The notes under the pieces: model-generated
Database searches by the model: none
Told to the model about the DNA's origin: nothing
What the model saw: only the letters and a program-made list of their open reading frames with translations
Part shown: piece by piece, positions 1 through 64,000 of the stretch
How the letters are laid out: every line of letters starts with the position of its first letter
Numbering within the stretch: the first letter of the stretch is position 1
Origin: Pseudomonadota bacterium
Lineage (GTDB): Bacteria; Pseudomonadota; Alphaproteobacteria; SP197
Reading direction: 5' to 3'
DNA: 64,000 nucleotides
Assembly: GCA_039028155.1 (NCBI GenBank)
Contig: JBCCIS010000025.1
Span: 1 to 64,000 of the forward strand
Position numbers and translations under genes: made by a program

Positions 1-272
1 CCGGCGCGAAGTTGACGACGAGCCGGCTCGGCTTCGATCTCAAAGACAGGTCCTTTCTTCCCGACGCCGCAAAGATCGTCGTGCCGACGCTGCTGGTCCA
101 GAACAAGAAGGATCCATGGACCAACCTGGACATGGTCCAGGCCTACTTTGACGAACTGACCGTGGAAAAAGAGATGCGCTGGCTGGAGATCGAAAAGAAC
201 CGCTTTGCCGCCTACGATTTCATCGGCAGGCAGCCCGCTGATATCCTGTCCTGGTTCGACAAGCATGTGTAG
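1..272 (+). CDS. alpha/beta hydrolase, C-terminal fragment (5' end outside window)
   Basis: The reading frame is open to the left edge, so only about the last 90 residues are present. They contain the segment IVVPTLLVQNKKDPWTN, typical of the late beta strand and acid-residue turn (Asp in KDPW) of alpha/beta hydrolases of the dienelactone-hydrolase-like kind. The end, with DILSWFDKHV, also fits that family. The nucleophile elbow lies outside the window, so substrate and activity cannot be judged. The stop is followed after 3 bases by the next gene, which suggests co-transcription. The TTG at 12 is probably an internal leucine, not a start. Confidence 0.6.
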   Translation, partial: GAKLTTSRLGFDLKDRSFLPDAAKIVVPTLLVQNKKDPWTNLDMVQAYFDELTVEKEMRWLEIEKNRFAAYDFIGRQPADILSWFDKHV

Positions 273-275
273 GCG

Positions 276-788
276 ATGATGCGCTGGTCTATCGTGAAAT
301 GGGGCGTGCCGGCCCTGCTTGTCATCATCGTGGCCGTGGCGGTGTTTACCGAAAAGACCTTTCATGTCGAAAAGGTCATTGCGGCGCCGCCGGACGCGAT
401 CTGGGCCGTCTTGGTGGACACCAGCCGATATCCGGACTGGAACCCCGTCTTCGTCGCTGTTGCCGGTGACTATGCCGAGGGCGAGACGCTCACCAACACG
501 GTCCGTTTTCCGGATGGTTCGCGTGTCGACATGGCGGCAACCATCGAGACGCTGATCGAGCACAAGGAAATCCGGCAGACAGGCGGTGTTCCGGGTCTCC
601 TGACATTCGACCATCAGTGGCTTCTGGAGCCGGTCGACGGCGGCACAAGGGTCGTCCAGCATGAAGTGGACCGCGGACTGTGGCTTTGGTTCTGGGACTC
701 AGAGTGGATCGAGCCGTCATACGCCGATGTTCTCGACGCGCTCGCCGAACGGGTTCGGGCTCGTGACTTGCCAACCGACACAAACTAA
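276..788 (+). CDS. SRPBCC-family (START/polyketide cyclase-like) membrane-anchored protein
   Basis: A 170-residue protein with an N-terminal hydrophobic segment (about residues 8-26, rich in Val/Ile/Leu), probably an uncleaved anchor, followed by a SRPBCC fold. The pattern VEKVIAAPPDAIWAVLVD then SRYPDWNPVF is the standard first strand and helix of polyketide-cyclase/dehydrase-type lipid-binding domains. Such domains bind hydrophobic ligands in a deep pocket; no catalytic residue can be assigned. It starts 3 bases after the hydrolase stop, so the two probably form an operon. ATG codons at 276 and 279 are both possible starts. Confidence 0.75.
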   Translation: MMRWSIVKWGVPALLVIIVAVAVFTEKTFHVEKVIAAPPDAIWAVLVDTSRYPDWNPVFVAVAGDYAEGETLTNTVRFPDGSRVDMAATIETLIEHKEIRQTGGVPGLLTFDHQWLLEPVDGGTRVVQHEVDRGLWLWFWDSEWIEPSYADVLDALAERVRARDLPTDTN

Positions 789-855
789 GAGCCGACGTTA
801 AGTCGCCTTGTTCAGCGGCACCGTCTTGCGATCGTCCCCGGCACGTCGCGATGAT

Positions 856-1959
856 CTAGCCGGCGAGCCGCGCGGCGATGGTCTCTACGGAGTCTTTCCC
901 CGTTATCGCATCGGCCATGTCCTGGCCGGTCAACGCGCCGAACTTGAAACCATGACCGGAACAGGCCGAGACAACCAAGACACGATCGATCTGTTCGAGA
1001 AAGAACGTCGAACGGGGCGCGAGGGTCCAGTAGTTCGCCTGTGCCCAGAGGATGCGGAACCGGTCGGCACCCTTGAAGTGCCCGACATAGCCGTTCAGGA
1101 GGGCTTGCGCCTCGGCAGGGGTTACCGTCCGGTTACTGTCGTCAGGGTCTGTCGAGCCCAGAGCGCCATTCCCGAGCTTCATGGGCAGGCCCTCGATGGC
1201 GGGCATGCCCCACAGAATGGTGTCGCCGCCGAGGTCGGCCCAGCAGGGTGCGTTGGTCCACGCCTGTTGGATGTCGGCCGGCGGTTCGACGTAAGCGATG
1301 ATGCTGCGCACCGGCGCGAGAGGGACAGAGACGTCTGGAACCAGTTTGGCGGTCTCGACACCGGCGCACACGAGAACCCTATCGGCTTCCAGGATTTCAC
1401 CTGACGCGAGCGTCACGCGACCAGCGAATACATCGACAGAGGCGACGGGAGAGTGTTCGCGCACCGCTGTGCCGTTTTCGCGTAGCCACTCAACCAGATC
1501 GATCATGACTCGATCTGCTCTGAGAGCGCCGCCGTCAGACATAACGGCATAGGCAATGCCATCGACTTCCACAAACGGAAAACGTTTGGCGATCTCGCCG
1601 GGGTCGTCGATCCGCTCAAAGGGCAAGCCCAAACGTTCCATGGTCTCGCGGGAGAGATCCGTATAGTCGCCGGGCTCACGGCAGACGGCGAGTGTGCCCG
1701 TATCCGCGAAGTAGCGCTCGGACGGCTGGCGCAGGTCGCGCCACATCGCATGCCATGCGGCATACGCGTCGCCCATGCGCGCGCAGTACCCTGCATCTTC
1801 GCCATAAAGAGACCGGATGAGCCGATGATGATCGCTGGAGGAGGCCAGGTGATAGGGGATCGCGCCGCGTTCGACCAGTGTCACGTCGACCTGGCGTTTG
1901 CGGAGCGCGTAAGCCGCCGACAAACCAACAATGCCCGCACCGACAACGATCGTGTGCAT
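856..1959 (-). CDS. NAD(P)/FAD-dependent oxidoreductase (DAO family, sarcosine-oxidase-like)
   Basis: A 367-residue flavoprotein. The N-terminus carries the Rossmann motif VVGAGIVGLSAAYALRKR and the following acidic strand end (VERG) that binds FAD ribose. A C-terminal segment with CSGHGFKFG is typical of D-amino-acid-oxidase/sarcosine-oxidase family members, where a Cys near the C-terminus may hold flavin. It probably oxidises a secondary or N-methylated amine. I chose the ATG at 1959 because GGGGAGGG lies at ribosome-binding distance and the Rossmann strand begins at once; the frame is open 33 bases further upstream. It is transcribed toward the SRPBCC gene (convergent). Confidence 0.82.
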   Translation of the reverse strand: MHTIVVGAGIVGLSAAYALRKRQVDVTLVERGAIPYHLASSSDHHRLIRSLYGEDAGYCARMGDAYAAWHAMWRDLRQPSERYFADTGTLAVCREPGDYTDLSRETMERLGLPFERIDDPGEIAKRFPFVEVDGIAYAVMSDGGALRADRVMIDLVEWLRENGTAVREHSPVASVDVFAGRVTLASGEILEADRVLVCAGVETAKLVPDVSVPLAPVRSIIAYVEPPADIQQAWTNAPCWADLGGDTILWGMPAIEGLPMKLGNGALGSTDPDDSNRTVTPAEAQALLNGYVGHFKGADRFRILWAQANYWTLAPRSTFFLEQIDRVLVVSACSGHGFKFGALTGQDMADAITGKDSVETIAARLAG

Positions 1960-2268
1960 TGATGTCAGCCCTCCCCATACACACCGCGACACGGATGATG
2001 GACATCTTCGTGTGCTCGCGGGCTTTCGGTTTCAAACGTGGTCTCCTTGAAGCCAAGAAAGACATCAAGGAGAGAGAAAGTGTCATGTGGTGACACAAGG
2101 CTAACAAAGTGCGTGTGTTGTCGAAACCAGAAAGACCACTAGGTGCCTGCTAAGCCATCCCTTCGGCCGCCTTTCGGCGATGCATGAAGCCGGTTGCAGT
2201 CGACACACCATCTGGCGCATGGTCACCGGCGCGTCTAATCCATCACCGACATTGTTGAGGAATTTCGT
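1960..2268. other. 309-base intergenic region between divergent genes, with two inverted repeats
   Basis: No convincing gene. It separates the FAD oxidoreductase (minus) from the thioesterase (plus) and should hold both promoters. Two palindromes are visible: TCTCCTTGA at 2042-2050 with its exact reverse complement at 2065-2073, and GTGTCA at 2080-2085 with TGACAC at 2091-2096. Either could be a regulator site. No confident -35/-10 pair was recognised. Confidence 0.5.
2042..2073. repeat. 9-bp inverted repeat (possible operator)
   Basis: Arms TCTCCTTGA (2042-2050) and TCAAGGAGA (2065-2073) are exact complements separated by 14 bases. It lies about 85 bases upstream of the minus-strand FAD oxidoreductase start. 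The dyad length and spacing would suit a dimeric regulator, but no regulator gene is adjacent, so function is inferred only from position. Confidence 0.4.
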
Positions 2269-2757
2269 ATGAGTGTACCGGCACCCTTCGCCGAGTTCTG
2301 CGCCACCGTTCAACCGGACTGGGTCGATCACAACGGGCACATGGGGATCCGTTCATACACCCATGTTTTCGACCAGGCCGTGACAGCGTTCTATCAGTAT
2401 CTCGGTTTGACGAGGGAGGCGCTGAAGGTGCGGGGCCACACGATCTTCGCGTTGCAGGAGACGTCGTGGTTCCGCCGTGAGGTGATGCTGGGCGATCCCC
2501 TGCTGGTGACATCGCAACTGGTCGACTGCGACCACAATAAACTCGTCACCTTTCATCACATGCACCAGACACGCGATGACTACGTGGCCGCGCTTTATGA
2601 GATAATCGAGATTCAGATCGACATGGAACAACGCAGATCGGCTGTATTCCCCGACGCGACGCGCCAGCACATGGAAACGGTGCACGCGGCCCACGAGAAA
2701 CTGGGCCGCCCACCGGAATCGGGCCAGGGAGTCGGTATCAAGCGAAAGCCCGGTTAG
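2269..2757 (+). CDS. acyl-CoA thioesterase, hot-dog (4HBT) fold
   Basis: A 162-residue single-domain hot-dog protein. The N-terminal PDWVDHNGHMG (residues 16-26) matches the Asp/Asn-x-x-x-His-hot-dog active-site helix of 4-hydroxybenzoyl-CoA thioesterase-type enzymes. The following FDQAVTAFYQYLGLTR and WFRREVMLGDPL segments match the central helix and strand. Related thioesterases are often found near carnitine or betaine catabolism, but no such genes are next to it here, so the acyl group is unknown. Its TAG stop overlaps the left arm of the palindromic repeat at 2756. Confidence 0.8.
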   Translation: MSVPAPFAEFCATVQPDWVDHNGHMGIRSYTHVFDQAVTAFYQYLGLTREALKVRGHTIFALQETSWFRREVMLGDPLLVTSQLVDCDHNKLVTFHHMHQTRDDYVAALYEIIEIQIDMEQRRSAVFPDATRQHMETVHAAHEKLGRPPESGQGVGIKRKPG

Positions 2758-2817
2758 AGCGGATCATGGTTAAGTGGGGGCGCCGCGCGCTTCCACTTAA
2801 CCATGTGAATCCGCTCT
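2756..2817. repeat. palindromic intergenic repeat with AGAGCGGAT ends (copy 1)
   Basis: Outer arms AGAGCGGAT (2756-2764) and ATCCGCTCT (2809-2817) enclose an inner pair ATGGTTAAGTGG (2766-2777) / CCACTTAACCAT (2793-2804), so the whole unit can fold into one long hairpin. The left arm begins inside the thioesterase stop codon. The same outer arms with different inner palindromes occur at 9653-9714 and 9728-9789; half copies are at 2830-2838 and 3636-3644. It could also terminate transcription, but there is no T tract. Confidence 0.8.
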
Positions 2818-2902
2818 TCATCTATGAGTAGAGCAGATTCACATGCCTCGGCTCCCTCGCGAAGCGATGCCATCAAAGCAGGAACTACTCTAGAATGCCG
2901 TT

Positions 2903-3634
2903 ATGACGTACTGTGTGGGCATCCTTCTTGATGACGGTCTGGTTTTGGCGGCCGATTCCAGAACCAATGCCGGCGTTGACCAGATTGCGCTTGCCCGCAA
3001 GCTGACATTCTTCCATCGCGAAGGCGACCGCGTGCTCGGTCTGATGTCGTCAGGCAATCTGGCGACGACACAGGCCGTCGTGACGATGCTGCAGCAGGAG
3101 TGTGACGATTGCGAAGGACCGACCATGATGTCGGTCAAGACGCTGTTCGATGCCGCGCAACTGGTGGGTGACACGCTGAGGAAGGTTCTGGCGCGCGACG
3201 CCAGCTATGTCCAACCCTATGGCGACCCAAACGCCAGTTTCATTCTAGGCGGGCAGATCGCCGGTGAGTCCCACCGGCTGTTCGAGATCTACGCCGCCGG
3301 AAACTTTGTCGAGGCGAGCGACGATACGCCGTTTCTGCAGATCGGTGAGACGAAGTACGGCAAACCGATCCTGGTGCGCATGATCCGCCACGACACCAAT
3401 CTGGTGGATGCCTGCAAGTGTGCCGTGCTGTCGATGGACGCGACGATCCGCAGCAACCTCTCGGTCGCGCCGCCGATCGATCTTCTGTGCTATCGCAAGG
3501 ACACGCTGATGCCTGAGACCTATCGGCGTATCGAGGCCGACGACGCCTATCTGATCAGCTTGCGGGAGGGCTACAGCACCGGTCTCGGCGAGCTCTTCCA
3601 CGACTTGCCGCAACCACCATGGCTAACGTCATAG
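2903..3634 (+). CDS. Anbu (bacterial proteasome-related peptidase)
   Basis: A 243-residue protein of the Anbu branch of Ntn-hydrolases, related to HslV and proteasome beta subunits. The start MTYCVGILLDDGLVLAADSR puts the catalytic Thr directly after the initiator Met; counting that Thr as 1, Asp17 and the Lys in ARKLTFF complete the proteasome-type active site. Anbu forms open-ring or helical assemblies in the cytosol. In many genomes it lies with a transglutaminase-like protein, an alpha-E protein and an ATP-grasp protein; none of these is adjacent here. The physiological substrate is not known. Confidence 0.9.
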   Translation: MTYCVGILLDDGLVLAADSRTNAGVDQIALARKLTFFHREGDRVLGLMSSGNLATTQAVVTMLQQECDDCEGPTMMSVKTLFDAAQLVGDTLRKVLARDASYVQPYGDPNASFILGGQIAGESHRLFEIYAAGNFVEASDDTPFLQIGETKYGKPILVRMIRHDTNLVDACKCAVLSMDATIRSNLSVAPPIDLLCYRKDTLMPETYRRIEADDAYLISLREGYSTGLGELFHDLPQPPWLTS

Positions 3635-3644
3635 CAGAGCGGAT

Positions 3645-4592
3645 CTAGGTGTTGTTGGGCCGCTTCGTTGCGGCGTCGGCCATCTCGCCAACACGATCGG
3701 GCGTCGCAACGGCCGCCATATCACCCCAGCGAAGCCATTCGATTTTGTCGGCCGCTGCGTCGAGTTCCGCGTTGGTGCGCTCGGCGACGCCGTCGCGATC
3801 GCCTTCCAGAAGCCGATGCGGATTGTCACCGTCGACAAAACCCAAATAGGGGCCGCCGAAGTCATAGCCGATCAGCCGTTGCAGTCGCTCCGGGTAGTCT
3901 CTCGCGACCTCCGGCGGGTTGGCGAGATACTGGTTTTCTTCCTGGCGCAACCAGCCCAAGGAATACTGCAGCGCCATGCCGGTGCGCGTGCTGTTGCCCC
4001 TGTTGGGACCGCCACCGTGATAGAGGCCACCGGTGTAGATCAGGGCCGAGCCGGCCGGCATTTCGGCGCTGACTACTTCGTCGGTGAAGGGTACGCGATC
4101 GTGCTCCCACATGTGGCTGCCCGGCGCGATCTGTGTGCCGCCATTCTCCGCGGTAAAGTCGGAAAGCGCCCACATGACGGGCATGACCATCGGCGGGTGT
4201 GGATGGAGCAGGGGATAGAGCACGCCGTCGCGGTGCAGGGTCTGCCCCTCGGCACCCGGTTCCAGGTGCATGACGCCCGAAAAGTTAAGCTGATAGCGGG
4301 CGCAATGGGGCAGCAGCAGACTGTCGCACAGCGCCATGACTGTCGGATGGATGACCATCTCTTGCGCCGCCTTCGAACGGCGAAACAGGCTGCCGAGCCG
4401 TTTGGTGCGCAGGCCTAGAAACTCGGTGCTGCCGAAGGGTGCGGCCTCGATCTGCGGGGCCAGCTCGGCAAGCGCGCGCGTGGTCAGGTCCGGCGCCAGA
4501 TCCTCGATAACGATATAGCCGTGTTCCAGAAGCGCCTCGGCCATGGCATCGTGGGCCAGGTCCGGCGCTACGACGTTCAGGTTGCCTGCCAT
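3645..4592 (-). CDS. phytanoyl-CoA dioxygenase (PhyH) family protein
   Basis: A 315-residue Fe(II)/2-oxoglutarate-dependent oxygenase. The facial triad is visible as His120-x-Asp122 in TLHRDGVLY and a distal His192 in YHGGGPNRG, with Arg203 in a position to bind 2-oxoglutarate. APGSHMWEHDR is the conserved loop of the PhyH family. These enzymes hydroxylate diverse small molecules or lipids; the substrate cannot be read from sequence. The stop is next to a half copy of the AGAGCGGAT repeat. It is divergent from the cinA-like gene. Confidence 0.85.
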   Translation of the reverse strand: MAGNLNVVAPDLAHDAMAEALLEHGYIVIEDLAPDLTTRALAELAPQIEAAPFGSTEFLGLRTKRLGSLFRRSKAAQEMVIHPTVMALCDSLLLPHCARYQLNFSGVMHLEPGAEGQTLHRDGVLYPLLHPHPPMVMPVMWALSDFTAENGGTQIAPGSHMWEHDRVPFTDEVVSAEMPAGSALIYTGGLYHGGGPNRGNSTRTGMALQYSLGWLRQEENQYLANPPEVARDYPERLQRLIGYDFGGPYLGFVDGDNPHRLLEGDRDGVAERTNAELDAAADKIEWLRWGDMAAVATPDRVGEMADAATKRPNNT

Positions 4593-4663
4593 GCTGGGTC
4601 TCCATCGTCGTCGGGTCGATGGTTCAGTATATCTCCGTTCTTCTGTTCTGCGAGGTAGCTTCT

Positions 4664-5860
4664 ATGCGTTGTGAGGTCGTTGCCATCGGCACTGAGCTGC
4701 TGTTGGGCCAAATTGTCGACAGCAACTCGTCGTGGATCGGCGAGCAACTCGCTTTGGCCGGCATCGATTGCCACTTCCAGGTCAAGGTCGGAGACAATCC
4801 CGAGCGTATCGCATTCTGCCTTCGCCAGGCGCTTGATCGCGCCGATGCGGTCATTTGCTGCGGCGGCCTGGGCCCGACGCAAGACGACATCACCCGAGAC
4901 GTCATCGCCGACGTCATGGGTGTCGCGCTCATGCGTGACGAGGCGATCGTGGATAAGATCCGCGCGATGTTCGAGGCGCGTGGCCGGGTGATGACGGACA
5001 ACAACAAACGCCAGGCTGATGTGCCGGAAGGCGCGTCCGTGATCGCCGAGATGCCGGGCACCGCCCCGGGCCTGGTCTGTCCGGTGGGCGACAAGGTGAT
5101 CTACGCGGTCCCGGGCGTTCCCTATGAAATGCATGAGATGATGGAGGGCACCATCCTGCCCGACCTCAGACGACGCAGCGGCGAGACCGCGGTGATCCGC
5201 AGCCGCATTCTGAAGACATGGGGCATGAGCGAATCCGGTCTGGCCGAAACGCTGGAGCCCCATCTCGACAAGCTCGACGAGACTGGCCACGCGACCATCG
5301 CCTTTCAGGCAAGCGGTATCGAAGGGCTCAAGGTCCGGCTGACTGTCAAGGCGGCTGACGAGGCCGCGGCCGATGCCGTCTTGTCAGCCGAGGAAGCGTT
5401 AGTCAGGGAGGCGCTGGGCGACATTATCTTCGCGGTAGACGACGAGACGATGGAGTCGGTCGTGCTGCAGAGGCTGCGTCGTCGCGGCGAAACGCTCGCA
5501 CTTCACGAAAGCCTGACAGGCGGCTTGATGGCAACCCGCATGACAGCGGTCGACCCGAAACTTGCGGTCTTCGCCGGATCACTTGCCAAGGGCGTGCAGG
5601 ACCATGTGGCGCAGGAGGATGATGCGATTGCCATGGCGGAGGAGGCCCGCGCGCATTTTGGTGCGGCCTATGGCCTTGCCGCCGTGACGCCCAGCCATCA
5701 CGACGACTTCGCGCCCGGCACCGTGTTCGCGGCGATCGCCTCGTCTGCGGGCGGCTGGGCGACGACCGTCGCGCTGCCCGGCGACCGGCGCCGCCTGCGC
5801 AACTACGCGGTCATCAGCGCGTTGGAATTCCTGCGCAAGAGCCTCGCCAGAGACACCTGA
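4664..5860 (+). CDS. cinA: CinA-family protein (MoaB-like domain plus diverged C-terminal amidase-like domain)
   Basis: A 398-residue protein. The N-terminal domain is clear: EVVAIGTELLLGQIVDSNSSWIG, then CCGGLGPTQDDITRDVI and NNNKRQADVPEGA, matching the MoaB/COG1058 domain. The C-terminal third retains the HESLTGGLMAT segment of the nicotinamide-nucleotide amidase domain, but the usual AESCTGG, GAVSE and TGIAGPxG blocks are altered or missing. Amidase activity is therefore doubtful. ATG 4664 is chosen because GAGG precedes it and the conserved domain begins there; an upstream in-frame start at 4619 adds only unconserved sequence. Confidence 0.85.
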   Translation: MRCEVVAIGTELLLGQIVDSNSSWIGEQLALAGIDCHFQVKVGDNPERIAFCLRQALDRADAVICCGGLGPTQDDITRDVIADVMGVALMRDEAIVDKIRAMFEARGRVMTDNNKRQADVPEGASVIAEMPGTAPGLVCPVGDKVIYAVPGVPYEMHEMMEGTILPDLRRRSGETAVIRSRILKTWGMSESGLAETLEPHLDKLDETGHATIAFQASGIEGLKVRLTVKAADEAAADAVLSAEEALVREALGDIIFAVDDETMESVVLQRLRRRGETLALHESLTGGLMATRMTAVDPKLAVFAGSLAKGVQDHVAQEDDAIAMAEEARAHFGAAYGLAAVTPSHHDDFAPGTVFAAIASSAGGWATTVALPGDRRRLRNYAVISALEFLRKSLARDT

Positions 5861-5938
5861 ACCGATACCTTCCCAAGACGTCGCTGGTGATGTGACAATG
5901 GTGGTGTTCGTGTTGCTCTTACTCCTTGGAAGCCCTTC

Positions 5939-7378
5939 ATGAATCTCGGTGAGTATGCGTCCTATGACGCCATGGGGTTGGCCGATCTGGTCCGCCGCGG
6001 CGAAATCACGCCGGCGGAACTGGAGGCCCTCGCCCGCCAGGCGATCGATGCGGTCAACCCCGAGATCAACGCGGTAATCGGCGACGTGCCGAGCGCGTTG
6101 GCTGCCGCGGAAACCGGGACCGAGGCGTCGTTTCACGGTGTCCCGTTTCTGCTCAAGGACCTTGGTCACGGGTATCAGGGCGTTGCCTGCGACATGGGTA
6201 GTCGCATGGGCGAGGGATTTGTGACGCCGCGTGAAAGCGAACTGGCGCGCCGATTTCGTGCCAGCGGCGTCGTCGCGGTCGGACGCACCAACACGCCGGA
6301 GTTCGGCCTGAGCGGCACCACCGAGCCGCTTCTGCATGGCCCGAGCCGAAACCCATGGGACCTCAGTGTTTCGTCGGGCGGGTCGAGCGGCGGCGCCTCA
6401 GCGGCGATTGCGGCAGGCATCGTGCCCATGGCCCATGGCAGCGATGCCGGCGGTTCGATCCGCATTCCCGCCGGTTGGACGGGACTGGTCGGACTCAAGC
6501 CGTCGCGAGGTTTGGTGCCGAAGGGGCCTGACGCCAGCGACGCGACCGTGTGGCTTTCCATGCATTTCGTCCTGTCGCGCTCGGTGCGCGATTCCGCCGC
6601 CATGCTGGATGCCATGGCCGGTCCCGGACCCGGTGATTATGTCGCCGTTAACCGCCCCGATCCCGGCTATTTGGAGATGATGAAGCGTCCGCCCCAGGGT
6701 CTTCGCATCGCTCTTTGCCGGCAACTGCCCGGTGACATGGTCACCGCACCTGAGTGCATCGCGGCGGTCGAGGCGACCGCGCGCCTTTGTGAGGAGCTCG
6801 GCCATCATGTCGAGGAAGCGGTACCCGACATCGACGTTCTGACAACCCATCGTATCGGTTACGAGCTCTTCTTGTCGCGCGTGGCCGCGCTGATAAGCGG
6901 CCTCGAAAGCTCGATGGGCCGCAAGCCCGGGCCGGACGTTCTGGAAGCCATGACACTGGCCGCCATCGAGGCCGGCAACGACATGACCATGGAGCGCCTT
7001 TTCAACGCCCTGAAGGAGATGGAGGCGATGACGGTCACGCTGGATCGTTTCATGGCCGACTACGACATCCTGCTGATGCCCGCCGTAACCGGCGCGCCGT
7101 TCGAAATCGGTTATGCCAACCCCGATCGCGAGCGACCCTATGGTCCGGCCTATTGGCAGGACGAGATGCCATACTTTGCGATCAGTCCCATGCACAACAT
7201 CACTGGCCTGCCTGCACTGGCCATCCCGTCCATCTGGCACGAGGACAGGCTGCCGCTTGGCAGTCAGCTTGGCGGAGCGAAAAACGCCGATGGCCTGTTG
7301 TTCGCCCTCGCCGCGCAGATCGAAGAGGCGTCGTCGTGGCAGGGTCGTACACCACCGGTTCACGTGAGCCGCGCATGA
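5939..7378 (+). CDS. amidase signature family enzyme
   Basis: A 479-residue amidase with the complete Ser-cisSer-Lys triad: Lys73 in PFLLKD, Ser149 in SSGGSSGG, and nucleophile Ser173 in GSDAGGSIRIP. Such enzymes hydrolyse carboxamides, aryl acylamides or carbamates in the cytosol; the substrate is unknown. It is the first gene of a three-gene operon: its TGA overlaps the ATG of the next gene (ATGA at 7375), and the third gene follows after 3 bases. That context suggests hydrolysis of an amide whose amino-acid part is then oxidised. Confidence 0.9.
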   Translation: MNLGEYASYDAMGLADLVRRGEITPAELEALARQAIDAVNPEINAVIGDVPSALAAAETGTEASFHGVPFLLKDLGHGYQGVACDMGSRMGEGFVTPRESELARRFRASGVVAVGRTNTPEFGLSGTTEPLLHGPSRNPWDLSVSSGGSSGGASAAIAAGIVPMAHGSDAGGSIRIPAGWTGLVGLKPSRGLVPKGPDASDATVWLSMHFVLSRSVRDSAAMLDAMAGPGPGDYVAVNRPDPGYLEMMKRPPQGLRIALCRQLPGDMVTAPECIAAVEATARLCEELGHHVEEAVPDIDVLTTHRIGYELFLSRVAALISGLESSMGRKPGPDVLEAMTLAAIEAGNDMTMERLFNALKEMEAMTVTLDRFMADYDILLMPAVTGAPFEIGYANPDRERPYGPAYWQDEMPYFAISPMHNITGLPALAIPSIWHEDRLPLGSQLGGAKNADGLLFALAAQIEEASSWQGRTPPVHVSRA

Positions 7379-8631
7379 CCGAGAATTCGGACGTCACCAT
7401 CATCGGCGCCGGCATTGTCGGTGTTTGCGCCGGTCTCTTCCTGCAGCGCGACGGGCTGACAGTCACCATCGTCGACCGAGTCGAGCCCGGCATGTCATGC
7501 TCGTTTGGTAACGCCGGCATGATCTGCACAACGGATTCGGCGATACCCTTGCCATCGTTCGGTGTCCTGCGCGACCTCCCGCACATGCTGTTCGATAGCA
7601 GCAGTCCGCTCATCATTCGCTGGCGTTACCTGCCGCGTCTGGCGCCGTGGCTCTTCCACTTCATGCGTGCGGCGCCCCATGACCGCCGCATGGCTGGCGC
7701 CCGTGCGCTCTATGACCTGTTGGATGGTACGACCGCCGCCTATGACGAGCTGGCGGCCAACAGTCCGGTCACGTCGCTGATACGGCGCAACGGCATGCTG
7801 TTGGTCTATGAAACCGATGAGGGTTTTGCTGGTGATGCCAAGGTGCGCGGCATCCTGACAAGTATGGGCGCGACACTTGAGGAATTGGGCGCCGACGAAC
7901 TGCGTCAGATGGAGCCGGTGCTGACCCCGAAGCTGAAGCACGCGACCTATCTGCCGCAGAGCTACAGCACTGTGAACCCCTATAAGCTGACGCGCGGTCT
8001 GGCCGACGACTTTGTCGCCAATGGCGGCACGATCGTTCAGGCCGAGGTCACCGGCCTGCAGCACGGCAACGGCAAGGTGACGGCGTTGGAAACCGACCAG
8101 GACGACATCGCCGTCAATCGGCTTGTCGTCGCCGCGGGCGCCTGGTCGGCGCGGGTCGCCAAGATGATGGGCCTGAAGGTCTTGCTGGATACCGAGCGCG
8201 GCTATCACACGGTGTTCCATGGCATCGACACCGGTCTGACGCGGCCGGTGCTGCACGGCGAGCGTCATTGCGGCATCAACCAGATGGACGACGGCATCCG
8301 CTTTGCCGGGACGGTCGAGCTGGCGAGCGTCGACGCGCCGGAAAACCTGGCGCGCGCCGACAACGTCTATCAGCTTGGTCGCACCGTCTTTCGCGACCTC
8401 GACCCGTCGGCGGCGACGGAAACGACGCGCTGGATGGGCTGCCGTCCGACCATGCCGGACTATCTGCCGGCGCTGGGCGCGGCGTCGGGTTTCAACAACG
8501 TCTGGTTCGACTTTGGGCACCAGCACCTGGGGCTCACTATGGCGGCGCGCAGCGGCCAGATCGTCGCCGATCTGATCGCCGGCCGCGATCCCGGCCTTGA
8601 TCTCACACCGTTCCGCGCCGACCGGTTCTAG
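7375..8631 (+). CDS. FAD-dependent oxidoreductase, D-amino-acid dehydrogenase (DadA)-like
   Basis: A 418-residue flavoenzyme. The N-terminus has the Rossmann motif TIIGAGIVGVCAGLFLQRDG and the acidic IVDRVEPG; the segment MSCSFGNAGMI after it is typical of DadA-type D-amino-acid dehydrogenases, and the C-terminal WFDFGHQHLGLTMAA matches their conserved flavin-contact region. Expected reaction: oxidation of an amino acid to the 2-oxo acid with electrons passing to the respiratory chain. ATG at 7375 overlaps the amidase stop, arguing for translational coupling and against the longer in-frame extension upstream. Confidence 0.87.
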   Translation: MTENSDVTIIGAGIVGVCAGLFLQRDGLTVTIVDRVEPGMSCSFGNAGMICTTDSAIPLPSFGVLRDLPHMLFDSSSPLIIRWRYLPRLAPWLFHFMRAAPHDRRMAGARALYDLLDGTTAAYDELAANSPVTSLIRRNGMLLVYETDEGFAGDAKVRGILTSMGATLEELGADELRQMEPVLTPKLKHATYLPQSYSTVNPYKLTRGLADDFVANGGTIVQAEVTGLQHGNGKVTALETDQDDIAVNRLVVAAGAWSARVAKMMGLKVLLDTERGYHTVFHGIDTGLTRPVLHGERHCGINQMDDGIRFAGTVELASVDAPENLARADNVYQLGRTVFRDLDPSAATETTRWMGCRPTMPDYLPALGAASGFNNVWFDFGHQHLGLTMAARSGQIVADLIAGRDPGLDLTPFRADRF

Positions 8632-8634
8632 GGC

Positions 8635-9654
8635 ATGGCGAAACCGCGGCTTCTCCTGGTGACCGAGCGCAGCGCCTATCACCAGGAACAGACGGCCAAG
8701 GTCGTGCCCGAAGGCGTCGATCTCGTCGTGCTGCGTTCGCCCTCGGACGACGAATTGAAAGCGGCACTGGTGGACGCGACCTATATGGTGAGTGAACGGG
8801 TAGGGCGTATCGACGGCGCGCTGTTGGATGCCGCTCCACACCTGAAGCTCATCCTGCGGCTCGGTTCCCTGTCCCACGATATCGATTTGGCGGCGGCGAA
8901 AGCGCGAGGGGTGATCGTCTGCCAGCGCTTTCAGGAAGGCACTGTCGCGGTGGCGGAGTTCACGTTGCTGCAAGTCCTCGCCCTGCTGCACCGCCTGCCG
9001 GCGGTCCAGGCGATCGCCGAAGCGGCCGGCGATGACTGGGCAGAGCGGCGCCGGACCGACGAAGACACGTTCGCCTTCAACTGGTCGAAACGGCGCGACC
9101 ACCGAACCCTCGACGGCATGACAATCGGCATCCTGGGCATGGGCGAGATTGGCGCGGTGCTGGCGGCGCGATTGCTGCCGTGGGATGTGACACTGCTTTA
9201 CGCCCGGCGGCGTCGGCTGCCTGACGCCGTCGAAGCGGAGCTGCACATTGGCTATCGCGACGACGAGACTTTGTTGGCGGAAAGCGACGTCGTCGTTTGT
9301 CTGTTGCCCTATAACGATCAGACGGTCGGCTTCCTGGATGGCCGCCGACTGGCGTCGATGAAGCAGGGAGCCTATCTGGTCAGCGCTGGCAGTGGCGGCG
9401 TCATTGAAGAGGCGGCGCTGGCGGACGTGATCGCGAGCGGGCATCTGGCGGGCGCGGCGATTGATACCTTCGCGGTTGAGCCGATCGAGGCTGGCAATCC
9501 GCTGGTCACCCTGGCGCGCGACGGCGCCAACGTCATTCTGACGCCCCATGTTGCCGGCGGCGCGCCGGAAGATCCGTGGGCGGACTACCGGTTGATGTTC
9601 ACGGCGCTCGAGGATCACCTGCGCGGCGATCCACCTGCGGGCCGAATCGCTTAG
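8635..9654 (+). CDS. D-2-hydroxyacid dehydrogenase family protein lacking the catalytic arginine
   Basis: A 339-residue NAD-binding protein of the D-2-hydroxyacid dehydrogenase family. GILGMGEIGAVLAARL is the Rossmann nucleotide motif. Catalytic Glu282 (DTFAVEP) and His305 (ILTPHVAGG) are present. The invariant Arg of the family (usually in an ARGG motif) is replaced by Ser253 in VSAGSGGVI. Either the enzyme uses a different substrate-binding residue or it no longer reduces 2-oxo acids. It follows the DadA-like gene by 3 bases, so its substrate is probably made by that enzyme. The stop codon overlaps repeat copy 2. Confidence 0.83.
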   Translation: MAKPRLLLVTERSAYHQEQTAKVVPEGVDLVVLRSPSDDELKAALVDATYMVSERVGRIDGALLDAAPHLKLILRLGSLSHDIDLAAAKARGVIVCQRFQEGTVAVAEFTLLQVLALLHRLPAVQAIAEAAGDDWAERRRTDEDTFAFNWSKRRDHRTLDGMTIGILGMGEIGAVLAARLLPWDVTLLYARRRRLPDAVEAELHIGYRDDETLLAESDVVVCLLPYNDQTVGFLDGRRLASMKQGAYLVSAGSGGVIEEAALADVIASGHLAGAAIDTFAVEPIEAGNPLVTLARDGANVILTPHVAGGAPEDPWADYRLMFTALEDHLRGDPPAGRIA

Positions 9655-9714
9655 AGCAGATCCCACTTGGGCTGAATCGCTTGGCGATCCAAACCAAGTG
9701 GGTGAATCCGCTCT
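9653..9714. repeat. palindromic intergenic repeat with AGAGCRGAT ends (copy 2)
   Basis: Outer arms AGAGCAGAT (9653-9661) and ATCCGCTCT (9706-9714), with one mismatch between them, enclose CCCACTTGG (9662-9670) / CCAAGTGGG (9694-9702). The outer arms match copy 1 while the inner palindrome differs. As in copy 1, the left arm starts inside the upstream gene's TAG. Copy 3 follows 13 bases later. Confidence 0.8.
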
Positions 9715-9727
9715 AACTATGAGACGC

Positions 9728-9789
9728 AGAGCGAATTCACGCGTCCATATGGAACCGTAGACCGGTTCCGTATGGACGCGATCCGCTCT
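9728..9789. repeat. palindromic intergenic repeat with AGAGCGAAT ends (copy 3)
   Basis: Outer arms AGAGCGAAT (9728-9736) and ATCCGCTCT (9781-9789). The inner pair GCGTCCATATGGAACCG (9741-9757) / CGGTTCCGTATGGACGC (9763-9779) is 17 bases with one mismatch and a 5-base loop. This is the strongest hairpin of the three. All three copies are 62 bases long, which argues for a defined mobile or structural unit. Confidence 0.8.
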
Positions 9790-9988
9790 AGAGGTCAGCC
9801 TTTCTGCGCCAAAATTGGGCGGGAGCGCACCACCTACGAGAGCCCCTAATGGCCCTTGGCCACGGGCGGCACCGACGCCATATAATAATCGGTACTGCGC
9901 GGGTGCCGTGGGCGGCGGCGGCCGCGCTAACTGTGATAAGTTCCTGAAAAACCGGCGCTTTCTGGCGCCGGATTGTGGGAGATGTTCG
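9790..9988. other. intergenic leader upstream of the Gre-type gene
   Basis: About 200 bases between the tandem palindromic repeats and the GreA/GreB-like gene. The frame of that gene stays open upstream to 9815, but the region lacks protein-family similarity that I can see. A GGGAGAT just before 9989 fits a ribosome-binding site. No terminator or promoter was identified with confidence. Confidence 0.4.
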
Positions 9989-10486
9989 ATGAGCAGAGCC
10001 TTTGTCAGGGAGCCGGACGGCGACGCGGTCGCCGACGATCTGCCGGAATTGCCGCAGGAGCCGATTCCCAACCGCGTCACGCCCCAGGGTTTGAAGGATC
10101 TGGAGGCGCGTCAGGCCAAGCTTGAGAAGGAACGCGAGAAACTCGCAGGTTCCGAGGACATCGTCGAAAAAAGCCAGCTCGCCCACGTCGAGCGGGATCT
10201 CCGCTATATCGAGGGTCGGCTCTACTATGCCGAGTTGATCGAACCCGCCGATCAACCCGCTGACAAGGTCGCGTTTGGCGCGGCTGTGCAGGTTGCCGGC
10301 GAGGATGGCAAAAAGCACACGTACTCTATCGTCGGCGAGGACGAGGCGGATTTCGACGCCGGCAAGGTCAGCTGGGTCTCGCCGCTGGCGCGCGCGCTGG
10401 ATGGCGCCGGCGTCGGTGATATCGTCACGTGGAAGCGCCCGGCCGGGGATCTGGACCTGGAGGTCCTGGCGATTTCCTATTCGTGA
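9989..10486 (+). CDS. GreA/GreB-family transcription elongation factor
   Basis: A 165-residue protein. Residues about 30-90 form a charged coiled coil (TPQGLKDLEARQAKLEKERE, then the VERDLRYIEGRLYYAELIEP segment), and the C-terminal domain (VAFGAAVQVAGEDGKKHTYSIVGEDEAD ending in a short strand) is the FKBP-like GreA/B C-terminal domain. Gre factors insert the coiled coil into the RNA polymerase secondary channel and stimulate cleavage of backtracked RNA. The acidic tip residues expected in a true GreA are not obvious, so a regulatory Gre homologue is possible. GGGAGAT precedes ATG 9989, which I prefer to the upstream start. Confidence 0.8.
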   Translation: MSRAFVREPDGDAVADDLPELPQEPIPNRVTPQGLKDLEARQAKLEKEREKLAGSEDIVEKSQLAHVERDLRYIEGRLYYAELIEPADQPADKVAFGAAVQVAGEDGKKHTYSIVGEDEADFDAGKVSWVSPLARALDGAGVGDIVTWKRPAGDLDLEVLAISYS

Positions 10487-10592
10487 ATCGTCTCCCGCCG
10501 CCCGTTGACGCGGCGGAGCCGGATCAGTATGGTCCGCGCCTTGAATTTCGGAACGAAGCGGCGCGCCCGCTGGCAGCGCTGGAGGAAAGACC

Positions 10593-10718
10593 ATGAAAGT
10601 TGTCAATTCGATCAAGTCGATGAAGACACGCCACCAGAAGTGCCGGGTGATCCGGCGCAAGGGCCGCGTCTACGTCATCAACAAGCAAAATCCCCGCTTC
10701 AAGGCCCGCCAGGGCTGA
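10593..10718 (+). CDS. rpmJ: 50S ribosomal protein L36, zinc-ligand-free type
   Basis: A 41-residue basic protein that begins [19 protein letters not shown] and ends NPRFKARQG, the standard alphaproteobacterial L36 form. It contains a single Cys, so the CxxC...C...H zinc site of classical L36 is absent. A perfect GGAGGAAAG lies 5 bases before the ATG. L36 sits near helices of 23S rRNA in the large subunit. It stands alone, between the Gre-type gene and glcD, not in the spc operon. Confidence 0.93.
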
Positions 10719-10723
10719 TCAGG

Positions 10724-10741
10724 AGCCGCTTTCGGGCGGCT
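10724..10741 (+). terminator. possible terminator after rpmJ
   Basis: Stem AGCCGC (10724-10729) / GCGGCT (10736-10741) with loop TTTCGG begins 5 bases after the rpmJ stop. Only a weak T run follows (TTATT), so this is a modest candidate. Confidence 0.4.
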
Positions 10742-10865
10742 TATTGAGGAGTTTTCGCGCCGGGCCCTGCCCGGCGTTGCTGTTTCTGGCATCCGTATGC
10801 GTTGACGTGACAGTTCGGGCAGGCAATCTAGGCCGCCTGGACCACCGTATGACGTAGGCAAGACG

Positions 10866-12353
10866 ATGTTGATGCCCGAACCCGATCAGAACGTATTGGC
10901 CGGGCGCGCGACCTTTGTCGCGGCGCTCACCAATCTCTTGCCCGGCGAAAAGGTCGTCGCCGACGAAGCCGGCCTGCGCGCCTTCGAATGCGATGGCCTG
11001 TCGGCCTATCGCACCCTGCCGCTGGCCGTCGTGTTGCCGGAAACCACGGACGAAGTCTCTGAGGTCCTGAAACTTTGTGCCGAGCACAAGGTGAAGGTTG
11101 TGCCACGTGGTTCCGGCACCGGTCTCTCCGGCGGCGCGCTGCCGCTCGAAGACGGCATCATCCTGGCGCTCGGCAAGTTCAATCGCATTCTTGAGATCGA
11201 CTATCCCAACCGGGCGGTGGTCGTACAACCGGGCGTGACCAATCTGGCGATCTCGCAGGCCGTGGACGCGGCTGGTTTCTACTACGCGCCCGACCCGTCG
11301 AGCCAGATCGCCTGCTCTATCGGCGGCAATGTGGCCGAGAACTCCGGCGGCGTGCACTGCCTGAAGTATGGCGTCACCACCAACAACCTGTTGGGTCTCG
11401 AGGTCGTCTTGATGAATGGCGATGTCGTGCGCATAGGCGGCAAACACTTTGATGCCGACGGCTACGACATGCTGGGCATCATGACGGGATCGGAAGGTCT
11501 GTTGGGCGTCATCACCGAGGTGACCGTGCGCATCCTGCCCAAGCCACCGACCGCGACGGCGCTGCTGCTGGGTTTCGGCGCGATGACCGATGCCGGGCGT
11601 TGTGTCGCAGACATCATCGCGGCGGGCATTATTCCGGCGGGCCTCGAGCTGATGGATCGCGCCTGCGTGCAAGCCACTGAGGATTTCTGCAAGGCGGGCT
11701 ATCCGTTGGATGCCGAGGGACTGCTTATCTGCGAACTCGACGGACCGGCAGCGGAGGTCGACGAGTTGACGGCCCGCGTCGGCGAGATCGCCAGGGCTTG
11801 CAACGCCACCACGATCCGTCAGAGCACCTCGGAAGACGAACGCCAGCGCTTCTGGCTTGGCCGCAAGTCGGCGTTCCCCGCTGTCGGCAAGCTGTCGCCC
11901 GACTACTTCTGCATGGACGGAACGATCCCGCGCGGCCGCCTGGCCGAGGTTTTGGAGCGCATGGGCCAGCTGTCGGATGAGTTCGGCCTGGGTGTCGTCA
12001 ACGTCTTTCACGCCGGCGACGGCAACCTGCATCCCCTCATCATGTACGACGCCGGCAAGGAGGGCGACCTGGAGCGCGCCGAGGAACTGGGTGCGGCCAT
12101 CCTGACCTTGTGTGTCGAGGTTGGTGGCGTGTTGTCGGGCGAGCACGGGATCGGTGTCGAGAAGCGCGACCTGATGGGCACCATGTTCGACGAAACCGAC
12201 CTGAAGCAGCAGCAGCGGGTGAAGTGCGCCTTCGATCCCGACGGTCTCTTGAACCCCGGCAAGGTCTTCCCGACCCTGCACCGCTGCGCCGAGCTCGGCC
12301 GCATGCATGTGCATCATGGCGAGCTGCCGTTTCCCGATCTTCCGCGGTTCTGA
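10866..12353 (+). CDS. glcD: glycolate oxidase, FAD-linked subunit GlcD
   Basis: A 495-residue flavoprotein of the FAD-linked oxidase/vanillyl-alcohol-oxidase fold. The FAD-binding PP-loop is visible (VVPRGSGTGLSGGALPL) as is PDPSSQIACSIGGNVAENSGG, typical of GlcD and D-lactate dehydrogenases; the C-terminal domain ends with SGEHGIGVEKRD and DPDGLLNPGKVFP. With GlcE and GlcF it oxidises glycolate to glyoxylate at the membrane and passes electrons to the quinone pool. It heads the glcDEF operon, 15 bases before glcE. A start at 10866 (ATG) or 10872 (ATG) would give nearly the same protein. Confidence 0.93.
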   Translation: MLMPEPDQNVLAGRATFVAALTNLLPGEKVVADEAGLRAFECDGLSAYRTLPLAVVLPETTDEVSEVLKLCAEHKVKVVPRGSGTGLSGGALPLEDGIILALGKFNRILEIDYPNRAVVVQPGVTNLAISQAVDAAGFYYAPDPSSQIACSIGGNVAENSGGVHCLKYGVTTNNLLGLEVVLMNGDVVRIGGKHFDADGYDMLGIMTGSEGLLGVITEVTVRILPKPPTATALLLGFGAMTDAGRCVADIIAAGIIPAGLELMDRACVQATEDFCKAGYPLDAEGLLICELDGPAAEVDELTARVGEIARACNATTIRQSTSEDERQRFWLGRKSAFPAVGKLSPDYFCMDGTIPRGRLAEVLERMGQLSDEFGLGVVNVFHAGDGNLHPLIMYDAGKEGDLERAEELGAAILTLCVEVGGVLSGEHGIGVEKRDLMGTMFDETDLKQQQRVKCAFDPDGLLNPGKVFPTLHRCAELGRMHVHHGELPFPDLPRF

Positions 12354-12368
12354 TGAACGTGTCTGCTG

Positions 12369-13583
12369 ATGGCTGAGATCGTCCGGCCGCGCGATGCACA
12401 GGGCGTCGCCGACGCGCTCGCCTGGGCGGCGGCCGAAGGCGAACCGATGGAAGTGGTCGGCGCCGGCACGAAACGCGGCCTCGGGCATGGTATCGCCGCG
12501 CCGCGCGTGCTCGATCTGACGGGCCTTTCCGGCATAACCGATTACGAGCCCGAAGAACTGGTGCTGACCGCCGCGGCGCAGACCCCGATCGCCGAGATCG
12601 AAGCGATGCTGCGCCAGAAGAACCAGCAGCTTTCCTTCGAGCCGCCGGATTTTGGCCCGCTCTTGGGCGCGCCCGCGGAACACGCGACCCTGGGCGGTGT
12701 CATCGCGGCCAATCTGTCGGGACCGCGCCGCATTAAGGCCGGCGCCGCGCGCGACAACTTTCTGGGGCTCCAGGCGGTAACGGGCAGGGGCGAGGCGGTC
12801 AAGGCCGGTGGCCGCGTCGTCAAGAACGTCACCGGCTACGACGTGATGAAACTTCTGGCTGGTTCCTACGGCACGCTCGCGGTTCTGACCGAGATCTCCG
12901 TCAAGGTGCTGCCCGCGGCCGAGAAGACACGCACGGTTCTGGTCGCTGGCCTTGATGCGCCGACCGCTGTCGATGTTCTCGGCGCTACCCTTTCCAGTCC
13001 CCACGATGTATCCGCAGCAGCCTTCCTGCCGGCGGCACATGCCCAGCGCTCATCCGTTTCCTACGTCTCCGGCTCCGGTGCATCGGTGACCGCCATAAGG
13101 CTTGAAGGACCGCCCGCGTCGACGGCCACGCGTATGGCGGCAATCAAGGATATGGTCGCGGACCACGGTGCGATCGAGGAGCTGCACGGCATGAACTCCG
13201 GCACCTTGTGGCGCGAGATCCGCGACGCCGCACGCTTGTTGGGCGGCGACATGGTTTGGCGCCTCTCGGTGCCGCCGGCCGGCGGCGGCTCACTGTTTGA
13301 TACGATGACGCGAGATGGGCGCTTGTCCGGATTCCTCGATTGGGGCGGTGGCTTGATCTGGCTGGTGGGTGCGGCCGACCGCGACATGGCACTCGCGATC
13401 CGGTCGGCGGCGAACGAAGCGGGCGGCCACGCGACCCTGATGGTCGCTCCGGACGCGCTGAAGGCCGAGATCCCGGTGTTTCATCCACAGCCAGCCGAGC
13501 GTTTCCGTTTGACGCGGCGGATCAAGGAAGGGTTCGACCCGCGCGCGGTCTTGAATCCCGGCCGCATGTATCCGGGGGTCTGA
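12369..13583 (+). CDS. glcE: glycolate oxidase, FAD-binding subunit GlcE
   Basis: A 404-residue paralogue of GlcD, shorter and with a reduced FAD domain: VVGAGTKRGLGHG replaces the usual PRGSGT loop, followed by PAEHATLGGVIAANLSGPRR and NVTGYDVMKLLAGSYGTL, which are GlcE signatures. The C-terminus reads FDPRAVLNPGRMYPG. It forms the glycolate oxidase complex with GlcD and GlcF. It lies in the middle of the operon with short gaps on both sides (15 and 6 bases). Confidence 0.93.
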   Translation: MAEIVRPRDAQGVADALAWAAAEGEPMEVVGAGTKRGLGHGIAAPRVLDLTGLSGITDYEPEELVLTAAAQTPIAEIEAMLRQKNQQLSFEPPDFGPLLGAPAEHATLGGVIAANLSGPRRIKAGAARDNFLGLQAVTGRGEAVKAGGRVVKNVTGYDVMKLLAGSYGTLAVLTEISVKVLPAAEKTRTVLVAGLDAPTAVDVLGATLSSPHDVSAAAFLPAAHAQRSSVSYVSGSGASVTAIRLEGPPASTATRMAAIKDMVADHGAIEELHGMNSGTLWREIRDAARLLGGDMVWRLSVPPAGGGSLFDTMTRDGRLSGFLDWGGGLIWLVGAADRDMALAIRSAANEAGGHATLMVAPDALKAEIPVFHPQPAERFRLTRRIKEGFDPRAVLNPGRMYPGV

Positions 13584-13589
13584 CGGGCG

Positions 13590-14876
13590 ATGGAAACACG
13601 CTTCGATCTTGTCAGGCTCGCCGACCCGCACGTCAAGGAGGCCGAACGCATCTTGCGTACGTGCGTGCACTGCGGTTTCTGCCTGGCGACCTGCCCGACC
13701 TATTTGTTGCTGGGCGACGAGCGCGATAGCCCGCGCGGCCGAATCTACATGATCAAGGACATGCTGGAGAAAGACCGTCCAGCCGACGCATCGACCGTGC
13801 GTCATGTCGACCGCTGCCTGTCGTGTCTCTCCTGCATGACGACGTGCCCGTCGGGCGTCAACTACATGCACCTGGTCGACCACGCGCGCCTGCACATTCA
13901 GGAGACCTATCAACGCCCCGTCAGTGAAAAGGCACTGCGCCGATTGCTCGCGTGGCTCTTGCCCCATCCCGGACGATTCCGTCTCGCCCTTGTCGGCGCG
14001 GTGTTGGCGCGCCCGTTCGCCGCGCTCATGCCGCCAAAGGTGCGTCATCTGTTGGCCATGGCGCCGCGCCGGCTGGCCGAGCCGTCGGCCTATGACCGGC
14101 CCGCGGTTCATCCTGCCCAGGGCGAGCGCCGGAAACGCGTCGTGCTGTTGTCTGGTTGCGCGCAACAGGTCCTGACGCCGGCGATCAACGCGGCGACGAT
14201 CCGCTTGCTGACCCGGCTTGGCTGCGAGGTTATCGTCGCGCGTAAGTCCGGGTGCTGTGGCGCGCTTGTCCATCACATGGGGCGCGAGGGCGATGCTCAG
14301 GCGGCGGCCCGGCGCAACATCGAAGCGTGGGACGCCACTGGACCGGTCGATGCCGTCATCGCCAATGCGTCGGGCTGCGGCACACAGTTGAAGGAGTACG
14401 GCTTTTTGTTGCGCGACGACCCCGAGTGGGCCGATCGCGCCGCCGCGTTTTCTGAGAAGGCGCGCGACGTCAGCGAGGTCCTCGCCGAACTCGATCTGCC
14501 GCCGACACGGCTGTCGGGCCTGCCGGTGCTCGCCTATCACAGCGCGTGCTCCCTGCAGCACGGTCAGCAGATCCCATCGCTGCCTGGCGACCTTCTGAAG
14601 CGCGCGGGGTTCGAGGTGCGCGATGTGCCGGAGGGCCATATCTGCTGCGGTTCGGCCGGGACCTACAACCTCGTTCAGCCGGAGCTCTCGGCGCGGCTGC
14701 GCGAGCGCAAGGTCGGCAACATCCGTCAAACCGGCGCCCAGGTCGTCGCCGCCGGCAATGTCGGCTGTATCGTCCAGATCGCCGGCGGCCTCGACAAACC
14801 GGTCGTGCATCCCGTCGAGCTGCTCGACTGGGCCCAGGGCGGACCGAAGCCGCCGGCCTTGTCAGACGCCCGCTAA
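13590..14876 (+). CDS. glcF: glycolate oxidase iron-sulfur subunit GlcF
   Basis: A 428-residue protein with two N-terminal 4Fe-4S motifs, CVHCGFCLATCPTYLL and CLSCLSCMTTCPSG, and two CCG-type cysteine-rich domains (KSGCCGALVHHMG and HICCGSAGTYN). This is the electron-transfer and membrane-docking subunit of glycolate oxidase. It is the last catalytic gene of glcDEF and is followed 53 bases later by the ArfA-like gene, which may share its transcript. Confidence 0.94.
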   Translation: METRFDLVRLADPHVKEAERILRTCVHCGFCLATCPTYLLLGDERDSPRGRIYMIKDMLEKDRPADASTVRHVDRCLSCLSCMTTCPSGVNYMHLVDHARLHIQETYQRPVSEKALRRLLAWLLPHPGRFRLALVGAVLARPFAALMPPKVRHLLAMAPRRLAEPSAYDRPAVHPAQGERRKRVVLLSGCAQQVLTPAINAATIRLLTRLGCEVIVARKSGCCGALVHHMGREGDAQAAARRNIEAWDATGPVDAVIANASGCGTQLKEYGFLLRDDPEWADRAAAFSEKARDVSEVLAELDLPPTRLSGLPVLAYHSACSLQHGQQIPSLPGDLLKRAGFEVRDVPEGHICCGSAGTYNLVQPELSARLRERKVGNIRQTGAQVVAAGNVGCIVQIAGGLDKPVVHPVELLDWAQGGPKPPALSDAR

Positions 14877-14929
14877 ATCTCTATCTCCAAGCCGTTCCGG
14901 CTCAACTCTCGTATCGATGGAGGTGCGAC

Positions 14930-15166
14930 ATGAAACGTCCGACAAAGCGGGCGAGCCGCCGGAATGCCGCCGCCAAGGCCTTGGCCAAGGGGCGCTACCG
15001 GCAACGGATCGTCAGAAACCGCAAGATCTACACGCGCAAAGGCCGCCGTCCCCAGGACAGCGGCCTTTCTTCTTTGATAACTATGCCGACGACGCGAGAG
15101 ATGCCGGATAAGCGCGCCTATTTGTTGGCGCTCTTCAGCCACTCAAATGCGAGCTGCATACCGTAG
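14930..15166 (+). CDS. ArfA-like ribosome rescue factor, encoded on a predicted non-stop transcript
   Basis: The frame encodes 78 residues, but an intrinsic terminator (15038-15074) lies inside it, so the main product should be a strongly basic peptide of about 48 residues ending near QDSGLSS. The core NAAAKALAKGRYRQRI, then NRK and YTRKGRR, aligns with E. coli ArfA: NA, AL, (F/Y)RQR(V/I), N(K/R)K and YxRKG are shared, while the GKGS linker of ArfA is missing. ArfA recruits RF2 to ribosomes stalled without a stop codon. TGGAGGT lies 6 bases before the ATG. The readthrough tail overlaps the end of the convergent gene. ArfA is known mainly from beta- and gammaproteobacteria. An unrelated small basic protein remains possible. 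Confidence 0.68.
   Translation: MKRPTKRASRRNAAAKALAKGRYRQRIVRNRKIYTRKGRRPQDSGLSSLITMPTTREMPDKRAYLLALFSHSNASCIP
15038..15074 (+). terminator. intrinsic terminator inside the ArfA-like reading frame
   Basis: AAAGGCCGC (15038-15046) pairs exactly with GCGGCCTTT (15060-15068); after one C/A mismatch, GTCC (15048-15051) pairs with GGAC (15055-15058) around a 3-base loop. The T-rich run TTTCTTCTTT (15066-15075) follows. The frame from 14930 has no stop before, within or just after the hairpin; the first is at 15164. Transcripts ending here are non-stop. It would also terminate glcDEF transcripts. Confidence 0.85.
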
Positions 15167-15498
15167 AGTTCCGAGACCTCGACAAAGTAGTCGAGATCAC
15201 CCTGCAGATCGCGCGCCGTCATGCCGCAGTCGAGCATCTTCTGAATGACGATCAGGCCCACGGTGTTGGTCTGGGCTTCGGTTGGCTTATCGGCGAAGAA
15301 CACGGGATACAACTGGTCGCGATCCCAATCGGTGGTGTTCTCGACCATGCAGGTAACGAGTTTGTCGGTATCGGCGGGGGACTGGGCAGCTGGCCCATCG
15401 ATCCGCGCAAAGACCATCGCAGCCGCCATCGTAACGAGCAGAGCGCGACAGAGCCGTCCTGCCGGGTGCTTGGTATGGGACTTCATGATCCGTGACAT
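15118..15498 (-). CDS. hypothetical secreted protein
   Basis: A 126-residue protein with a basic start and a hydrophobic stretch (ALLVTMAAAMVFA) ending near an Ala-x-Ala-type cleavage region (GPAAQS), so probably a Sec signal peptide and a periplasmic mature domain of about 85 residues. The mature part has two Cys (LVTCMVEN and LDCGMTAR) that may form a disulfide. No family is recognised. The start could also be the ATG at 15486. Its 3' end overlaps the readthrough tail of the convergent ArfA-like gene by 49 bases. Confidence 0.65.
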   Translation of the reverse strand: MSRIMKSHTKHPAGRLCRALLVTMAAAMVFARIDGPAAQSPADTDKLVTCMVENTTDWDRDQLYPVFFADKPTEAQTNTVGLIVIQKMLDCGMTARDLQGDLDYFVEVSELYGMQLAFEWLKSANK

Positions 15499-15795
15499 CG
15501 TCCTGGTTCCTTTTCCACATGGTTGTGAACGACGAAGAAAATTCGCCTAAAGGTACCATGGACTTGCGACGGCTTGGCGGGTTCATGAGTCTATATCTAC
15601 TCCGATGGTGCTAACCGGCGCGGGTGAGGGACATGAGTCCCATGGGTGACACGTCCAAGAGAAGGCGGCATGAGCATGTGCCGTTTTCGCGGTGTGGGGT
15701 GATGAGGTCATGTGAACGGAATATGATCCGAAACTTCACGCGGCTGTGTAGGCGCATTGCTTGGCAGACGAAAGCCGCAAGCTTAGATTCGCCGC

Positions 15796-16356
15796 ATGAC
15801 TTTTAGACGCCTTTGCTTCGCAGCACTTGCCGCCTGCGCCTTGATCCTACCGGTTCAGAGCATGGCGGCCCAGGACGATCCCCGGCTCGACGATCTCTTC
15901 ACCCGCTTGCACGCGACCGGTGATCAGGCGGAGGCGCAAGTCATTCAGAGCTACATCTGGTCGATCTGGACCGAGGCCAACGACGATCAGCTCAATCGGC
16001 TGATGTACGAGGGCACCCGCGCCATGCAGGTCGGCGATCTGGATCTGGCGATCAAGATGTTCTCCGACGTCATCGACATCGCGCCCAAGTTTGCTGAAGC
16101 CTGGAACAAGCGCGCGACGGTTTACTACATGGTCGGGTCCTATGATGAATCGATCGCCGATTGCATGGCCGTGCTGGACCTGGAGCCGCGCCACTTCGGG
16201 GCGCTATCCGGTTTGGGCCTGATCTATACGGCGCGCGAGGAAGACGAGAAAGCGCTTGAGTGGTTCAAGGCGGCGCTGGATCAGAACCCGCATATGCCGT
16301 CGATACGCGACCAGGTCGACGTGCTCGAAGAAAAACTGCACGGCAAAGCGATCTGA
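15796..16356 (+). CDS. periplasmic tetratricopeptide-repeat protein
   Basis: A 186-residue protein with a signal peptide (residues 1-25, hydrophobic LCFAALAACALILPVQS then AA) and about three TPR units from residue 70 on: LMYEGTRAMQVGDLDLAIKM, FAEAWNKRATVYYMVGSYDE and FGALSGLGLIYTAREEDEKA. TPRs mediate protein-protein contact; no catalytic residues are seen. Its 3' end faces pyk with only 20 bases between. The preceding 297 bases hold no gene I can support. Confidence 0.8.
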   Translation: MTFRRLCFAALAACALILPVQSMAAQDDPRLDDLFTRLHATGDQAEAQVIQSYIWSIWTEANDDQLNRLMYEGTRAMQVGDLDLAIKMFSDVIDIAPKFAEAWNKRATVYYMVGSYDESIADCMAVLDLEPRHFGALSGLGLIYTAREEDEKALEWFKAALDQNPHMPSIRDQVDVLEEKLHGKAI

Positions 16357-16376
16357 AGAGCGCTGAACGCGCCGGT

Positions 16377-17780
16377 TCAGTCGACCCAGGCGATCCTGAG
16401 CGTATTCGTGGCGCCCGGCGTGCCGAAGGGAACGCCGGCGGTGATGACAATACGGTCGCCGGCCTCCGCGAAGCCGGCGTCCTTCGAAATCGAACAGGCG
16501 CGGTTCACCATGTCGACGAAGTCACGGGCGTCTTCCGTGCGTACGGAGTGAACACCCCAGGTCATGGTCAACCGCCGTGCCGAGGTAATCTTTGGCGTGA
16601 TGCCGACAATTGGTACCTCGGGACGGACGCGCGCGGCGCGCAAGGTTGTCGCACCGCTGACCGAATAGGCGACGATCGCCGACGCGCCGATGGTGTGTAC
16701 GACCTGGCGCGCGGCGGCCGATATGGCATCGGCGCTGGTCGCTTCGGCATCGGCGGCCATGGGATCGTAGAGCGGGTCGTTCTCAACCGTCGACATGATG
16801 CGGTCCATCATCGCGACCGCCTCGCTCGGATAATCGCCAACCGCGGTTTCGGCCGACAGCATCAGGCAGTCGGCGCCGTCATAGACGGCGGTCGCGACGT
16901 CTGAGGCTTCGGCCCTTGTCGGCGTCGGTGCGTCGACCATGGAATCGAGCATCTGGGTCGCCACCACGACCGGTTTGCCCGCCGCGCGGCACGCCCGAAC
17001 GATGCGCTTTTGCAGGCCCGGCACTTCCTCCGGCGGCAGTTCGACACCCAAGTCACCGCGCGCCACCATCAAGCCGTCGGAGAGTGCAATGATGTCGTCC
17101 AGCCTGTCGATGGCCGACGGTTTTTCCAGCTTCGCCATGACCGCCGCGCGGCCGGCGACAAGCTCGCGCGCCTCGGCCATGTCTTCGGGCCGTTGCACAA
17201 ACGACAGCGCGACCCAGTCGACGCCGAGGTCGAGACCGAACGCCAGGTCGTCACGGTCCTTCTCGGTCAGCGCGGCGATCGGCAATTGGACACCCGGCAG
17301 GTTGAGGCCTTTATGGTTGGAGAGTTCGTCGCCGGCGATGACCTCGGCGTTGGCATAGTCGGAGCCGCAATCAATAACCCTCAGGCTGACACGTCCGTCG
17401 TCGAGCAGCACGACGGTACCGGGTTTGAGCGCCTGAAACACTTCGGGGTGCGGCAGGCCGACACGGGCCTTGTCGCCGGGCGTTTCATCGAGGTCGAAGC
17501 GGATCTTGTCGCCTGTCTCGATGGCGATCGCGTCATCAACAAAGGTCGCGATCCGCAACTTGGGTCCCTGCAGGTCCAACAAAACACCAATCGGCCGGCC
17601 ATAGACACCTTCGAGCTCGCGGATCGTATCGAAGTTCTCTTTATGTTTTTCCCGCTTGCCGTGGCTCATGTTGAGTCGGAAGACATCGGCGCCCGCCTCG
17701 AACAGCGCGGCGATGGCTTCCCGGCTAGAGGTGCCGGGGCCCAGGGTGGCGAGGATTTTAGCTTGGCGATTACGACGCAT
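16377..17780 (-). CDS. pyk: pyruvate kinase
   Basis: A 467-residue pyruvate kinase. The N-terminal barrel begins with KILATLGPGTSSREAI and FRLNMSHG; the PEP/metal site MAKLEKPSAI and the signature MVARGDLGVELP follow, then ATQMLDSM. The B domain (residues about 65-155) and C domain are complete. It converts PEP and ADP to pyruvate and ATP. It starts 11 bases after the glycerate 2-kinase stop, so the pair is almost certainly one operon. The two kinases act on either side of enolase. Confidence 0.96.
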   Translation of the reverse strand: MRRNRQAKILATLGPGTSSREAIAALFEAGADVFRLNMSHGKREKHKENFDTIRELEGVYGRPIGVLLDLQGPKLRIATFVDDAIAIETGDKIRFDLDETPGDKARVGLPHPEVFQALKPGTVVLLDDGRVSLRVIDCGSDYANAEVIAGDELSNHKGLNLPGVQLPIAALTEKDRDDLAFGLDLGVDWVALSFVQRPEDMAEARELVAGRAAVMAKLEKPSAIDRLDDIIALSDGLMVARGDLGVELPPEEVPGLQKRIVRACRAAGKPVVVATQMLDSMVDAPTPTRAEASDVATAVYDGADCLMLSAETAVGDYPSEAVAMMDRIMSTVENDPLYDPMAADAEATSADAISAAARQVVHTIGASAIVAYSVSGATTLRAARVRPEVPIVGITPKITSARRLTMTWGVHSVRTEDARDFVDMVNRACSISKDAGFAEAGDRIVITAGVPFGTPGATNTLRIAWVD

Positions 17781-17791
17781 AGAACCCCATT

Positions 17792-19084
17792 CTAGGTTGT
17801 GTTGGGCGTATCGCCAATGGCGACCACAATGGCGCGGAAATCATTAACGTTGGTACGTGTCGGGCCTGTGACGATGGCGTCGTCAAGCGCGGCGAAGAAC
17901 CCGCCGCTGTCGTCATGATCGAGCGCTTGGCGTGCATCGAGCCCGGCTTCCGCCGCGCGCGCCAAGGTATCCGGTCCGAAGACAGCGCCGGCGCCATTGG
18001 GCGAACCGTCGATGCCGTCCGTATCGGCCGCCAGACCATGGACGCCGGCCAGTCCTTGAAGCGCGGCGGCGAGCGCCAGGGCGAACACGCGGTTGCGCCC
18101 GCCTGAACCGCCATCGTGGCGCATGGTGACCGTGGTCTCGCCGCCGGAGAGGATGACGCAGGGCGGAGCGACCGGTTCGCCGTGCTGCACGATCTGGCGC
18201 ACGATCGCGGCATGAACCAGCGCGACGTCGCGGGACTCTCCCTCGATGGTGTCACCCAGGATCAGAGTATTGAGACCGGCGGCACGAGCTTTTTCCGCGG
18301 CAGCCTGCAAGGAATCCTGTGGTGTTGCGATGACCGTGTAGTGGCTCTCTGCCAAGCGAGGATCGCCGGGCTTGGGTGTCTCGTCAGCGGCGTCCGCCAG
18401 TTGGCGAACGACTGAGGCCGGCGGTTCAATACCGTACTTTGCCAGGATCGCGCGCGCGTCATCGAAGCGGGTGGGATCGCCGACCGTAGGGCCTGACGCG
18501 ATGGAGGAGGGGTCGTCGCCGGTGACGTCCGAGATCGCCAGCGATACCGTGCGCGCCGGGTAAGCGGCGGCGGCCAAACGTCCGCCCTTGATCGCCGAGA
18601 GATGTTTGCGCACGCAATTGATCTCATGGATCGTTGCGCCGGATTTCAGAAGCTGCGTATTGACCTCACGTTTGTCGTCCAGGCTGAGTCCCGGCGCCGG
18701 CAGAGCCATCAGCGACGAACCACCGCCTGAAATCAGACACAGCACGAGATCGTTTTCGCCCGCACCCGCAGCCAGCGCAAGGATGCGTCCGGCGGCGTCC
18801 TGTCCGGCCTGATCGGGCACGGGATGGGCCGCCTCGACAACCTCGATCCGTTCCGTCGCCATGCCGTGGCCGTAGGGGGTGATGACGAGGCCTTCCAGGG
18901 GGCCGGACCACTGGCGTTCGACTTCGGCCGCCATGGCGGCGGCCGCTTTGCCGGCGCCGACGACGATGGTGCGGCCCGACGGCGGGTCGGGCAGCCGCCC
19001 GGTCAGACAATGAGCGGGATCGGCCGCGTCGACCGCGGTCTGGAAGAGGTCGAGCAGCAATTGGCGGGGTTGGCCGAGGTCCAT
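17792..19084 (-). CDS. glycerate 2-kinase (MOFRL family)
   Basis: About 430 residues. Family marks are IVVGAGKAAAAMAAEVE, the SGGGSSLMALP loop, EINCVRKHLSAIKGGRLA, SDVTGDDPSSIASGPTV and the C-terminal MOFRL domain with ILSGGETTVT and GGRNRVFALA. Bacterial members phosphorylate D-glycerate at position 2; older annotations call them hydroxypyruvate reductase (TtuD). ATG 19084 fits the conserved start, although the frame is open to 19228 and no clear ribosome-binding site is seen. Upstream of pyk in one operon, it links glycerate to pyruvate formation. Confidence 0.88.
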   Translation of the reverse strand: MDLGQPRQLLLDLFQTAVDAADPAHCLTGRLPDPPSGRTIVVGAGKAAAAMAAEVERQWSGPLEGLVITPYGHGMATERIEVVEAAHPVPDQAGQDAAGRILALAAGAGENDLVLCLISGGGSSLMALPAPGLSLDDKREVNTQLLKSGATIHEINCVRKHLSAIKGGRLAAAAYPARTVSLAISDVTGDDPSSIASGPTVGDPTRFDDARAILAKYGIEPPASVVRQLADAADETPKPGDPRLAESHYTVIATPQDSLQAAAEKARAAGLNTLILGDTIEGESRDVALVHAAIVRQIVQHGEPVAPPCVILSGGETTVTMRHDGGSGGRNRVFALALAAALQGLAGVHGLAADTDGIDGSPNGAGAVFGPDTLARAAEAGLDARQALDHDDSGGFFAALDDAIVTGPTRTNVNDFRAIVVAIGDTPNTT

Positions 19085-19199
19085 GGCGCGCGAAGCTGCC
19101 ACAGGCGTGGGTGAGGTCAAAGGAAAAGCCTGCAGGTGGCAGGGAGATGGGGGCTGAAGCCCCTTGGCACGGCGCGGCCTGTGACTATAGTCGCCACCC

Positions 19200-20027
19200 A
19201 TGAGCACAGTTATTCGCGACGGTTTCACCGACGCCGGGGAAGCCGGCGATCCGCTACTTGGCCCCGATGACCCGCCAGCCTATGAGATCCTGAATCCCAG
19301 GGGAAAGGCGCCGGTCGTCTTCCTGTGCGACCATGCCAGCAATCGTGTGCCCTTGGCACTCGATAACCTTGGGCTCAGCCAGGAACAGCTTGATGGCCAT
19401 ATTGGCTGGGATATCGGCGCGGCCGAAGTTACGCGCCGGCTGTCCGCGCATTTTGACGCGCCGGCAGTGATGGCCGGTTACTCGCGGCTGGTGATCGACT
19501 GCAACCGCCAGCTCGATGATTTCGAATCGATTCTGCCCGTCAGCGACGGCATCGACATCCCCGGTAACCAGAGCCTCACGGAGGCGGAGAGAGCGCTCAG
19601 GACGGAGGCCTGCTTTTGGCCTTATCATCAGGCTGCGGCAGCGGTGATCGAGGGGGTCGAGGCGCGCGGGGCGACGCCGCCGGTAATCATGATGCACAGC
19701 TTCACACCAGCGATGGGGCACGCGCCCCGCCCGTGGCATATCGGCATCCTGTGGGACCGCGACGACCGTATCTCCGCGCCCTTGATGCACTACCTGCACG
19801 CACGTGGCGATCTGGTGGTCGGCGACAACGAGCCCTACACGGCTGCCTCGCCCCACGGTTATTCCCTGCCGGTGCATGCCGCCGGCCAGGGCCGGCCGAA
19901 CGTGCAGATCGAGCTGCGCCAGGATCTGGTCAGCGACAAGGCGGGCCTGGCGCGTTGGACCGAGATCATGATCGAGGGTTTCGAGCCTATACTGGCAGAC
20001 CAGGATCTCTACCGCCGCCACGGATAG
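19200..20027 (+). CDS. N-formylglutamate amidohydrolase family protein
   Basis: A 275-residue protein of the N-formylglutamate amidohydrolase family. VVFLCDHASNRVP and HIGWDIGAAEVTRRLSAHFDA are the family signature, followed by VIDCNRQLDD and MMHSFTPAMG. The enzyme removes formate from N-formyl-L-glutamate (histidine catabolism), but these family members also occur outside hut clusters and no hut gene is present here, so the substrate may differ. It is divergent from the glycerate kinase and 5 bases upstream of the carboxylate-amine ligase. Confidence 0.85.
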   Translation: MSTVIRDGFTDAGEAGDPLLGPDDPPAYEILNPRGKAPVVFLCDHASNRVPLALDNLGLSQEQLDGHIGWDIGAAEVTRRLSAHFDAPAVMAGYSRLVIDCNRQLDDFESILPVSDGIDIPGNQSLTEAERALRTEACFWPYHQAAAAVIEGVEARGATPPVIMMHSFTPAMGHAPRPWHIGILWDRDDRISAPLMHYLHARGDLVVGDNEPYTAASPHGYSLPVHAAGQGRPNVQIELRQDLVSDKAGLARWTEIMIEGFEPILADQDLYRRHG

Positions 20028-20032
20028 CCGCC

Positions 20033-21169
20033 ATGAGCCCGCAACCGCCTAGCCTGACGATCGGTGTCGAAGAGGAGTATCTCTTGATCGACATCGAGAC
20101 CGGCGATCTGGCGACCGACCCGCCGGAGGAACTGCTCGAGACCTGCGTGGCGGAACTTGGCGATTGCGTCAGCCATGAGTTTTTGCGCGCGCAGATCGAA
20201 GTCGGCACCAAGGTCTGTGGCTCCATGGAGGAGGTGCGCGAGGACCTCAAGCGGCTGCGCGGCGGCGTCGCCGATGTCGCCGCGCGCTTCGGCCTGGCGC
20301 CGATCGCCGCGTCGACACACCCCTATGCCGACTGGCAGAACCAGGTGCACACCCATGTCGATCGCTATGACGGCATGGTGCATGACCTGCAGGGCGTGAT
20401 ACAGCGCATGCTGATCTGTGGCATGCATGTGCACATCGGGGTCGAAGACGAGGATTTCCGCGTCGATGTGATCAATCAGGCGCGCTATTTCCTGCCGCAC
20501 CTGTTGTGCCTGACCGCGTCGTCGCCGTTTTGGCAGGGCCGCGACATGGGGCTGAAGGTCTATCGCCTCGCCGTGTTCGATAGTCTGCCGCGCACCGGTT
20601 TGCCCGATCCAATTCCAAGCTGGGGCGAGTATCAGCGCATGATCGACCAGATGACTAGTGCCGGCCTCGTGCAGGACGGCACCAAGATCTGGTGGGACCT
20701 GCGCCCCAGCGCGCGCTACCCGACAGTCGAAATGAGAATCTGCGACACCTGTTCGTTGCTTGAAGACGCGATCGCGGTCGCGGCGCTGTTCCGCTGCATC
20801 GTCAGTCTGCTCTACCGGCTACGCGCCACCAACCAGCGCTGGCGCGAGTACTCGAACATGCTGATCCAGGAGAACCGCTGGCTGGCGCAACGTTATGGTG
20901 CCGAGGCCAAGCTGGTCGATTTCGGCAAGCGAAGCCTGGTGCCGTTGGCGGACCTGGTCGACGAACTGGCGGAGTTGGTCAGCGAGGACGCGGAGGCCTT
21001 GGACTGCATCGCCGAGATCGAACGCGCGCGCCAGATCACCCGCGAAGGCACCAGCGCCGACCGCCAACTCGCCTGTTTTGCCGCCAATGGCGGCTATGAC
21101 GATCCCGACCGCGCGTTCCATGCCGTCGTGGACCAGCTGCGGGTGGAAACGCTTGCCGGTTGTGCTTGA
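20033..21169 (+). CDS. carboxylate-amine ligase, GCS2 family (YbdK-like)
   Basis: A 378-residue ATP-dependent ligase of the glutamate-cysteine-ligase type 2 family. LTIGVEEEYLLIDIETGDLA is the diagnostic N-terminus, with HTHVDRYDGM, CGMHVHIGVEDED and PTVEMRICDT further in. YbdK has weak glutamate-cysteine ligase activity; the natural substrate of these paralogues is uncertain. ATG 20033 is 5 bases after the N-formylglutamate amidohydrolase stop; the frame is open much further upstream, but that part is a shadow of the other gene. Confidence 0.88.
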   Translation: MSPQPPSLTIGVEEEYLLIDIETGDLATDPPEELLETCVAELGDCVSHEFLRAQIEVGTKVCGSMEEVREDLKRLRGGVADVAARFGLAPIAASTHPYADWQNQVHTHVDRYDGMVHDLQGVIQRMLICGMHVHIGVEDEDFRVDVINQARYFLPHLLCLTASSPFWQGRDMGLKVYRLAVFDSLPRTGLPDPIPSWGEYQRMIDQMTSAGLVQDGTKIWWDLRPSARYPTVEMRICDTCSLLEDAIAVAALFRCIVSLLYRLRATNQRWREYSNMLIQENRWLAQRYGAEAKLVDFGKRSLVPLADLVDELAELVSEDAEALDCIAEIERARQITREGTSADRQLACFAANGGYDDPDRAFHAVVDQLRVETLAGCA

Positions 21170-21229
21170 GGCGCGCGGCGGCCGTGCCTACATGCTGGGA
21201 TGACAACGCCAGTTTCCGAGGAGACGACC

Positions 21230-21559
21230 ATGGATGAGAAGACACAAACCGAGATCGAGGCTGCCGTGTTCCGGCGCCTGCGCGATCATTTTCAGCGCCA
21301 TCCGGAGGTGCAGAACATCGAGCTCATGAACCTCGCCGATTTCTGCCGCAACTGTCTGTCCAAGTGGTACCGCGCCGCCGCCGAGGAGCGCGGTGTGGAA
21401 ATTGATTACGACCAGGCGCGCGAGGTCGTCTATGGCATGCCCTATGGCGACTACAAGGCGAAGTATCAGGAGAAAGCGTCCGAGGAGGCGATGGCGACGT
21501 TCCAGGAAGGCGAGAAACGCCGCGCCGCCGAAGCCGCCGCCCGCGGCGAGGAGTATTAG
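21230..21559 (+). CDS. DUF1244 family protein
   Basis: A 109-residue protein with the DUF1244 hallmark NLADFCRNCLSKWYRAAAEE and VVYGMPYGDYKAKYQ. The family is small, helical and widespread in alpha- and gammaproteobacteria; its role is not established. GAGGAG precedes ATG 21230, which I prefer to the in-frame ATG at 21200. It lies 60 bases after the carboxylate-amine ligase and is convergent with the SDR. Confidence 0.87.
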   Translation: MDEKTQTEIEAAVFRRLRDHFQRHPEVQNIELMNLADFCRNCLSKWYRAAAEERGVEIDYDQAREVVYGMPYGDYKAKYQEKASEEAMATFQEGEKRRAAEAAARGEEY

Positions 21560-21572
21560 TGAACCGCGACGA

Positions 21573-22301
21573 TCACCATTTTTCGATCGCGGGCCTCAGA
21601 TCCAGTTCGTGGGTCCACGCGGTCGGATGCTGGCGGTGAAGCGCGTAGTACGTCTCCGCGATCGCATCCGTATCCAGGAAGGCATCGACGCCGCGGTCCT
21701 CGATCTCGTGGGCGTGGTGCGGGCCGTTGATCTCGCCGTCGATGTTGACCAGCGCCACGTGCACGCCACGCGGTCCCAACTCCCGCGCCATGCTTTGGGC
21801 GAGCGCGCGCAGGCCGAACTTGCCGACGGCGAAGCCGGCAAAGTTGGCTGAGCCTTTGTAGCAGGCGGTTGCGCCGGTGAAGATGATCGTGCCGCCGTTC
21901 TCGCGTTCGACCATGCGGCGCGCGGCTTCGCGCCCGATCAGGAACCCGCCCAGACAGGTGACCTCCCACTGTTCGGCGAGTTCGTCGGGATCGATCTCCA
22001 ACACCGACTTCATCAGGAAACCGCTGGCGTTGTAGACGACGACATCGGGATCGCCGAGATCGTTCGTCACGCTGTCGAAGAGGTCGGTGACATCCTCGGC
22101 ATTGGTCGCGTCGCAGCCATAACCGCGCACGGTGCTGCCGGCGACCTTGGCGACTTCGCCGGCCAGCCGTGTCGCGTTATCCTCGTTGCGCGACGCCAAC
22201 GCCACGCCCATGTCGGCGGCGGCAAACCGCCGGCCCAGGCCGCCACCTAAACCGGCGCCCGCGCCGACGATCAACGCGACGCCGTTCGTTTCATCCGCCA
22301 T
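21573..22301 (-). CDS. short-chain dehydrogenase/reductase (SDR) with Phe in place of the catalytic Tyr
   Basis: A 242-residue Rossmann protein: LIVGAGAGLGGGLGRRFAAA is the TGxxxGxG-type cofactor loop, and YNASGF the NAG-type motif. At the active site the YxxxK motif reads F157-AVG-K161, so the general acid Tyr is missing. The same change occurs in a recurrent SDR subgroup whose members continue ALAQSMARELGPRGVHV, as here. Activity as a normal dehydrogenase is uncertain. It lies 23 bases downstream of the indolepyruvate oxidoreductase on the same strand. Confidence 0.82.
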   Translation of the reverse strand: MADETNGVALIVGAGAGLGGGLGRRFAAADMGVALASRNEDNATRLAGEVAKVAGSTVRGYGCDATNAEDVTDLFDSVTNDLGDPDVVVYNASGFLMKSVLEIDPDELAEQWEVTCLGGFLIGREAARRMVERENGGTIIFTGATACYKGSANFAGFAVGKFGLRALAQSMARELGPRGVHVALVNIDGEINGPHHAHEIEDRGVDAFLDTDAIAETYYALHRQHPTAWTHELDLRPAIEKW

Positions 22302-22324
22302 CTAAAACCCCTCCCGCTTTGGTG

Positions 22325-25300
22325 TTATTGCGCGGCTTCCGCTGCTGCAACACCACCATGAGCGAGCGCGTCGCGCAAGGCCGGCCGGCGCGCTTCCGCC
22401 TTTTCAACATTGGCCTGCTTGACTGGACCGAAACCGCGCATGGTCAGGGGCAGGGCGGCAAGTTCGGCGGCAAGCGCGTGGTTGCCGGCGTCAAGCCGGT
22501 CCAGGATCAGCGCGATGTCGGCCTCGAAGTCGCTGATAAGCCGGCGCTCCATCTTGCGCTCCGCGCTGTGGCCGAAGGGGTCGAGGGCGGTGCCGCGCAG
22601 GCCCTTCATCCGTGCCAGCACGCCGAAGACCGGCAGGATCCACGGCCCGAACTTGCGCTTTTCGGGTCGGCCGGTCGCCGTGTCCGTGCGCGCCAGAAGC
22701 GGCGGCGCCAGATGGACGTGAAGCTTCGCGTCGCCGTCGAACGTCTGGGCGAGTTGGCGCGCGAAAGCGCGGTCGCCATAAAGCCGCGCGACCTCATACT
22801 CGTCCTTATAGGCGAGCAACTTGGCGTAGCTGCTGGCGACCGCCTGGGTCAGATCGTCGTGGCCGGGCAGGGCCTTCGCCTCGGCGGCACGGACCTTCTG
22901 GACGAGTTCGGCATAGCGCTCCGCATAGGCGGCGTTCTGATAGGCGGATAGGTGGCGCTTATGGAGCGCCATCAGCTCGTCCAAGGTATCCGGCACGTGG
23001 CGGTGGGGCAGCGCCGGGCGCGCGGCCTCGGCAAGTTTCATGACCTTCTCGGGCGCGTGGCCCAACAGACGTCCGGTGCGGAACGCGGCGATGTTGAGAT
23101 CGATCGCCGTGCCGTTGAGCGCCACCGCGCGCTCGATCGCCTCGGCCGACAGCGGCACCACACCCATCTGATAGGCGAGCCCCAGCAGCATGATGTTGCT
23201 GACAATGCTGTCGCCGAAGAGCGCGGTGCCCAGCGCGGCCGTATCGTCGAAGCGGGTGTGGTCGCCGCCGCACGCTTTTTCGATGCGCGCGCGCAGGAGG
23301 TCGCCGTAGAGCGGGGCGTCGGGCTGGCGGGTGAAGTCGCCGGTCGGCGTTTCGTGGCTGTTGACGATGGCGTTGCTGCGGTCGTCGCCTAAGCGCGCGA
23401 TGACATCGGCGCTGGCTGCCTGCACGAGGTCGCAGCCGAGCAGGAGGTCCGTGCCGCCGACGCCGATCTTCGAGGCAAAGAGACCGCCCGGTTCGGCGGC
23501 GATGCGCACGTTGCTGGTGACGCCGCCGTATTTCTGCGCCAGCCCGATCTGATCGAGCACGGCGACGCCTTTGCCTTCCAGGTGGGCCGCCATGCCCAGC
23601 ACCTGCGCGATGGTGACAACGCCGGTGCCGCCGACACCGGCGATCAGGATCGACCACGGCCGCGCGAGGTCCGGCAGCTCGGGCTCGGGCAGGTTTTCGA
23701 AGAGCGCGGGGTCGATGGTGGCGGCGGCGGGTTTACGGACGGCGGCGCCTTCGACCGTCACGAAGCTGGGGCAGAAGCCGTCGACGCAGGTGAAGTCCTT
23801 GTTGCACGAGGACTGGTCGATCTGGCGCTTCCGGCCGAACGCCGTCTCGACCGGCTGGACCGATAGGCAGTTGGAGGTGAGGCCGCAATCGCCGCAGCCC
23901 TCGCACACCGCTTCGTTGATGAAGACGCGCTTGTCCGGGTCGGCCATCAGCCCGCGCTTGCGCCGCCGGCGTTTCTCCGTCGCGCAGACCTGATCGTAAA
24001 TCAGCGCCGAGACGCCCTTCACCTCGCGCAGGCCGCGCTGCACGGCGTCGAGCTCCTTCCTGTCGTGCACGCTAACGCCCTTGGCGAAGCCGGCGTCGGC
24101 CGGGTACTTGCCGGGCTCGTCGGTGACGACGGCGATGCGCCGGACGCCCTCGCCATAAAGCTGATGCGTGATCTGCGGCACCGTCGGGTGGCCCTCGGGC
24201 GCCTGGCCGCCGGTCATGGCGACGGCGTCGTTATAGAGGATCTTGTAGGTGACATTGACGCCGGCCGAGACCGCCGCGCGGATCGCGAGCGAGCCGGAAT
24301 GCACATAGGTGCCGTCGCCGATATTGACGAAGACGTGGTTGGTTTCGCGGAACGGGAAGAGCCCGTTCCAGTTGGCGCCCTCCGCGCCCATCTGGGTGAA
24401 GGTCAGGGTCTCGCGGTCCATGGACTGGACGAGATAGTGGCAGCCGATGCCGGCAAAGGCCTGGCTGCCGTCGGGCACCCGGGTCGAGGACGAATGCGGG
24501 CAGCCCGAACAGAAATAGGGGATGCGCGAAATCGGCGCGGCGTCGCCCCGGCCGGCGCTGAGTTTCTGGTTGAGCCGCGCCGCGCGTTCGGCGAGTTCGC
24601 CGCCGATGCCGAAGCGCGCCAGCCGCCCGGCGATGACATCGCCGATCATGGCCGGCGACAGCTCGTCCCAGGACGGCAGGATGGTGGCGCCCGCCTCGTC
24701 CTTCTTGCCGATGACGAGCGGGCGTTTGCCGTCGGGCAGGTGATAGAGCTGGTCGCGGATCTGCGGTTCGATCAGCGCGCGTTTCTCCTCGACCACCAGG
24801 ACCGTGTCGAGGCCGGCGGCAAACGCCGCGATCCCGTCGGGCTCCAGCGGCCACGGCATGGCGACCTTGTAGAGCGCCAGGCCCATCTCCTCGGCGAGCC
24901 CCGGCGTGAGCCCGATCTCGTCGAGCGCCTGGCGGACGTCCAGATAGGACTTCCCCGTCGTCACGATGCCGAGCCGGGCGTCGGCCCGCCCGAAGATCTT
25001 CTGGTCGAGCCCGTTGGCGCGCACATAGGCGGTCGCCAGGTCGAGCTTATAGCGGTGCAAGCGTTCTTCCTTGGCGAGCGCGTCGTCGGGCAGGCGCAGG
25101 TGGACGCCTTCCGGCGGCAGGGCCACATCACGCGGCAGGGTGACCTGGACCCGCGCGGGGTCGATCTCGACCGTCGCCGTCGTGTCGACCGTCTCCGACA
25201 CCAGCATGAAGCCGGTCCAGAGCCCTGAGAACCGCGACATCGCCCAGCCGTGCAGGCCGAGATCCAGGAACTCCTGGACGCCCGCTGGGTGTAGGATCGG

Positions 25301-25804
25301 GATCATGGCGTCGACCAGCGCAAACTCGCTTTGGTGCGCCGAGGTCGAGGACTTGCAGGTATGGTCGTCGCCGGCCAGCACCAGGACGCCGCCATGGGGC
25401 GAGGTGCCCGCCGTGTTGCCGTGCTTCAGCGCATCGCCCGACCGGTCGATGCCCGGCCCCTTGGCGTAGAATAGGGCGAAGACGCCGTCGACGGTGGCGT
25501 CGTCGAACAGATGCGTCTGCTGCGTCCCCCAGACCGCCGTCGCCGCCAGATCCTCGTTGACCCCGGGATTGAACCGGATGCCGGCGTCGTCGGCAAAGCG
25601 CCCGGCCTGCCACAACGCCATGTCGATCGCGCCCAAGGGCGAGCCGCGATAGCCCGTGACATAGGCCCCGGTGTTGAGCCCGGCCGCGCGATCGCGCGCA
25701 TGCTGCAGCATGGGCAGGCGCACCAGCGCATGGGTGCCCGACATCAAGACGCGCCCCTTGTCGAGGGCGTAACGGTCGTCCAACGCGACGTCGGCGAGGG
25801 TCAT
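22325..25804 (-). CDS. indolepyruvate ferredoxin oxidoreductase, fused alpha-beta subunits
   Basis: An 1159-residue fused enzyme. Domain order: N-terminal pyrimidine-binding domain (YVTGYRGSPLGAIDMALWQ), transketolase-like TPP domain (IPYFCSGCPHSSST, then GIGCHYLVQSMDRE and INIGDGTY-type metal site), 4Fe-4S clusters (CEGCGDCGLTSNC and CNKDFTCVDGFC), and a C-terminal gamma-type domain (GVGGTGVVTIAQVLG). It oxidatively decarboxylates aryl- or branched-chain 2-oxo acids to acyl-CoA with ferredoxin. Full-length compared with homologues of about 1150-1180 residues. It is followed by the SDR gene. Confidence 0.93.
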   Translation of the reverse strand: MTLADVALDDRYALDKGRVLMSGTHALVRLPMLQHARDRAAGLNTGAYVTGYRGSPLGAIDMALWQAGRFADDAGIRFNPGVNEDLAATAVWGTQQTHLFDDATVDGVFALFYAKGPGIDRSGDALKHGNTAGTSPHGGVLVLAGDDHTCKSSTSAHQSEFALVDAMIPILHPAGVQEFLDLGLHGWAMSRFSGLWTGFMLVSETVDTTATVEIDPARVQVTLPRDVALPPEGVHLRLPDDALAKEERLHRYKLDLATAYVRANGLDQKIFGRADARLGIVTTGKSYLDVRQALDEIGLTPGLAEEMGLALYKVAMPWPLEPDGIAAFAAGLDTVLVVEEKRALIEPQIRDQLYHLPDGKRPLVIGKKDEAGATILPSWDELSPAMIGDVIAGRLARFGIGGELAERAARLNQKLSAGRGDAAPISRIPYFCSGCPHSSSTRVPDGSQAFAGIGCHYLVQSMDRETLTFTQMGAEGANWNGLFPFRETNHVFVNIGDGTYVHSGSLAIRAAVSAGVNVTYKILYNDAVAMTGGQAPEGHPTVPQITHQLYGEGVRRIAVVTDEPGKYPADAGFAKGVSVHDRKELDAVQRGLREVKGVSALIYDQVCATEKRRRRKRGLMADPDKRVFINEAVCEGCGDCGLTSNCLSVQPVETAFGRKRQIDQSSCNKDFTCVDGFCPSFVTVEGAAVRKPAAATIDPALFENLPEPELPDLARPWSILIAGVGGTGVVTIAQVLGMAAHLEGKGVAVLDQIGLAQKYGGVTSNVRIAAEPGGLFASKIGVGGTDLLLGCDLVQAASADVIARLGDDRSNAIVNSHETPTGDFTRQPDAPLYGDLLRARIEKACGGDHTRFDDTAALGTALFGDSIVSNIMLLGLAYQMGVVPLSAEAIERAVALNGTAIDLNIAAFRTGRLLGHAPEKVMKLAEAARPALPHRHVPDTLDELMALHKRHLSAYQNAAYAERYAELVQKVRAAEAKALPGHDDLTQAVASSYAKLLAYKDEYEVARLYGDRAFARQLAQTFDGDAKLHVHLAPPLLARTDTATGRPEKRKFGPWILPVFGVLARMKGLRGTALDPFGHSAERKMERRLISDFEADIALILDRLDAGNHALAAELAALPLTMRGFGPVKQANVEKAEARRPALRDALAHGGVAAAEAAQ

Positions 25805-25912
25805 GGGGTGTCCCGTGATGTGGTCACGGTGAGGTTAGTGGAAATGGGGGGCGAGGGGCGAGGGTAGTGCATGCCGGACAAACCAGAGGCACGTTTGCGA
25901 TGTTGATGCAAT

Positions 25913-27991
25913 TTAGTTTGCGGCAGGTTCTTCAATATCGGGCACCTGGAAAATTGAAGGCGATCCTGACCTAAATGCTTTGCCAACTGCTATTGCTTGT
26001 CGTGGCCGGAGCATAGGCAATGCTGCCACCATGTCGCTGCCCATGTAGTTCGTCAGAAAATCAGTGCTAGTCTTATCGAACTGCTGAAAGGCGACAATCG
26101 AATTGCACTGCGTCAAGATCGTCTTTGATACATTTGCTGTTCGCTGCGCGATTACCATGAAGCCGATACCATACTTACGTCCCTGTAAGGCGATCTGACC
26201 AATGCTGTTGACGAGCGCCTGTGCGCCCCTGTCATCAGAGCCAATGAAATTCCACTCAGGGACGACGGTGTGAGCTTCTTCGAGTACGACACAGACTTGG
26301 TGACCGAAGTCGTTTTCGGTCTTGGCAATATGAAAGAGGGTCCGAAAGAACCATCGGGTGTAATCTAGTATGCCAGTCGTATTTGAAACATCAGGAAGTT
26401 CAAAAATTGATATTGGGTCTTCGGAGTTTAGAAATGTTTCGATATCTATTTGAAACTGATTCTTTAGAGTCTCTTCGTTTTCGTCGATAACTCTTTGATC
26501 TCTTTGGTTCGCAAACTTTGCCATTTCTTCTGAGATTGAGTCTATCGCTCTGAATAGAATCTCTGCCTGATTAGACTCGATAATTGATGCAACATTCAGA
26601 TCGGCAAACCGTTGACCATACTCATTCGTGAAGTCTACACAGATAACCTTTGTACCATCTTGGGCGAAGCGACGGATTAAGTCTCTCGCAAAGACTGACT
26701 TGCCAGAGCCAGTTACTCCCAAGATTGCAAGGTGGTGGCTAATCGCCTCTTTCTTGTTAAGGAGTATCGGAAAGTTTGTCTCTGGAATCTGCCCGACTAG
26801 CAGTTCGTCAGGTGGAGGTACCACAGGTGCTGTGCGCCTAGCCAAATAGACTGGCGAGTTTACTTCCGGTACCCAGCCGAATCGGTCGAACGAGAGTGTT
26901 TCGTTGTTCCAGATGCCAAGTTGCACGGCCTCCCCAATGACGAGACCCGCCTCGTTTTTGCTTTCGAGCAGTTCAATGTTCGTTGTGCCTTGAACGATTT
27001 GGTAGAGTACCCGCTCCTCGCCGATAGGAATTTCTAGCAACGTCCCTTCTGCAACGGGAACCCTGGACCCGTACTGAAATCGCAGTTTCAGAATGCTGCT
27101 TTTTTCGACTGCTACTCCGACGAACCTGTCGAGCAGGTCTTCGGCATCCTCGGGCGTCACCTTGTACACGACGTTGTCTTGGATTGCGTCGTGACTGGGT
27201 TCCTCGCCGACTGAGTTCGCAATGTCAGGAGTGGTGAGTACCTTAATCCACTGTTCTCGATTTAGCAGGTAGTTATCGAAGATAAGGCCTTTTCGAACTT
27301 TTCCCGACTCATCCATTGAATAGCGAAACTCCACAAAGTCGAAACGCCGGACGGGTTTCCTCTCCTTGTAAAGCTTTACCAGAAAGGTGTTCTTAGACTG
27401 GACGCCGAATATCTCCCCAATATCGCTAGAGTGCGACTGTTCGCGCTTGAACAATCCCAAAAAGAATCGCTTTGGGTCGGCTAATAGTATTATCGCACTG
27501 TACACGAACAAGATGATAAAGAACGTCGACTGGCTATCTACGTAGAAGAGCATTGTCAGTATGAACAGTGCGAAGTACAGCAGCCGCCCGTTGCCGAAGG
27601 TCGTTGCAAACCCTCTCAGATAATTTGAAACTCTGTTTTGCGGGCTGGCGGTGGACTTTTCGTTGTCCAACAAAAGCAATGCGACCAACGCTGCTGCAGC
27701 CATTAGTAGGTTGTAACAGAAGAAAATCACATACCAAATCCCAAGGCCTTCTAGTTCCTGCCGTAATGGCGCAAGGACCAAGAGAATTGATGTTGATGCG
27801 GCGAGAACATCAGTGGGCTTCGTAAACCAGTGTTCCACGAACAGTGCTACAAAAGAGATCATTATCAAAGATGTGAAAATGACGGTGCCTGTGCTGGAAC
27901 TTGGTACCATTGCGCCTTGCCACAGATAAAAGATTGCCATCAAGGCAATGAGAGTGGTGAGGAAGAGCGCAATCCTATGACGTTTTCTCAT
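25913..27991 (-). CDS. membrane-anchored HerA/DUF87-type ATPase
   Basis: A 692-residue protein. Residues 1-175 hold about five or six hydrophobic segments (IALFLTTLIALMAIFYLW; VIFTSLIMISFVALFV; WYVIFFCYNLLMAAAALVAL; YFALFILTMLFYV; FIILFVYSAIILLA). A soluble beta-rich part follows, then the ATPase: Walker A GVTGSGKS near 425, VDFTNEYG, Walker B VCVVLEEAHTVVPEW near 567, and GFMVIAQRTANVSKTIL, the HerA sensor region. HerA/FtsK-fold enzymes pump or remodel DNA, or act in defence complexes with nucleases; membrane-bound forms are poorly understood. ATG 27991 has GGAAGG at the right distance, better than GTG 28015. Confidence 0.82.
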   Translation of the reverse strand: MRKRHRIALFLTTLIALMAIFYLWQGAMVPSSSTGTVIFTSLIMISFVALFVEHWFTKPTDVLAASTSILLVLAPLRQELEGLGIWYVIFFCYNLLMAAAALVALLLLDNEKSTASPQNRVSNYLRGFATTFGNGRLLYFALFILTMLFYVDSQSTFFIILFVYSAIILLADPKRFFLGLFKREQSHSSDIGEIFGVQSKNTFLVKLYKERKPVRRFDFVEFRYSMDESGKVRKGLIFDNYLLNREQWIKVLTTPDIANSVGEEPSHDAIQDNVVYKVTPEDAEDLLDRFVGVAVEKSSILKLRFQYGSRVPVAEGTLLEIPIGEERVLYQIVQGTTNIELLESKNEAGLVIGEAVQLGIWNNETLSFDRFGWVPEVNSPVYLARRTAPVVPPPDELLVGQIPETNFPILLNKKEAISHHLAILGVTGSGKSVFARDLIRRFAQDGTKVICVDFTNEYGQRFADLNVASIIESNQAEILFRAIDSISEEMAKFANQRDQRVIDENEETLKNQFQIDIETFLNSEDPISIFELPDVSNTTGILDYTRWFFRTLFHIAKTENDFGHQVCVVLEEAHTVVPEWNFIGSDDRGAQALVNSIGQIALQGRKYGIGFMVIAQRTANVSKTILTQCNSIVAFQQFDKTSTDFLTNYMGSDMVAALPMLRPRQAIAVGKAFRSGSPSIFQVPDIEEPAAN

Positions 27992-28406
27992 GTTCGATCG
28001 CCTTCCCTTTGGCACGTGTGAGTTGATTCAATCCATGATCGCTCGAAACTCGATTGCAAAACATAGCGCACAAGTACATTTGCTTACCCTTTGGTCAAAG
28101 AGCGCAAATGTCATGATCGTTGTCCAGTTGCCGGTTGGTGTCCATTCAGCCTTGTCCGGAGGATATTTTGAGATACATGGAAGTGCTGTCGTTGGGATGG
28201 TGCAGACTTACATCGCGGGCGTTGGCCAGCCGAGACCTCCGAACGTCCACCTGGCCACGGTCTCAGACCAAATACAATTGGACCAAACTGCAACTCAGTT
28301 TGATTTGGGCCCGATTGCCTATGTTTGATTTTGGTTAGATGTGCATCGCTAATGAAATTTATGTATTGTACCCGAAAATTTTTTCAGAGATCGCAATTGC
28401 GTTCAA
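27992..28406. other. intergenic region in the AT-rich island with a nested inverted repeat
   Basis: A 415-base stretch between the divergent HerA-type gene and the small membrane protein. Short open frames occur on both strands but none has a ribosome-binding site, domain or codon bias that I can support. A nested palindrome at 28076-28111 is the only clear structure. Confidence 0.5.
28076..28111. repeat. nested inverted repeat upstream of the HerA-type gene
   Basis: Outer arms ACATTTGC (28076-28083) / GCAAATGT (28104-28111) and inner arms CTTTG (28089-28093) / CAAAG (28096-28100) share one centre region. It lies about 85 bases upstream of the HerA-type start on the minus strand, a usual place for an operator. 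Confidence 0.45.
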
Positions 28407-28976
28407 ATGGAAGATTTAAAAGGAAAGCGCTTTCTTATTATTCGTATCGCTTGGCGAATATCGTCAGCCTTTCTTCTTGCGATCGGTCTTGTTTCTCTTA
28501 CTCAGCGTTTATACCTGATCGATTGGAGTGAATGGTTTCTCCAAATAGCAGATGTTTATAGAGATATTGTTTATCCGCCATTTAGATGGCTCTACTATAT
28601 TCTAGGTGTAGATATTCCCGACTACGTAAGTGACGTTATCGTAGTCTATTTTTTGTTTGGTGGCGGGATCTGCACTATTTTGATTTATCACAATCTTATG
28701 GGTGGGCGAAAAGGTGAGACCAGGTTCGCACGAGTTGTATGGAGATTGGCATATGTTGTTTGGCCCATAATTGTGCTTGCGGCGATCTTTGGGCCGTTTT
28801 TACTGCCACTCGTCGAACTCATCAAGAATGGACAGAGAGGAGAGATGGCAAAGAAGTATTGGAATCTTCGAATGCTAGTAAGACTACCCATAGGGATGAT
28901 GTTAATTCTAATTGTAGCGGGCTTGCTGCAAGCTTCAGTATTTTTGGTGGCGCTTGCGTACAACTACTTCATTTAG
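28407..28976 (+). CDS. hypothetical membrane protein in the AT-rich island
   Basis: A 189-residue protein with about four hydrophobic segments: AWRISSAFLLAIGLVSL, VSDVIVVYFLFGGGICTILI, VVWPIIVLAAIFGPFLLPLV and PIGMMLILIVAGLLQASVFL. Between the second and third is a basic loop (GGRKGETRFARVVWR). No family is recognised. No ribosome-binding site is evident before the ATG, so the start is uncertain. Its AT-rich codons match the island. It could be a membrane partner of the HerA-type ATPase, but that rests only on position. Confidence 0.62.
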   Translation: MEDLKGKRFLIIRIAWRISSAFLLAIGLVSLTQRLYLIDWSEWFLQIADVYRDIVYPPFRWLYYILGVDIPDYVSDVIVVYFLFGGGICTILIYHNLMGGRKGETRFARVVWRLAYVVWPIIVLAAIFGPFLLPLVELIKNGQRGEMAKKYWNLRMLVRLPIGMMLILIVAGLLQASVFLVALAYNYFI

Positions 28977-28993
28977 AAATCAGACGGATTTAT

Positions 28994-29320
28994 TTATTCT
29001 CTTTCGAACGAGAAGTGTTCCGTCGGTTCAAGCGGATCCTCAAGTTCGCTAACGGGTGTGTCAATCTCGTAGAGCCCGAGGGCTTCTGCGAGCCGATAGG
29101 CCGATTCTACGGATGTAAATGATGCCAGAACATCTAAACCACCTATCGGATCATTCGCATCATACTCGCACAAATAATACCCTGTTGACCGTCCTTTGAT
29201 CCCAGCATCCTGTAGTTGGTCACGAGTGATAGGGCCAATATAGATCATTGGCCCGCCAGCAACCTGCCCGCTAAAGTAGCGGTCACCATCGCTATCATTC
29301 AACTGCCTGGAGGTAACCAT
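28994..29320 (-). CDS. hypothetical protein
   Basis: A 108-residue soluble protein of unknown family, with a compact core (MIYIGPITRDQLQDAGIKG, then YYLCEYDANDPIGGLDVLA and ESAYRLAEALGLYE) that looks like an alpha/beta fold. It is convergent with the small membrane protein. Its ATG at 29320 shares bases with the ATG of the divergent gene at 29319 (the CATG at 29318-29321). Since the other start has a strong ribosome-binding site, this one may really begin at Met25 (29248). Confidence 0.55.
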   Translation of the reverse strand: MVTSRQLNDSDGDRYFSGQVAGGPMIYIGPITRDQLQDAGIKGRSTGYYLCEYDANDPIGGLDVLASFTSVESAYRLAEALGLYEIDTPVSELEDPLEPTEHFSFERE

Positions 29321-30032
29321 GCGCGAAAAGCCTCGAATTTCTGCGACGAAACTCGCAGAGTATATGTGCGCGTCGTTCGCCCGAAAAAGAGCAATCCTTC
29401 AAGAGAACAAATTCCCGCAGGAAGTTGCGATGGTCCGGTGGACTCAGGCCGAGCGACCTATCGCTCAATACGTTGCGGAAGGAAGCTCTGAACTTGGTTT
29501 CCTTGATCGAGAAATAGAGAAGCTACAGGCAACCGATCCGGATACAGAGTTCAAGACTCAAAATCGGGATTTGTGTGTTGAAGCTCTGGAGACGTTTAAG
29601 CAGCTTTCAAATCAACTTCTGCTGACTGACTTCAAACGTTCTGTCGGTCCGACGAGACAGAGTATGCCAATCGCGATCAATGGAGTTGTGGTTAGCGTGT
29701 TGCCTCAGATCATCCTTGAGAGCATGACCCGAAAGGGTGAAAAGGTGGTTGGAGGAGTTAAGTTCAGCTTTCCAAAATCTCATCCGCTAAAAGAGACTTC
29801 AGCGGAATTCCTTTCGACCCTAGTTCATTGGCATTGTGAGGAACATCTGAGCACACTGGGTAGATCTGACATGCGTCTCTGCTATGCGGTCGATGTGCCC
29901 ACTTCAACCGTGTTTCAACCGCCCAAGACTTACAAGCGTCGGCGCCAATACATACAAGAGGCTTGCCATGAAATCGTACAGCGCTGGCCCAATGTTCCTG
30001 CGCCCACCGGCTACACCGAGGCAGATACATAG
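29319..30032 (+). CDS. hypothetical protein, possible degenerate PD-(D/E)XK-like fold
   Basis: A 237-residue protein. The start has an excellent GGAGG 6 bases upstream. The N-terminal part (ISATKLAEYMCASFARKRAILQ) is helical; the C-terminal part has a strand pattern GVVVSVLPQIILE, then GEKVVGGVKFSF and MRLCYAVDVPTSTVF, ending in KTYKRRRQYIQEACHEI. The order resembles a PD-(D/E)XK core, but the first expected acidic residue is Gln (LPQIIL), so a nuclease is doubtful. I recognise it only as a conserved alphaproteobacterial hypothetical. It is the last gene of the island. Confidence 0.65.
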   Translation: MREKPRISATKLAEYMCASFARKRAILQENKFPQEVAMVRWTQAERPIAQYVAEGSSELGFLDREIEKLQATDPDTEFKTQNRDLCVEALETFKQLSNQLLLTDFKRSVGPTRQSMPIAINGVVVSVLPQIILESMTRKGEKVVGGVKFSFPKSHPLKETSAEFLSTLVHWHCEEHLSTLGRSDMRLCYAVDVPTSTVFQPPKTYKRRRQYIQEACHEIVQRWPNVPAPTGYTEADT

Positions 30033-30231
30033 GATCAAATAAGTGCTTAGGTTTCATCCTCTTAATGACTTCCAACATGATGCGGTGCGAGCTTAAACAG
30101 TCTCGTGTGTTTAGCTAAACACATGCAGTCAAGAATCGTTTGTCTTAATGAGGCAACGCCATCTACTAGCAGCGCATTGACGAGTCATCGGACGATCACC
30201 GCCGATACGTGCGCTGGCCGCATCTGCTGCC

Positions 30232-31497
<1,266 letters not shown>

Positions 31498-31955
31498 AAG
31501 AGATTCCTTAATGACCGGGTGGCGCGGGCGGCTGTTGCGCACGCGGCTATCCCGGCTTGTTGCCTGCCCCGGGCGCGTGCCGGTGCGGCGGTGTTTTTAT
31601 GATTGTTCCCGGGATGGTGTGCCGCCCGGAGAAGACCGCCCGCGGACGATGTTGTCCGTGGTGCCGGTGATTTTCTCCTGCGATGTCCTGGGGCCCGGTG
31701 GCTGGAAGCCGGGGCACTAAGAAACGGCGCTTCGCGCGATCGCGAGACAATGTACGACGCTCACATGGGGTCTCGTGGCCGGACTGTCAAGCAAATCAGT
31801 TTGTTAGACGGCCAGCGAGAAAGGTTAACGGATGTGACGCCTGGCACGGCCCCAGGGGCGAATATCGGGTAAACCGGGCGTTCACAATCGCGCCAGATGC
31901 GTCGCCAGGCGGCCCGCGGCGGTAAAGTAGACGAAGTCAAACGAGGAGAGAGCGC
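31498..31955. other. intergenic region between divergent rhlE and TPR/ATP-grasp genes
   Basis: A 458-base stretch with promoters for both genes expected. Open frames exist but none is supported. A hairpin CCGCGGAC (31640-31647) / GTCCGTGG (31654-31661), with one G-T pair, lies in the long rhlE leader; RhlE leaders are often regulated by temperature, but nothing more specific is visible. Confidence 0.45.
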
Positions 31956-33701
31956 GTGGCGCCACTTGAGGAAATCGGCCGGATTCACCAGCTTGCGCGG
32001 ACGGGCAAGATGTCGGAGGCGTTTCTCGCGGCTTGCGCCCTTGCCGGCCAGCATACGGATACGGTCGATGCGACGCGCCTTGCGATGGATCTGGGCCTGC
32101 GCGTGCACGGGCCTCAGGGCCCGGACGGCATCGCCCAAACCATGGCGAAGGATCACGCCGGCAGCCCGGCGGCCGGTTATGCGGCCTGTTATGCGCACGT
32201 GTGCGCCGGCCGGCTGGATGCCGCGCGTACCGAGACCGAGGCGCGGCTGGCCGAACAACCGGACGCGGTGGATCTGGGCCTGTTGCTGGCGGAGATCCAT
32301 CACCGGCAGTCAGGCGCGGTCGAGGCCATCGCCTGCCTTCAGGACCTCTTGAGCCGCCGGCCGGATACACCCCGCTATCACGCGACCATGGCCACGCTCC
32401 ATGCGCAAGACGGCCAGCTTGAGGCTGCCGTCGACCACGCCGCGAAGGCGCGCGCGCTGGGTCTGGCCTCGGTCGCCAACGACCAGCTTCTGGGCCAGGT
32501 CCTGTGCCGCCTGGAGCGTTACGACGAGGCCTCGGAGGTGTTGGAGCACAGCAACCGGGCCGCGCCGGAGAATTTCGCGACGCTGGCCTATCTCTCGGTC
32601 GTGCGTCATGCCCATGGCAATGGCATGGGCGCCCTGGAAGCCGTCGGCCAGGCGATCGAGCAGAGGCCGTTCAGCGTGCGCGGACCCGATGCCGGGACGA
32701 CCGCGTCTTTGACCGTGGTGGTCGTTGAGAACTGCGATCCGTCGTTCTTCAGACGCCCCAATATCCTGAACTACAACGACCGCAACTTCGCCGGTTACCT
32801 GACCGCGTCCGACATGCGCATGGTGCACACGCCGTTGACGCCGGTCGCGCCGCACTACCTGGATCGCGCCGGCATTCGCCCGGATGTCGTGCTGAACAAC
32901 GCCGTCATGCCAGAGGCCCTGGCCGACAAGCAGCGTGAGTTCTACGGCGCCTTCAAGTCTCACTATCAGGACGCCGGCGTGCCGGTGGTCAACGGTCTGG
33001 ACGCCGTCGATGCCAGCGGCCGCGAGCAGAACAGCCACCGGTTCGAGGCCGAGACCGGCTTCATCATGCCGAGGCTGCACAAAATCGCGCCCGCCATGGC
33101 GCCGGCCGACGGCATCATCGCCGACATCGAATCCAAGTTCACGTGGCCGGTCCTGGTCCACCATCCGAAGACCAGCCTGGCCCAGGGCACACGCAAGTTC
33201 GACGGACCGGATGCGTTGCGCGAAGCGATCATCGACATGACCATGCCCGAATACCTGGTCACCCAGTTTCACGAGTGCCGCGACGACGAAGGCGTCAGCC
33301 GCCAGTACCGGATCGTGGTGATCGACGGCGAACCGTTTGTCGAACGGGCGAATTCGCAGGAAGGGTTCATCACCGACGATACCCTGCGCCAAACGCCGGC
33401 GTGGCAGGAGCGCGGGTTCGACAAGGTCGAACAGGCTTTCCTTGCCGATCCCGATGGTGCTCTTGGCTTCGACTGGAAAAGCGTTTTCGCGCCGATCATC
33501 GAGAAGACGCCCTTGGATATCTATGGCTTCGACTTCAGTGTGACGCGGGACGGTGTGCCCGTCGTCTTCGAGATCAACGCCGCGATGAACTTGTTCAACC
33601 TGAACGACGCGCAGGCCTTGCCCTATCTCGCCGATCTCTATCAGAAGCTCAACGATCGGACCGTCGCGTACCTGAAGACAAAGGCGGGAAAGCCCGCTTA
33701 A
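31956..33701 (+). CDS. TPR protein with C-terminal ATP-grasp-like domain
   Basis: A 581-residue protein with two parts. Residues 1-230 are TPR-like helical repeats (SPAAGYAACYAHVCAGRLDA; RYHATMATLHAQDGQLEAAV; ANDQLLGQVLCRLERYDEAS). Residues about 250-575 resemble an ATP-grasp enzyme: VDFVLNN-type start (PDVVLNNAVMPEAL), KFTWPVLVHHPK as the ATP-lysine strand region, QYRIVVIDGEPF, and a C-terminal IYGFDFSVTRDG then VVFEINAAMNLFN, the Glu-x-Asn metal site. Ligation of a carboxylate to an amine or thiol is expected; substrate unknown. The start is GTG 31956 behind GAGGAGAG. Confidence 0.72.
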   Translation: MAPLEEIGRIHQLARTGKMSEAFLAACALAGQHTDTVDATRLAMDLGLRVHGPQGPDGIAQTMAKDHAGSPAAGYAACYAHVCAGRLDAARTETEARLAEQPDAVDLGLLLAEIHHRQSGAVEAIACLQDLLSRRPDTPRYHATMATLHAQDGQLEAAVDHAAKARALGLASVANDQLLGQVLCRLERYDEASEVLEHSNRAAPENFATLAYLSVVRHAHGNGMGALEAVGQAIEQRPFSVRGPDAGTTASLTVVVVENCDPSFFRRPNILNYNDRNFAGYLTASDMRMVHTPLTPVAPHYLDRAGIRPDVVLNNAVMPEALADKQREFYGAFKSHYQDAGVPVVNGLDAVDASGREQNSHRFEAETGFIMPRLHKIAPAMAPADGIIADIESKFTWPVLVHHPKTSLAQGTRKFDGPDALREAIIDMTMPEYLVTQFHECRDDEGVSRQYRIVVIDGEPFVERANSQEGFITDDTLRQTPAWQERGFDKVEQAFLADPDGALGFDWKSVFAPIIEKTPLDIYGFDFSVTRDGVPVVFEINAAMNLFNLNDAQALPYLADLYQKLNDRTVAYLKTKAGKPA

Positions 33702-33703
33702 CG

Positions 33704-34354
33704 TCAGTCGTTGTCGTCCAGCCCGGCGCCGGCACCAGCCAGCCGCGACTCCTCGGTGGCGGGCGCAAACGTGCGTTGGGCAAACGCATCAAGCCGCCGC
33801 CACGCCTCCGCATCGACTGGCTGACGTTGAATGCACGCCGGCGACACCATCGGTGTTGTTGCGGCAAGGGCGCACGTCACCGTTTCGGCAACGGCGACGT
33901 CGCGCTGATCGCGCCGGCCCTCAAAGGCCAACCCATCCGCCGTTACGGTCAAGACGGCGCCTTCCCAGCGCAGCACGATCGCTTTGCCCGTTTGTTTGGC
34001 GATTGCGGCCGCATAGGGCGCCAGGAAGACGGGATCGGCGATCGCGCCCAGTACAAGCTCGTCGCCGGCGGTGATAGCGGCAGCCTGGTCCGACAGCATC
34101 GGTCCGGCGATCAACGGACAGAGTTGACCGCGCGGCGCACGCCAGACGCCGTCCTGGTCGACCGGGGCTAGATCGGCGTAGGCCAAACGATCAATGTCGC
34201 CCAAACGCTTGGCAAGCAGGTCCGCACCGGGTTCGCCGTGCTCGGTCAGCCAGCGCGCGGCCTTGCCGGCCTCTTCGGCCAAGCCCCAGGAAAGCCCCGC
34301 GCCGCGCGCGGCGCGTTTGCCCATGGACTCGATCTCGTTGAAGGAGAACGTCAA
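33704..34354 (-). CDS. DUF3726 family protein
   Basis: About 216 residues. LTFSFNEIESMGKRAARGAG then LSWGLAEEAGKAARWL is the DUF3726 signature. The family is small and its role unknown. I place the start at TTG 34354, which opens the conserved segment, rather than at 34495 inside the upstream gene. It lies 16 bases after the 560-residue conserved hypothetical gene, so the two are probably co-transcribed and may act together. No good ribosome-binding site is seen; coupled translation is possible. Confidence 0.75.
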   Translation of the reverse strand: MTFSFNEIESMGKRAARGAGLSWGLAEEAGKAARWLTEHGEPGADLLAKRLGDIDRLAYADLAPVDQDGVWRAPRGQLCPLIAGPMLSDQAAAITAGDELVLGAIADPVFLAPYAAAIAKQTGKAIVLRWEGAVLTVTADGLAFEGRRDQRDVAVAETVTCALAATTPMVSPACIQRQPVDAEAWRRLDAFAQRTFAPATEESRLAGAGAGLDDND

Positions 34355-34370
34355 CGCCCGGCGCCGGTCT

Positions 34371-36053
34371 CTAGGGAACCGGTTCCTGAAGCGGCGGATA
34401 GGCCCAGTCGTCGGCGTCGCCATCGGCGAGTTCGTGCGGGAAGGGCGCGTTCTGGAACATGTTGATGCGCAGCCAACGGTCCGAACGCGGATCAAAGTGC
34501 GTCGCGCCGAAGTAGGAGAGCTTGCAGCGCAGCAGATCGATCGGCAGCAGTTTGGCCGAGATCGTGTTGTCGCGGATCTCCGCGTAGGGGAAATGCGCTG
34601 TGATCTGGGCGCGGCGCGCGATGTGGCGGTGCTCGGGATGGGCCAGCAGGAAAGCCGCGACCGTGTCGTCGCCGGTCCACGTGTCGAGATCGCGCATCAT
34701 GGCGGCGGCGTCACGGCCCGGCGCCAGCGGTTGTTCATAAGGCTCGATCGGCTCCTCGAAACGTTCGCCCAGGCGCGGCTCCAGTTTTTCCTGGGAGACA
34801 TACCAGACGCGGGCGCGATTCTCCGCCGCCTGCCAGTCGACAGCGCGCGTCCAGCCATAGATATCCTCGGCAATCTCACGCAGCCGGCTGATCATCATGG
34901 CGCCGTCGATACGGAACGCCGCGCCTTCATCCGCGCCCATGGTGTCGGCGAGGTCGTCGACCAGGTCGCCATAGGGTTCCAGCAAAAGCGAGACCAGCTG
35001 CTCTTGTCCCTCGCATGACAGATTGTCCTCGGCCCAGCGGTACAAGCGGTCCCACGGCGCGTCACCGTCCAGAGTGCCACCGTCGACATAGTCCTTGAGT
35101 TTGGCGAGATCGGCCTTGAGGTCGGCCAGCTTCTCCAACTGCAGCGGGTGTTCGGAACGCCACGTCCGCGCATTGATCACCGCGCGGGCCAGGATGGCCC
35201 GGAAGCATGTGATCTCGTCCGGCGTTGCGGCAGGCAGGGCGCGCACCCGCGCCAGGGCTGTCTCGCGCGCGGCGATCCAGTTGTTCAGCAGCACCGGGTG
35301 GTTGACGATGAAGGGCGCCAGGCCCAGCCCGGTCGAGTTGCCGACGCCGAACCGGCGGCGCAGGGCCGGGTCAAGAGGAGCGGCGGTGTCGGGCGCGCGC
35401 AACTGGGCGAGATGTTCGACCAGGTCCAGGACGAAGGCGCGAGTCAGATAGACCGACAGCATCTCGGCCTGAAACGGTCCGGCGAACTCCGGCCGATCGG
35501 CGATCAGCTCGCGGTCGGCGGCGCCGAACTTGCCGGAGCCGTAGACGGCGGTCGTGCGCATCAGGTAGCCGACGGCCTCGACCTTCTGGGCATCGGGCTG
35601 GCGCCCGGCGGCCAGGCAATCGACGACGTAATCGAACAGGCGCACCGAACGGTTGGCCCGCGACAGGCTGAGCTCGCGGTCGCTGACCCGGCCTGCCTCT
35701 TGTTTCGGCACGTTCGTGGCAAGCCGCGCTATGTCGTCGGCTGTGGGCTCGCCGTCGAAGAGTGTGAAGGTCGCGTCCCAGGCGTGCGCGATGACGCGGT
35801 CGGAGCGTTGGTCGGCCGGCAGGTCATGGGCGAAGCAGATCAGGCTATAGGCGCGATCGGGCCCGCGCGCGGTGTAGAGCGCCCTCCCGACGGCACGCTC
35901 GTTGATCTCGAAGACCGGGCGTTCGAAGGTCCAGGCGTCGCGTTTCAACCGGCGCAGCAATACGCGCATGAAGGAGAGGCGCGACTGGTGAAAGGCGCCA
36001 AGGCGCGCCAGCCGCATGACGGTTTCCGGCCGTCGCAGCTTCACATCCGGCAA
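34371..36053 (-). CDS. conserved hypothetical protein, partner of DUF3726
   Basis: A 560-residue soluble protein, mostly helical, with conserved-looking blocks RALYTARGPDRAYSLICFAH, TTAVYGSGKFGAADRELI, GNSTGLGLAPFIVNHPVLLN and ISAKLLPIDLLRCKLSYFGA. I recognise no domain or catalytic motif. Its length and the pairing with DUF3726 recur in alphaproteobacteria as far as I recall, suggesting a conserved two-gene function. It ends 16 bases before the DUF3726 start and begins about 60 bases from the DUF1194 gene end. Confidence 0.72.
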   Translation of the reverse strand: MPDVKLRRPETVMRLARLGAFHQSRLSFMRVLLRRLKRDAWTFERPVFEINERAVGRALYTARGPDRAYSLICFAHDLPADQRSDRVIAHAWDATFTLFDGEPTADDIARLATNVPKQEAGRVSDRELSLSRANRSVRLFDYVVDCLAAGRQPDAQKVEAVGYLMRTTAVYGSGKFGAADRELIADRPEFAGPFQAEMLSVYLTRAFVLDLVEHLAQLRAPDTAAPLDPALRRRFGVGNSTGLGLAPFIVNHPVLLNNWIAARETALARVRALPAATPDEITCFRAILARAVINARTWRSEHPLQLEKLADLKADLAKLKDYVDGGTLDGDAPWDRLYRWAEDNLSCEGQEQLVSLLLEPYGDLVDDLADTMGADEGAAFRIDGAMMISRLREIAEDIYGWTRAVDWQAAENRARVWYVSQEKLEPRLGERFEEPIEPYEQPLAPGRDAAAMMRDLDTWTGDDTVAAFLLAHPEHRHIARRAQITAHFPYAEIRDNTISAKLLPIDLLRCKLSYFGATHFDPRSDRWLRINMFQNAPFPHELADGDADDWAYPPLQEPVP

Positions 36054-36114
36054 TGGTTGGCGCTTGGTTTCGATCGCTTGTTCTCCGGCTCAGGCCGCGC
36101 ATTAGAGCCCTACG

Positions 36115-36867
36115 CTAGCGATAGCGTACCTGGATCACTTCGCCAGGGCCATGACTGTCGGGCAGCGATGCGAACGGCTCGTCTGAGATCTCTCGGATCA
36201 GCTTCAGCTTGATGGCGTCGGCGAAGTCGTCATAGCTCGCCACCGCCATGACGAAGGCGCCGGGACCGGCGATGACGTATTGGCGGAAGTACTGCTCCAG
36301 CGCGAAGTCATCGTCCAGGATGGCGAGGCCGTTCAAGGTGATACCGTTGGCGATGACATCGTTGCGCAGCCCGCCGGGATGCGGTCCCTGGTTCGAATGC
36401 TCGTCCGAGGAGAGATCGATGACGCGGCGCCGTCCATCGAAGCCATTGGCATCGAACAGCGCGATGCCGTGCGCGATGGCTGAACCGGTCGCGGTGCCGA
36501 AACCGGTGAAACTTCGCGCCTGGCTTTCGATCGCCTGGCCGAATGCAACGGCGTCGACCGGCGTTTGGATATGGGTCCAGCCAACGGAGTCGTACTGCTG
36601 GAACGTTGCGCTCCACTGGACGAAGGTGACGGCCAAGCCGCCTTCGCCAAGCTCCATGATGGCGCCGATGACGCCGGGATCCTGAAACGCAAGCGCATAG
36701 CCGCTGATCTGAAGATCAAACTCGGACCCGCGTATCGACGACGACGCATCGGCCAACAGGACCAGCTCCAGCGCGACAGGTGTTTCCTCGGTCCGGGCCG
36801 GCGCCGCCCACAGCAGCGCAACGGTGGCGACAACGCCGATGGTCGTGAAGGCGCGTGTTATGGCCAC
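36115..36867 (-). CDS. DUF1194 secreted VWA-like protein
   Basis: A 250-residue protein with a signal peptide (FTTIGVVATVALLWAAPA) and a von Willebrand A-like DUF1194 domain. The MIDAS metal motif DxSxS is intact in LLADASSSI, and DLSSDEHSNQGPH gives a second metal-contact loop. DUF1194 proteins are exported and of unknown role; VWA domains bind protein partners through metal. The start is GTG 36867, 14 bases downstream of the response-regulator stop. The frame runs much further upstream but is a shadow there. Confidence 0.82.
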   Translation of the reverse strand: MAITRAFTTIGVVATVALLWAAPARTEETPVALELVLLADASSSIRGSEFDLQISGYALAFQDPGVIGAIMELGEGGLAVTFVQWSATFQQYDSVGWTHIQTPVDAVAFGQAIESQARSFTGFGTATGSAIAHGIALFDANGFDGRRRVIDLSSDEHSNQGPHPGGLRNDVIANGITLNGLAILDDDFALEQYFRQYVIAGPGAFVMAVASYDDFADAIKLKLIREISDEPFASLPDSHGPGEVIQVRYR

Positions 36868-36881
36868 ATGGCCACCCGTGC

Positions 36882-38327
36882 CTAGTCGTCGCCGGCGGGT
36901 GCGTCGAGACCGAGTTCTCGGACCTTGCGGTAGAGTGTCGAGCGGCCGATGCCGAGCTGGCGGGCGACCTTGGACATCTGTCCCTTGTGGTGATCGAGCG
37001 CGAAGCGGATGACATCCGCCTCGACCTCGGCCAGCGGGCGCAAGCTGCCGTCGCCGGTGATCAGGCCCAATTGCGTGCTGTTGCCCGGACCGCCGGGCGC
37101 GGGCCGTGTGCCGGTGCCCGAATCGCTTGCCACCGGCACGCCCTGGGCGCGCGCGATGTGGGGGAAGTCGGCCGGCGTCAGCGCCGTGCCGTCGCACAGC
37201 ACGACGGCGCGGAAGACGGCGTTCTCCAACTGCCTGACGTTGCCGGGCCAGGGATAGTCGACCAGCATGGCAAGTGCGGCTTCGTCGATACCGGTGACCT
37301 GCTTGCCCTCGCGCAGTGCGAAGCGCTGGATGAAGTGCTCGATCAACGACGGGACGTCTTCGCCGCGTTCCCTTAGCGGCGGCACGTGAAGCGGGAAGAC
37401 GTTGATGCGGTAATAGAGATCTTCGCGGAACGAACCTTCCTCGACCATCTGGAAGAGGTCGCGGTTGGTGGCGGCGATCAGGCGGACATCCACGTCGATC
37501 GACTTTTTGCTGCCAATTGGATCAATCTGGCCTTCCTGAAGCGCGCGCAGCAGCTTGACCTGCATGTCCGTCCTGAGCTCGCCAATCTCATCCAGGAAGA
37601 GCGTGCCGCCGCTGGCCTCCTGAAACTTGCCGATGTGTTTGGACGAGGCGCCGGTGAACGAGCCTTTCTCGTGACCAAACAGCAGGCTTTCGATCAGGTT
37701 CTCCGGGATCGCACCACAGTTGACGGTGACCATCGCCATGTCGGAGCGCGGCCCGCAGCTCTGGATGTAACGGGCGAAGAGTTCCTTGCCGACGCCGCTT
37801 TCGCCTTCGATCAAGACCGGGATCTGCGACTGCGCCGCGCGGCCCGCCAGATCGACCGTGGCGGTCAGCCCGGCGCTGGAGCCGATGATGTCGACGGAGG
37901 AAATGCCTTCCTCGGCCTGACGTTCCAGGCGGGATACCTCGCCCCTCAAAGAGCCCAGCTTCATCGCGTTGTCGAGGGTGACCGCGAGCCGTTCGGGGCT
38001 GACCGGCTTGACGACGAAATCAACCGCGCCGGCGCGCATCGCCTTGACGGCGGTGTCGACGCCGCCGTGACCAGTCAGAACGACGATGGGCAATTCGGGC
38101 AGGGCCGGCGACAACCGTTCCAGGACGGCCATGCCGTCGACGCCTGGCATGTTGAGATCGAGCAGCACGGCATCGGTGCCGCCGTTGCCCTGGCCGCCCA
38201 ACAGCACGCCAATGGCTTCTTCGCCGTCATCGGCCGTCGAGGCCTGGTAGCCCATCGATCCCACGATGTCGCTGTAGAGCCGTCGTTGGATGGGGTCGTC
38301 GTCGACGATAAGTACGCGTTTTGCCAT
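36882..38327 (-). CDS. sigma-54-dependent response regulator (NtrC family)
   Basis: A 481-residue three-domain activator. Receiver: LIVDDDPIQRR, phospho-acceptor Asp57 (LLDLNMPG), Thr in VLTGHGG, Lys in VVKPVS. AAA+ domain: GESGVGKE Walker A, and the sigma-54 contact loop GSFTGA instead of GAFTGA, then GTLFLDEIGEL. C-terminus: Fis-type helix-turn-helix (ARQLGIGRSTLYRKVRELGL). When phosphorylated it should open sigma-54 promoters. No histidine kinase is adjacent, so its partner is elsewhere. ATG 38327 is chosen because the receiver begins there. Confidence 0.92.
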   Translation of the reverse strand: MAKRVLIVDDDPIQRRLYSDIVGSMGYQASTADDGEEAIGVLLGGQGNGGTDAVLLDLNMPGVDGMAVLERLSPALPELPIVVLTGHGGVDTAVKAMRAGAVDFVVKPVSPERLAVTLDNAMKLGSLRGEVSRLERQAEEGISSVDIIGSSAGLTATVDLAGRAAQSQIPVLIEGESGVGKELFARYIQSCGPRSDMAMVTVNCGAIPENLIESLLFGHEKGSFTGASSKHIGKFQEASGGTLFLDEIGELRTDMQVKLLRALQEGQIDPIGSKKSIDVDVRLIAATNRDLFQMVEEGSFREDLYYRINVFPLHVPPLRERGEDVPSLIEHFIQRFALREGKQVTGIDEAALAMLVDYPWPGNVRQLENAVFRAVVLCDGTALTPADFPHIARAQGVPVASDSGTGTRPAPGGPGNSTQLGLITGDGSLRPLAEVEADVIRFALDHHKGQMSKVARQLGIGRSTLYRKVRELGLDAPAGDD

Positions 38328-38656
38328 GATCCCCTGTGCCGAATCGGTACGAAACGGCGCAATCTGTATCATGTCGGGACAATTGGGCGCAACCAGTAGG
38401 TGGGGCATGCGTGACGGTCGCCACGCACGGTAAGGCTCTTTGTGTTCAGTCTGCGCCCGGGGGCGGGCTCAGGGATCGCGACCTGTCGCGGCGCGCGGGA
38501 GTTAACTTTCTGATCTGTTGGCATCACCAGCCCACTCCCCCTCCCGGCCACCCCAAGGATGCTGCCATGGGTGGCCTCAGCGAAAACGCCTCTCGGCGTC
38601 TTTACCCGGAGGAGGGGGAGTGGGCTGGCGCCGTCCCCATCAGGGCAAGAAATAGA
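38328..38656. other. intergenic region with a large branched inverted repeat
   Basis: A 329-base stretch between the response regulator start and the bactofilin end. It should hold the regulator's promoter. No gene is supported. The main structure is the inverted repeat at 38527-38628 described separately. Confidence 0.5.
38527..38628. repeat. 102-bp branched palindromic element
   Basis: Two 18-base arms, 38527-38544 and 38611-38628, are exact reverse complements (CCAGCCCACTCCCC... / ...GGGGAGTGGGCTGG). Inside are two more hairpins: GGCCACCC (38546-38553) / GGGTGGCC (38569-38576) and ACGCC (38586-38590) / GGCGT (38595-38599). The set would fold as a three-way junction. It sits downstream of the bactofilin pair, so it may end their transcript; it could also be a non-autonomous repeat. 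Confidence 0.75.
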
Positions 38657-39157
38657 CTAGGTGTCGGCGTTGGCCGTCTTGCCGCTATCCGATGCCTTGG
38701 CCGTGTCGGCGGCCGGCTTGAGCTGTGTCACCTTGCCGGCGTCTTTTTTGTAGGTCGGCTGGCAGTGGCCGTCGACATGGGCGCCGGCCTCGATCTCGAG
38801 CCGTTCGTGGATGATGTCGCCTTTCATATGGCCCGAACGGGTGACGGAAACCGACTGGGCTTCAATTTTGCCGTCAATCTTGCCGGCGACCTTCACCGTA
38901 TCGCCATAGACCGCGCCTTTGATGGACGCGCCTTCGCCGACGACGACGGACTGGCCGCGCACATCGCCTTCGATCGTGCCGTCGACCTGGATCGAGCCTT
39001 CGCTTTCCAGATTGCCGGTCACGGTCAGGCCGGGGCTGATTACCGACACCACTTGGTGGGTGCCGGGGACCGAGCTCGCCGCCGGCGCCGCCTGCTGGGA
39101 CTCGGCCGCCGGACGGGACTGGTCAGTCCCCTGTTCGTTCTTTGTGAACATGCTCAC
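38657..39157 (-). CDS. bactofilin (polymer-forming cytoskeletal protein)
   Basis: A 166-residue bactofilin: disordered tails around a beta-helix core of about residues 38-135 with regular Gly/Val repeats (VSVISPGLTVTGNLESEGSI, VDGTIEGDVRG, VVVGEGASIKGAV, VKVAGKIDGKIEAQ). These form nucleotide-free filaments that help cell shape and localisation of wall enzymes. The start at GTG 39157 follows GGAGG; ATG 39151 is an alternative. Its first 35 bases overlap the end of the second bactofilin, so translation is probably coupled. Confidence 0.92.
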   Translation of the reverse strand: MSMFTKNEQGTDQSRPAAESQQAAPAASSVPGTHQVVSVISPGLTVTGNLESEGSIQVDGTIEGDVRGQSVVVGEGASIKGAVYGDTVKVAGKIDGKIEAQSVSVTRSGHMKGDIIHERLEIEAGAHVDGHCQPTYKKDAGKVTQLKPAADTAKASDSGKTANADT

Positions 39158-39569
39158 TGGTTAAATCCTCCAGAAGTGAAGCGCTCTCGTCAAAATGGTT
39201 GAGCGGCCGCCATGGCATGCGGCCGTCCACAAAGGCGCCTTTGGCGACGGTAATCTGATGATGAAAGACTCGTCCCACGACGGCACCCGTTTCCTCGACG
39301 ACCACGAAGGGCGCGATCACGCGTCCATCGAGCCGTCCCCCGATACAAGCCTCCTTGGCGACCACGTTGCCCTCGATCTTGCCGTCGGGGCACACGGTCA
39401 CCTTGGGGGCGTGAATGTCCCCGGTGATCGAACCGTGGACATGGACCTCGCCGGACGACTCCAGATGGCCGTCAACGACAAGGTCCGGCCCCAGGACGGA
39501 CGTATCGCCGCCTGGTCCCATCCCTTCCTGTGCGCTCGCGGGGTTGTGTCGGGTGCGGCCCAACCTCAT
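39123..39569 (-). CDS. bactofilin, second copy
   Basis: A 148-residue bactofilin with a core LVVDGHLESSGEVHVHGSIT, DIHAPKVTVCPDGKIEGNVV and CIGGRLDGRVIAPFVVVEE. It is diverged from its neighbour (for example two Cys in the core), so this is an old tandem duplication, not a recent one. ATG 39569 has GGAGGAATCG just before it. The two may co-polymerise or act as a pair, as known for tandem bactofilins. Confidence 0.9.
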   Translation of the reverse strand: MRLGRTRHNPASAQEGMGPGGDTSVLGPDLVVDGHLESSGEVHVHGSITGDIHAPKVTVCPDGKIEGNVVAKEACIGGRLDGRVIAPFVVVEETGAVVGRVFHHQITVAKGAFVDGRMPWRPLNHFDESASLLEDLTSEHVHKERTGD

Positions 39570-39702
39570 CGATTCCTCCGCGTTTCTTTCGGGCAGCTTA
39601 ATGGCTCGGCAAGGCCCCACACAACCTTTCGTCGGTGCCGTCTTGAAGAAAGCTGGTGGGCCCTGCTCCGGGGCGGTGTGGGCTCCTCGGAAACGGCTTA
39701 AA

Positions 39703-40233
39703 TCAGCCGGTTTTGGCGCGTTCGATGGCGTCGGTGATCATTTGGCGGGCCTGGGTCGCGTCCATCCAGTCGCCGATCTTGACCCACTTGCCGGGTTCCA
39801 GGTCCTTATAGTGTTCGAAGAAGTGCTGGATCTGCTGCAGCGTGATGGTCGGCAGGTCATAGAAGTGGAAGATGCCCTCGTAGCGCTTGGTCAGGCGCGC
39901 GGACGGCACGGCGATGATCTTCTCGTCGCGGCCCGAATCGTCCTCCATCATTAAGGCGCCGATCGGGCGCACGTTGATGACGCAGCCCGGCAGCAACTCG
40001 CGGGTGTTGCAGACCAGCACGTCGATCGGGTCGCCGTCCTCGGCCAGTGTATGGGGCACGAAGCCGTAATTGCCGGGATAGCTCATCGGCGTGTAGAGGA
40101 AGCGGTCGACCACCAGGGTGCCGGCGTCCTTGTCCATCTCGTACTTGATCGGCTGACCGCCGACCGAGACCTCGATGATCGCGTTGACGTCGTCGGGCGG
40201 GTTGTCGCCGATGGGTATAGCGTCGATCAGCAT
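39703..40233 (-). CDS. ppa: inorganic pyrophosphatase
   Basis: A 176-residue family I soluble pyrophosphatase. [17 protein letters not shown] and the signature [10 protein letters not shown] (three metal-binding Asp) are present, with [12 protein letters not shown] ahead of it and GKWVKIGDW near the C-terminus. It hydrolyses pyrophosphate to drive biosynthesis. It stands alone between bactofilins and the LprI/MliC gene. Confidence 0.96.
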
Positions 40234-40306
40234 GGTTCTCTGGTCCCTCCGGGCGGCGTCTGAAGGGTGTGGCGCAATTTCCGGCGGCGGGCAAGGGCGA
40301 GCCGGG

Positions 40307-40948
40307 CTATTTGCGCTTGGCGATCGTACATGTCAGCTCGTCTTCGCCGGGGCGCTGAAACGTCGCCTGGTTGCCCTTGTTCCAAAAAACGATCTCGCCC
40401 TCCTTGGTCTCGGCGACATAGCGCGCGCCCGATCCGGATCGGCCCTGGGTCAGCAGCAACGCCTGGTCGGACCAGGTCAGATAGGCGACGGCCGGATCGC
40501 TGTTGATGAAGGTCAGTGTCGCCGGTGCGCCCAGGCCTTTGCATTCGGTATCGAACGGTCCAAGGCTGATGCCCTTGTTGTCGCTGGCCCGCGTCGCCGG
40601 GTAGTCCACGCGAAGGGTAGCGATACGCGAGACATAGGCGTCTTCGATACAAGCACGCTCGTCGGCGGCTTTGGCGCAGGCATCGCGTTCACTGATCCAG
40701 TCGCGCTGACCGGCCACCAGCGTATCGCTTTTTTCGTCGGAGAGGCCGGCGTCGTCGCGCGCCAGTCCATAGAGTCGTGCCAGTTCGACATCGAACGCGG
40801 CCAGTTGATCATCGCCGCAGATCATCTTTTCCGCCGACGAGGACGCGTTCGCACAGTCGAAACTGGGGTTCGCGGCGTGGCCGGGCAGGGCGGTGAGCGT
40901 CAGGGCCGTCACGGCCAGACCGCAGATTCGAGAGGTCGACAAGAACAT
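40307..40948 (-). CDS. periplasmic LprI-type / MliC lysozyme-inhibitor fusion
   Basis: A 213-residue secreted protein: signal peptide ([16 protein letters not shown]), an LprI-like DUF1311 domain ([24 protein letters not shown] ... [10 protein letters not shown] ... [16 protein letters not shown], with paired Cys), then an MliC domain ([20 protein letters not shown] and a final Cys in ELTCTI). The SGxxY and WxKG motifs are the lysozyme-contact loop of MliC. It should protect peptidoglycan from c-type lysozyme in the periplasm. Confidence 0.85.
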
Positions 40949-41137
40949 GGGCTGCCTTTCGGTTTGTTGCTGCCGGTCAATCTAGGCGCTGAACACGGTC
41001 GATTTCATGTCGGTTGTGGCCGCTTGATCGTGACACACGCGAGCGTATCACGGCGGAAAGCCCAGGAAAGACCCGACCTCGCAAATCGCGGGGATCTGAG
41101 GCAGGGTTGGGCACCTTCAGGGGGCGGGCTGCGTTTT

Positions 41138-42445
41138 ATGGCATCGGATCCGAAGATCGGCACCTTCTCGGCGCTTTCGATCGGCATCGGCGGCATGGTC
41201 GGCGGCGGCATCTTCGCCGTCACCGGGCTGACCATCCAGTTGACACAAGGCGCGGCGCCGATCGCCTTTGTCGTCGCCGGCATCGTCGCGCTTTTGACCA
41301 GCTATTCCTATCTGAAGCTGACACTGGCCTTCCCCAGCGAGGGCGGCACGGTGGAGTTCCTGAACCGCGGCTTCGGCTCCGGTGTCTTTACGGGCGCGCT
41401 GAACATCCTCCTGTCGTTCAGCTATGTCGTGCTGCTCGCCGTCTATGCCTATGCCTTCGGCGGCTATGTCGCGAGTTTCTTCCCGGCCGAAGACTATTTT
41501 TTCTGGAACCACGTCTTCGCCAGCGGGCTGATCATCCTGCTGGTCGCGGTCAACACGTACAGCATCGATCTCGTCATCCGCTCCGAGAACGCCTTCAACC
41601 TTGGCAAGATGGCGCTTCTGGTGCTCTTCGTCATCGTCGGCCTGGCCTCACCGATCGAATGGGAGCGCTTTACCCCGTCAGCCTATGTGCCGCCGTTCGA
41701 GATCATCGCCGGCGCCATGATCATCTTCCTGAACTACGAAGGCTTCGAGCTGATCGCCAACGCCGCGCCCGACATCAAGAATCCGAAGCGCGCTTTGCCG
41801 GTCGCCTATATCGGCGGCGTCCTGATCGCCATCGCGCTTTATGTCCTCATTACCATCGTCGTCCTCGGCCACATGACCTTCGCCGAAGTCGCGTCCCATT
41901 CCGACTACGCGCTCTCGGCCGCCGCCCAGACCTTCATGGGCACCAGCGGTTATCTCATCGTGACGGCTGCCGCGCTGCTGGCGACGTCGTCGGCGATCAA
42001 CGCGACGTTCTATGGCGCCGGACGGCTGACCTATGTCATCGCGAAGTCTGGCGAATTGCCCAAGGAGTTGGAGCGCAGCATTCGCGGCCAGCCCTTGGAG
42101 GGCATGTTCATCTTCGCGTTGCTGGCGCTCTACCTCGTCAACTTCCTGCCACTCAACGCCATCGCCACCATGGGCAGCGCCGGCTTCCTGTTGATCTTCC
42201 TGGCCGTCAACCTGGCCAACGTGCGCCTGGCCCGAAAGACCGAAAGCCGCGCCTGGATCTCCATCGCCGGCATGCTGGCCTGCGCGATCGCGCTGGCGGC
42301 GTTGTGCTGGCAGGTCTGGAAGGTCCCGGCGACCCGCGACCACCTGTGGATCCTGGTCGCCATGATCGTCGGGTCTCTGGTGCTGGAGGTGATCTATCGG
42401 ACCGCGACCAAGCGCGGCATTCATCTGGGGCGCAAGCCAGGGTAA
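41138..42445 (+). CDS. APC-superfamily amino acid permease
   Basis: A 435-residue integral membrane protein with about 12 hydrophobic segments. The start GTFSALSIGIGGMVGGGIFAV is the APC helix 1 substrate-binding region with GG(M/I)VGGGIF, and FLNYEGFELIANAAPDIKNP is the conserved helix 6 to loop. It probably imports or exchanges an amino acid. ATG 41138 is chosen from the conserved start; the frame is open far upstream. Its substrate is unknown. Confidence 0.88.
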   Translation: MASDPKIGTFSALSIGIGGMVGGGIFAVTGLTIQLTQGAAPIAFVVAGIVALLTSYSYLKLTLAFPSEGGTVEFLNRGFGSGVFTGALNILLSFSYVVLLAVYAYAFGGYVASFFPAEDYFFWNHVFASGLIILLVAVNTYSIDLVIRSENAFNLGKMALLVLFVIVGLASPIEWERFTPSAYVPPFEIIAGAMIIFLNYEGFELIANAAPDIKNPKRALPVAYIGGVLIAIALYVLITIVVLGHMTFAEVASHSDYALSAAAQTFMGTSGYLIVTAAALLATSSAINATFYGAGRLTYVIAKSGELPKELERSIRGQPLEGMFIFALLALYLVNFLPLNAIATMGSAGFLLIFLAVNLANVRLARKTESRAWISIAGMLACAIALAALCWQVWKVPATRDHLWILVAMIVGSLVLEVIYRTATKRGIHLGRKPG

Positions 42446-42553
42446 GCGTCGGCGTGCCAAGGTTTCTGTTGGCCCGGCAGGTGTTGACGGGTGCCTTTGC
42501 TGCCGATTGGATTTCAAGTCAAGGTCCGACGATGAGACGAGGACACCCACACC

Positions 42554-43342
42554 ATGGACAAACACAAAATACACGCTGCGAACAAGGCGCGATGGGACGC
42601 GGGCGCCGAGCGGTGGGCAAAGCTCGCGGAACAGCGTGGCTCTTGGCGGCGGTGCGTAGCGGAACCCGAGCTCGTTTTGTGTCCCAACGAGCTTGAGTAT
42701 CTAGACGACGTTTCAGGAAAGAGTGTTTGTGTTCTGGGAAGCGGCGACAACCAAGTTGTGTTTGCATTAGCAGGGTTGGGCGCCGATGTGACGTCGGTCG
42801 ATGTATCCGAACGCCAACTCGATGTTGCACGGGAACGTGCGCAAGCGCTCGGTCTGACGATCTCGTTTATGCAAGCCGATGTCGTCGACCTGTCTGAGCT
42901 CAGCCCCGGCAGCTTCGACGTCGTCTACACCGGTGGGCATGTTGCTGTTTGGGTGGCGGATCTTGTGGCCTATTACGCAGAGGCGGCGCGGGTCTTGCGG
43001 ACAAATGGCTTGTTCATCGTGAACGAGTATCATCCATTTCGACGTATCTGGCGAGATTCGATAGATACCCTTGAGGTTGAGGCATCTTACTACGAACGTG
43101 GCCCGTTCGAGTATCACCTTGATGACGATATCCTACGGCCGAAGGGCGGCAACTTGGTGTCGTTCGAGTTTCGCTGGACGGTCTCCGACTACATCAATGC
43201 GGTGCTTGATGCTGGCTGTGTCTTGGTAAACATCGACGAATACGGCGAGCACGTGGGGGACTGGGAAGGCGCACCGATGGCGGGGTTGCCGGAGTTTCTG
43301 CTTGTTATCGCGCGTAAGGCGGAGCAAGGCGGGGTTGCCTAG
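42554..43342 (+). CDS. class I SAM-dependent methyltransferase
   Basis: A 262-residue methyltransferase. Motif I is VCVLGSGDNQVVFALAGLGA, followed by VTSVDVSERQLDVAR (motif II acidic residue), and SFDVVYTGGHVAVWVADL. The sequence appears less GC-rich than its neighbours, which hints at transfer. Substrate not predictable. It ends 5 bases before the convergent ABC1 kinase gene end. Confidence 0.83.
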   Translation: MDKHKIHAANKARWDAGAERWAKLAEQRGSWRRCVAEPELVLCPNELEYLDDVSGKSVCVLGSGDNQVVFALAGLGADVTSVDVSERQLDVARERAQALGLTISFMQADVVDLSELSPGSFDVVYTGGHVAVWVADLVAYYAEAARVLRTNGLFIVNEYHPFRRIWRDSIDTLEVEASYYERGPFEYHLDDDILRPKGGNLVSFEFRWTVSDYINAVLDAGCVLVNIDEYGEHVGDWEGAPMAGLPEFLLVIARKAEQGGVA

Positions 43343-43347
43343 GCGAC

Positions 43348-44700
43348 CTACTCCGGCGCGCTGAGCCCGACCTCTTTCATCGCCGCGGCCTGCCGTTTCA
43401 GCAACTTGTCTTCGTCGAAGTCGGCGATCAGGTCCTTGAACAGGCGGTGCCAGTTGACCTCGGCTTCCAGGTGCATGAAGACGGAGCCGAGCCCGATGGC
43501 CGCGCGGTCCATGAAGACGAACTCGCGCGGCACGGTGACGCCGCCCAGTTCGCGCAGGCGGCCGTGGACCTTTGACGCGATACGCGCTCCGTACATGCTG
43601 CCCTCGTCGTGGATGGCGCGCGGTTTGTCTTCCAGAAGCGGCGCGTAGATGAACTCCGCCCACAGGTGCAGCGTGTCGATGACCTCGTTGGAGAGCCCGG
43701 TGAAACCCCAGGTCTCATAGGCGTGGACGGCGAGGTCGCGGTCGTCGGTCTCCAGCGCGTTGTAGAGATCGATGACGCCCTTGACGAAGCGGGCATGGAA
43801 GACGCGCACGCAGCCGAAGTCGAGCAGGCTGACCGACATGTCGGGGCGGACCTTGTAGTTGCCCAGATGCGGGTCGCCGTGGATGACGCCGTAGCCGTAG
43901 AACGGCACGTACCAGGCATGGAACATCGCCATGGCGAGCTGGGCGCGGTGCTCCGGCGTCTCGCCCAGGAAGTTCATCAAGGGCTCGCCATCCATCCAGT
44001 CCATGGTCAGGAGGCGCTTGGTCGAGAGTTCCGGCACGACATCGGGCACATGGACCATCGTCTGGTCCTTCAGCATCATTCGGTAGAGCGACTGGTGGCG
44101 CGCCTCGCGCTCGTAGTCGAGTTCCTCGCGCAGGCGCGCGGCGATCTCGTCATGGATGCGCCGGGGATCAATGGCGCGGTCATAGCGGCGGTAGACGGCG
44201 AAGATGATCTTGAGCTGGTTCAGGTCGGCCTCGACCGCCGACTGCATGTCCGGATACTGCAGCTTGCAGGCGAGGTTCTTGCCGTCGTGGGAGACCGCGC
44301 GGTGGACTTGGCCGAGCGAGGCGGCGGCGGCGGCCTCATGCTCGAAGCTCTTGTACTTGTCCTGCCAGTCGGGCCCGAGTTCGCTCGCCATTCGCCGGCG
44401 CACAAAGGGCCAGCCCATGGCCGGCGCGTTCGACTGAAGCTGCGCTAGTTCGCCGGCGTACTCGGCCGGCAGCGCGTCGGGGATGGTCGCCAGTAGCTGG
44501 GCGACTTTCATCAGCGGTCCCTTCAGCCCGCCGAGCGCGGTGCGCAGGGCTGCGGCGGCTTCAGCGCTGTCGGTCTGCAGGCCGAACAGACGTTCGGCGC
44601 CCATGCGCGCGGCGACCTTGCCGACCGACGTGCCAACGCGGGCATAGCGCGACACGCGGCCGGTCAGCCGATTGGACTCGCTGCGTTCCCCCTCGCTCAT
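43348..44700 (-). CDS. ABC1/AarF (UbiB)-family kinase-like protein
   Basis: A 450-residue atypical kinase. The family's KxGQ motif reads KVAQ (LKGPLMKVAQLLATIP), and the Ala-rich nucleotide loop is AAAAASLGQVHRA; HGDPHLGNYKV and LLDFGCVRVF hold the catalytic and metal Asp. Such proteins act in quinone or lipid metabolism at the membrane, with ATPase rather than ordinary kinase activity. It lies 12 bases downstream of the oligoendopeptidase F gene on the same strand. Confidence 0.88.
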   Translation of the reverse strand: MSEGERSESNRLTGRVSRYARVGTSVGKVAARMGAERLFGLQTDSAEAAAALRTALGGLKGPLMKVAQLLATIPDALPAEYAGELAQLQSNAPAMGWPFVRRRMASELGPDWQDKYKSFEHEAAAAASLGQVHRAVSHDGKNLACKLQYPDMQSAVEADLNQLKIIFAVYRRYDRAIDPRRIHDEIAARLREELDYEREARHQSLYRMMLKDQTMVHVPDVVPELSTKRLLTMDWMDGEPLMNFLGETPEHRAQLAMAMFHAWYVPFYGYGVIHGDPHLGNYKVRPDMSVSLLDFGCVRVFHARFVKGVIDLYNALETDDRDLAVHAYETWGFTGLSNEVIDTLHLWAEFIYAPLLEDKPRAIHDEGSMYGARIASKVHGRLRELGGVTVPREFVFMDRAAIGLGSVFMHLEAEVNWHRLFKDLIADFDEDKLLKRQAAAMKEVGLSAPE

Positions 44701-44712
44701 GGATGCCTGACC

Positions 44713-46509
44713 TCAGGCCGCCGCATCGGCGGCTTCCAGCTCGTCGATGAAGCCGGCGATGATGCCGAGCCCCTTCGACCAGAATCCGGGGTCCGAGGCA
44801 TCCAGGCCGAACGGCGCCAGAAGCTCCTTATGCCGCTTGGAACCGCCGGCCTTCAGCATCTCGAAGAAACGCGCCTGGAAGCCCTCTTCGGCCTCCTGAT
44901 AGTGGGCGTAGAGCGCGTTCACCAGGCAATCACCGAAGGCATAGGCGTAGACGTAGAACGGCGAGTGGATGAAGTGGGGGATGTAGCTCCAGTAACTCCG
45001 GTAATCGTCGTCGAAGACGAGCGCCGGGCCCAGGCTTTCGGTCTGGACGGACATCCAGAGATCGCCGATCGCCTCGGGCGTCAGTTCGCCGTCGCGCCGG
45101 GCATCGTGGACGCGCCGCTCGAACTCGCAGAACGCGATCTGGCGGACGACGGTGTTCAGCATGTCCTCGACCTTGGCGGCGAGGATCGTGCGCCGCCGCT
45201 TCGCGTCGGTCTCCGCGTTCAAGAGGCGCCGGAAGGTCAGCTGCTCGCCGAACACCGACGCGGTCTCGGCCAAGGTCAGCGGCGTTGAGGCCAGCAGCGG
45301 GCCCTGTTCGGCGGCGAGCACCTGATGAACGCCGTGGCCGAGCTCATGCGCCAGCGTCATGACATCGCGGGTCTTTCCCTGATAGTTCAACAGCACAAAG
45401 GGATGCGCGCTGGGCACGGTCGGATGGGCAAAGGCGCCGCCGGCCTTGCCGGGGCGTGCCGGCGCGTCGATCCAGCGGCGGTCGAAGAAACCTTCCGCGA
45501 TCTCGGCCATTTCCGGGGCGAAGTCGCCATAGGCGCCGAGCACCGTAGCGCGCGCCTCGTCCCACGGGATCTGGCGGTCGTCGTCATCGGGCAGGGGCGC
45601 GTTGCGGTCCCACCAGTCGAGCTTCTCGCCGCCCATCCACTTGGCCTTCATGGCGTAATAGCGGTGCGACAGCTTGGGATAAGCGGCTTGGACCGCGGCG
45701 ATGAGCGCGTCGACCACCTCGTCCTCGACCTGGTTCGAGAGGTTCCGGTAGGAGATCGGCCGGGCGAATTGGCGCCAGCCGTCGTCGATCGCCTTTGATT
45801 TCGCCAGCGTATTGGTGATCAGCGCGAAGAGCTTCTCGTTCGCCTTGAAAACGCGCGCGAGTTCCTTGGCGGCTTCCCGGCGTTTGTCGCCGTCCTGGGA
45901 CGAGAGAAAATCGAGAGCCTCGGATTCGGTCAAGCTCTCGCCGCCGATGTCGAAGCGAAGGCCGGCGATCGTCTCGTCGAACAGCCGGTTCCAGGCGGCG
46001 TCGCCGACCACGCTCATCTCGTGCAGCATGGCCTCGGCCTCGTCGGAGAGCTGGTGCGGGCGGAACAGGCGCGCTTCCTTCAGCCACGGCACATAATGGG
46101 CGAGCGCCGGCGAGGTGAGCAGCTTGTCGAACGTGGTGTCGTCGAGCTTGTTGATTTCCAGCGCGAAGAACAGCAGGTGGCTGGAGATATCGGTCAGGCG
46201 CTCCTGCACCGACTGGGCGAAGCGGCCGATGTCCGGGTCCGTCAAGTTGCCGGCATAGAGCAGTTGGGCATAGCTGCCGACCCGGCCCAGCCGATCCTGC
46301 ATGGCCTCATAGCGCCCGAGCGCGGCGGCCATTTCGGCGCCGTCCAGCCCGTCTAGCTTGCCTTTGAGGTCTTTCTCGAATGCCTGGGCCTCCGCATTCG
46401 CCTCATCCATGTCGACATTGATCGCAGGGTCGTCGGGCCCAGCATAGAGGTCGGAGAGGTCCCATTCGGGCAGATCGCCCAGTTTGCTCTGTTCAGCGGT
46501 ATCGGCCAT
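44713..46509 (-). CDS. pepF: oligoendopeptidase F, M3 family
   Basis: A 598-residue zinc peptidase. The active site is HELGHGVHQ with the third ligand Glu in a later LTLAETASVFGEQ segment; HFIHSPFYVYAYAFGD is the conserved C-terminal substrate region. It cleaves short peptides in the cytosol. Length is as expected for PepF. It is followed by the ABC1-type gene. Confidence 0.93.
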   Translation of the reverse strand: MADTAEQSKLGDLPEWDLSDLYAGPDDPAINVDMDEANAEAQAFEKDLKGKLDGLDGAEMAAALGRYEAMQDRLGRVGSYAQLLYAGNLTDPDIGRFAQSVQERLTDISSHLLFFALEINKLDDTTFDKLLTSPALAHYVPWLKEARLFRPHQLSDEAEAMLHEMSVVGDAAWNRLFDETIAGLRFDIGGESLTESEALDFLSSQDGDKRREAAKELARVFKANEKLFALITNTLAKSKAIDDGWRQFARPISYRNLSNQVEDEVVDALIAAVQAAYPKLSHRYYAMKAKWMGGEKLDWWDRNAPLPDDDDRQIPWDEARATVLGAYGDFAPEMAEIAEGFFDRRWIDAPARPGKAGGAFAHPTVPSAHPFVLLNYQGKTRDVMTLAHELGHGVHQVLAAEQGPLLASTPLTLAETASVFGEQLTFRRLLNAETDAKRRRTILAAKVEDMLNTVVRQIAFCEFERRVHDARRDGELTPEAIGDLWMSVQTESLGPALVFDDDYRSYWSYIPHFIHSPFYVYAYAFGDCLVNALYAHYQEAEEGFQARFFEMLKAGGSKRHKELLAPFGLDASDPGFWSKGLGIIAGFIDELEAADAAA

Positions 46510-46638
46510 TCAACTCACTCAATCTGCATTTTTGCTACGTCAGCATATGGGGGACGGATCGCCCACCTGCCAAACGAATTGTCACACGGCACCTGGGTCA
46601 CTATCTAGGTCAGGGCAGGCTTCACGGTCGGGGGCACA

Positions 46639-48432
46639 ATGGTTTACGAAGAGATGGCGCAGGATCCTTGGCCGAATCTGGCCAGTCTGTTCTTTGAACA
46701 GGCGGCCAAGCTCGGTGATCGGCCTTTTATGTGGTCGAAACATGACGGCCAATACCGCCCGCAAACCTGGACCGAGGTGGCCGATGAGGTGAAGGCCGTG
46801 TCGCGCGGGCTCAGGGCGCTGGGAGTCAAACCGGGCCACCGGGTCATGCTGGTGTCGGAAAACCGGCCTAACTGGGTGGTCGCCGACCTCGCCATCATGG
46901 CGGCGGGCGCCATCACCGTGCCGGCCTATACGACCAACACCGAGGCACTGCACGAGCACATCATCACAGACAGCGGCGCCAAGGTCGCGATCGTCTCGAC
47001 CGCGGCGCTGGCCGCAAGGCTCTTGCCGGCGGCCAAGACCACCGGCGCTGCCCATGTCGTCGCCATGGAACCGGTCGAGCCCCATGATGGCATTGACGTC
47101 ATGACATGGGAGGCGCTGAAAGAAAGAGGGGAGGCCGAACCCGACGATGTCGAGGAGGTCGCGGCGACGGTCGAGCGGGGTCATCCCGCCTGCTTCATCT
47201 ACACCTCGGGCACCGGCGGCCTGCCCAAGGGCGTCATCCTGTCGCACCACGCGCTGCTCTCGAACATCCGCAGCATTCGCATCGCGTTCGAACCGATCCT
47301 GTCGGGCACGGAGATTTTTCTCTCCTTCCTGCCGCTGTCGCATTCCTACGAGCACACCTGCGGTTTCCTGTTCCCGATCTCGATCGGTGCCGAGATCTAC
47401 TACGCCGAGGGTGCGGACACGCTGACCAATAACATGGTCGAGGTCAGTCCCACGATCATGACCTGCGTGCCCAGGCTCTATGAGGTCATGCGCCAGCGCA
47501 TCCTGGCCGGCGTGGCGCGCCAGGGCGGCAGCAAGGAAAAGCTCTTCAACAAGACGCTTACCCTCGGCCTCAAAAAAGTCGATCCGGAACAGAGTCTGGG
47601 CCTTGGCGAAAAGCTGACGGATATGCTCATGGAGCGGCTGGTGCGCGAGAAGGTGCGCCAGCGTTTCGGCGGCCGGTTGAAAGCCATGGTCAGCGGCGGC
47701 GCGCCGCTCAACCCCGATGTCGGCAAGTTCTTCAACGCGCTCGGCGTCACCCTGCTGCAGGGTTACGGCCAGACCGAGTCGGCGCCGGTGGTGAGCTGCA
47801 ATCCGCCGGGCGGCGTCAAGATGCACACCGTTGGCACGGCCCTGCCGGAGGTCGAGGTGAAGATCGCCGATGACGGCGAGATCCTGGTGCGTGGCGGCCT
47901 GGTCATGGACGGCTACTGGAACAACCCGGAGACCACGGCCGAGACGATCCAGGACGGCTGGCTTCACACCGGCGATATCGGGGTGATCGACGCGGACGGT
48001 TATCTGCAGATCACCGACCGCAAGAAGGACATCATCGTCAACTCCGGCGGCGACAATCTGGCGCCCCAGCGCGTCGAGGGCATCCTGACGCTGGAGCCGG
48101 AGATCGCCCAGGCCATGGTCGTCGGCGACAAGCGCCCCCATCTGGTTGCGCTGCTGGTGCCCGACGAGGCGTTCATCAAGGATTACGCCAAAGCGGAGGG
48201 GGCCAAAAGGGATCTCGCGGCGCTCGCCGACGACAAAGGTCTCCACGCCGCGCTGCGCGACGCGGTTGACCGTGCCAACCAGAAGCTCTCCCAGATCGAA
48301 AAGGTCAAACGCTATATGGTCGCGGCCGAACCGTTCACGGTCGAGAACAACCAGATGACCCCGACACTGAAGGTCCGCCGCCACGTGGTGAAGGACATCT
48401 ACGGCGACCGGCTGGAAGCGCTCTACGGCTGA
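46639..48432 (+). CDS. long-chain fatty-acid-CoA ligase (AMP-binding)
   Basis: A 597-residue adenylate-forming enzyme of the FadD15 type. The P-loop is FIYTSGTGGLPKGVILSHH (Gly replaces the usual second Thr, common in this group). GYGQTESAPVVS, WLHTGDIGVID and the DRKKDIIVNSGG hinge are all present. It activates fatty acids to acyl-CoA. Its 3' end faces the M19 dipeptidase gene with 3 bases between. Confidence 0.92.
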   Translation: MVYEEMAQDPWPNLASLFFEQAAKLGDRPFMWSKHDGQYRPQTWTEVADEVKAVSRGLRALGVKPGHRVMLVSENRPNWVVADLAIMAAGAITVPAYTTNTEALHEHIITDSGAKVAIVSTAALAARLLPAAKTTGAAHVVAMEPVEPHDGIDVMTWEALKERGEAEPDDVEEVAATVERGHPACFIYTSGTGGLPKGVILSHHALLSNIRSIRIAFEPILSGTEIFLSFLPLSHSYEHTCGFLFPISIGAEIYYAEGADTLTNNMVEVSPTIMTCVPRLYEVMRQRILAGVARQGGSKEKLFNKTLTLGLKKVDPEQSLGLGEKLTDMLMERLVREKVRQRFGGRLKAMVSGGAPLNPDVGKFFNALGVTLLQGYGQTESAPVVSCNPPGGVKMHTVGTALPEVEVKIADDGEILVRGGLVMDGYWNNPETTAETIQDGWLHTGDIGVIDADGYLQITDRKKDIIVNSGGDNLAPQRVEGILTLEPEIAQAMVVGDKRPHLVALLVPDEAFIKDYAKAEGAKRDLAALADDKGLHAALRDAVDRANQKLSQIEKVKRYMVAAEPFTVENNQMTPTLKVRRHVVKDIYGDRLEALYG

Positions 48433-48435
48433 GGT

Positions 48436-49590
48436 CTATTCCCCAATCGCATCCGCCATGACGCGCAGGACGTTTTCGCCCAGGATCTTGCGGACGTCGT
48501 CTTCGCCGTAACCGCGCCGCAGCAGGCTTTCGGTCAGGACCGGAAGCTTGGTGCAATCCTCCATGCCGACGATGTCGAAGCGGATGGCGCCGTGATCGGT
48601 GCCGACGCCGACATGATCGATGCCGGCGACACCGACCGCATGGTCGATGTGGTCGAGCAGGTCTTCGAGCGTGGGGAAGGGAATGTCGGCGTCGGCCAGG
48701 ACGTTGTAGCCCTTGGTGCGGTCCCCGCGCACCAGCGCCATCAGATCGAAGATCGCAGAGGTCGTGCCCGACGCGCTTTCGCGCCGGTTGGCGCCGTCGC
48801 CGCGATCGGACAGGCGGTCGGCGAGGTTCTCCAGCCCCCGCCAGTAGTCTCGCGAGATGTACTCCGGCCATGCGGTGACGCAGACGACGCCGTTGTTGTC
48901 GGCGACGGCTTTCACCATGTCGTCGGTCATGTTGCGGGGATGGTCGACCAGGGTGCGCATCGATGAGTGGGATGCCATGACCGGCTTCTCGGTCAGCGCG
49001 ATGACGTCCCAGAACACCTTGTCGGAGGCATGCGAGACGTCGACCATCATGCCAAGCCGGTTCATCTCCGCGACGACCTCGCGGCCGAAGTCGTTGAGCC
49101 CGTCATGGCGCGCGGCGTCCGTCGACGAGTCCGCCCAGTTGTGGGTGTTGAAATGGGTGAGCGACATGTAACGCACGCCGAGTTCGAAGTATTGTCGGAG
49201 GACGCGGATGTCGTCGTCGATGGCGTGTCCGCCCTCGATCGCGATGATGGCGGCGCGTTTACCGGCGTCCGCGATGCGTCTGACATCGCCCGCGCTCAAT
49301 GCCAGCTCGATCTCCTCGGGATAGGCGCGGCAGATCTCCTTGACGCCGTCGATCATGTCGAGACAGCGGCGGATCGCCGTTCCCTCCTTGGCGTGGTGGA
49401 ACCCGACGCAGCAGGCGAAGAACGACGCCGTCAGGTTGCCCTGCTTCATCAAGGGCAAGTCCATGTAGCCGTTACCCGTCTCGGTTCCCAGATCCTCGTC
49501 GAGATCGAGCCAGCGGACCACCGTGTCGACATGGGTGTCGATCACGATCGCGGAGTCATGTATGCGCCGTGCCTCGTCGCTAACTTCCAT
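48436..49590 (-). CDS. membrane dipeptidase, M19 family
   Basis: A 384-residue renal-dipeptidase-type zinc enzyme. Metal-site motifs: IDTHVDT (His and Asp), IAIEGGHAID (bridging Glu), DVSHASDK and SHSSMRTLVDHPRN (His ligands). It hydrolyses dipeptides, often with D-residues. No signal peptide or anchor is seen, so a cytosolic location is likely despite the family name. It is divergent in direction from no close partner; its upstream neighbour is the P-loop protein gene. Confidence 0.92.
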   Translation of the reverse strand: MEVSDEARRIHDSAIVIDTHVDTVVRWLDLDEDLGTETGNGYMDLPLMKQGNLTASFFACCVGFHHAKEGTAIRRCLDMIDGVKEICRAYPEEIELALSAGDVRRIADAGKRAAIIAIEGGHAIDDDIRVLRQYFELGVRYMSLTHFNTHNWADSSTDAARHDGLNDFGREVVAEMNRLGMMVDVSHASDKVFWDVIALTEKPVMASHSSMRTLVDHPRNMTDDMVKAVADNNGVVCVTAWPEYISRDYWRGLENLADRLSDRGDGANRRESASGTTSAIFDLMALVRGDRTKGYNVLADADIPFPTLEDLLDHIDHAVGVAGIDHVGVGTDHGAIRFDIVGMEDCTKLPVLTESLLRRGYGEDDVRKILGENVLRVMADAIGE

Positions 49591-49690
49591 GATGTGCCCC
49601 TTCCGGCCGTCCTGTTGCGGCCAAGATAGAAACGTTAGGCCGATCCTTGGCCGCGCACTACCAAAACGGCTGGCCTCGCGCGAATGGCGT

Positions 49691-50224
49691 TCAGGCCGCG
49701 TTTCCGGTCATCTCTTCGGTGAATGCGTTGAGCTCTTCCACCGACGAAATCCGCGTCACCTTGATGCCGGCGGCTTCGGCTTCGTCCACGTTGGCGCGGA
49801 TGGCCGGCATCATGTCCTGTTCGGTCTCCCACAGGGTCTCGAACATGTCGCGCGTGGTGATGAACGTGTGGTTACCGGCGGGCGGGTGTTCGAGCTCGCC
49901 CTTGGCCCAGGCGATCTGGCGTTCGGCGGCGAGCCAGAAGTGCATCCAGATCGGCATGTCGATCAGGATGATCCATGTCGCGCGCAGCATCCGGTCGCGG
50001 ATCGTCTCGAGCTTGCCGAGGCCCTCCATCATCCACTTGTCGCTCGCGATTAGCGGCGCGTGCTGGGCCTCGTACTCGGCATCCGGCGTTTCCGACCAAT
50101 CGGGCTGCCAGAGCAGCTTGTCGACCTCGACGAGCGGCAGATCGCGACGGGCCGCCATGGCCCGCGCCAGCGTCGACTTGCCACCGCCCGCATTGCCAAT
50201 GATGACGATGCGGGCTTCCGTCAT
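49691..50224 (-). CDS. P-loop NTPase, adenylate-kinase-like
   Basis: A 177-residue protein with a Walker A VIIGNAGGGKSTLARAMA and a Walker B-like IILIDMPIWMHF. The KWMMEGLG and the lid-like TTRDMFETLWETE region resemble small nucleoside-kinase-like proteins (topology-modulation type). Phosphate acceptor unknown. Its ATG overlaps the alcohol dehydrogenase stop (ATGA at 50221-50224), showing coupling to that gene. Confidence 0.8.
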   Translation of the reverse strand: MTEARIVIIGNAGGGKSTLARAMAARRDLPLVEVDKLLWQPDWSETPDAEYEAQHAPLIASDKWMMEGLGKLETIRDRMLRATWIILIDMPIWMHFWLAAERQIAWAKGELEHPPAGNHTFITTRDMFETLWETEQDMMPAIRANVDEAEAAGIKVTRISSVEELNAFTEEMTGNAA

Positions 50225-51309
50225 GTGTCGAAGACGATGACGCTGCGCGCGACCTCGCCGCGTTTCATTTCGTCGAAGGCGTCGTTGATGCCTTCCAACG
50301 GAATGCGTGCGGAGATCATGTCGTCCAGCTTCAGCTTTCCGTCGAGGTAGAAGTCGCAGAAGCGCGGCATGTCGACGCGGAACGCGTTGGACCCCATGTT
50401 GGAGCCCTGCAGCTTCTTGTCGTCGAGCAAGTCAGCGCCGTGAATTTGCAGCGTCTCGCCCTCGGGCACCATGCCGATGACCGTTGCGGCGCCGGAGGGA
50501 CGCAGCATTTGGAACGCCTGTTCTGCCGTCTTGGCGTGGCCAAGCGCCTCGAAGGAGTACTCGACGCCGCCGGAGGTCATCTCCTTAACCGCCTCGACCG
50601 GATCGGTGTCGGCGGCGTTGACCACATCGGTCGCGCCGAAGTGTTTGGCGAGGTTCAGCTTCGAGCCCAGGATGTCGACGGCGATGATGCGCCCGGCGCC
50701 GGCGATCGCCGCGCCGTTGATGGCGGACAAACCGATGCCGCCGCAACCGATGACAGCGACCGTGCTGCCGACCTCGATATCGGCGGTGTTGATGACGGCG
50801 CCGAAGCCGGTGGTGACGCCGCAGCCGATCAGCGCGGCGCGGTCGAGCGGCATGTCCTTGCGCACCTTCACCAGTGCATGCTCGTGGATCAGCATCTGCT
50901 CGGCGAACGAGGAGAGGCTGTAGAACTGGTGCATGACGCCACCGTTCTGGGTGATGCGCTGGGGCTCGTCGTCGTCACGGTCGACGAACTCGTCGTTCTG
51001 GCAGCTGAACGGGCGTCCGGTGGTGCAGTATTCGCAGTGGCCGCAGAAGACCGAGAGGCAGGTGATGACGTGGTCGCCCGGTTTGACGTATCGCACCTCC
51101 GAGCCGACCTTCTCGACGACACCCGCGGACTCGTGCCCCAGAATCGTCGGCTTCGGGCAGGCGTACTTGCCCTCGATATAGTGAAGATCACTATGGCAGA
51201 CGCCGCACGCGGCGGTGCGGACCAGAACCTCGTGGGATTTCGGGTTGTCGATCTGGACTTCCTCGATCGACAACGGCTGGTGCACTTCGCGCAGGACGGC
51301 GGCTTTCAT
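50221..51309 (-). CDS. zinc-dependent alcohol dehydrogenase
   Basis: A 362-residue medium-chain dehydrogenase of the class III/NDMA-dependent-like group. The catalytic zinc site is CGVCHSDLHY and GHESAGVV; the structural zinc site has four Cys in LSVFCGHCEYCTTGRPFSC. The cofactor loop is VAVIGCGGIGLSAINGA. It oxidises an alcohol or glutathione-type adduct with NAD; which is not known. It is the first gene of a two-gene operon with the P-loop protein. Confidence 0.9.
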   Translation of the reverse strand: MKAAVLREVHQPLSIEEVQIDNPKSHEVLVRTAACGVCHSDLHYIEGKYACPKPTILGHESAGVVEKVGSEVRYVKPGDHVITCLSVFCGHCEYCTTGRPFSCQNDEFVDRDDDEPQRITQNGGVMHQFYSLSSFAEQMLIHEHALVKVRKDMPLDRAALIGCGVTTGFGAVINTADIEVGSTVAVIGCGGIGLSAINGAAIAGAGRIIAVDILGSKLNLAKHFGATDVVNAADTDPVEAVKEMTSGGVEYSFEALGHAKTAEQAFQMLRPSGAATVIGMVPEGETLQIHGADLLDDKKLQGSNMGSNAFRVDMPRFCDFYLDGKLKLDDMISARIPLEGINDAFDEMKRGEVARSVIVFDT

Positions 51310-51399
51310 GACGGATCTCCCCAGACGTTATGGGATGATAGTCTACGCACTTTGCCACCCCTGCCAAGCAAGCCCGCACGGCGATGCCCGGACGGCTTG

Positions 51400-52326
51400 T
51401 TAGCTCGCGGCCTTGAAGTGCGGGAGGTCACGGGTAATCGGGCGAAAGCCGACGCCCTCATACATCGCACGCGCGGCCGGCTGCGCCGGCGATCCAAGGC
51501 AGGCGACCAGCATGCGGGTCGCGCCCGCCGCCCTGGCCCGATGCATGCCGTGGATCTGTAGGGCTGTGCCCAGGCCGCGCCTCCGATAGTCGCGGTGTGT
51601 TCCCACGGGCTCAAACTCCGCCATCTGTGTCGCCTCATCGAGCCAGACGATCGCTGTTGCGGCCATCGTGCCGTCCGGGGTGGCGATCAGCAGATGTAGG
51701 TCGGCGCGGTAGGGCCACGTCCGTTGGACTTGCTCAAACGCCGCTTCGGAGAAGACGGAGGGATACCACGCGTCGCGATGCGCCTGCACCGCGTCCGCCG
51801 GCGTAACGTCATCGGCGCACAGAAGCCGGAAATCTTCCGGCAGCATCGGATCGGGCAAATCGGTCATGTCCCGCATGTTGAACTGGATCCAGTCGTCATC
51901 GTCCGCATCGACCATAAAGCCGTGTTCGGCGGCGATTGTTTGCGCCGCATCGTCCGCCGACTGGACGATCACCAGCCGATTGCTGTCGCCCGCCACGTCG
52001 TCATACCAGTCGAGGATCTCATTGAGCAGCACGGGCCGGTCTGGATGTGTCTGCCACGTCAGGTGGGCAACCTTCGATTCCCGAAACGTCCCATCGCCGC
52101 GCGGAATGCGGAAAGGCAGGCACACCCAGCCCCAGGCGACCAACTTGTCGTCGACAAACCACAAGCGGTGGCGCCAATACGGAGCGAGCACATGGACATC
52201 CTTGGCCCAGACCCAGGCCAGTTCGCCGACGGTCGCGTCGCCGTTCAGGAGTTCCGGCCTGATCGCGGTGACCTCCTGCGCCAGGCCTTGCATCCGCCGG
52301 AGGTCGTCTGGTCCCAGATCTGCCAT
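51400..52326 (-). CDS. GNAT-family N-acetyltransferase
   Basis: A 308-residue protein with a C-terminal GNAT domain: EFEPVGTHRDYRRRGLGTAL is the acetyl-CoA pyrophosphate loop (RxxGxG) and ATRMLVACLGSPAQPAARAMYE the following strand-helix. The N-terminal half (VWAKDVHVLAPYWRHRLWF, VAWGWVCLP) looks like a second, degenerate GNAT-type unit. Acceptor unknown. ATG 52326 fits the start of conserved sequence; the longer frame runs into the upstream region. Confidence 0.85.
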   Translation of the reverse strand: MADLGPDDLRRMQGLAQEVTAIRPELLNGDATVGELAWVWAKDVHVLAPYWRHRLWFVDDKLVAWGWVCLPFRIPRGDGTFRESKVAHLTWQTHPDRPVLLNEILDWYDDVAGDSNRLVIVQSADDAAQTIAAEHGFMVDADDDDWIQFNMRDMTDLPDPMLPEDFRLLCADDVTPADAVQAHRDAWYPSVFSEAAFEQVQRTWPYRADLHLLIATPDGTMAATAIVWLDEATQMAEFEPVGTHRDYRRRGLGTALQIHGMHRARAAGATRMLVACLGSPAQPAARAMYEGVGFRPITRDLPHFKAAS

Positions 52327-52429
52327 GCCCGCACCGTTGCAAGGCCGCCCCGTTCTGTCGAGCGGCTTCTGTCTTGTCGCCCGGTTCAAGCGGTGATCTA
52401 CTTTTCGCTCTCTCGTTCGGGAGGACGTG

Positions 52430-53290
52430 ATGATCGCATGCCAACGCTTCGATGTGCCCGACGAATTGGTCCGCGCGTTCCAGCGCGATGGCGCCGTGGT
52501 GGTGAAGGGCGTTGTCGATACGTCCTGGCGCGACGTCATTGCCGCCGGCATGGACCTGAACCGCAAGCACCCGACCAAACGAACGGTTGATTACGCACGA
52601 GACGATGCGACCGGGGAGAGGTTCTTCCACGATGCGTCGATCGTGACCGGCAATCTATACTACGAGGACTACATCACCCATTCGCCGATCGGCCATGTCG
52701 CCGCGCAGATGATGGGGTTGGAGCGCGCGCTTGCCTTCTATGTCACCGTCTTCCTGCGCTCGCCCGGAACCAAGGCGCGCACGCCGTGGCACCAGGACCA
52801 GACATCATGGAGCGCCAAGGGCCGGCATGCATTGAGCATCTGGACGTCGCTCGATCCGGTGCCCGACGGCACGGCGCTGGAGATCGTCAAGGGCTCGCAC
52901 CTGTGGGAGCAACCCATGAAGCGCCCTCACTTCGGGCAGAACCAACTGGGCGGCACCATGGAGATCGACGGCCTGGACGGCATCCCCATACCGGATTTCT
53001 CCGGCGCCGACCGTGACCAGTACGATATCGCGGCCTGGCCGATGGAACCTGGCGACATCCTGGTGTTTCACGGCATGACCGTGCACGGCGGGTCGGGCGA
53101 TCTACCGCCGGATCTTGGCCGCCGCTCGATCTCGATCCAATGGCTGGGCGAGGATGCGCGCATCACTGACCCGCCGGGTGGCGCCGATCCCGACTGGCTG
53201 CCGGAGCTTGCCGAACACGGTCTCGGCGTCGGCGATTACCCGGCATGCGCCATATGTCCGGTTGTCGAGGCCGGGCCAGCGTCGCGATAA
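52430..53290 (+). CDS. phytanoyl-CoA dioxygenase family protein, second copy
   Basis: A 286-residue Fe(II)/2-oxoglutarate oxygenase. The iron site is His121-x-Asp123 in TPWHQDQTSW and a later His in FHGMTVHGGSG; the EIVKGSHLW loop is typical of PhyH. GGGAGG precedes ATG 52430 by 5 bases, favouring it over GTG 52427. It lies 28 bases upstream of the creatinase-like M24 gene, suggesting that they act on the same nitrogenous compound. Confidence 0.87.
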   Translation: MIACQRFDVPDELVRAFQRDGAVVVKGVVDTSWRDVIAAGMDLNRKHPTKRTVDYARDDATGERFFHDASIVTGNLYYEDYITHSPIGHVAAQMMGLERALAFYVTVFLRSPGTKARTPWHQDQTSWSAKGRHALSIWTSLDPVPDGTALEIVKGSHLWEQPMKRPHFGQNQLGGTMEIDGLDGIPIPDFSGADRDQYDIAAWPMEPGDILVFHGMTVHGGSGDLPPDLGRRSISIQWLGEDARITDPPGGADPDWLPELAEHGLGVGDYPACAICPVVEAGPASR

Positions 53291-53318
53291 CCAAACACGC
53301 CAATCAAAGGAGAGCGCC

Positions 53319-54569
53319 ATGACGAATGTCGGCTTGCAGCCGGGCCATTTCGACGCCTCGAAGATGGAGGCGGTCCAGCTGCCGTTCACCGAAGAGGAGT
53401 TTCAGGCGCGCCTCGACAAGCTGATCGCCATGGCGAAAGAGGAGGACCTGGATCTGCTCTGGGTAACGTCGCCGGAAGGCGTCGCCTGGATCCATGGCTT
53501 CACCGCGTCCTGGTACAAGGGCCAGGCGCCGATGCGGTACCCGCAGTGTTACGGCACCGCCGTTCATGTGGCGTCGGGCCGCTACATGCACTTCGACAAC
53601 CCGACAGAGGAACCGGTGCTGGCGCGCACCTCCGTCTCCAAGGACAACCGTTTTACGCCCGACCGCGAGGCCGAACCCAATATCCGCTTCACCATGGATG
53701 AATTGAAGAAGGAGGGTTGGCTCGAAGGCACCGTCGGCATGGAGTTCTGGAGCTATCTGCCGAACCGCGCCATCAGCACGATGTTCGAAGGTGCGTTTTT
53801 GACACATGGCTGCCGGGTCGCCGACATGAGCGAGATGGTGCGTCGCGCCCGCCGGGTGAAGTCGCCCGAGGAGCTCGCCTATGTCGAGAAAGCGATGGCG
53901 ATCTGCGACATCGGCCACCAGGCCATCATGGAGCATCTGAAACCGGGCATCACCGAACTTGCCCTGTTCGGCAAGGTGATGGGCGCGATGATGGAGGCGG
54001 GCGGCGAGTTCTCGGCGCTGATCCCGATTTTCAATACCTCGCCGATGGCGGGCGAGGTGCCGATGTCTAACGGCCACGCGATGGCCTCGCGCAAGGTGAT
54101 CGAGGCCGGCGAAATGCTGACCGCCGATTTGTGCGGCGTCTACAACCGCTACCACGCCAACGCGCTGCGTGGTTACTTCGTCGGCGACAACCCGCCGCAA
54201 AGCCTGGTCGAGCAGTACAAGAAATCTGCCGGCGTGTTCGACGTGATCAAGACCGAGGTCAAGGCCGGCATGACGGTGGCGGAGGTCATTCGCCTGTTAC
54301 GCGCGTACTACCAGGAGGTCGGCATCTGGTCGGAGACCGAAGGTTGGGGGCTGGGCTACGAGCTCGGCTGGTCGCTGCCGCCGGACTGGGTCGGCGACTT
54401 CTATTTCCACCTGGGCGACGACAAGTATCTCGACCGTGTGTTCGAGGAGAACATGGTCACCAACTACGAGAGCCTGTTCAACACCGCCCTGATCGACACG
54501 TTGATCTACGGCAAGGACGGGACGAAGATCCTGTCGAAGACGCCGCTGGAGCTGATCGCGGTGGGTTAG
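53319..54569 (+). CDS. M24 / creatinase-like protein with lost metal ligands
   Basis: A 416-residue pita-bread-fold protein: N-terminal creatinase domain (RLDKLIAMAKEEDLDLLWVT, then WIHGFTASWYKG) and C-terminal M24 domain. In the metal site the first Asp remains (Asp270 in LTADLCGVY), but the second is Asn281 and the His of GHGIG is Trp (GWGLGYELG). So a metal-independent, creatinase-type C-N hydrolase is more likely than a metallopeptidase. AAAGGAG precedes the ATG. It follows the PhyH oxygenase in one operon. Confidence 0.85.
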   Translation: MTNVGLQPGHFDASKMEAVQLPFTEEEFQARLDKLIAMAKEEDLDLLWVTSPEGVAWIHGFTASWYKGQAPMRYPQCYGTAVHVASGRYMHFDNPTEEPVLARTSVSKDNRFTPDREAEPNIRFTMDELKKEGWLEGTVGMEFWSYLPNRAISTMFEGAFLTHGCRVADMSEMVRRARRVKSPEELAYVEKAMAICDIGHQAIMEHLKPGITELALFGKVMGAMMEAGGEFSALIPIFNTSPMAGEVPMSNGHAMASRKVIEAGEMLTADLCGVYNRYHANALRGYFVGDNPPQSLVEQYKKSAGVFDVIKTEVKAGMTVAEVIRLLRAYYQEVGIWSETEGWGLGYELGWSLPPDWVGDFYFHLGDDKYLDRVFEENMVTNYESLFNTALIDTLIYGKDGTKILSKTPLELIAVG

Positions 54570-54570
54570 T

Positions 54571-55308
54571 CTACGCGTGATCGACCGGCTTTCGTCCGAC
54601 CACGCCGGTCGCACACCCGAAGAAGTAGCGCTTGAACGAGACATCCATTCCATGGTCCCGAAGCATCCGCGCGAAGTCCGAAGCGTCGCCGAAATTCATG
54701 CTGTATCGGCCGATCATCGCGAAGTCCTGAGCGCCACGCAAAAGGAGGCGCTCGACAATGGGAAGAACGACGCGCAGGTGAAACAGGTAGAGTGGACGAA
54801 GAACCCAACCTTTGGGATCAGAGGCCTCGATCATGGAAAAGACGCCTCCGGGTTTCAGGACGTGGGAAATCAGGCGGGCGAGCCGAGCGTGCTGTTCCCG
54901 GTCGAAGGTCTTTAGGCCGAAGGTCGAAATCACGAACTCCGCGCTTTCCTTTGGCAACGCGCTTGCGAGCACGTCGTCTTCGATAAACCTAATCTTGTGC
55001 GCACGGTGATGATGAAGGCGGTCCATGGCGCGCACGTGCATGCCTGAGGAGATGTCGACGGCTGTAATCGCGCCTATCTTGGGGAACCGCTTTAGAAGGT
55101 GAGGCCACACCTCTCCGGTTCCGGCCATGAGGTCGTAACCCTGCGGCGCCTCGAGGGCCGGTATCGGCATCGAGCCGACACATTGCTTTCGCCAGCGCTC
55201 CGTGAATCCCATGGAACAGACGTAGCTGAAGGCGATGTATCGTTCCGAGCAACGGTCGAACACGCCCTTTACGAACGCCGGATCATAGATGTCGTCTTGT
55301 TCGGCCAT
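54571..55308 (-). CDS. class I SAM-dependent methyltransferase, UbiE-like
   Basis: A 245-residue methyltransferase. Motif I is YDLMAGTGEVWPHLLKRF, followed by ITAVDISSGMHVRA, and IRFIEDDVLASALPKES; ISTFGLKTFDR and LKPGGVFSMIEAS match UbiE/COQ5-type motifs. Substrate unknown. It is less GC-rich than adjacent genes. It overlaps no gene but is only 1 base from the M24 gene end (convergent). Confidence 0.85.
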   Translation of the reverse strand: MAEQDDIYDPAFVKGVFDRCSERYIAFSYVCSMGFTERWRKQCVGSMPIPALEAPQGYDLMAGTGEVWPHLLKRFPKIGAITAVDISSGMHVRAMDRLHHHRAHKIRFIEDDVLASALPKESAEFVISTFGLKTFDREQHARLARLISHVLKPGGVFSMIEASDPKGWVLRPLYLFHLRVVLPIVERLLLRGAQDFAMIGRYSMNFGDASDFARMLRDHGMDVSFKRYFFGCATGVVGRKPVDHA

Positions 55309-55338
55309 CAGGGTGGCGTTCGCCGCCTCAAGACCGCG

Positions 55339-56328
55339 TCACGGCGTGGCAACATTGACCGGGCTGATCGCCAACCCGTCGGAGCCTGCGCCGGCCTCGA
55401 AGGTGCGGGTGACCTGCCATGTGGCCGTGTCGATCTCGGCAACCATGGCACCGTCCTGCGCGCCGGCGTAGAGAAAGGCGCCGTCGGGTGAGAACAGGAG
55501 CGAGGCCGGCGCGGAAGCCTTGACCGGGGCCAGGTCCACCGCCGCGATCTCGTTGTGGCTTTCCGGATCGAGCAGCACGACACGATCGCCGCGCAGGTCG
55601 GCGACCGCGACCACCATGCCGTCGGGGTGGAACAGCACGCGGATCGGCAAGAACCCGACATCAATGACGGCCGTCTGGTCCAGCGTGCCGGTGTCGAAGA
55701 CCATGATGTTCTCCGACTGATTGTTGCCGACCCACAGTTCGGCTCCATCCGGGCTGACGTCGACGCCCTCCGGTCCGACGCCGGCGTCGACCGTGGCGAC
55801 CAGGGTCATCGGCGCGACGTCGATGACGCTGAAGGTGTCGGAGCCGCGGCTGGTGACGTAGGCGGTGGTGGAGTCCGGTGACAGCGCCAGCAGGTGCGAG
55901 CCAATCTGGTCGGTCGCCACCGAGCCTGTCACCACGCCTTCATCGACATTCACCTTGATGACATCGCGGGTCTCTTCGGTGGTGACCAGCACGCTTGCCG
56001 TGTCCCCGATCCATTTGATGCCGTGGGGCGCCAGGTGGTCAACCAGCGGTATCGTCTGGACCAGTTCGGCGGTCGCGACATCGAAGACATTGAGCTCGCG
56101 GCCGATATAGCCGTCTTCCAGATAGGAGACGACAACCGCCCGCGCGCCATCCGGCGACAGCGCGACCTCGTGAGGCGACGGTCCCGTCTGGGGACGCGCG
56201 ACTTCCTTTCCCGTTTCTAGGTCGATGAAGCTGACGGTGCCTTCGTACTTGTTGCACACGATCAGGGTGTCCGCGAACGCCGGGAGCGTCAGCGTCAACA
56301 GGGCGACGACGACTGCGATAATCCGCAT
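55339..56328 (-). CDS. secreted YncE-family beta-propeller protein
   Basis: A 329-residue protein with a signal peptide (IIAVVVALLTLTLPAFA) and about six or seven YncE-type blades. Repeated units include SPHEVALSPDGARAVVVSY, SHLLALSPDSTTAYVTSRG, PEGVDVSPDGAELWVGNN and PASLLFSPDGAFLYAG. These periplasmic propellers bind ligands or metals; no catalytic site is seen. It may be co-transcribed with the UbiE-like gene 30 bases downstream. Confidence 0.87.
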   Translation of the reverse strand: MRIIAVVVALLTLTLPAFADTLIVCNKYEGTVSFIDLETGKEVARPQTGPSPHEVALSPDGARAVVVSYLEDGYIGRELNVFDVATAELVQTIPLVDHLAPHGIKWIGDTASVLVTTEETRDVIKVNVDEGVVTGSVATDQIGSHLLALSPDSTTAYVTSRGSDTFSVIDVAPMTLVATVDAGVGPEGVDVSPDGAELWVGNNQSENIMVFDTGTLDQTAVIDVGFLPIRVLFHPDGMVVAVADLRGDRVVLLDPESHNEIAAVDLAPVKASAPASLLFSPDGAFLYAGAQDGAMVAEIDTATWQVTRTFEAGAGSDGLAISPVNVATP

Positions 56329-56432
56329 TGATATGGTTCCACTCCTAAGAAGACAGGACTGGCGCTCGACAGACGAGACTTAGATTTGCATTTGTGTGGT
56401 CGACCGTTCAACCCAAGAACGAGCGCCCCTTG

Positions 56433-56879
56433 TTAGGCGCCGTTCATCGCCTCGCTCCAGCGCCGCTGCATCTCGTCGGGCGACACATCCTCGATCTGGC
56501 GTGCCAAGAACCAGGTGTAGCCATAGGGATCAGCAATCTGCGCGACCCGCTCGCCATAGAACTCGTCCTTGGGCGCGCGAAGGACTGTGGCGCCGGCCTC
56601 TTCCGCGCGTGTGGCGGCGGCGTCCACATCGTCAACCGTCAGATGTAGCTTGATCGGCGAGCCGCCGATGGTGTGGGGCGACAGCGCGCCGAAATCAGGG
56701 TGCTCGTCGGCCAGCATGAAGACCGCGCCGTTCACAGCCATCTCCGCATGGCTGACCGCACCGGACGCGCCGGTCAGACGGAACCGTTCGGTCGCGCCCA
56801 GCGCGCGCTGATAAAAGTCCATCGCGGCGGCGGCGTCCTTGACCGCCAGGTAAGGCGACAGTGCCGGTGATGATGACAT
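56433..56879 (-). CDS. VOC (glyoxalase/PhnB-like) protein
   Basis: A 148-residue single VOC-superfamily protein. SPYLAVKDAAAAMDFYQRAL is the first betaalpha unit and LHLTVDDVDAAATRAEEAG the second; ADPYGYTWFLA is near the end. The metal ligands are only partly evident (a His in VSHAEM and a Glu missing), so a PhnB-like role without clear metal chemistry is plausible. It is divergent from the TetR gene with a strong palindrome between them, so is probably under its control. Confidence 0.85.
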   Translation of the reverse strand: MSSSPALSPYLAVKDAAAAMDFYQRALGATERFRLTGASGAVSHAEMAVNGAVFMLADEHPDFGALSPHTIGGSPIKLHLTVDDVDAAATRAEEAGATVLRAPKDEFYGERVAQIADPYGYTWFLARQIEDVSPDEMQRRWSEAMNGA

Positions 56880-56906
56880 GGCGTTACTCCCGCGAACCGG
56901 TTATAA

Positions 56907-56937
56907 TTAATTACGTTACGTATCGTTATGTAATTAA
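56907..56937. promoter_or_regulatory. 31-bp palindrome, probable TetR operator
   Basis: TTAATTAC (56907-56914) and GTAATTAA (56930-56937) are exact complements; the inner 15 bases are also partly symmetric (matching at 11 of 15 half-site positions overall) and contain TACGTA. It is the only AT-rich part of a 72-base gap between the divergent VOC gene (minus, start 56879) and the TetR gene (plus, start 56952), ideal for autoregulation and control of both. Confidence 0.7.
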
Positions 56938-56951
56938 GCGGGTATGTCAAC

Positions 56952-57545
56952 ATGGTGTCGACGCAAGCTGGTGCCATCCGTGAACGCGGCAGGCCGCGCA
57001 GCGAAAAGGCGCGGCGCGCCATCCTGTCGGCGACCCGCACGCTGATGGAGGAGGGCGGCCTGACCGCCGTCACCATGGAAGGCATCGCGCAGCGCGCCGG
57101 TGTCGGCAAGCCGACAATCTATCGTTACTGGGCGAACCGTTACGAGGTCGCCATGACCGCACTGATGGAGGCTGCCGAACCGTCATCGGCTAAACCACGC
57201 GCCCAGGAACCGCTGCGTGCGTTGAAGCAGCAACTGCGCGGGGTCGCGAAGCTGTTCGGGTCCGCGCTCGGGCGCGGCGTGACCTCGATCCTGGCGTCGG
57301 CGGATTCCGACACCGAGGTCGCCAAGGCATTCCGCAATCACTTCATCCAGGCCCGCCGTGACGAGGGCCGCGCCTATCTGCAGGCGGCGGTCGCCGAGGG
57401 CGACCTGCGCGACGATGTCGACCTGGAGGTGGCCCTCGATCTGATCTACGGCGCGCTCTTCTACCGCCTGCTGATGGGCCACGGCACGCTCGGACCACGC
57501 GACGCCGACAGGCTCCTCGATACGGTGATCGAGGGGCTCAGGTAG
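56952..57545 (+). CDS. TetR-family transcriptional regulator
   Basis: A 197-residue repressor. The N-terminal HTH is EKARRAILSATRTLMEEGG, then VTMEGIAQRAGVGKPTIYRYW; the C-terminal ligand domain (residues about 75-190) is helical and variable. The inducer is unknown. It is divergent from the VOC gene and ends 8 bases inside the end of the MFS gene (convergent overlap). The likely operator lies just upstream (56907-56937). Confidence 0.92.
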   Translation: MVSTQAGAIRERGRPRSEKARRAILSATRTLMEEGGLTAVTMEGIAQRAGVGKPTIYRYWANRYEVAMTALMEAAEPSSAKPRAQEPLRALKQQLRGVAKLFGSALGRGVTSILASADSDTEVAKAFRNHFIQARRDEGRAYLQAAVAEGDLRDDVDLEVALDLIYGALFYRLLMGHGTLGPRDADRLLDTVIEGLR

Positions 57546-58767
57546 CCGGCTGGGGCGCCAGTTCCGGCGGACGGTCGCGGATGATGAAGACCATGAGACC
57601 CGCCAGGACGGCAAGCGCCAGAGAGCTCAGCCAGACCCATTCGTATTGTGCATAGAGGTCGAACAGGTAGCCGCCCATGAAGGCGCCAAGCGCCGCGCCG
57701 ATCGCGTGGCCGCCGGAGATCAGCCCCATCGAAAGGCCCATGACATGCAGGCCGATATGGCTTTCGACCAGGCTGGCCGTCACCGGGACGGTCGAGTAGT
57801 CGACGGTGCCGAACAGGACGGCGAACAGGACGAGCGTCGTGTAGTCGGCGCCGACATCCAGCAATAGCAGGAACGAAAAACCGCGGATGATGTAGATCAT
57901 GCCGAGCAGCAGCGGCCGGTTCATGCGATCGGTCAGCCAGCCCGCCAGCACCATGCCGACAAGGTTGACGGCCGACAGGATGCCGAAAGCCGTTGCGCTG
58001 GGCACCGGTCCAAAACCGCAGAACGAGGCGAACGGCAGGAAGTGTGTCTCGATCACGCCGGTCGTCGTGTAGCCGCAGATGAAGAAGCTCCAGAACAGGA
58101 TGTGAAACGCCGGCCGCCGCATGATGTAGCCGAGATCGCTGCCGATTGAGGCACCGCTCGTCTGGCTGTCGGTGTCGCCGTCGTTGAGACCGGCCGGCAT
58201 GTAGCGCCACAGGAACGGCACCAGGATCAGACAGATGATGCCGATGGCGATGAAACACGCGCGCCAGTCGGCGATCACCAGGACCGCGGCGACCAGCGGC
58301 ACGAAAAGGATCTGACCGGCGGTGGCGCCGGATGTCGCGATGCCGGTGGCAAGCCCGACATGGTGTTTGATGGTCTGCGCGATCGAGGTCGAGACGACAT
58401 GCATCGCCGCGATGCCCTGGCCGATGGCGAAGACACCGGCAAAGGCGATGACAAAGAGGATCGGCCCTTCGCTGATACCGACGGCGATGCAGCCGATGCC
58501 GATGGCGACCATGCCGACGACCAGCACCATGCGCGGACCCCTCTTGTCGACCAGGCGGCCGGCAAGCGGCGCCAGGATCGCCATCACCACGAGCGACGCC
58601 GCGGCGATGCTGGAAAGGAACGTCCGCGTCCAGCCCATATCCTCTTCCAGCGATGGCATGACCAGGCCGAGCGTCGCGCGCCCGGAATAGCCGACGGCCA
58701 ACACCAGGAAACCGAAACCGACGACCAGCCAGGGCAGGAAGCGGGATGGGGCGGGGGGCGTTGTCAT
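57538..58767 (-). CDS. MFS transporter
   Basis: A 409-residue 12-helix transporter of the major facilitator superfamily. The A-motif is present between helices 2 and 3 as GRLVDKRGPRMVL, and a second as GWLTDRMNRPLLLG. It is probably a drug or metabolite transporter; no substrate signature was seen. ATG 58767 begins the cytoplasmic N-terminus; the frame opens 63 bases further upstream. Divergent from the GlxA-type regulator, which may control it. Confidence 0.9.
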   Translation of the reverse strand: MTTPPAPSRFLPWLVVGFGFLVLAVGYSGRATLGLVMPSLEEDMGWTRTFLSSIAAASLVVMAILAPLAGRLVDKRGPRMVLVVGMVAIGIGCIAVGISEGPILFVIAFAGVFAIGQGIAAMHVVSTSIAQTIKHHVGLATGIATSGATAGQILFVPLVAAVLVIADWRACFIAIGIICLILVPFLWRYMPAGLNDGDTDSQTSGASIGSDLGYIMRRPAFHILFWSFFICGYTTTGVIETHFLPFASFCGFGPVPSATAFGILSAVNLVGMVLAGWLTDRMNRPLLLGMIYIIRGFSFLLLLDVGADYTTLVLFAVLFGTVDYSTVPVTASLVESHIGLHVMGLSMGLISGGHAIGAALGAFMGGYLFDLYAQYEWVWLSSLALAVLAGLMVFIIRDRPPELAPQPAT

Positions 58768-58883
58768 GACGATCCGTATCCTGCGCCAGGTCGCGCGCAC
58801 CGAAGGAGAAAAATCTTGCCACCATGACAAGACGGGCCGGGCAAGACTGGTACAACGGTACCGGATGTGGCATAAATGACATT
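58768..58883. promoter_or_regulatory. divergent control region of the MFS and GlxA-type genes
   Basis: A 116-base region between divergent starts. It holds the short dyads GGTAC / GTACC (58848-58852 and 58857-58861) and CATAA / TTATG just before the regulator start. These are weak candidates for the AraC-type regulator's own site. No -35/-10 pair was recognised. Confidence 0.35.
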
Positions 58884-59897
58884 ATGTCCTCATTTCCTGC
58901 CAAAGCAGTTGGCAAGACCCGGCGCGTCGTCATTGTCGTCTATCCCGAGGTGACCCTGCTGGATGCGACCGGCCCGGCCGAAGTGTTCAGCACGGCGGCG
59001 AGGCCCTATGACGGCGCACCCACCGGCTACCGCATCGTTATCGCGTCGAAGGACGGCGGGCTGATCCAGGCTGATGGCGGCGTCGCCCTGGGGTCTGTCC
59101 CGCTTGAGGAGGCGAGCGCCGAGCCGATCGACACGCTGTTGATCGCCGGCGGCTTCGGTGTCTTTGACGCGGCCAAGGACCCCGCGATCATCGACTGGAT
59201 TTCGCGCGAAGGGCCACGCGCGCGACGCTTTGCAACGACCTGCATGGGAACGTTCCTGCCGGCCGCCGCCGGTATGCTGAAGGGGCGCCGCGTCGTCACC
59301 CACTGGCACTGGTGCGAGCGCCTGAGACAGGAGCACCCGGACCTCGACATCGAAGAAGATGCGATCTTTGTGCGCGATGGCGATGTCTGGACCTCCGCTG
59401 GCGTCACCTCCGGCATCGACATGGCGCTCGCCATGGTCGAGGAGGATTTCGGTCACGACCTCGCGCTGGAGGTCGCGCGACGGCTGGTGGTCTATCTGAA
59501 GCGGCCCGGCGGCCAGTCGCAGTTCTCCGAGACGCTCAATGCCCAGACCGCCGACCCGTCGGATTCGCTCAACGGATTGCACGTCTGGATGCGCGACAAC
59601 ATCACGGGCGATCTTCGGGTCGAGAACCTGGCCGACAAGGCCGGCATGAGCCCGCGCAACTTCGCCCGCGTCTACCGCCAGCGCTTCGGCGTGACGCCGG
59701 CCAAGGCGGTCGAGGCGATGCGTGTCGAGACGGCCAAGCGCCTCTTGATCGGCGAGACGACGGCGATCGCCGAGGTTGCCCGGCAAAGCGGCTTTCAGGA
59801 CGACGAGCGCATGCGCCGCGCCTTCGTGCGCCAAACCGGCATCGCGCCGGTCGACTACCGCAAACGCTTCGGCACGCGCGCGGCGGCCGCCGACTGA
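58884..59897 (+). CDS. GlxA-family transcriptional regulator (DJ-1/PfpI + AraC)
   Basis: A 337-residue regulator. Residues about 15-190 form a class I glutamine-amidotransferase-like (DJ-1/PfpI) domain (RRVVIVVYPEVTLLDATGPA, LIAGGFGV, RFATTCMGTFLPAAAG with its Cys, and WHWCERL). Residues about 230-330 form two AraC helix-turn-helix motifs (ENLADKAGMSPRNFARVYRQ, AIAEVARQSGFQDDERMRR). Such regulators sense small metabolites. ATG 58884 is chosen because the domain begins there; it is divergent from the MFS gene. Confidence 0.9.
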   Translation: MSSFPAKAVGKTRRVVIVVYPEVTLLDATGPAEVFSTAARPYDGAPTGYRIVIASKDGGLIQADGGVALGSVPLEEASAEPIDTLLIAGGFGVFDAAKDPAIIDWISREGPRARRFATTCMGTFLPAAAGMLKGRRVVTHWHWCERLRQEHPDLDIEEDAIFVRDGDVWTSAGVTSGIDMALAMVEEDFGHDLALEVARRLVVYLKRPGGQSQFSETLNAQTADPSDSLNGLHVWMRDNITGDLRVENLADKAGMSPRNFARVYRQRFGVTPAKAVEAMRVETAKRLLIGETTAIAEVARQSGFQDDERMRRAFVRQTGIAPVDYRKRFGTRAAAAD

Positions 59898-59902
59898 GCC
59901 GA

Positions 59903-60012
59903 CCCTCACCCTCCCAACGCTTCGCGTCGGGCCCCTCCCTCTCCCGCAAGCGGGCGCGGGGTTCAACGCTCGACACATCCCCTCTCCCCTCGGGGAGAGG
60001 GCAGGGTGAGGG
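59903..60012. repeat. nested GC-rich palindromic repeat
   Basis: Outer arms CCCTCACCCT (59903-59912) and AGGGTGAGGG (60003-60012) enclose a perfect 10-bp hairpin CCCTCTCCCC (59980-59989) / GGGGAGAGGG (59992-60001) with a 2-base loop. Similar 'ccctcaccct ... cggggagaggg' units are recurrent in alphaproteobacterial genomes. It follows the GlxA-type gene stop, so may also end its transcript. Confidence 0.7.
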
Positions 60013-60143
60013 GGTTGCCAGCGCAATTTCACAACACGTGGTGACTGGAACGTGCTAAGCGATTCCGGTTCGGCCTTCAGCGCCGCGATGACGACGTTTC
60101 TCCTATCGTTACCGACCCCCGAAACCAGTAGAGGTAGCCCGCC

Positions 60144-61376
60144 TTGACCGCGCCAGACGCCGATGCGCCATCGGAAGCAACCGGGCCCGCGCTAAGCGCC
60201 GGCGCACGTCGGCGCAGTCTGATCGTGGTGATCGCCAGCATGACCGGCATGGCGATGTTCTATGGCTACACCGGCCCGCTGCTGTCGATCGTGCTGGAGG
60301 ACCAGGGCGTCAGCGGCACGTTGATCGGCATCAACGGATCTGTACAGATGCTGGGCATCCTGGCCATCATCCCGATTCTGCCCTGGGCGATGCGCCGCCT
60401 GGGTCCGGCACGCATGATGATGATTGGTGCATTGGCGGCGTTGGCTTCGATCCTCTTGATGGCAGTCTTCGTCAACGTCTGGGCGTGGTTTCCGCTGCGC
60501 TTCATGATGGGCATGGCGCAATCGGTCATGTGGACGACTGGCGAAACCTGGGTAAACCATGCCAGCGACGACAGAAGCCGAGGTCGAACGGTCAGCTTCT
60601 TCATCAGCGCGATCGCGGCCGGCTTCGCGCTAGGACCCTTTCTACAGGCTGAGGTCGGCTCAGTTGGTTTGACGCCGTTCCTCGCGGGATGCGGCATCAT
60701 CGCAATCATCATCCTGCCGCTGTTCGCCAGCTTGGGCGACCGTATCGATGTCGCCGGGCGTCCGTCTGTGCGGCTGCCGCAATACATTCGCCTGGCGCCG
60801 GTACCGATGTTCTCCAACCTGTTCTTCGCGATGATCGCGAGTTCCTTGATGACACTGTTGGCGGTCTATGGCCTTCGTCTGGCGATGGAGGAGGGGCCGG
60901 CGGCGCGGATGGTCGGTTGGATGGGTTGGGGCGGCGTTATCATGCCGCTCTTGATCGGCTACCTGGCCGATCGCATGAACCGCACACTGCTGCTGGCCTG
61001 GTTCGTTGGCCTTGGCGCAGTCGCGACCGTGGCGCTGCCTTATGTCATCGAGATGGGCGCCATCCTGGCGCCGATTTACCTCATGATCTTCGGCGGACTG
61101 CGCGCAGGCCACTACGGACTTGCCGTCATGCTGCTCGGCGAACGTTTCCGTGGCGCCGACCTGCCGTCGGCGACCGCCATCTTCGGCTTTATGTTCGGTA
61201 TCGGCTCATTCATGGGCCCGGCGATCTCCGGCGTCGCCATCGACCTGTGGAACCCGCACGGTCTGCCGTTCGTCGTTGCGCTCTATTATCTGCTCTTCCT
61301 ACCGCTCCCTCTGGTCGCCTACTTCAGGCACCGGCGCGAGGCGAGGATCAAGGCGATGGACGACTTGTTCGGCTAG
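60144..61376 (+). CDS. MFS transporter, YfcJ/UhpC-like group unknown
   Basis: A 410-residue 12-helix MFS protein. YGYTGPLLSIVLEDQGVSGTLIG is the first helix and loop; LADRMNRTLLLAWFVGLG and an RFMMGMAQSVMWTTGETWVNH segment with conserved charged residues are typical. The start is TTG 60144 behind AGAGGT. Substrate unknown. It lies between the GlxA-type gene and the convergent homocysteine methyltransferase gene. Confidence 0.88.
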   Translation: MTAPDADAPSEATGPALSAGARRRSLIVVIASMTGMAMFYGYTGPLLSIVLEDQGVSGTLIGINGSVQMLGILAIIPILPWAMRRLGPARMMMIGALAALASILLMAVFVNVWAWFPLRFMMGMAQSVMWTTGETWVNHASDDRSRGRTVSFFISAIAAGFALGPFLQAEVGSVGLTPFLAGCGIIAIIILPLFASLGDRIDVAGRPSVRLPQYIRLAPVPMFSNLFFAMIASSLMTLLAVYGLRLAMEEGPAARMVGWMGWGGVIMPLLIGYLADRMNRTLLLAWFVGLGAVATVALPYVIEMGAILAPIYLMIFGGLRAGHYGLAVMLLGERFRGADLPSATAIFGFMFGIGSFMGPAISGVAIDLWNPHGLPFVVALYYLLFLPLPLVAYFRHRREARIKAMDDLFG

Positions 61377-61393
61377 GACAGCTACGGCGTCTG

Positions 61394-62308
61394 TTAGACG
61401 ACAAATCCTGGCAGGCCGTTTTTCAGCGCGCGGATGTGGTCGGGGCCCATGCCGCAGCACCCGCCGATGGCGTGCACGCCCATGTCGATGTAGCGCTTGG
61501 CCTCCGCGACATAGTCTTCGGTGGAAATCACCGTATCGAACTGCCAGTTCGGCATGATGAATTCGCCGGAGTGCGGATAGGCGAAGAGCGTGCCCTGCCA
61601 GTGTTGTTTCAGACACTCGAGGGCGGGCATGGTGTCGGCGACATCGCTGTGCATGATGCCGCAGGCTTCCGGGTTGTGCGCCAGCGCCACCTTGATGGTC
61701 TCCTCAAGCGGATCGTCGGCGTATTTGTGGAACCCGAGCACGCGGCCGTCGTCGCCGAGCCGCGCGCTGAACCCGATCCATAACGGCAACCCCGTCTCTG
61801 CGGCTGCGCTGACGCAGTATTCGGTGATGACCGGATCCAGCATCATCTCGGCGATCAGAAGATCGACGCCGCCTTCGGCAAGCCGCATGGCTTGTTCGTG
61901 ATAGCTGGCACGCGCTTCTTTCTCCGATGGCAGCTTGTCGACCTCAAGACCGGCGCGGAAGCTGGACATGGACCCGGCGACATAGAGATCGCGCACGACG
62001 CCCGCCTCGTCGGCGGCTTCACACGCCAGCCGGCAGGCCAAGAGATTAAGCGCGCCGGCCTCGCCCGCCAGGCCTGCATGTTCAAGAACGTGCGGCGCGG
62101 CGGCATAGGTGTTGGCGATGATGATATCGGCGCCGGCGTCGATGAAGTCGCGGTGGATCTCTTTGATGGCGTCGGGATGGTCACGCATGGCGGCACCGGC
62201 CCATGCCTGATCGTCCATCACAACGCCACGGCGCTCCAACTCGGTACCCATGCCGCCGTCGATAAGAACAATCTCGCCGGTATCCAGGCGATCGTTAAGC
62301 GCTGACAT
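61394..62308 (-). CDS. homocysteine S-methyltransferase family protein (His-Cys-Cys zinc site)
   Basis: A 304-residue barrel protein. IDGGMGTELERRGV is the family start, and IIANTYAAAP and IAEMMLD are barrel-strand motifs. Two of three zinc ligands are present, Cys284-Cys285 in IGGCCG. The first, usually Cys in GxNC, is His220 in CGIMHSD. A zinc site with His is plausible, or the enzyme uses another methyl acceptor. It is the third gene of an operon with the CoA-transferase subunits, 24 bases downstream of subunit B. Confidence 0.85.
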   Translation of the reverse strand: MSALNDRLDTGEIVLIDGGMGTELERRGVVMDDQAWAGAAMRDHPDAIKEIHRDFIDAGADIIIANTYAAAPHVLEHAGLAGEAGALNLLACRLACEAADEAGVVRDLYVAGSMSSFRAGLEVDKLPSEKEARASYHEQAMRLAEGGVDLLIAEMMLDPVITEYCVSAAAETGLPLWIGFSARLGDDGRVLGFHKYADDPLEETIKVALAHNPEACGIMHSDVADTMPALECLKQHWQGTLFAYPHSGEFIMPNWQFDTVISTEDYVAEAKRYIDMGVHAIGGCCGMGPDHIRALKNGLPGFVV

Positions 62309-62332
62309 GATGTGCCCCCCAACGGGGAAAGA

Positions 62333-63067
62333 CTAAGCGGTTGCGAGCGCCTCTGCAAAGGACGGATAGGTCTCGGCGATCTGCTGGCGTACGGGGCCGC
62401 GTATGGCAGCAAGCATGGCGGGCGAGGGCGGTTCGGTGGTCGCGATCGCGGCCGGTTCGTCGTAGGCGAAACCGGTCTCGCGGCTGATCTCCTGAGCGTC
62501 ATGGCCGGGATGGGTGCTTTCTAAAGTGAAGCGGCCGGCATCGCGGTCGAAGGCGAAGACACAGCGGCCGGTAACCAGAGCAGTCGGGCCGCCGGGGCGG
62601 TAGGTGCCGGCCGGCGTGGTGCCCGGCGCGCTGACGAAGTCGACCTCCTCCACCAGGGTGCGCGGGCTGTGTTCCTCGCGGAACAGGATAATCTTGGGGA
62701 TCAGAAAGTAGAGATAGGACGAACCGAAGGAGCCGGGGAAGCGAACCTTGCTCGCGGGGTAATCGCCGATGCCGACAAGGTTGATGTTGGCGCTGCCGTC
62801 GATCTGTGCGCCGCCCAGAAAGAACGCGTCGATGCGCCCTTGTGCGGCCCGGTCGAAGAGTTCGCGCCCGCCATCGGAGAAGTCGTTGCTGCGCCGGCTG
62901 CCGAGCACGGTGATGTGCTCGACGCCGAGCCCGAGTTCGCGGGCCAGGAACGCGGCCGAGCCGGGAATGGGCGAGCCCGCGCCGACCGCGACGCGGCGCG
63001 ACGCATGAAGCCGGCGTGCCAATGTCGCAATCAGCAATTCGGTTGAGGAGAACGACGGATCGCTCAC
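62333..63067 (-). CDS. CoA-transferase, subunit B-like
   Basis: A 244-residue protein of the class I CoA-transferase beta-subunit fold (GSRRSNDFSDGGRELFDRA, FFLGGAQIDGSANINLVG, SFGSSYLYFLIPKII). The conserved catalytic Glu of the SENG/ExG motif is not seen in the expected place (VLGSRRS instead). IpdAB-type relatives with the same loss act as CoA-thioester hydrolases, so transferase activity should not be assumed. It overlaps subunit A by 4 bases (ATGA). Confidence 0.83.
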   Translation of the reverse strand: MSDPSFSSTELLIATLARRLHASRRVAVGAGSPIPGSAAFLARELGLGVEHITVLGSRRSNDFSDGGRELFDRAAQGRIDAFFLGGAQIDGSANINLVGIGDYPASKVRFPGSFGSSYLYFLIPKIILFREEHSPRTLVEEVDFVSAPGTTPAGTYRPGGPTALVTGRCVFAFDRDAGRFTLESTHPGHDAQEISRETGFAYDEPAAIATTEPPSPAMLAAIRGPVRQQIAETYPSFAEALATA

Positions 63068-63882
63068 GCCGGGACGTTGCCCTTCAGCACGTGCTCGCCG
63101 AGGTAGGCGGCAAAGCCTTCCGGCGAACGGGCGGCGGACGCGTACGCGCTGATGGCCGCGGCGTCGCGGTCGTAGTAGCCAGGCATGGCGAGGGGTCGGG
63201 CACCGTCGCTAACATGCACCACGGCATCGACGAACAAGGACGACAACGCGCCGGCGGCGATCGTGTCGTCGTCGAATAGGTCGCCGTCATGAATCTCTTC
63301 GACCGTCACGATGGTGGTCGCCGCCGCATGGGCCATGACGGCGAGTTCGCGCCGCCGGCCGATCCAGACATTGCCGGCGGCGTCCGCCATCTCGCAGTGG
63401 AACAGCGCGACGTCCGGGCGGATGGCCGGGATCAGGACAAGCGGATCGCTATCGCCGAACGGGTTGTCGGCGACCTGCCAGTCCTGCCGGTTGGCGAGCA
63501 CATCGGTCTCCAGGATGCCCCTGAGCGGCATAAAGGGGATGCCCTTTTCTGATGCCTGCAGACCGGCATGAATGGCTGGACAGGTGGCGTCGACCATGCG
63601 GATGGCGCCGGACGTCACCGCACGCGAGAAACACGGCGCAGGCCCTGCCTCGCCCAGGGTAACGGCGGCCGCCTCCATGGTCGCGACCAGGCCGGCGCCG
63701 ATCAGAAGGTCGGCTTGTAGGCCGGACTGCGGCACCGCGATCAGATGCAGGCCACCGGTTTCCTGACGGATCAGCGTGTGGGTCGCGGCGATCGCCACGC
63801 CGCAATACTCCGGCGGTATCGCGACCGCCATGTCCGGTTTGATCAGCGCGACGGCGTCATCAAGGTTGGCGTACCAGCTCAT
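63064..63882 (-). CDS. CoA-transferase, subunit A-like
   Basis: A 272-residue alpha-type subunit of a class I CoA-transferase-like pair: CGVAIAATHTLIRQ, GLHLIAVPQSGLQADLLIGAG, PFMPLRGILETDVLANR, DVALFHCEMADAAGNVWIGRRRE. It should form a heteromer with the downstream subunit; genes overlap ATGA at 63064. It begins 32 bases from a possible upstream gene end. The CoA substrate is unknown. Confidence 0.85.
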   Translation of the reverse strand: MSWYANLDDAVALIKPDMAVAIPPEYCGVAIAATHTLIRQETGGLHLIAVPQSGLQADLLIGAGLVATMEAAAVTLGEAGPAPCFSRAVTSGAIRMVDATCPAIHAGLQASEKGIPFMPLRGILETDVLANRQDWQVADNPFGDSDPLVLIPAIRPDVALFHCEMADAAGNVWIGRRRELAVMAHAAATTIVTVEEIHDGDLFDDDTIAAGALSSLFVDAVVHVSDGARPLAMPGYYDRDAAAISAYASAARSPEGFAAYLGEHVLKGNVPA

Positions 63883-63914
63883 CGCGACAGTCTAGCGCCT
63901 GAGGTGCGGCGCCG

Positions 63915-64000
63915 TCATCGCCCAGTAGAGCTGACCCACAGAACAACGGCGTCGTCCGGGCTGGTCGAGATGCACGCGTGCCCCATGCGGCCGTCGTAGT
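63915..64000 (-). CDS. possible C-terminal end of a gene running off the window
   Basis: On the minus strand a frame open from the window edge encodes about 27 residues (YDGRMGHACISTSPDDAVVLW...) before a stop at 63915. The codon composition looks coding, and the position upstream of the CoA-transferase operon fits a first operon gene. It is too short to name; this rests on one open frame only. Confidence 0.35.
   Translation of the reverse strand, partial: YDGRMGHACISTSPDDAVVLWVSSTGR

Follow-up and report, generated by a model that had tools for sequence, protein, structure and literature searches.

A tiny, previously unannotated gene that starts at position 14930 of the window (the whole 64,000-nucleotide stretch of alphaproteobacterial DNA analyzed here) most likely encodes an ArfA-type factor that frees stalled ribosomes. 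From the sequence of the gene and of its relatives, we consider it highly probable that the product belongs to the ArfA family, where it would stand out by its short linker, and that it recruits RF2, is made from a non-stop mRNA and is held down by trans-translation.

The arfA-like gene and its conservation

The features of the locus, with the evidence for each, are the following:

13590..14876, forward strand: glcF-like gene, the upstream conserved neighbor, in all nine loci
14919..14925, forward strand: Shine-Dalgarno sequence GGAGGTG, 4 nt 5' of the ATG, from the sequence
14930..15076, forward strand: ArfA-like coding region that the non-stop mRNA is expected to contain, from nine-copy conservation and the ArfA profile match
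14963..15046, forward strand: core shared with ArfA, N..AxxL...YRQRI..NRK---xYTRKGR, from hhalign and hmmsearch alignments
15038..15068, forward strand: in-frame hairpin of 9 bp, 1 mismatch and 4 bp with a loop of 3
15069..15078, forward strand: T-rich run CTTCTTTGAT, from the sequence, likely the transcript end
15077..15166, forward strand: in-frame extension up to the first stop, not conserved
15796..16356, forward strand: gene for a TPR-like protein, the downstream conserved neighbor, in all nine loci

The preliminary description of this DNA had placed an ATG at 14930 behind a strong ribosome-binding site, with a stop at 15164, and the sequence bears this out: the frame encodes an ArfA-like peptide (MKRPTKRASRRNAAAKALAKGRYRQRIVRNRKIYTRKGRRPQDSGLSS...), and its first in-frame stop is TAG at 15164–15166. 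The ATG stands 53 nt past the stop of the glcF-like gene. An mRNA ending in the T-run would give a product of about 47–49 residues, and the coding region is accordingly expected to comprise about 47–49 codons and to end in or just past the hairpin and T-run; the extension beyond it is probably rarely translated. The GGQ catalytic domain, the hallmark of ArfB, is absent from the 78-aa frame opened by this ATG.

A search of 16 genomes of the window's order turned up nine clear copies of the gene, the window's included, each with E about 1e-7 or better and all from one GTDB family. Identity to the window peptide is 55–96% for the eight orthologues. Across the nine copies the dN/dS of the core is mostly 0.1–0.5, which indicates purifying selection as far as the hairpin, and no constraint is visible past it. 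Two copies from the same genus have cores that are 96% identical and tails after the T-run that are unrelated, so that the protein under selection seems to extend no farther than the hairpin. In all nine loci the arfA-like gene stands between glcF and the TPR gene (both names are our own reading of the sequence), and a pyruvate kinase gene comes next in most of the loci that reach far enough. These glcF and TPR neighbors are found in the window's family only.

Between the arfA-like and TPR genes lies a convergent ORF of 126 aa (15118–15498, reverse strand); the orthologous loci gave no match to it, and it is present in the window genome only. Elsewhere in the window, a 41-aa ORF (10593–10718, forward strand), named by eye, resembles ribosomal protein L36.

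The in-frame hairpin

The hairpin of 9 plus 4 bp and the T-rich run that the preliminary description had reported within the frame were recovered. Its outer arms are AAAGGCCGC (15038–15046) and GCGGCCTTT (15060–15068), and its inner arms GTCC (15048–15051) and GGAC (15055–15058). Folding of 15020–15090 gave -23.5 kcal/mol (z -3.5), a value that one of 200 shuffled sequences equaled.

In all nine copies, the window's among them, YTRKG is followed at once by a G+C-rich hairpin that lies in frame and ahead of the first stop, an arrangement that would give an ArfA-type non-stop mRNA. The 9-bp stem is paired in every copy and includes one A-U/G-C double change; covariation statistics within the family are weak, too weak to count alone. 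The T-run is modest in the window and short (TTTCGATTC) in most orthologues. A simple scan called no promoter or terminator at the window locus; the hairpin was probably missed because the terminator scan limited loops to at most 8 nt and disallowed internal mismatches.

Sequence relationship to ArfA

Searched on its own, the window peptide had no credible match in Pfam, NCBIfam or the PDB. A search of the window genome with PF03889 returned nothing above the cut-off, and the protein falls short of the membership rule of that family, a single protein above the curated cut-off. As there is no such single-protein match and the profiles nevertheless are specific for ArfA, we file it as an ArfA-like variant and not as a member of PF03889.

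The profile of the nine copies scored 26.6 against ArfA (maximum of 300 shuffles, 18.8) and, by itself, ranked six ArfA sequences first in the PDB, at E 0.03–0.06. It also picked up related ORFs across the Alphaproteobacteria, and a second profile was built from 22 proteins, the rows of which we chose. Against gammaproteobacterial ArfA this profile reached an hhalign score of 45.0, compared with no more than 14.1 for any of 200 versions with shuffled columns and 18.3 for the reversed profile, and it still scored 40.6 without the rows that carry a KGK-type linker. Among 177,635 distinct PDB sequences only ArfA chains were credible matches (E 8e-9 to 2e-8), the next match having E 0.6. Because the profile held no ArfA from outside the class, this match does not depend on the choice of rows. 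The reading as ArfA, at the outset an impression from shared motifs, has in this way gained the support of profile searches that single out this family. A BrfA chain was not among the profile matches up to E 10 in the PDB, a set that BrfA may lie outside.

Relatives in other alphaproteobacterial families bear KGKGS or a similar linker (MKKRNPIAEDLRSPKYKKRIVKPKKGKGSFKRKKK; ...ARKGKGSYRRRSKHPQGG...), and six of the seven linker-bearing proteins pass the Pfam ArfA cut-off, the seventh being short by 0.2 bits. The window branch, in which three linker residues are missing, escapes both Pfam and NCBIfam. Since the linker-bearing relatives pass, the window family is best read, on these alignments, as a branch of the ArfA family without the three linker residues. 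The absence of the GKG(S) linker from the window peptide, seen in the preliminary description, is confirmed.

At the position of E. coli F25 all nine copies have an aromatic residue, Y or F, and the window peptide, with YRQRI, contains the RF2-contacting segment (an aromatic at F25 and R.R[VI]). The YTRKGR tail is retained and invariant within the window family; the GKG of KGKGS is missing. Plasmid and phage copies were not found using the window peptide, and a search of phages with an alphaproteobacterial peptide that bears KGKGS was likewise negative.

Distribution in the class and alternation of hairpin and early stop

With the 22-protein profile, 44 of 385 alphaproteobacterial genomes were hit at E 0.01, about 30 of them convincingly; these class-wide counts depend on our choice of rows. 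We divided 36 loci by the distance of the first stop from the Y of Y.RK, at least 63 nt (late) or at most 54 nt (early). Late stops occur in 21 of the loci, from nine families, and early stops in the other 15, from ten families, one of them unplaced. Mean hairpin strength relative to shuffled sequences was 3.7 SD for late-stop loci versus 0.14 for early-stop loci, and hairpin strength tracks the missing early stop (Mann-Whitney p 5.5e-6 over loci and 3.5e-4 when each family contributes a single value). In the nine families without an early stop, a hairpin of unrelated sequence and varying position is in place; in the ten families with an early stop, a strong hairpin is absent. About half of the families therefore rely on an early stop instead of a hairpin, and non-stop synthesis is not a constant property of the family. 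Textbook terminators with long T-runs are found in several families (loci L085, L089, L091, L092 and L096), and the f39 hairpin has no T-run. The preliminary description had proposed to search related genomes for a hairpin before the stop: the orthologues keep it, and other families have one of different sequence.

Early-stop ArfA-like ORFs without a strong hairpin (L088, L093, L100, L103, L105 and L107–L111, many in genomes of 0.8–2.3 Mb) apparently encode an ArfA free of tmRNA control, to judge from their sequences. SmpB was found in all but one of these genomes. Loss of tmRNA as the explanation for the early-stop members was rejected: 36 of 37 genomes have SmpB (the remaining one is 71% complete), and its retention in nearly all early-stop genomes means that loss of trans-translation does not explain the early stops. 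Replacement of ArfB by ArfA likewise lacks statistical support. ArfB is somewhat rarer across the class where an ArfA-like gene is present, not significantly so (7 of 32 genomes with an ArfA-like gene versus 122 of the 353 without one; p 0.17 in a Fisher test).

On balance we lean towards an overlooked, class-wide branch of ArfA from which GKG is missing in most lineages. Non-stop control would have been gained or lost repeatedly in it, by way of unrelated hairpins, and some members with a normal stop would have been freed from tmRNA control in genomes that kept SmpB.

Rescue machinery and proposed mechanism

The window genome has a tmRNA (alpha_tmRNA, E 1e-73) as well as SmpB, RF1, RF2 and ArfB, the last as a separate gene (L117). 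V198 and F217 of E. coli RF2 form the pocket that receives F25 of ArfA (PMC6299226). RF2 of the window genome retains the residues aligned to both, and RF1 has, by eye, Ala at the second pocket position, the one aligned to F217. Three layers of rescue are predicted from this gene content: trans-translation, ArfB and the ArfA-like factor. With ArfB present, the ArfA-like factor would be an additional backup there.

For the RNA end, the regulation, the binding to the ribosome and the recruitment of RF2 we reason by analogy with E. coli ArfA and B. subtilis BrfA. E. coli arfA has a stem-loop, and both premature termination and RNase III cleavage have been reported for it (PMC8012679). In B. subtilis brfA the terminator is in frame, and the peptide is tagged and degraded unless trans-translation fails (PMC6881298). 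The arfA-like mRNA would end at the in-frame hairpin, by intrinsic termination or by RNase cleavage, and ribosomes would reach its 3' end without meeting a stop codon. While tmRNA-SmpB is working, the nascent ArfA-like peptide would be tagged and degraded; only when trans-translation fails would it accumulate, bind the ribosome and recruit RF2. Termination is favored as the source of the RNA end because a T-run is present and the stem is short. No residue of KGKGS or of the tail is essential in E. coli ArfA (PMC6299226), so the missing GKG need not abolish function.

Alternative explanations

The most serious alternative retains an ArfA-family factor and a non-stop mRNA and differs in the nature of the hairpin, which would be a processing site for RNase III or a similar enzyme, or a stop for an exonuclease. 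A stem of 9 plus 4 bp, as in the window, is short for RNase III, and the long T-runs of the textbook terminators in several families also speak against processing. We regard processing as rather unlikely, yet as a real alternative, since the T-run is weak in most members of the window family; the f39 hairpin without a T-run and the double report for E. coli arfA (PMC8012679) point the same way.

The factor might also be a rescue factor of independent origin, in the manner of BrfA and ArfT, that resembles ArfA by convergence. The peptide is short, basic and of low complexity, its linker is missing, alanine is not found opposite E. coli A18 in the profile alignment, and BrfA has itself been argued to be convergent with ArfA (PMC6881298). 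We nevertheless hold convergence to be improbable, given a column-by-column alignment over about 35 positions that scores far above shuffled controls, canonical KGKGS members in the same class that pass the Pfam cut-off, and a PDB search that returned ArfA chains only. Rescue activity of the window peptide is a prediction from its sequence, and a gene 53 nt past the glcF stop could share its transcript; the product might be a small basic protein whose role concerns ribosomes or RNA in some other way, and the hairpin only the terminator of the glc operon or of the arfA-like gene itself, overlapping the frame by chance. This we consider very improbable, because the similarity is specifically to ArfA, because hairpins of unrelated sequence replace the early stop in nine families, and because the glcF and TPR neighbors occur only in the window's family, and because the stop-bearing relatives lack a hairpin.

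Comparison with known rescue factors and significance

ArfA (YhdL; E. coli and other beta- and gammaproteobacteria; PF03889) is believed to adopt an ordered structure only when bound to the ribosome. It is likewise a small basic peptide with the core N..A..L..P.[FY]R.R[VI]...K..Y.RKG, and in E. coli, as here, a stem-loop lies within the frame before the stop and the genome encodes tmRNA/SmpB and RF2. The window family differs in its shorter N-terminus, its different hairpin sequence and the lack of the GKG of KGKGS, a segment that in E. coli lies in the mRNA channel. ArfB (YaeJ, NF006718), the usual backup rescue factor in Alphaproteobacteria, shares that role with the proposed factor and is also encoded in the window genome; it is, however, a 140-aa GGQ hydrolase of unrelated sequence that does not need RF2. 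BrfA (YqkK, Bacillus subtilis) has in common with our proposal an intrinsic terminator in frame, a non-stop mRNA and control by trans-translation (PMC6881298). Factors of this sort show low compatibility between species (PMC6881298). ArfT (Francisella tularensis) is similar as a basic factor of about 40 aa that recruits release factors; unlike the window peptide, which keeps the aromatic residue, it carries no hydrophobic residue where ArfA has F25, and its frame contains no terminator (PMC6299226).

In a published survey that covered over 15,000 genomes, arfA was recorded in none of 2,376 Alphaproteobacteria (PMC11633108), and according to a review only some beta- and gammaproteobacteria have ArfA (PMC8012679). 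We found no paper describing an alphaproteobacterial ArfA in a search that most subscription papers and preprints lay outside; the nearest report concerns a SAR11 phage with an annotated ArfA domain (PMC12753301). The proposal of an ArfA backup in this class, made in the preliminary description, is supported and at the same time refined: the factor extends across the class, some members have KGKGS, others have an early stop and no hairpin, and the window genome has ArfB besides. If our reading is true, the reported absence of ArfA from Alphaproteobacteria would be a gap in detection, attributable to the short length, the deletion of three residues and the lack of a stop codon, a lack that can also hide a gene from annotation. 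It would also offer a candidate backup to those alphaproteobacteria that have no ArfB and provide a natural ArfA in which the linker that lines the channel is missing. Genes with a hairpin and no early stop could then be compared with genes of the opposite kind, to learn how often trans-translation comes to control such factors and for what reason.

Further sequences with a possible relationship to ArfA

Locus L041 (G092 contig 3) encodes a protein that is related to the N-terminal half (KRRSPVAAKLADPRFRPRVVEKSP) and lacks the Y.RK tail. The unnamed family DUF7230 (PF23876) gave no match to the window protein itself, and L120, the one other proteobacterial DUF7230 locus seen, has neither the Y.RK element nor an evident in-frame hairpin. 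Ten of the 22 alphaproteobacterial ArfA-like proteins match DUF7230 (best E 2.2e-8), which suggests that this family is related to ArfA.
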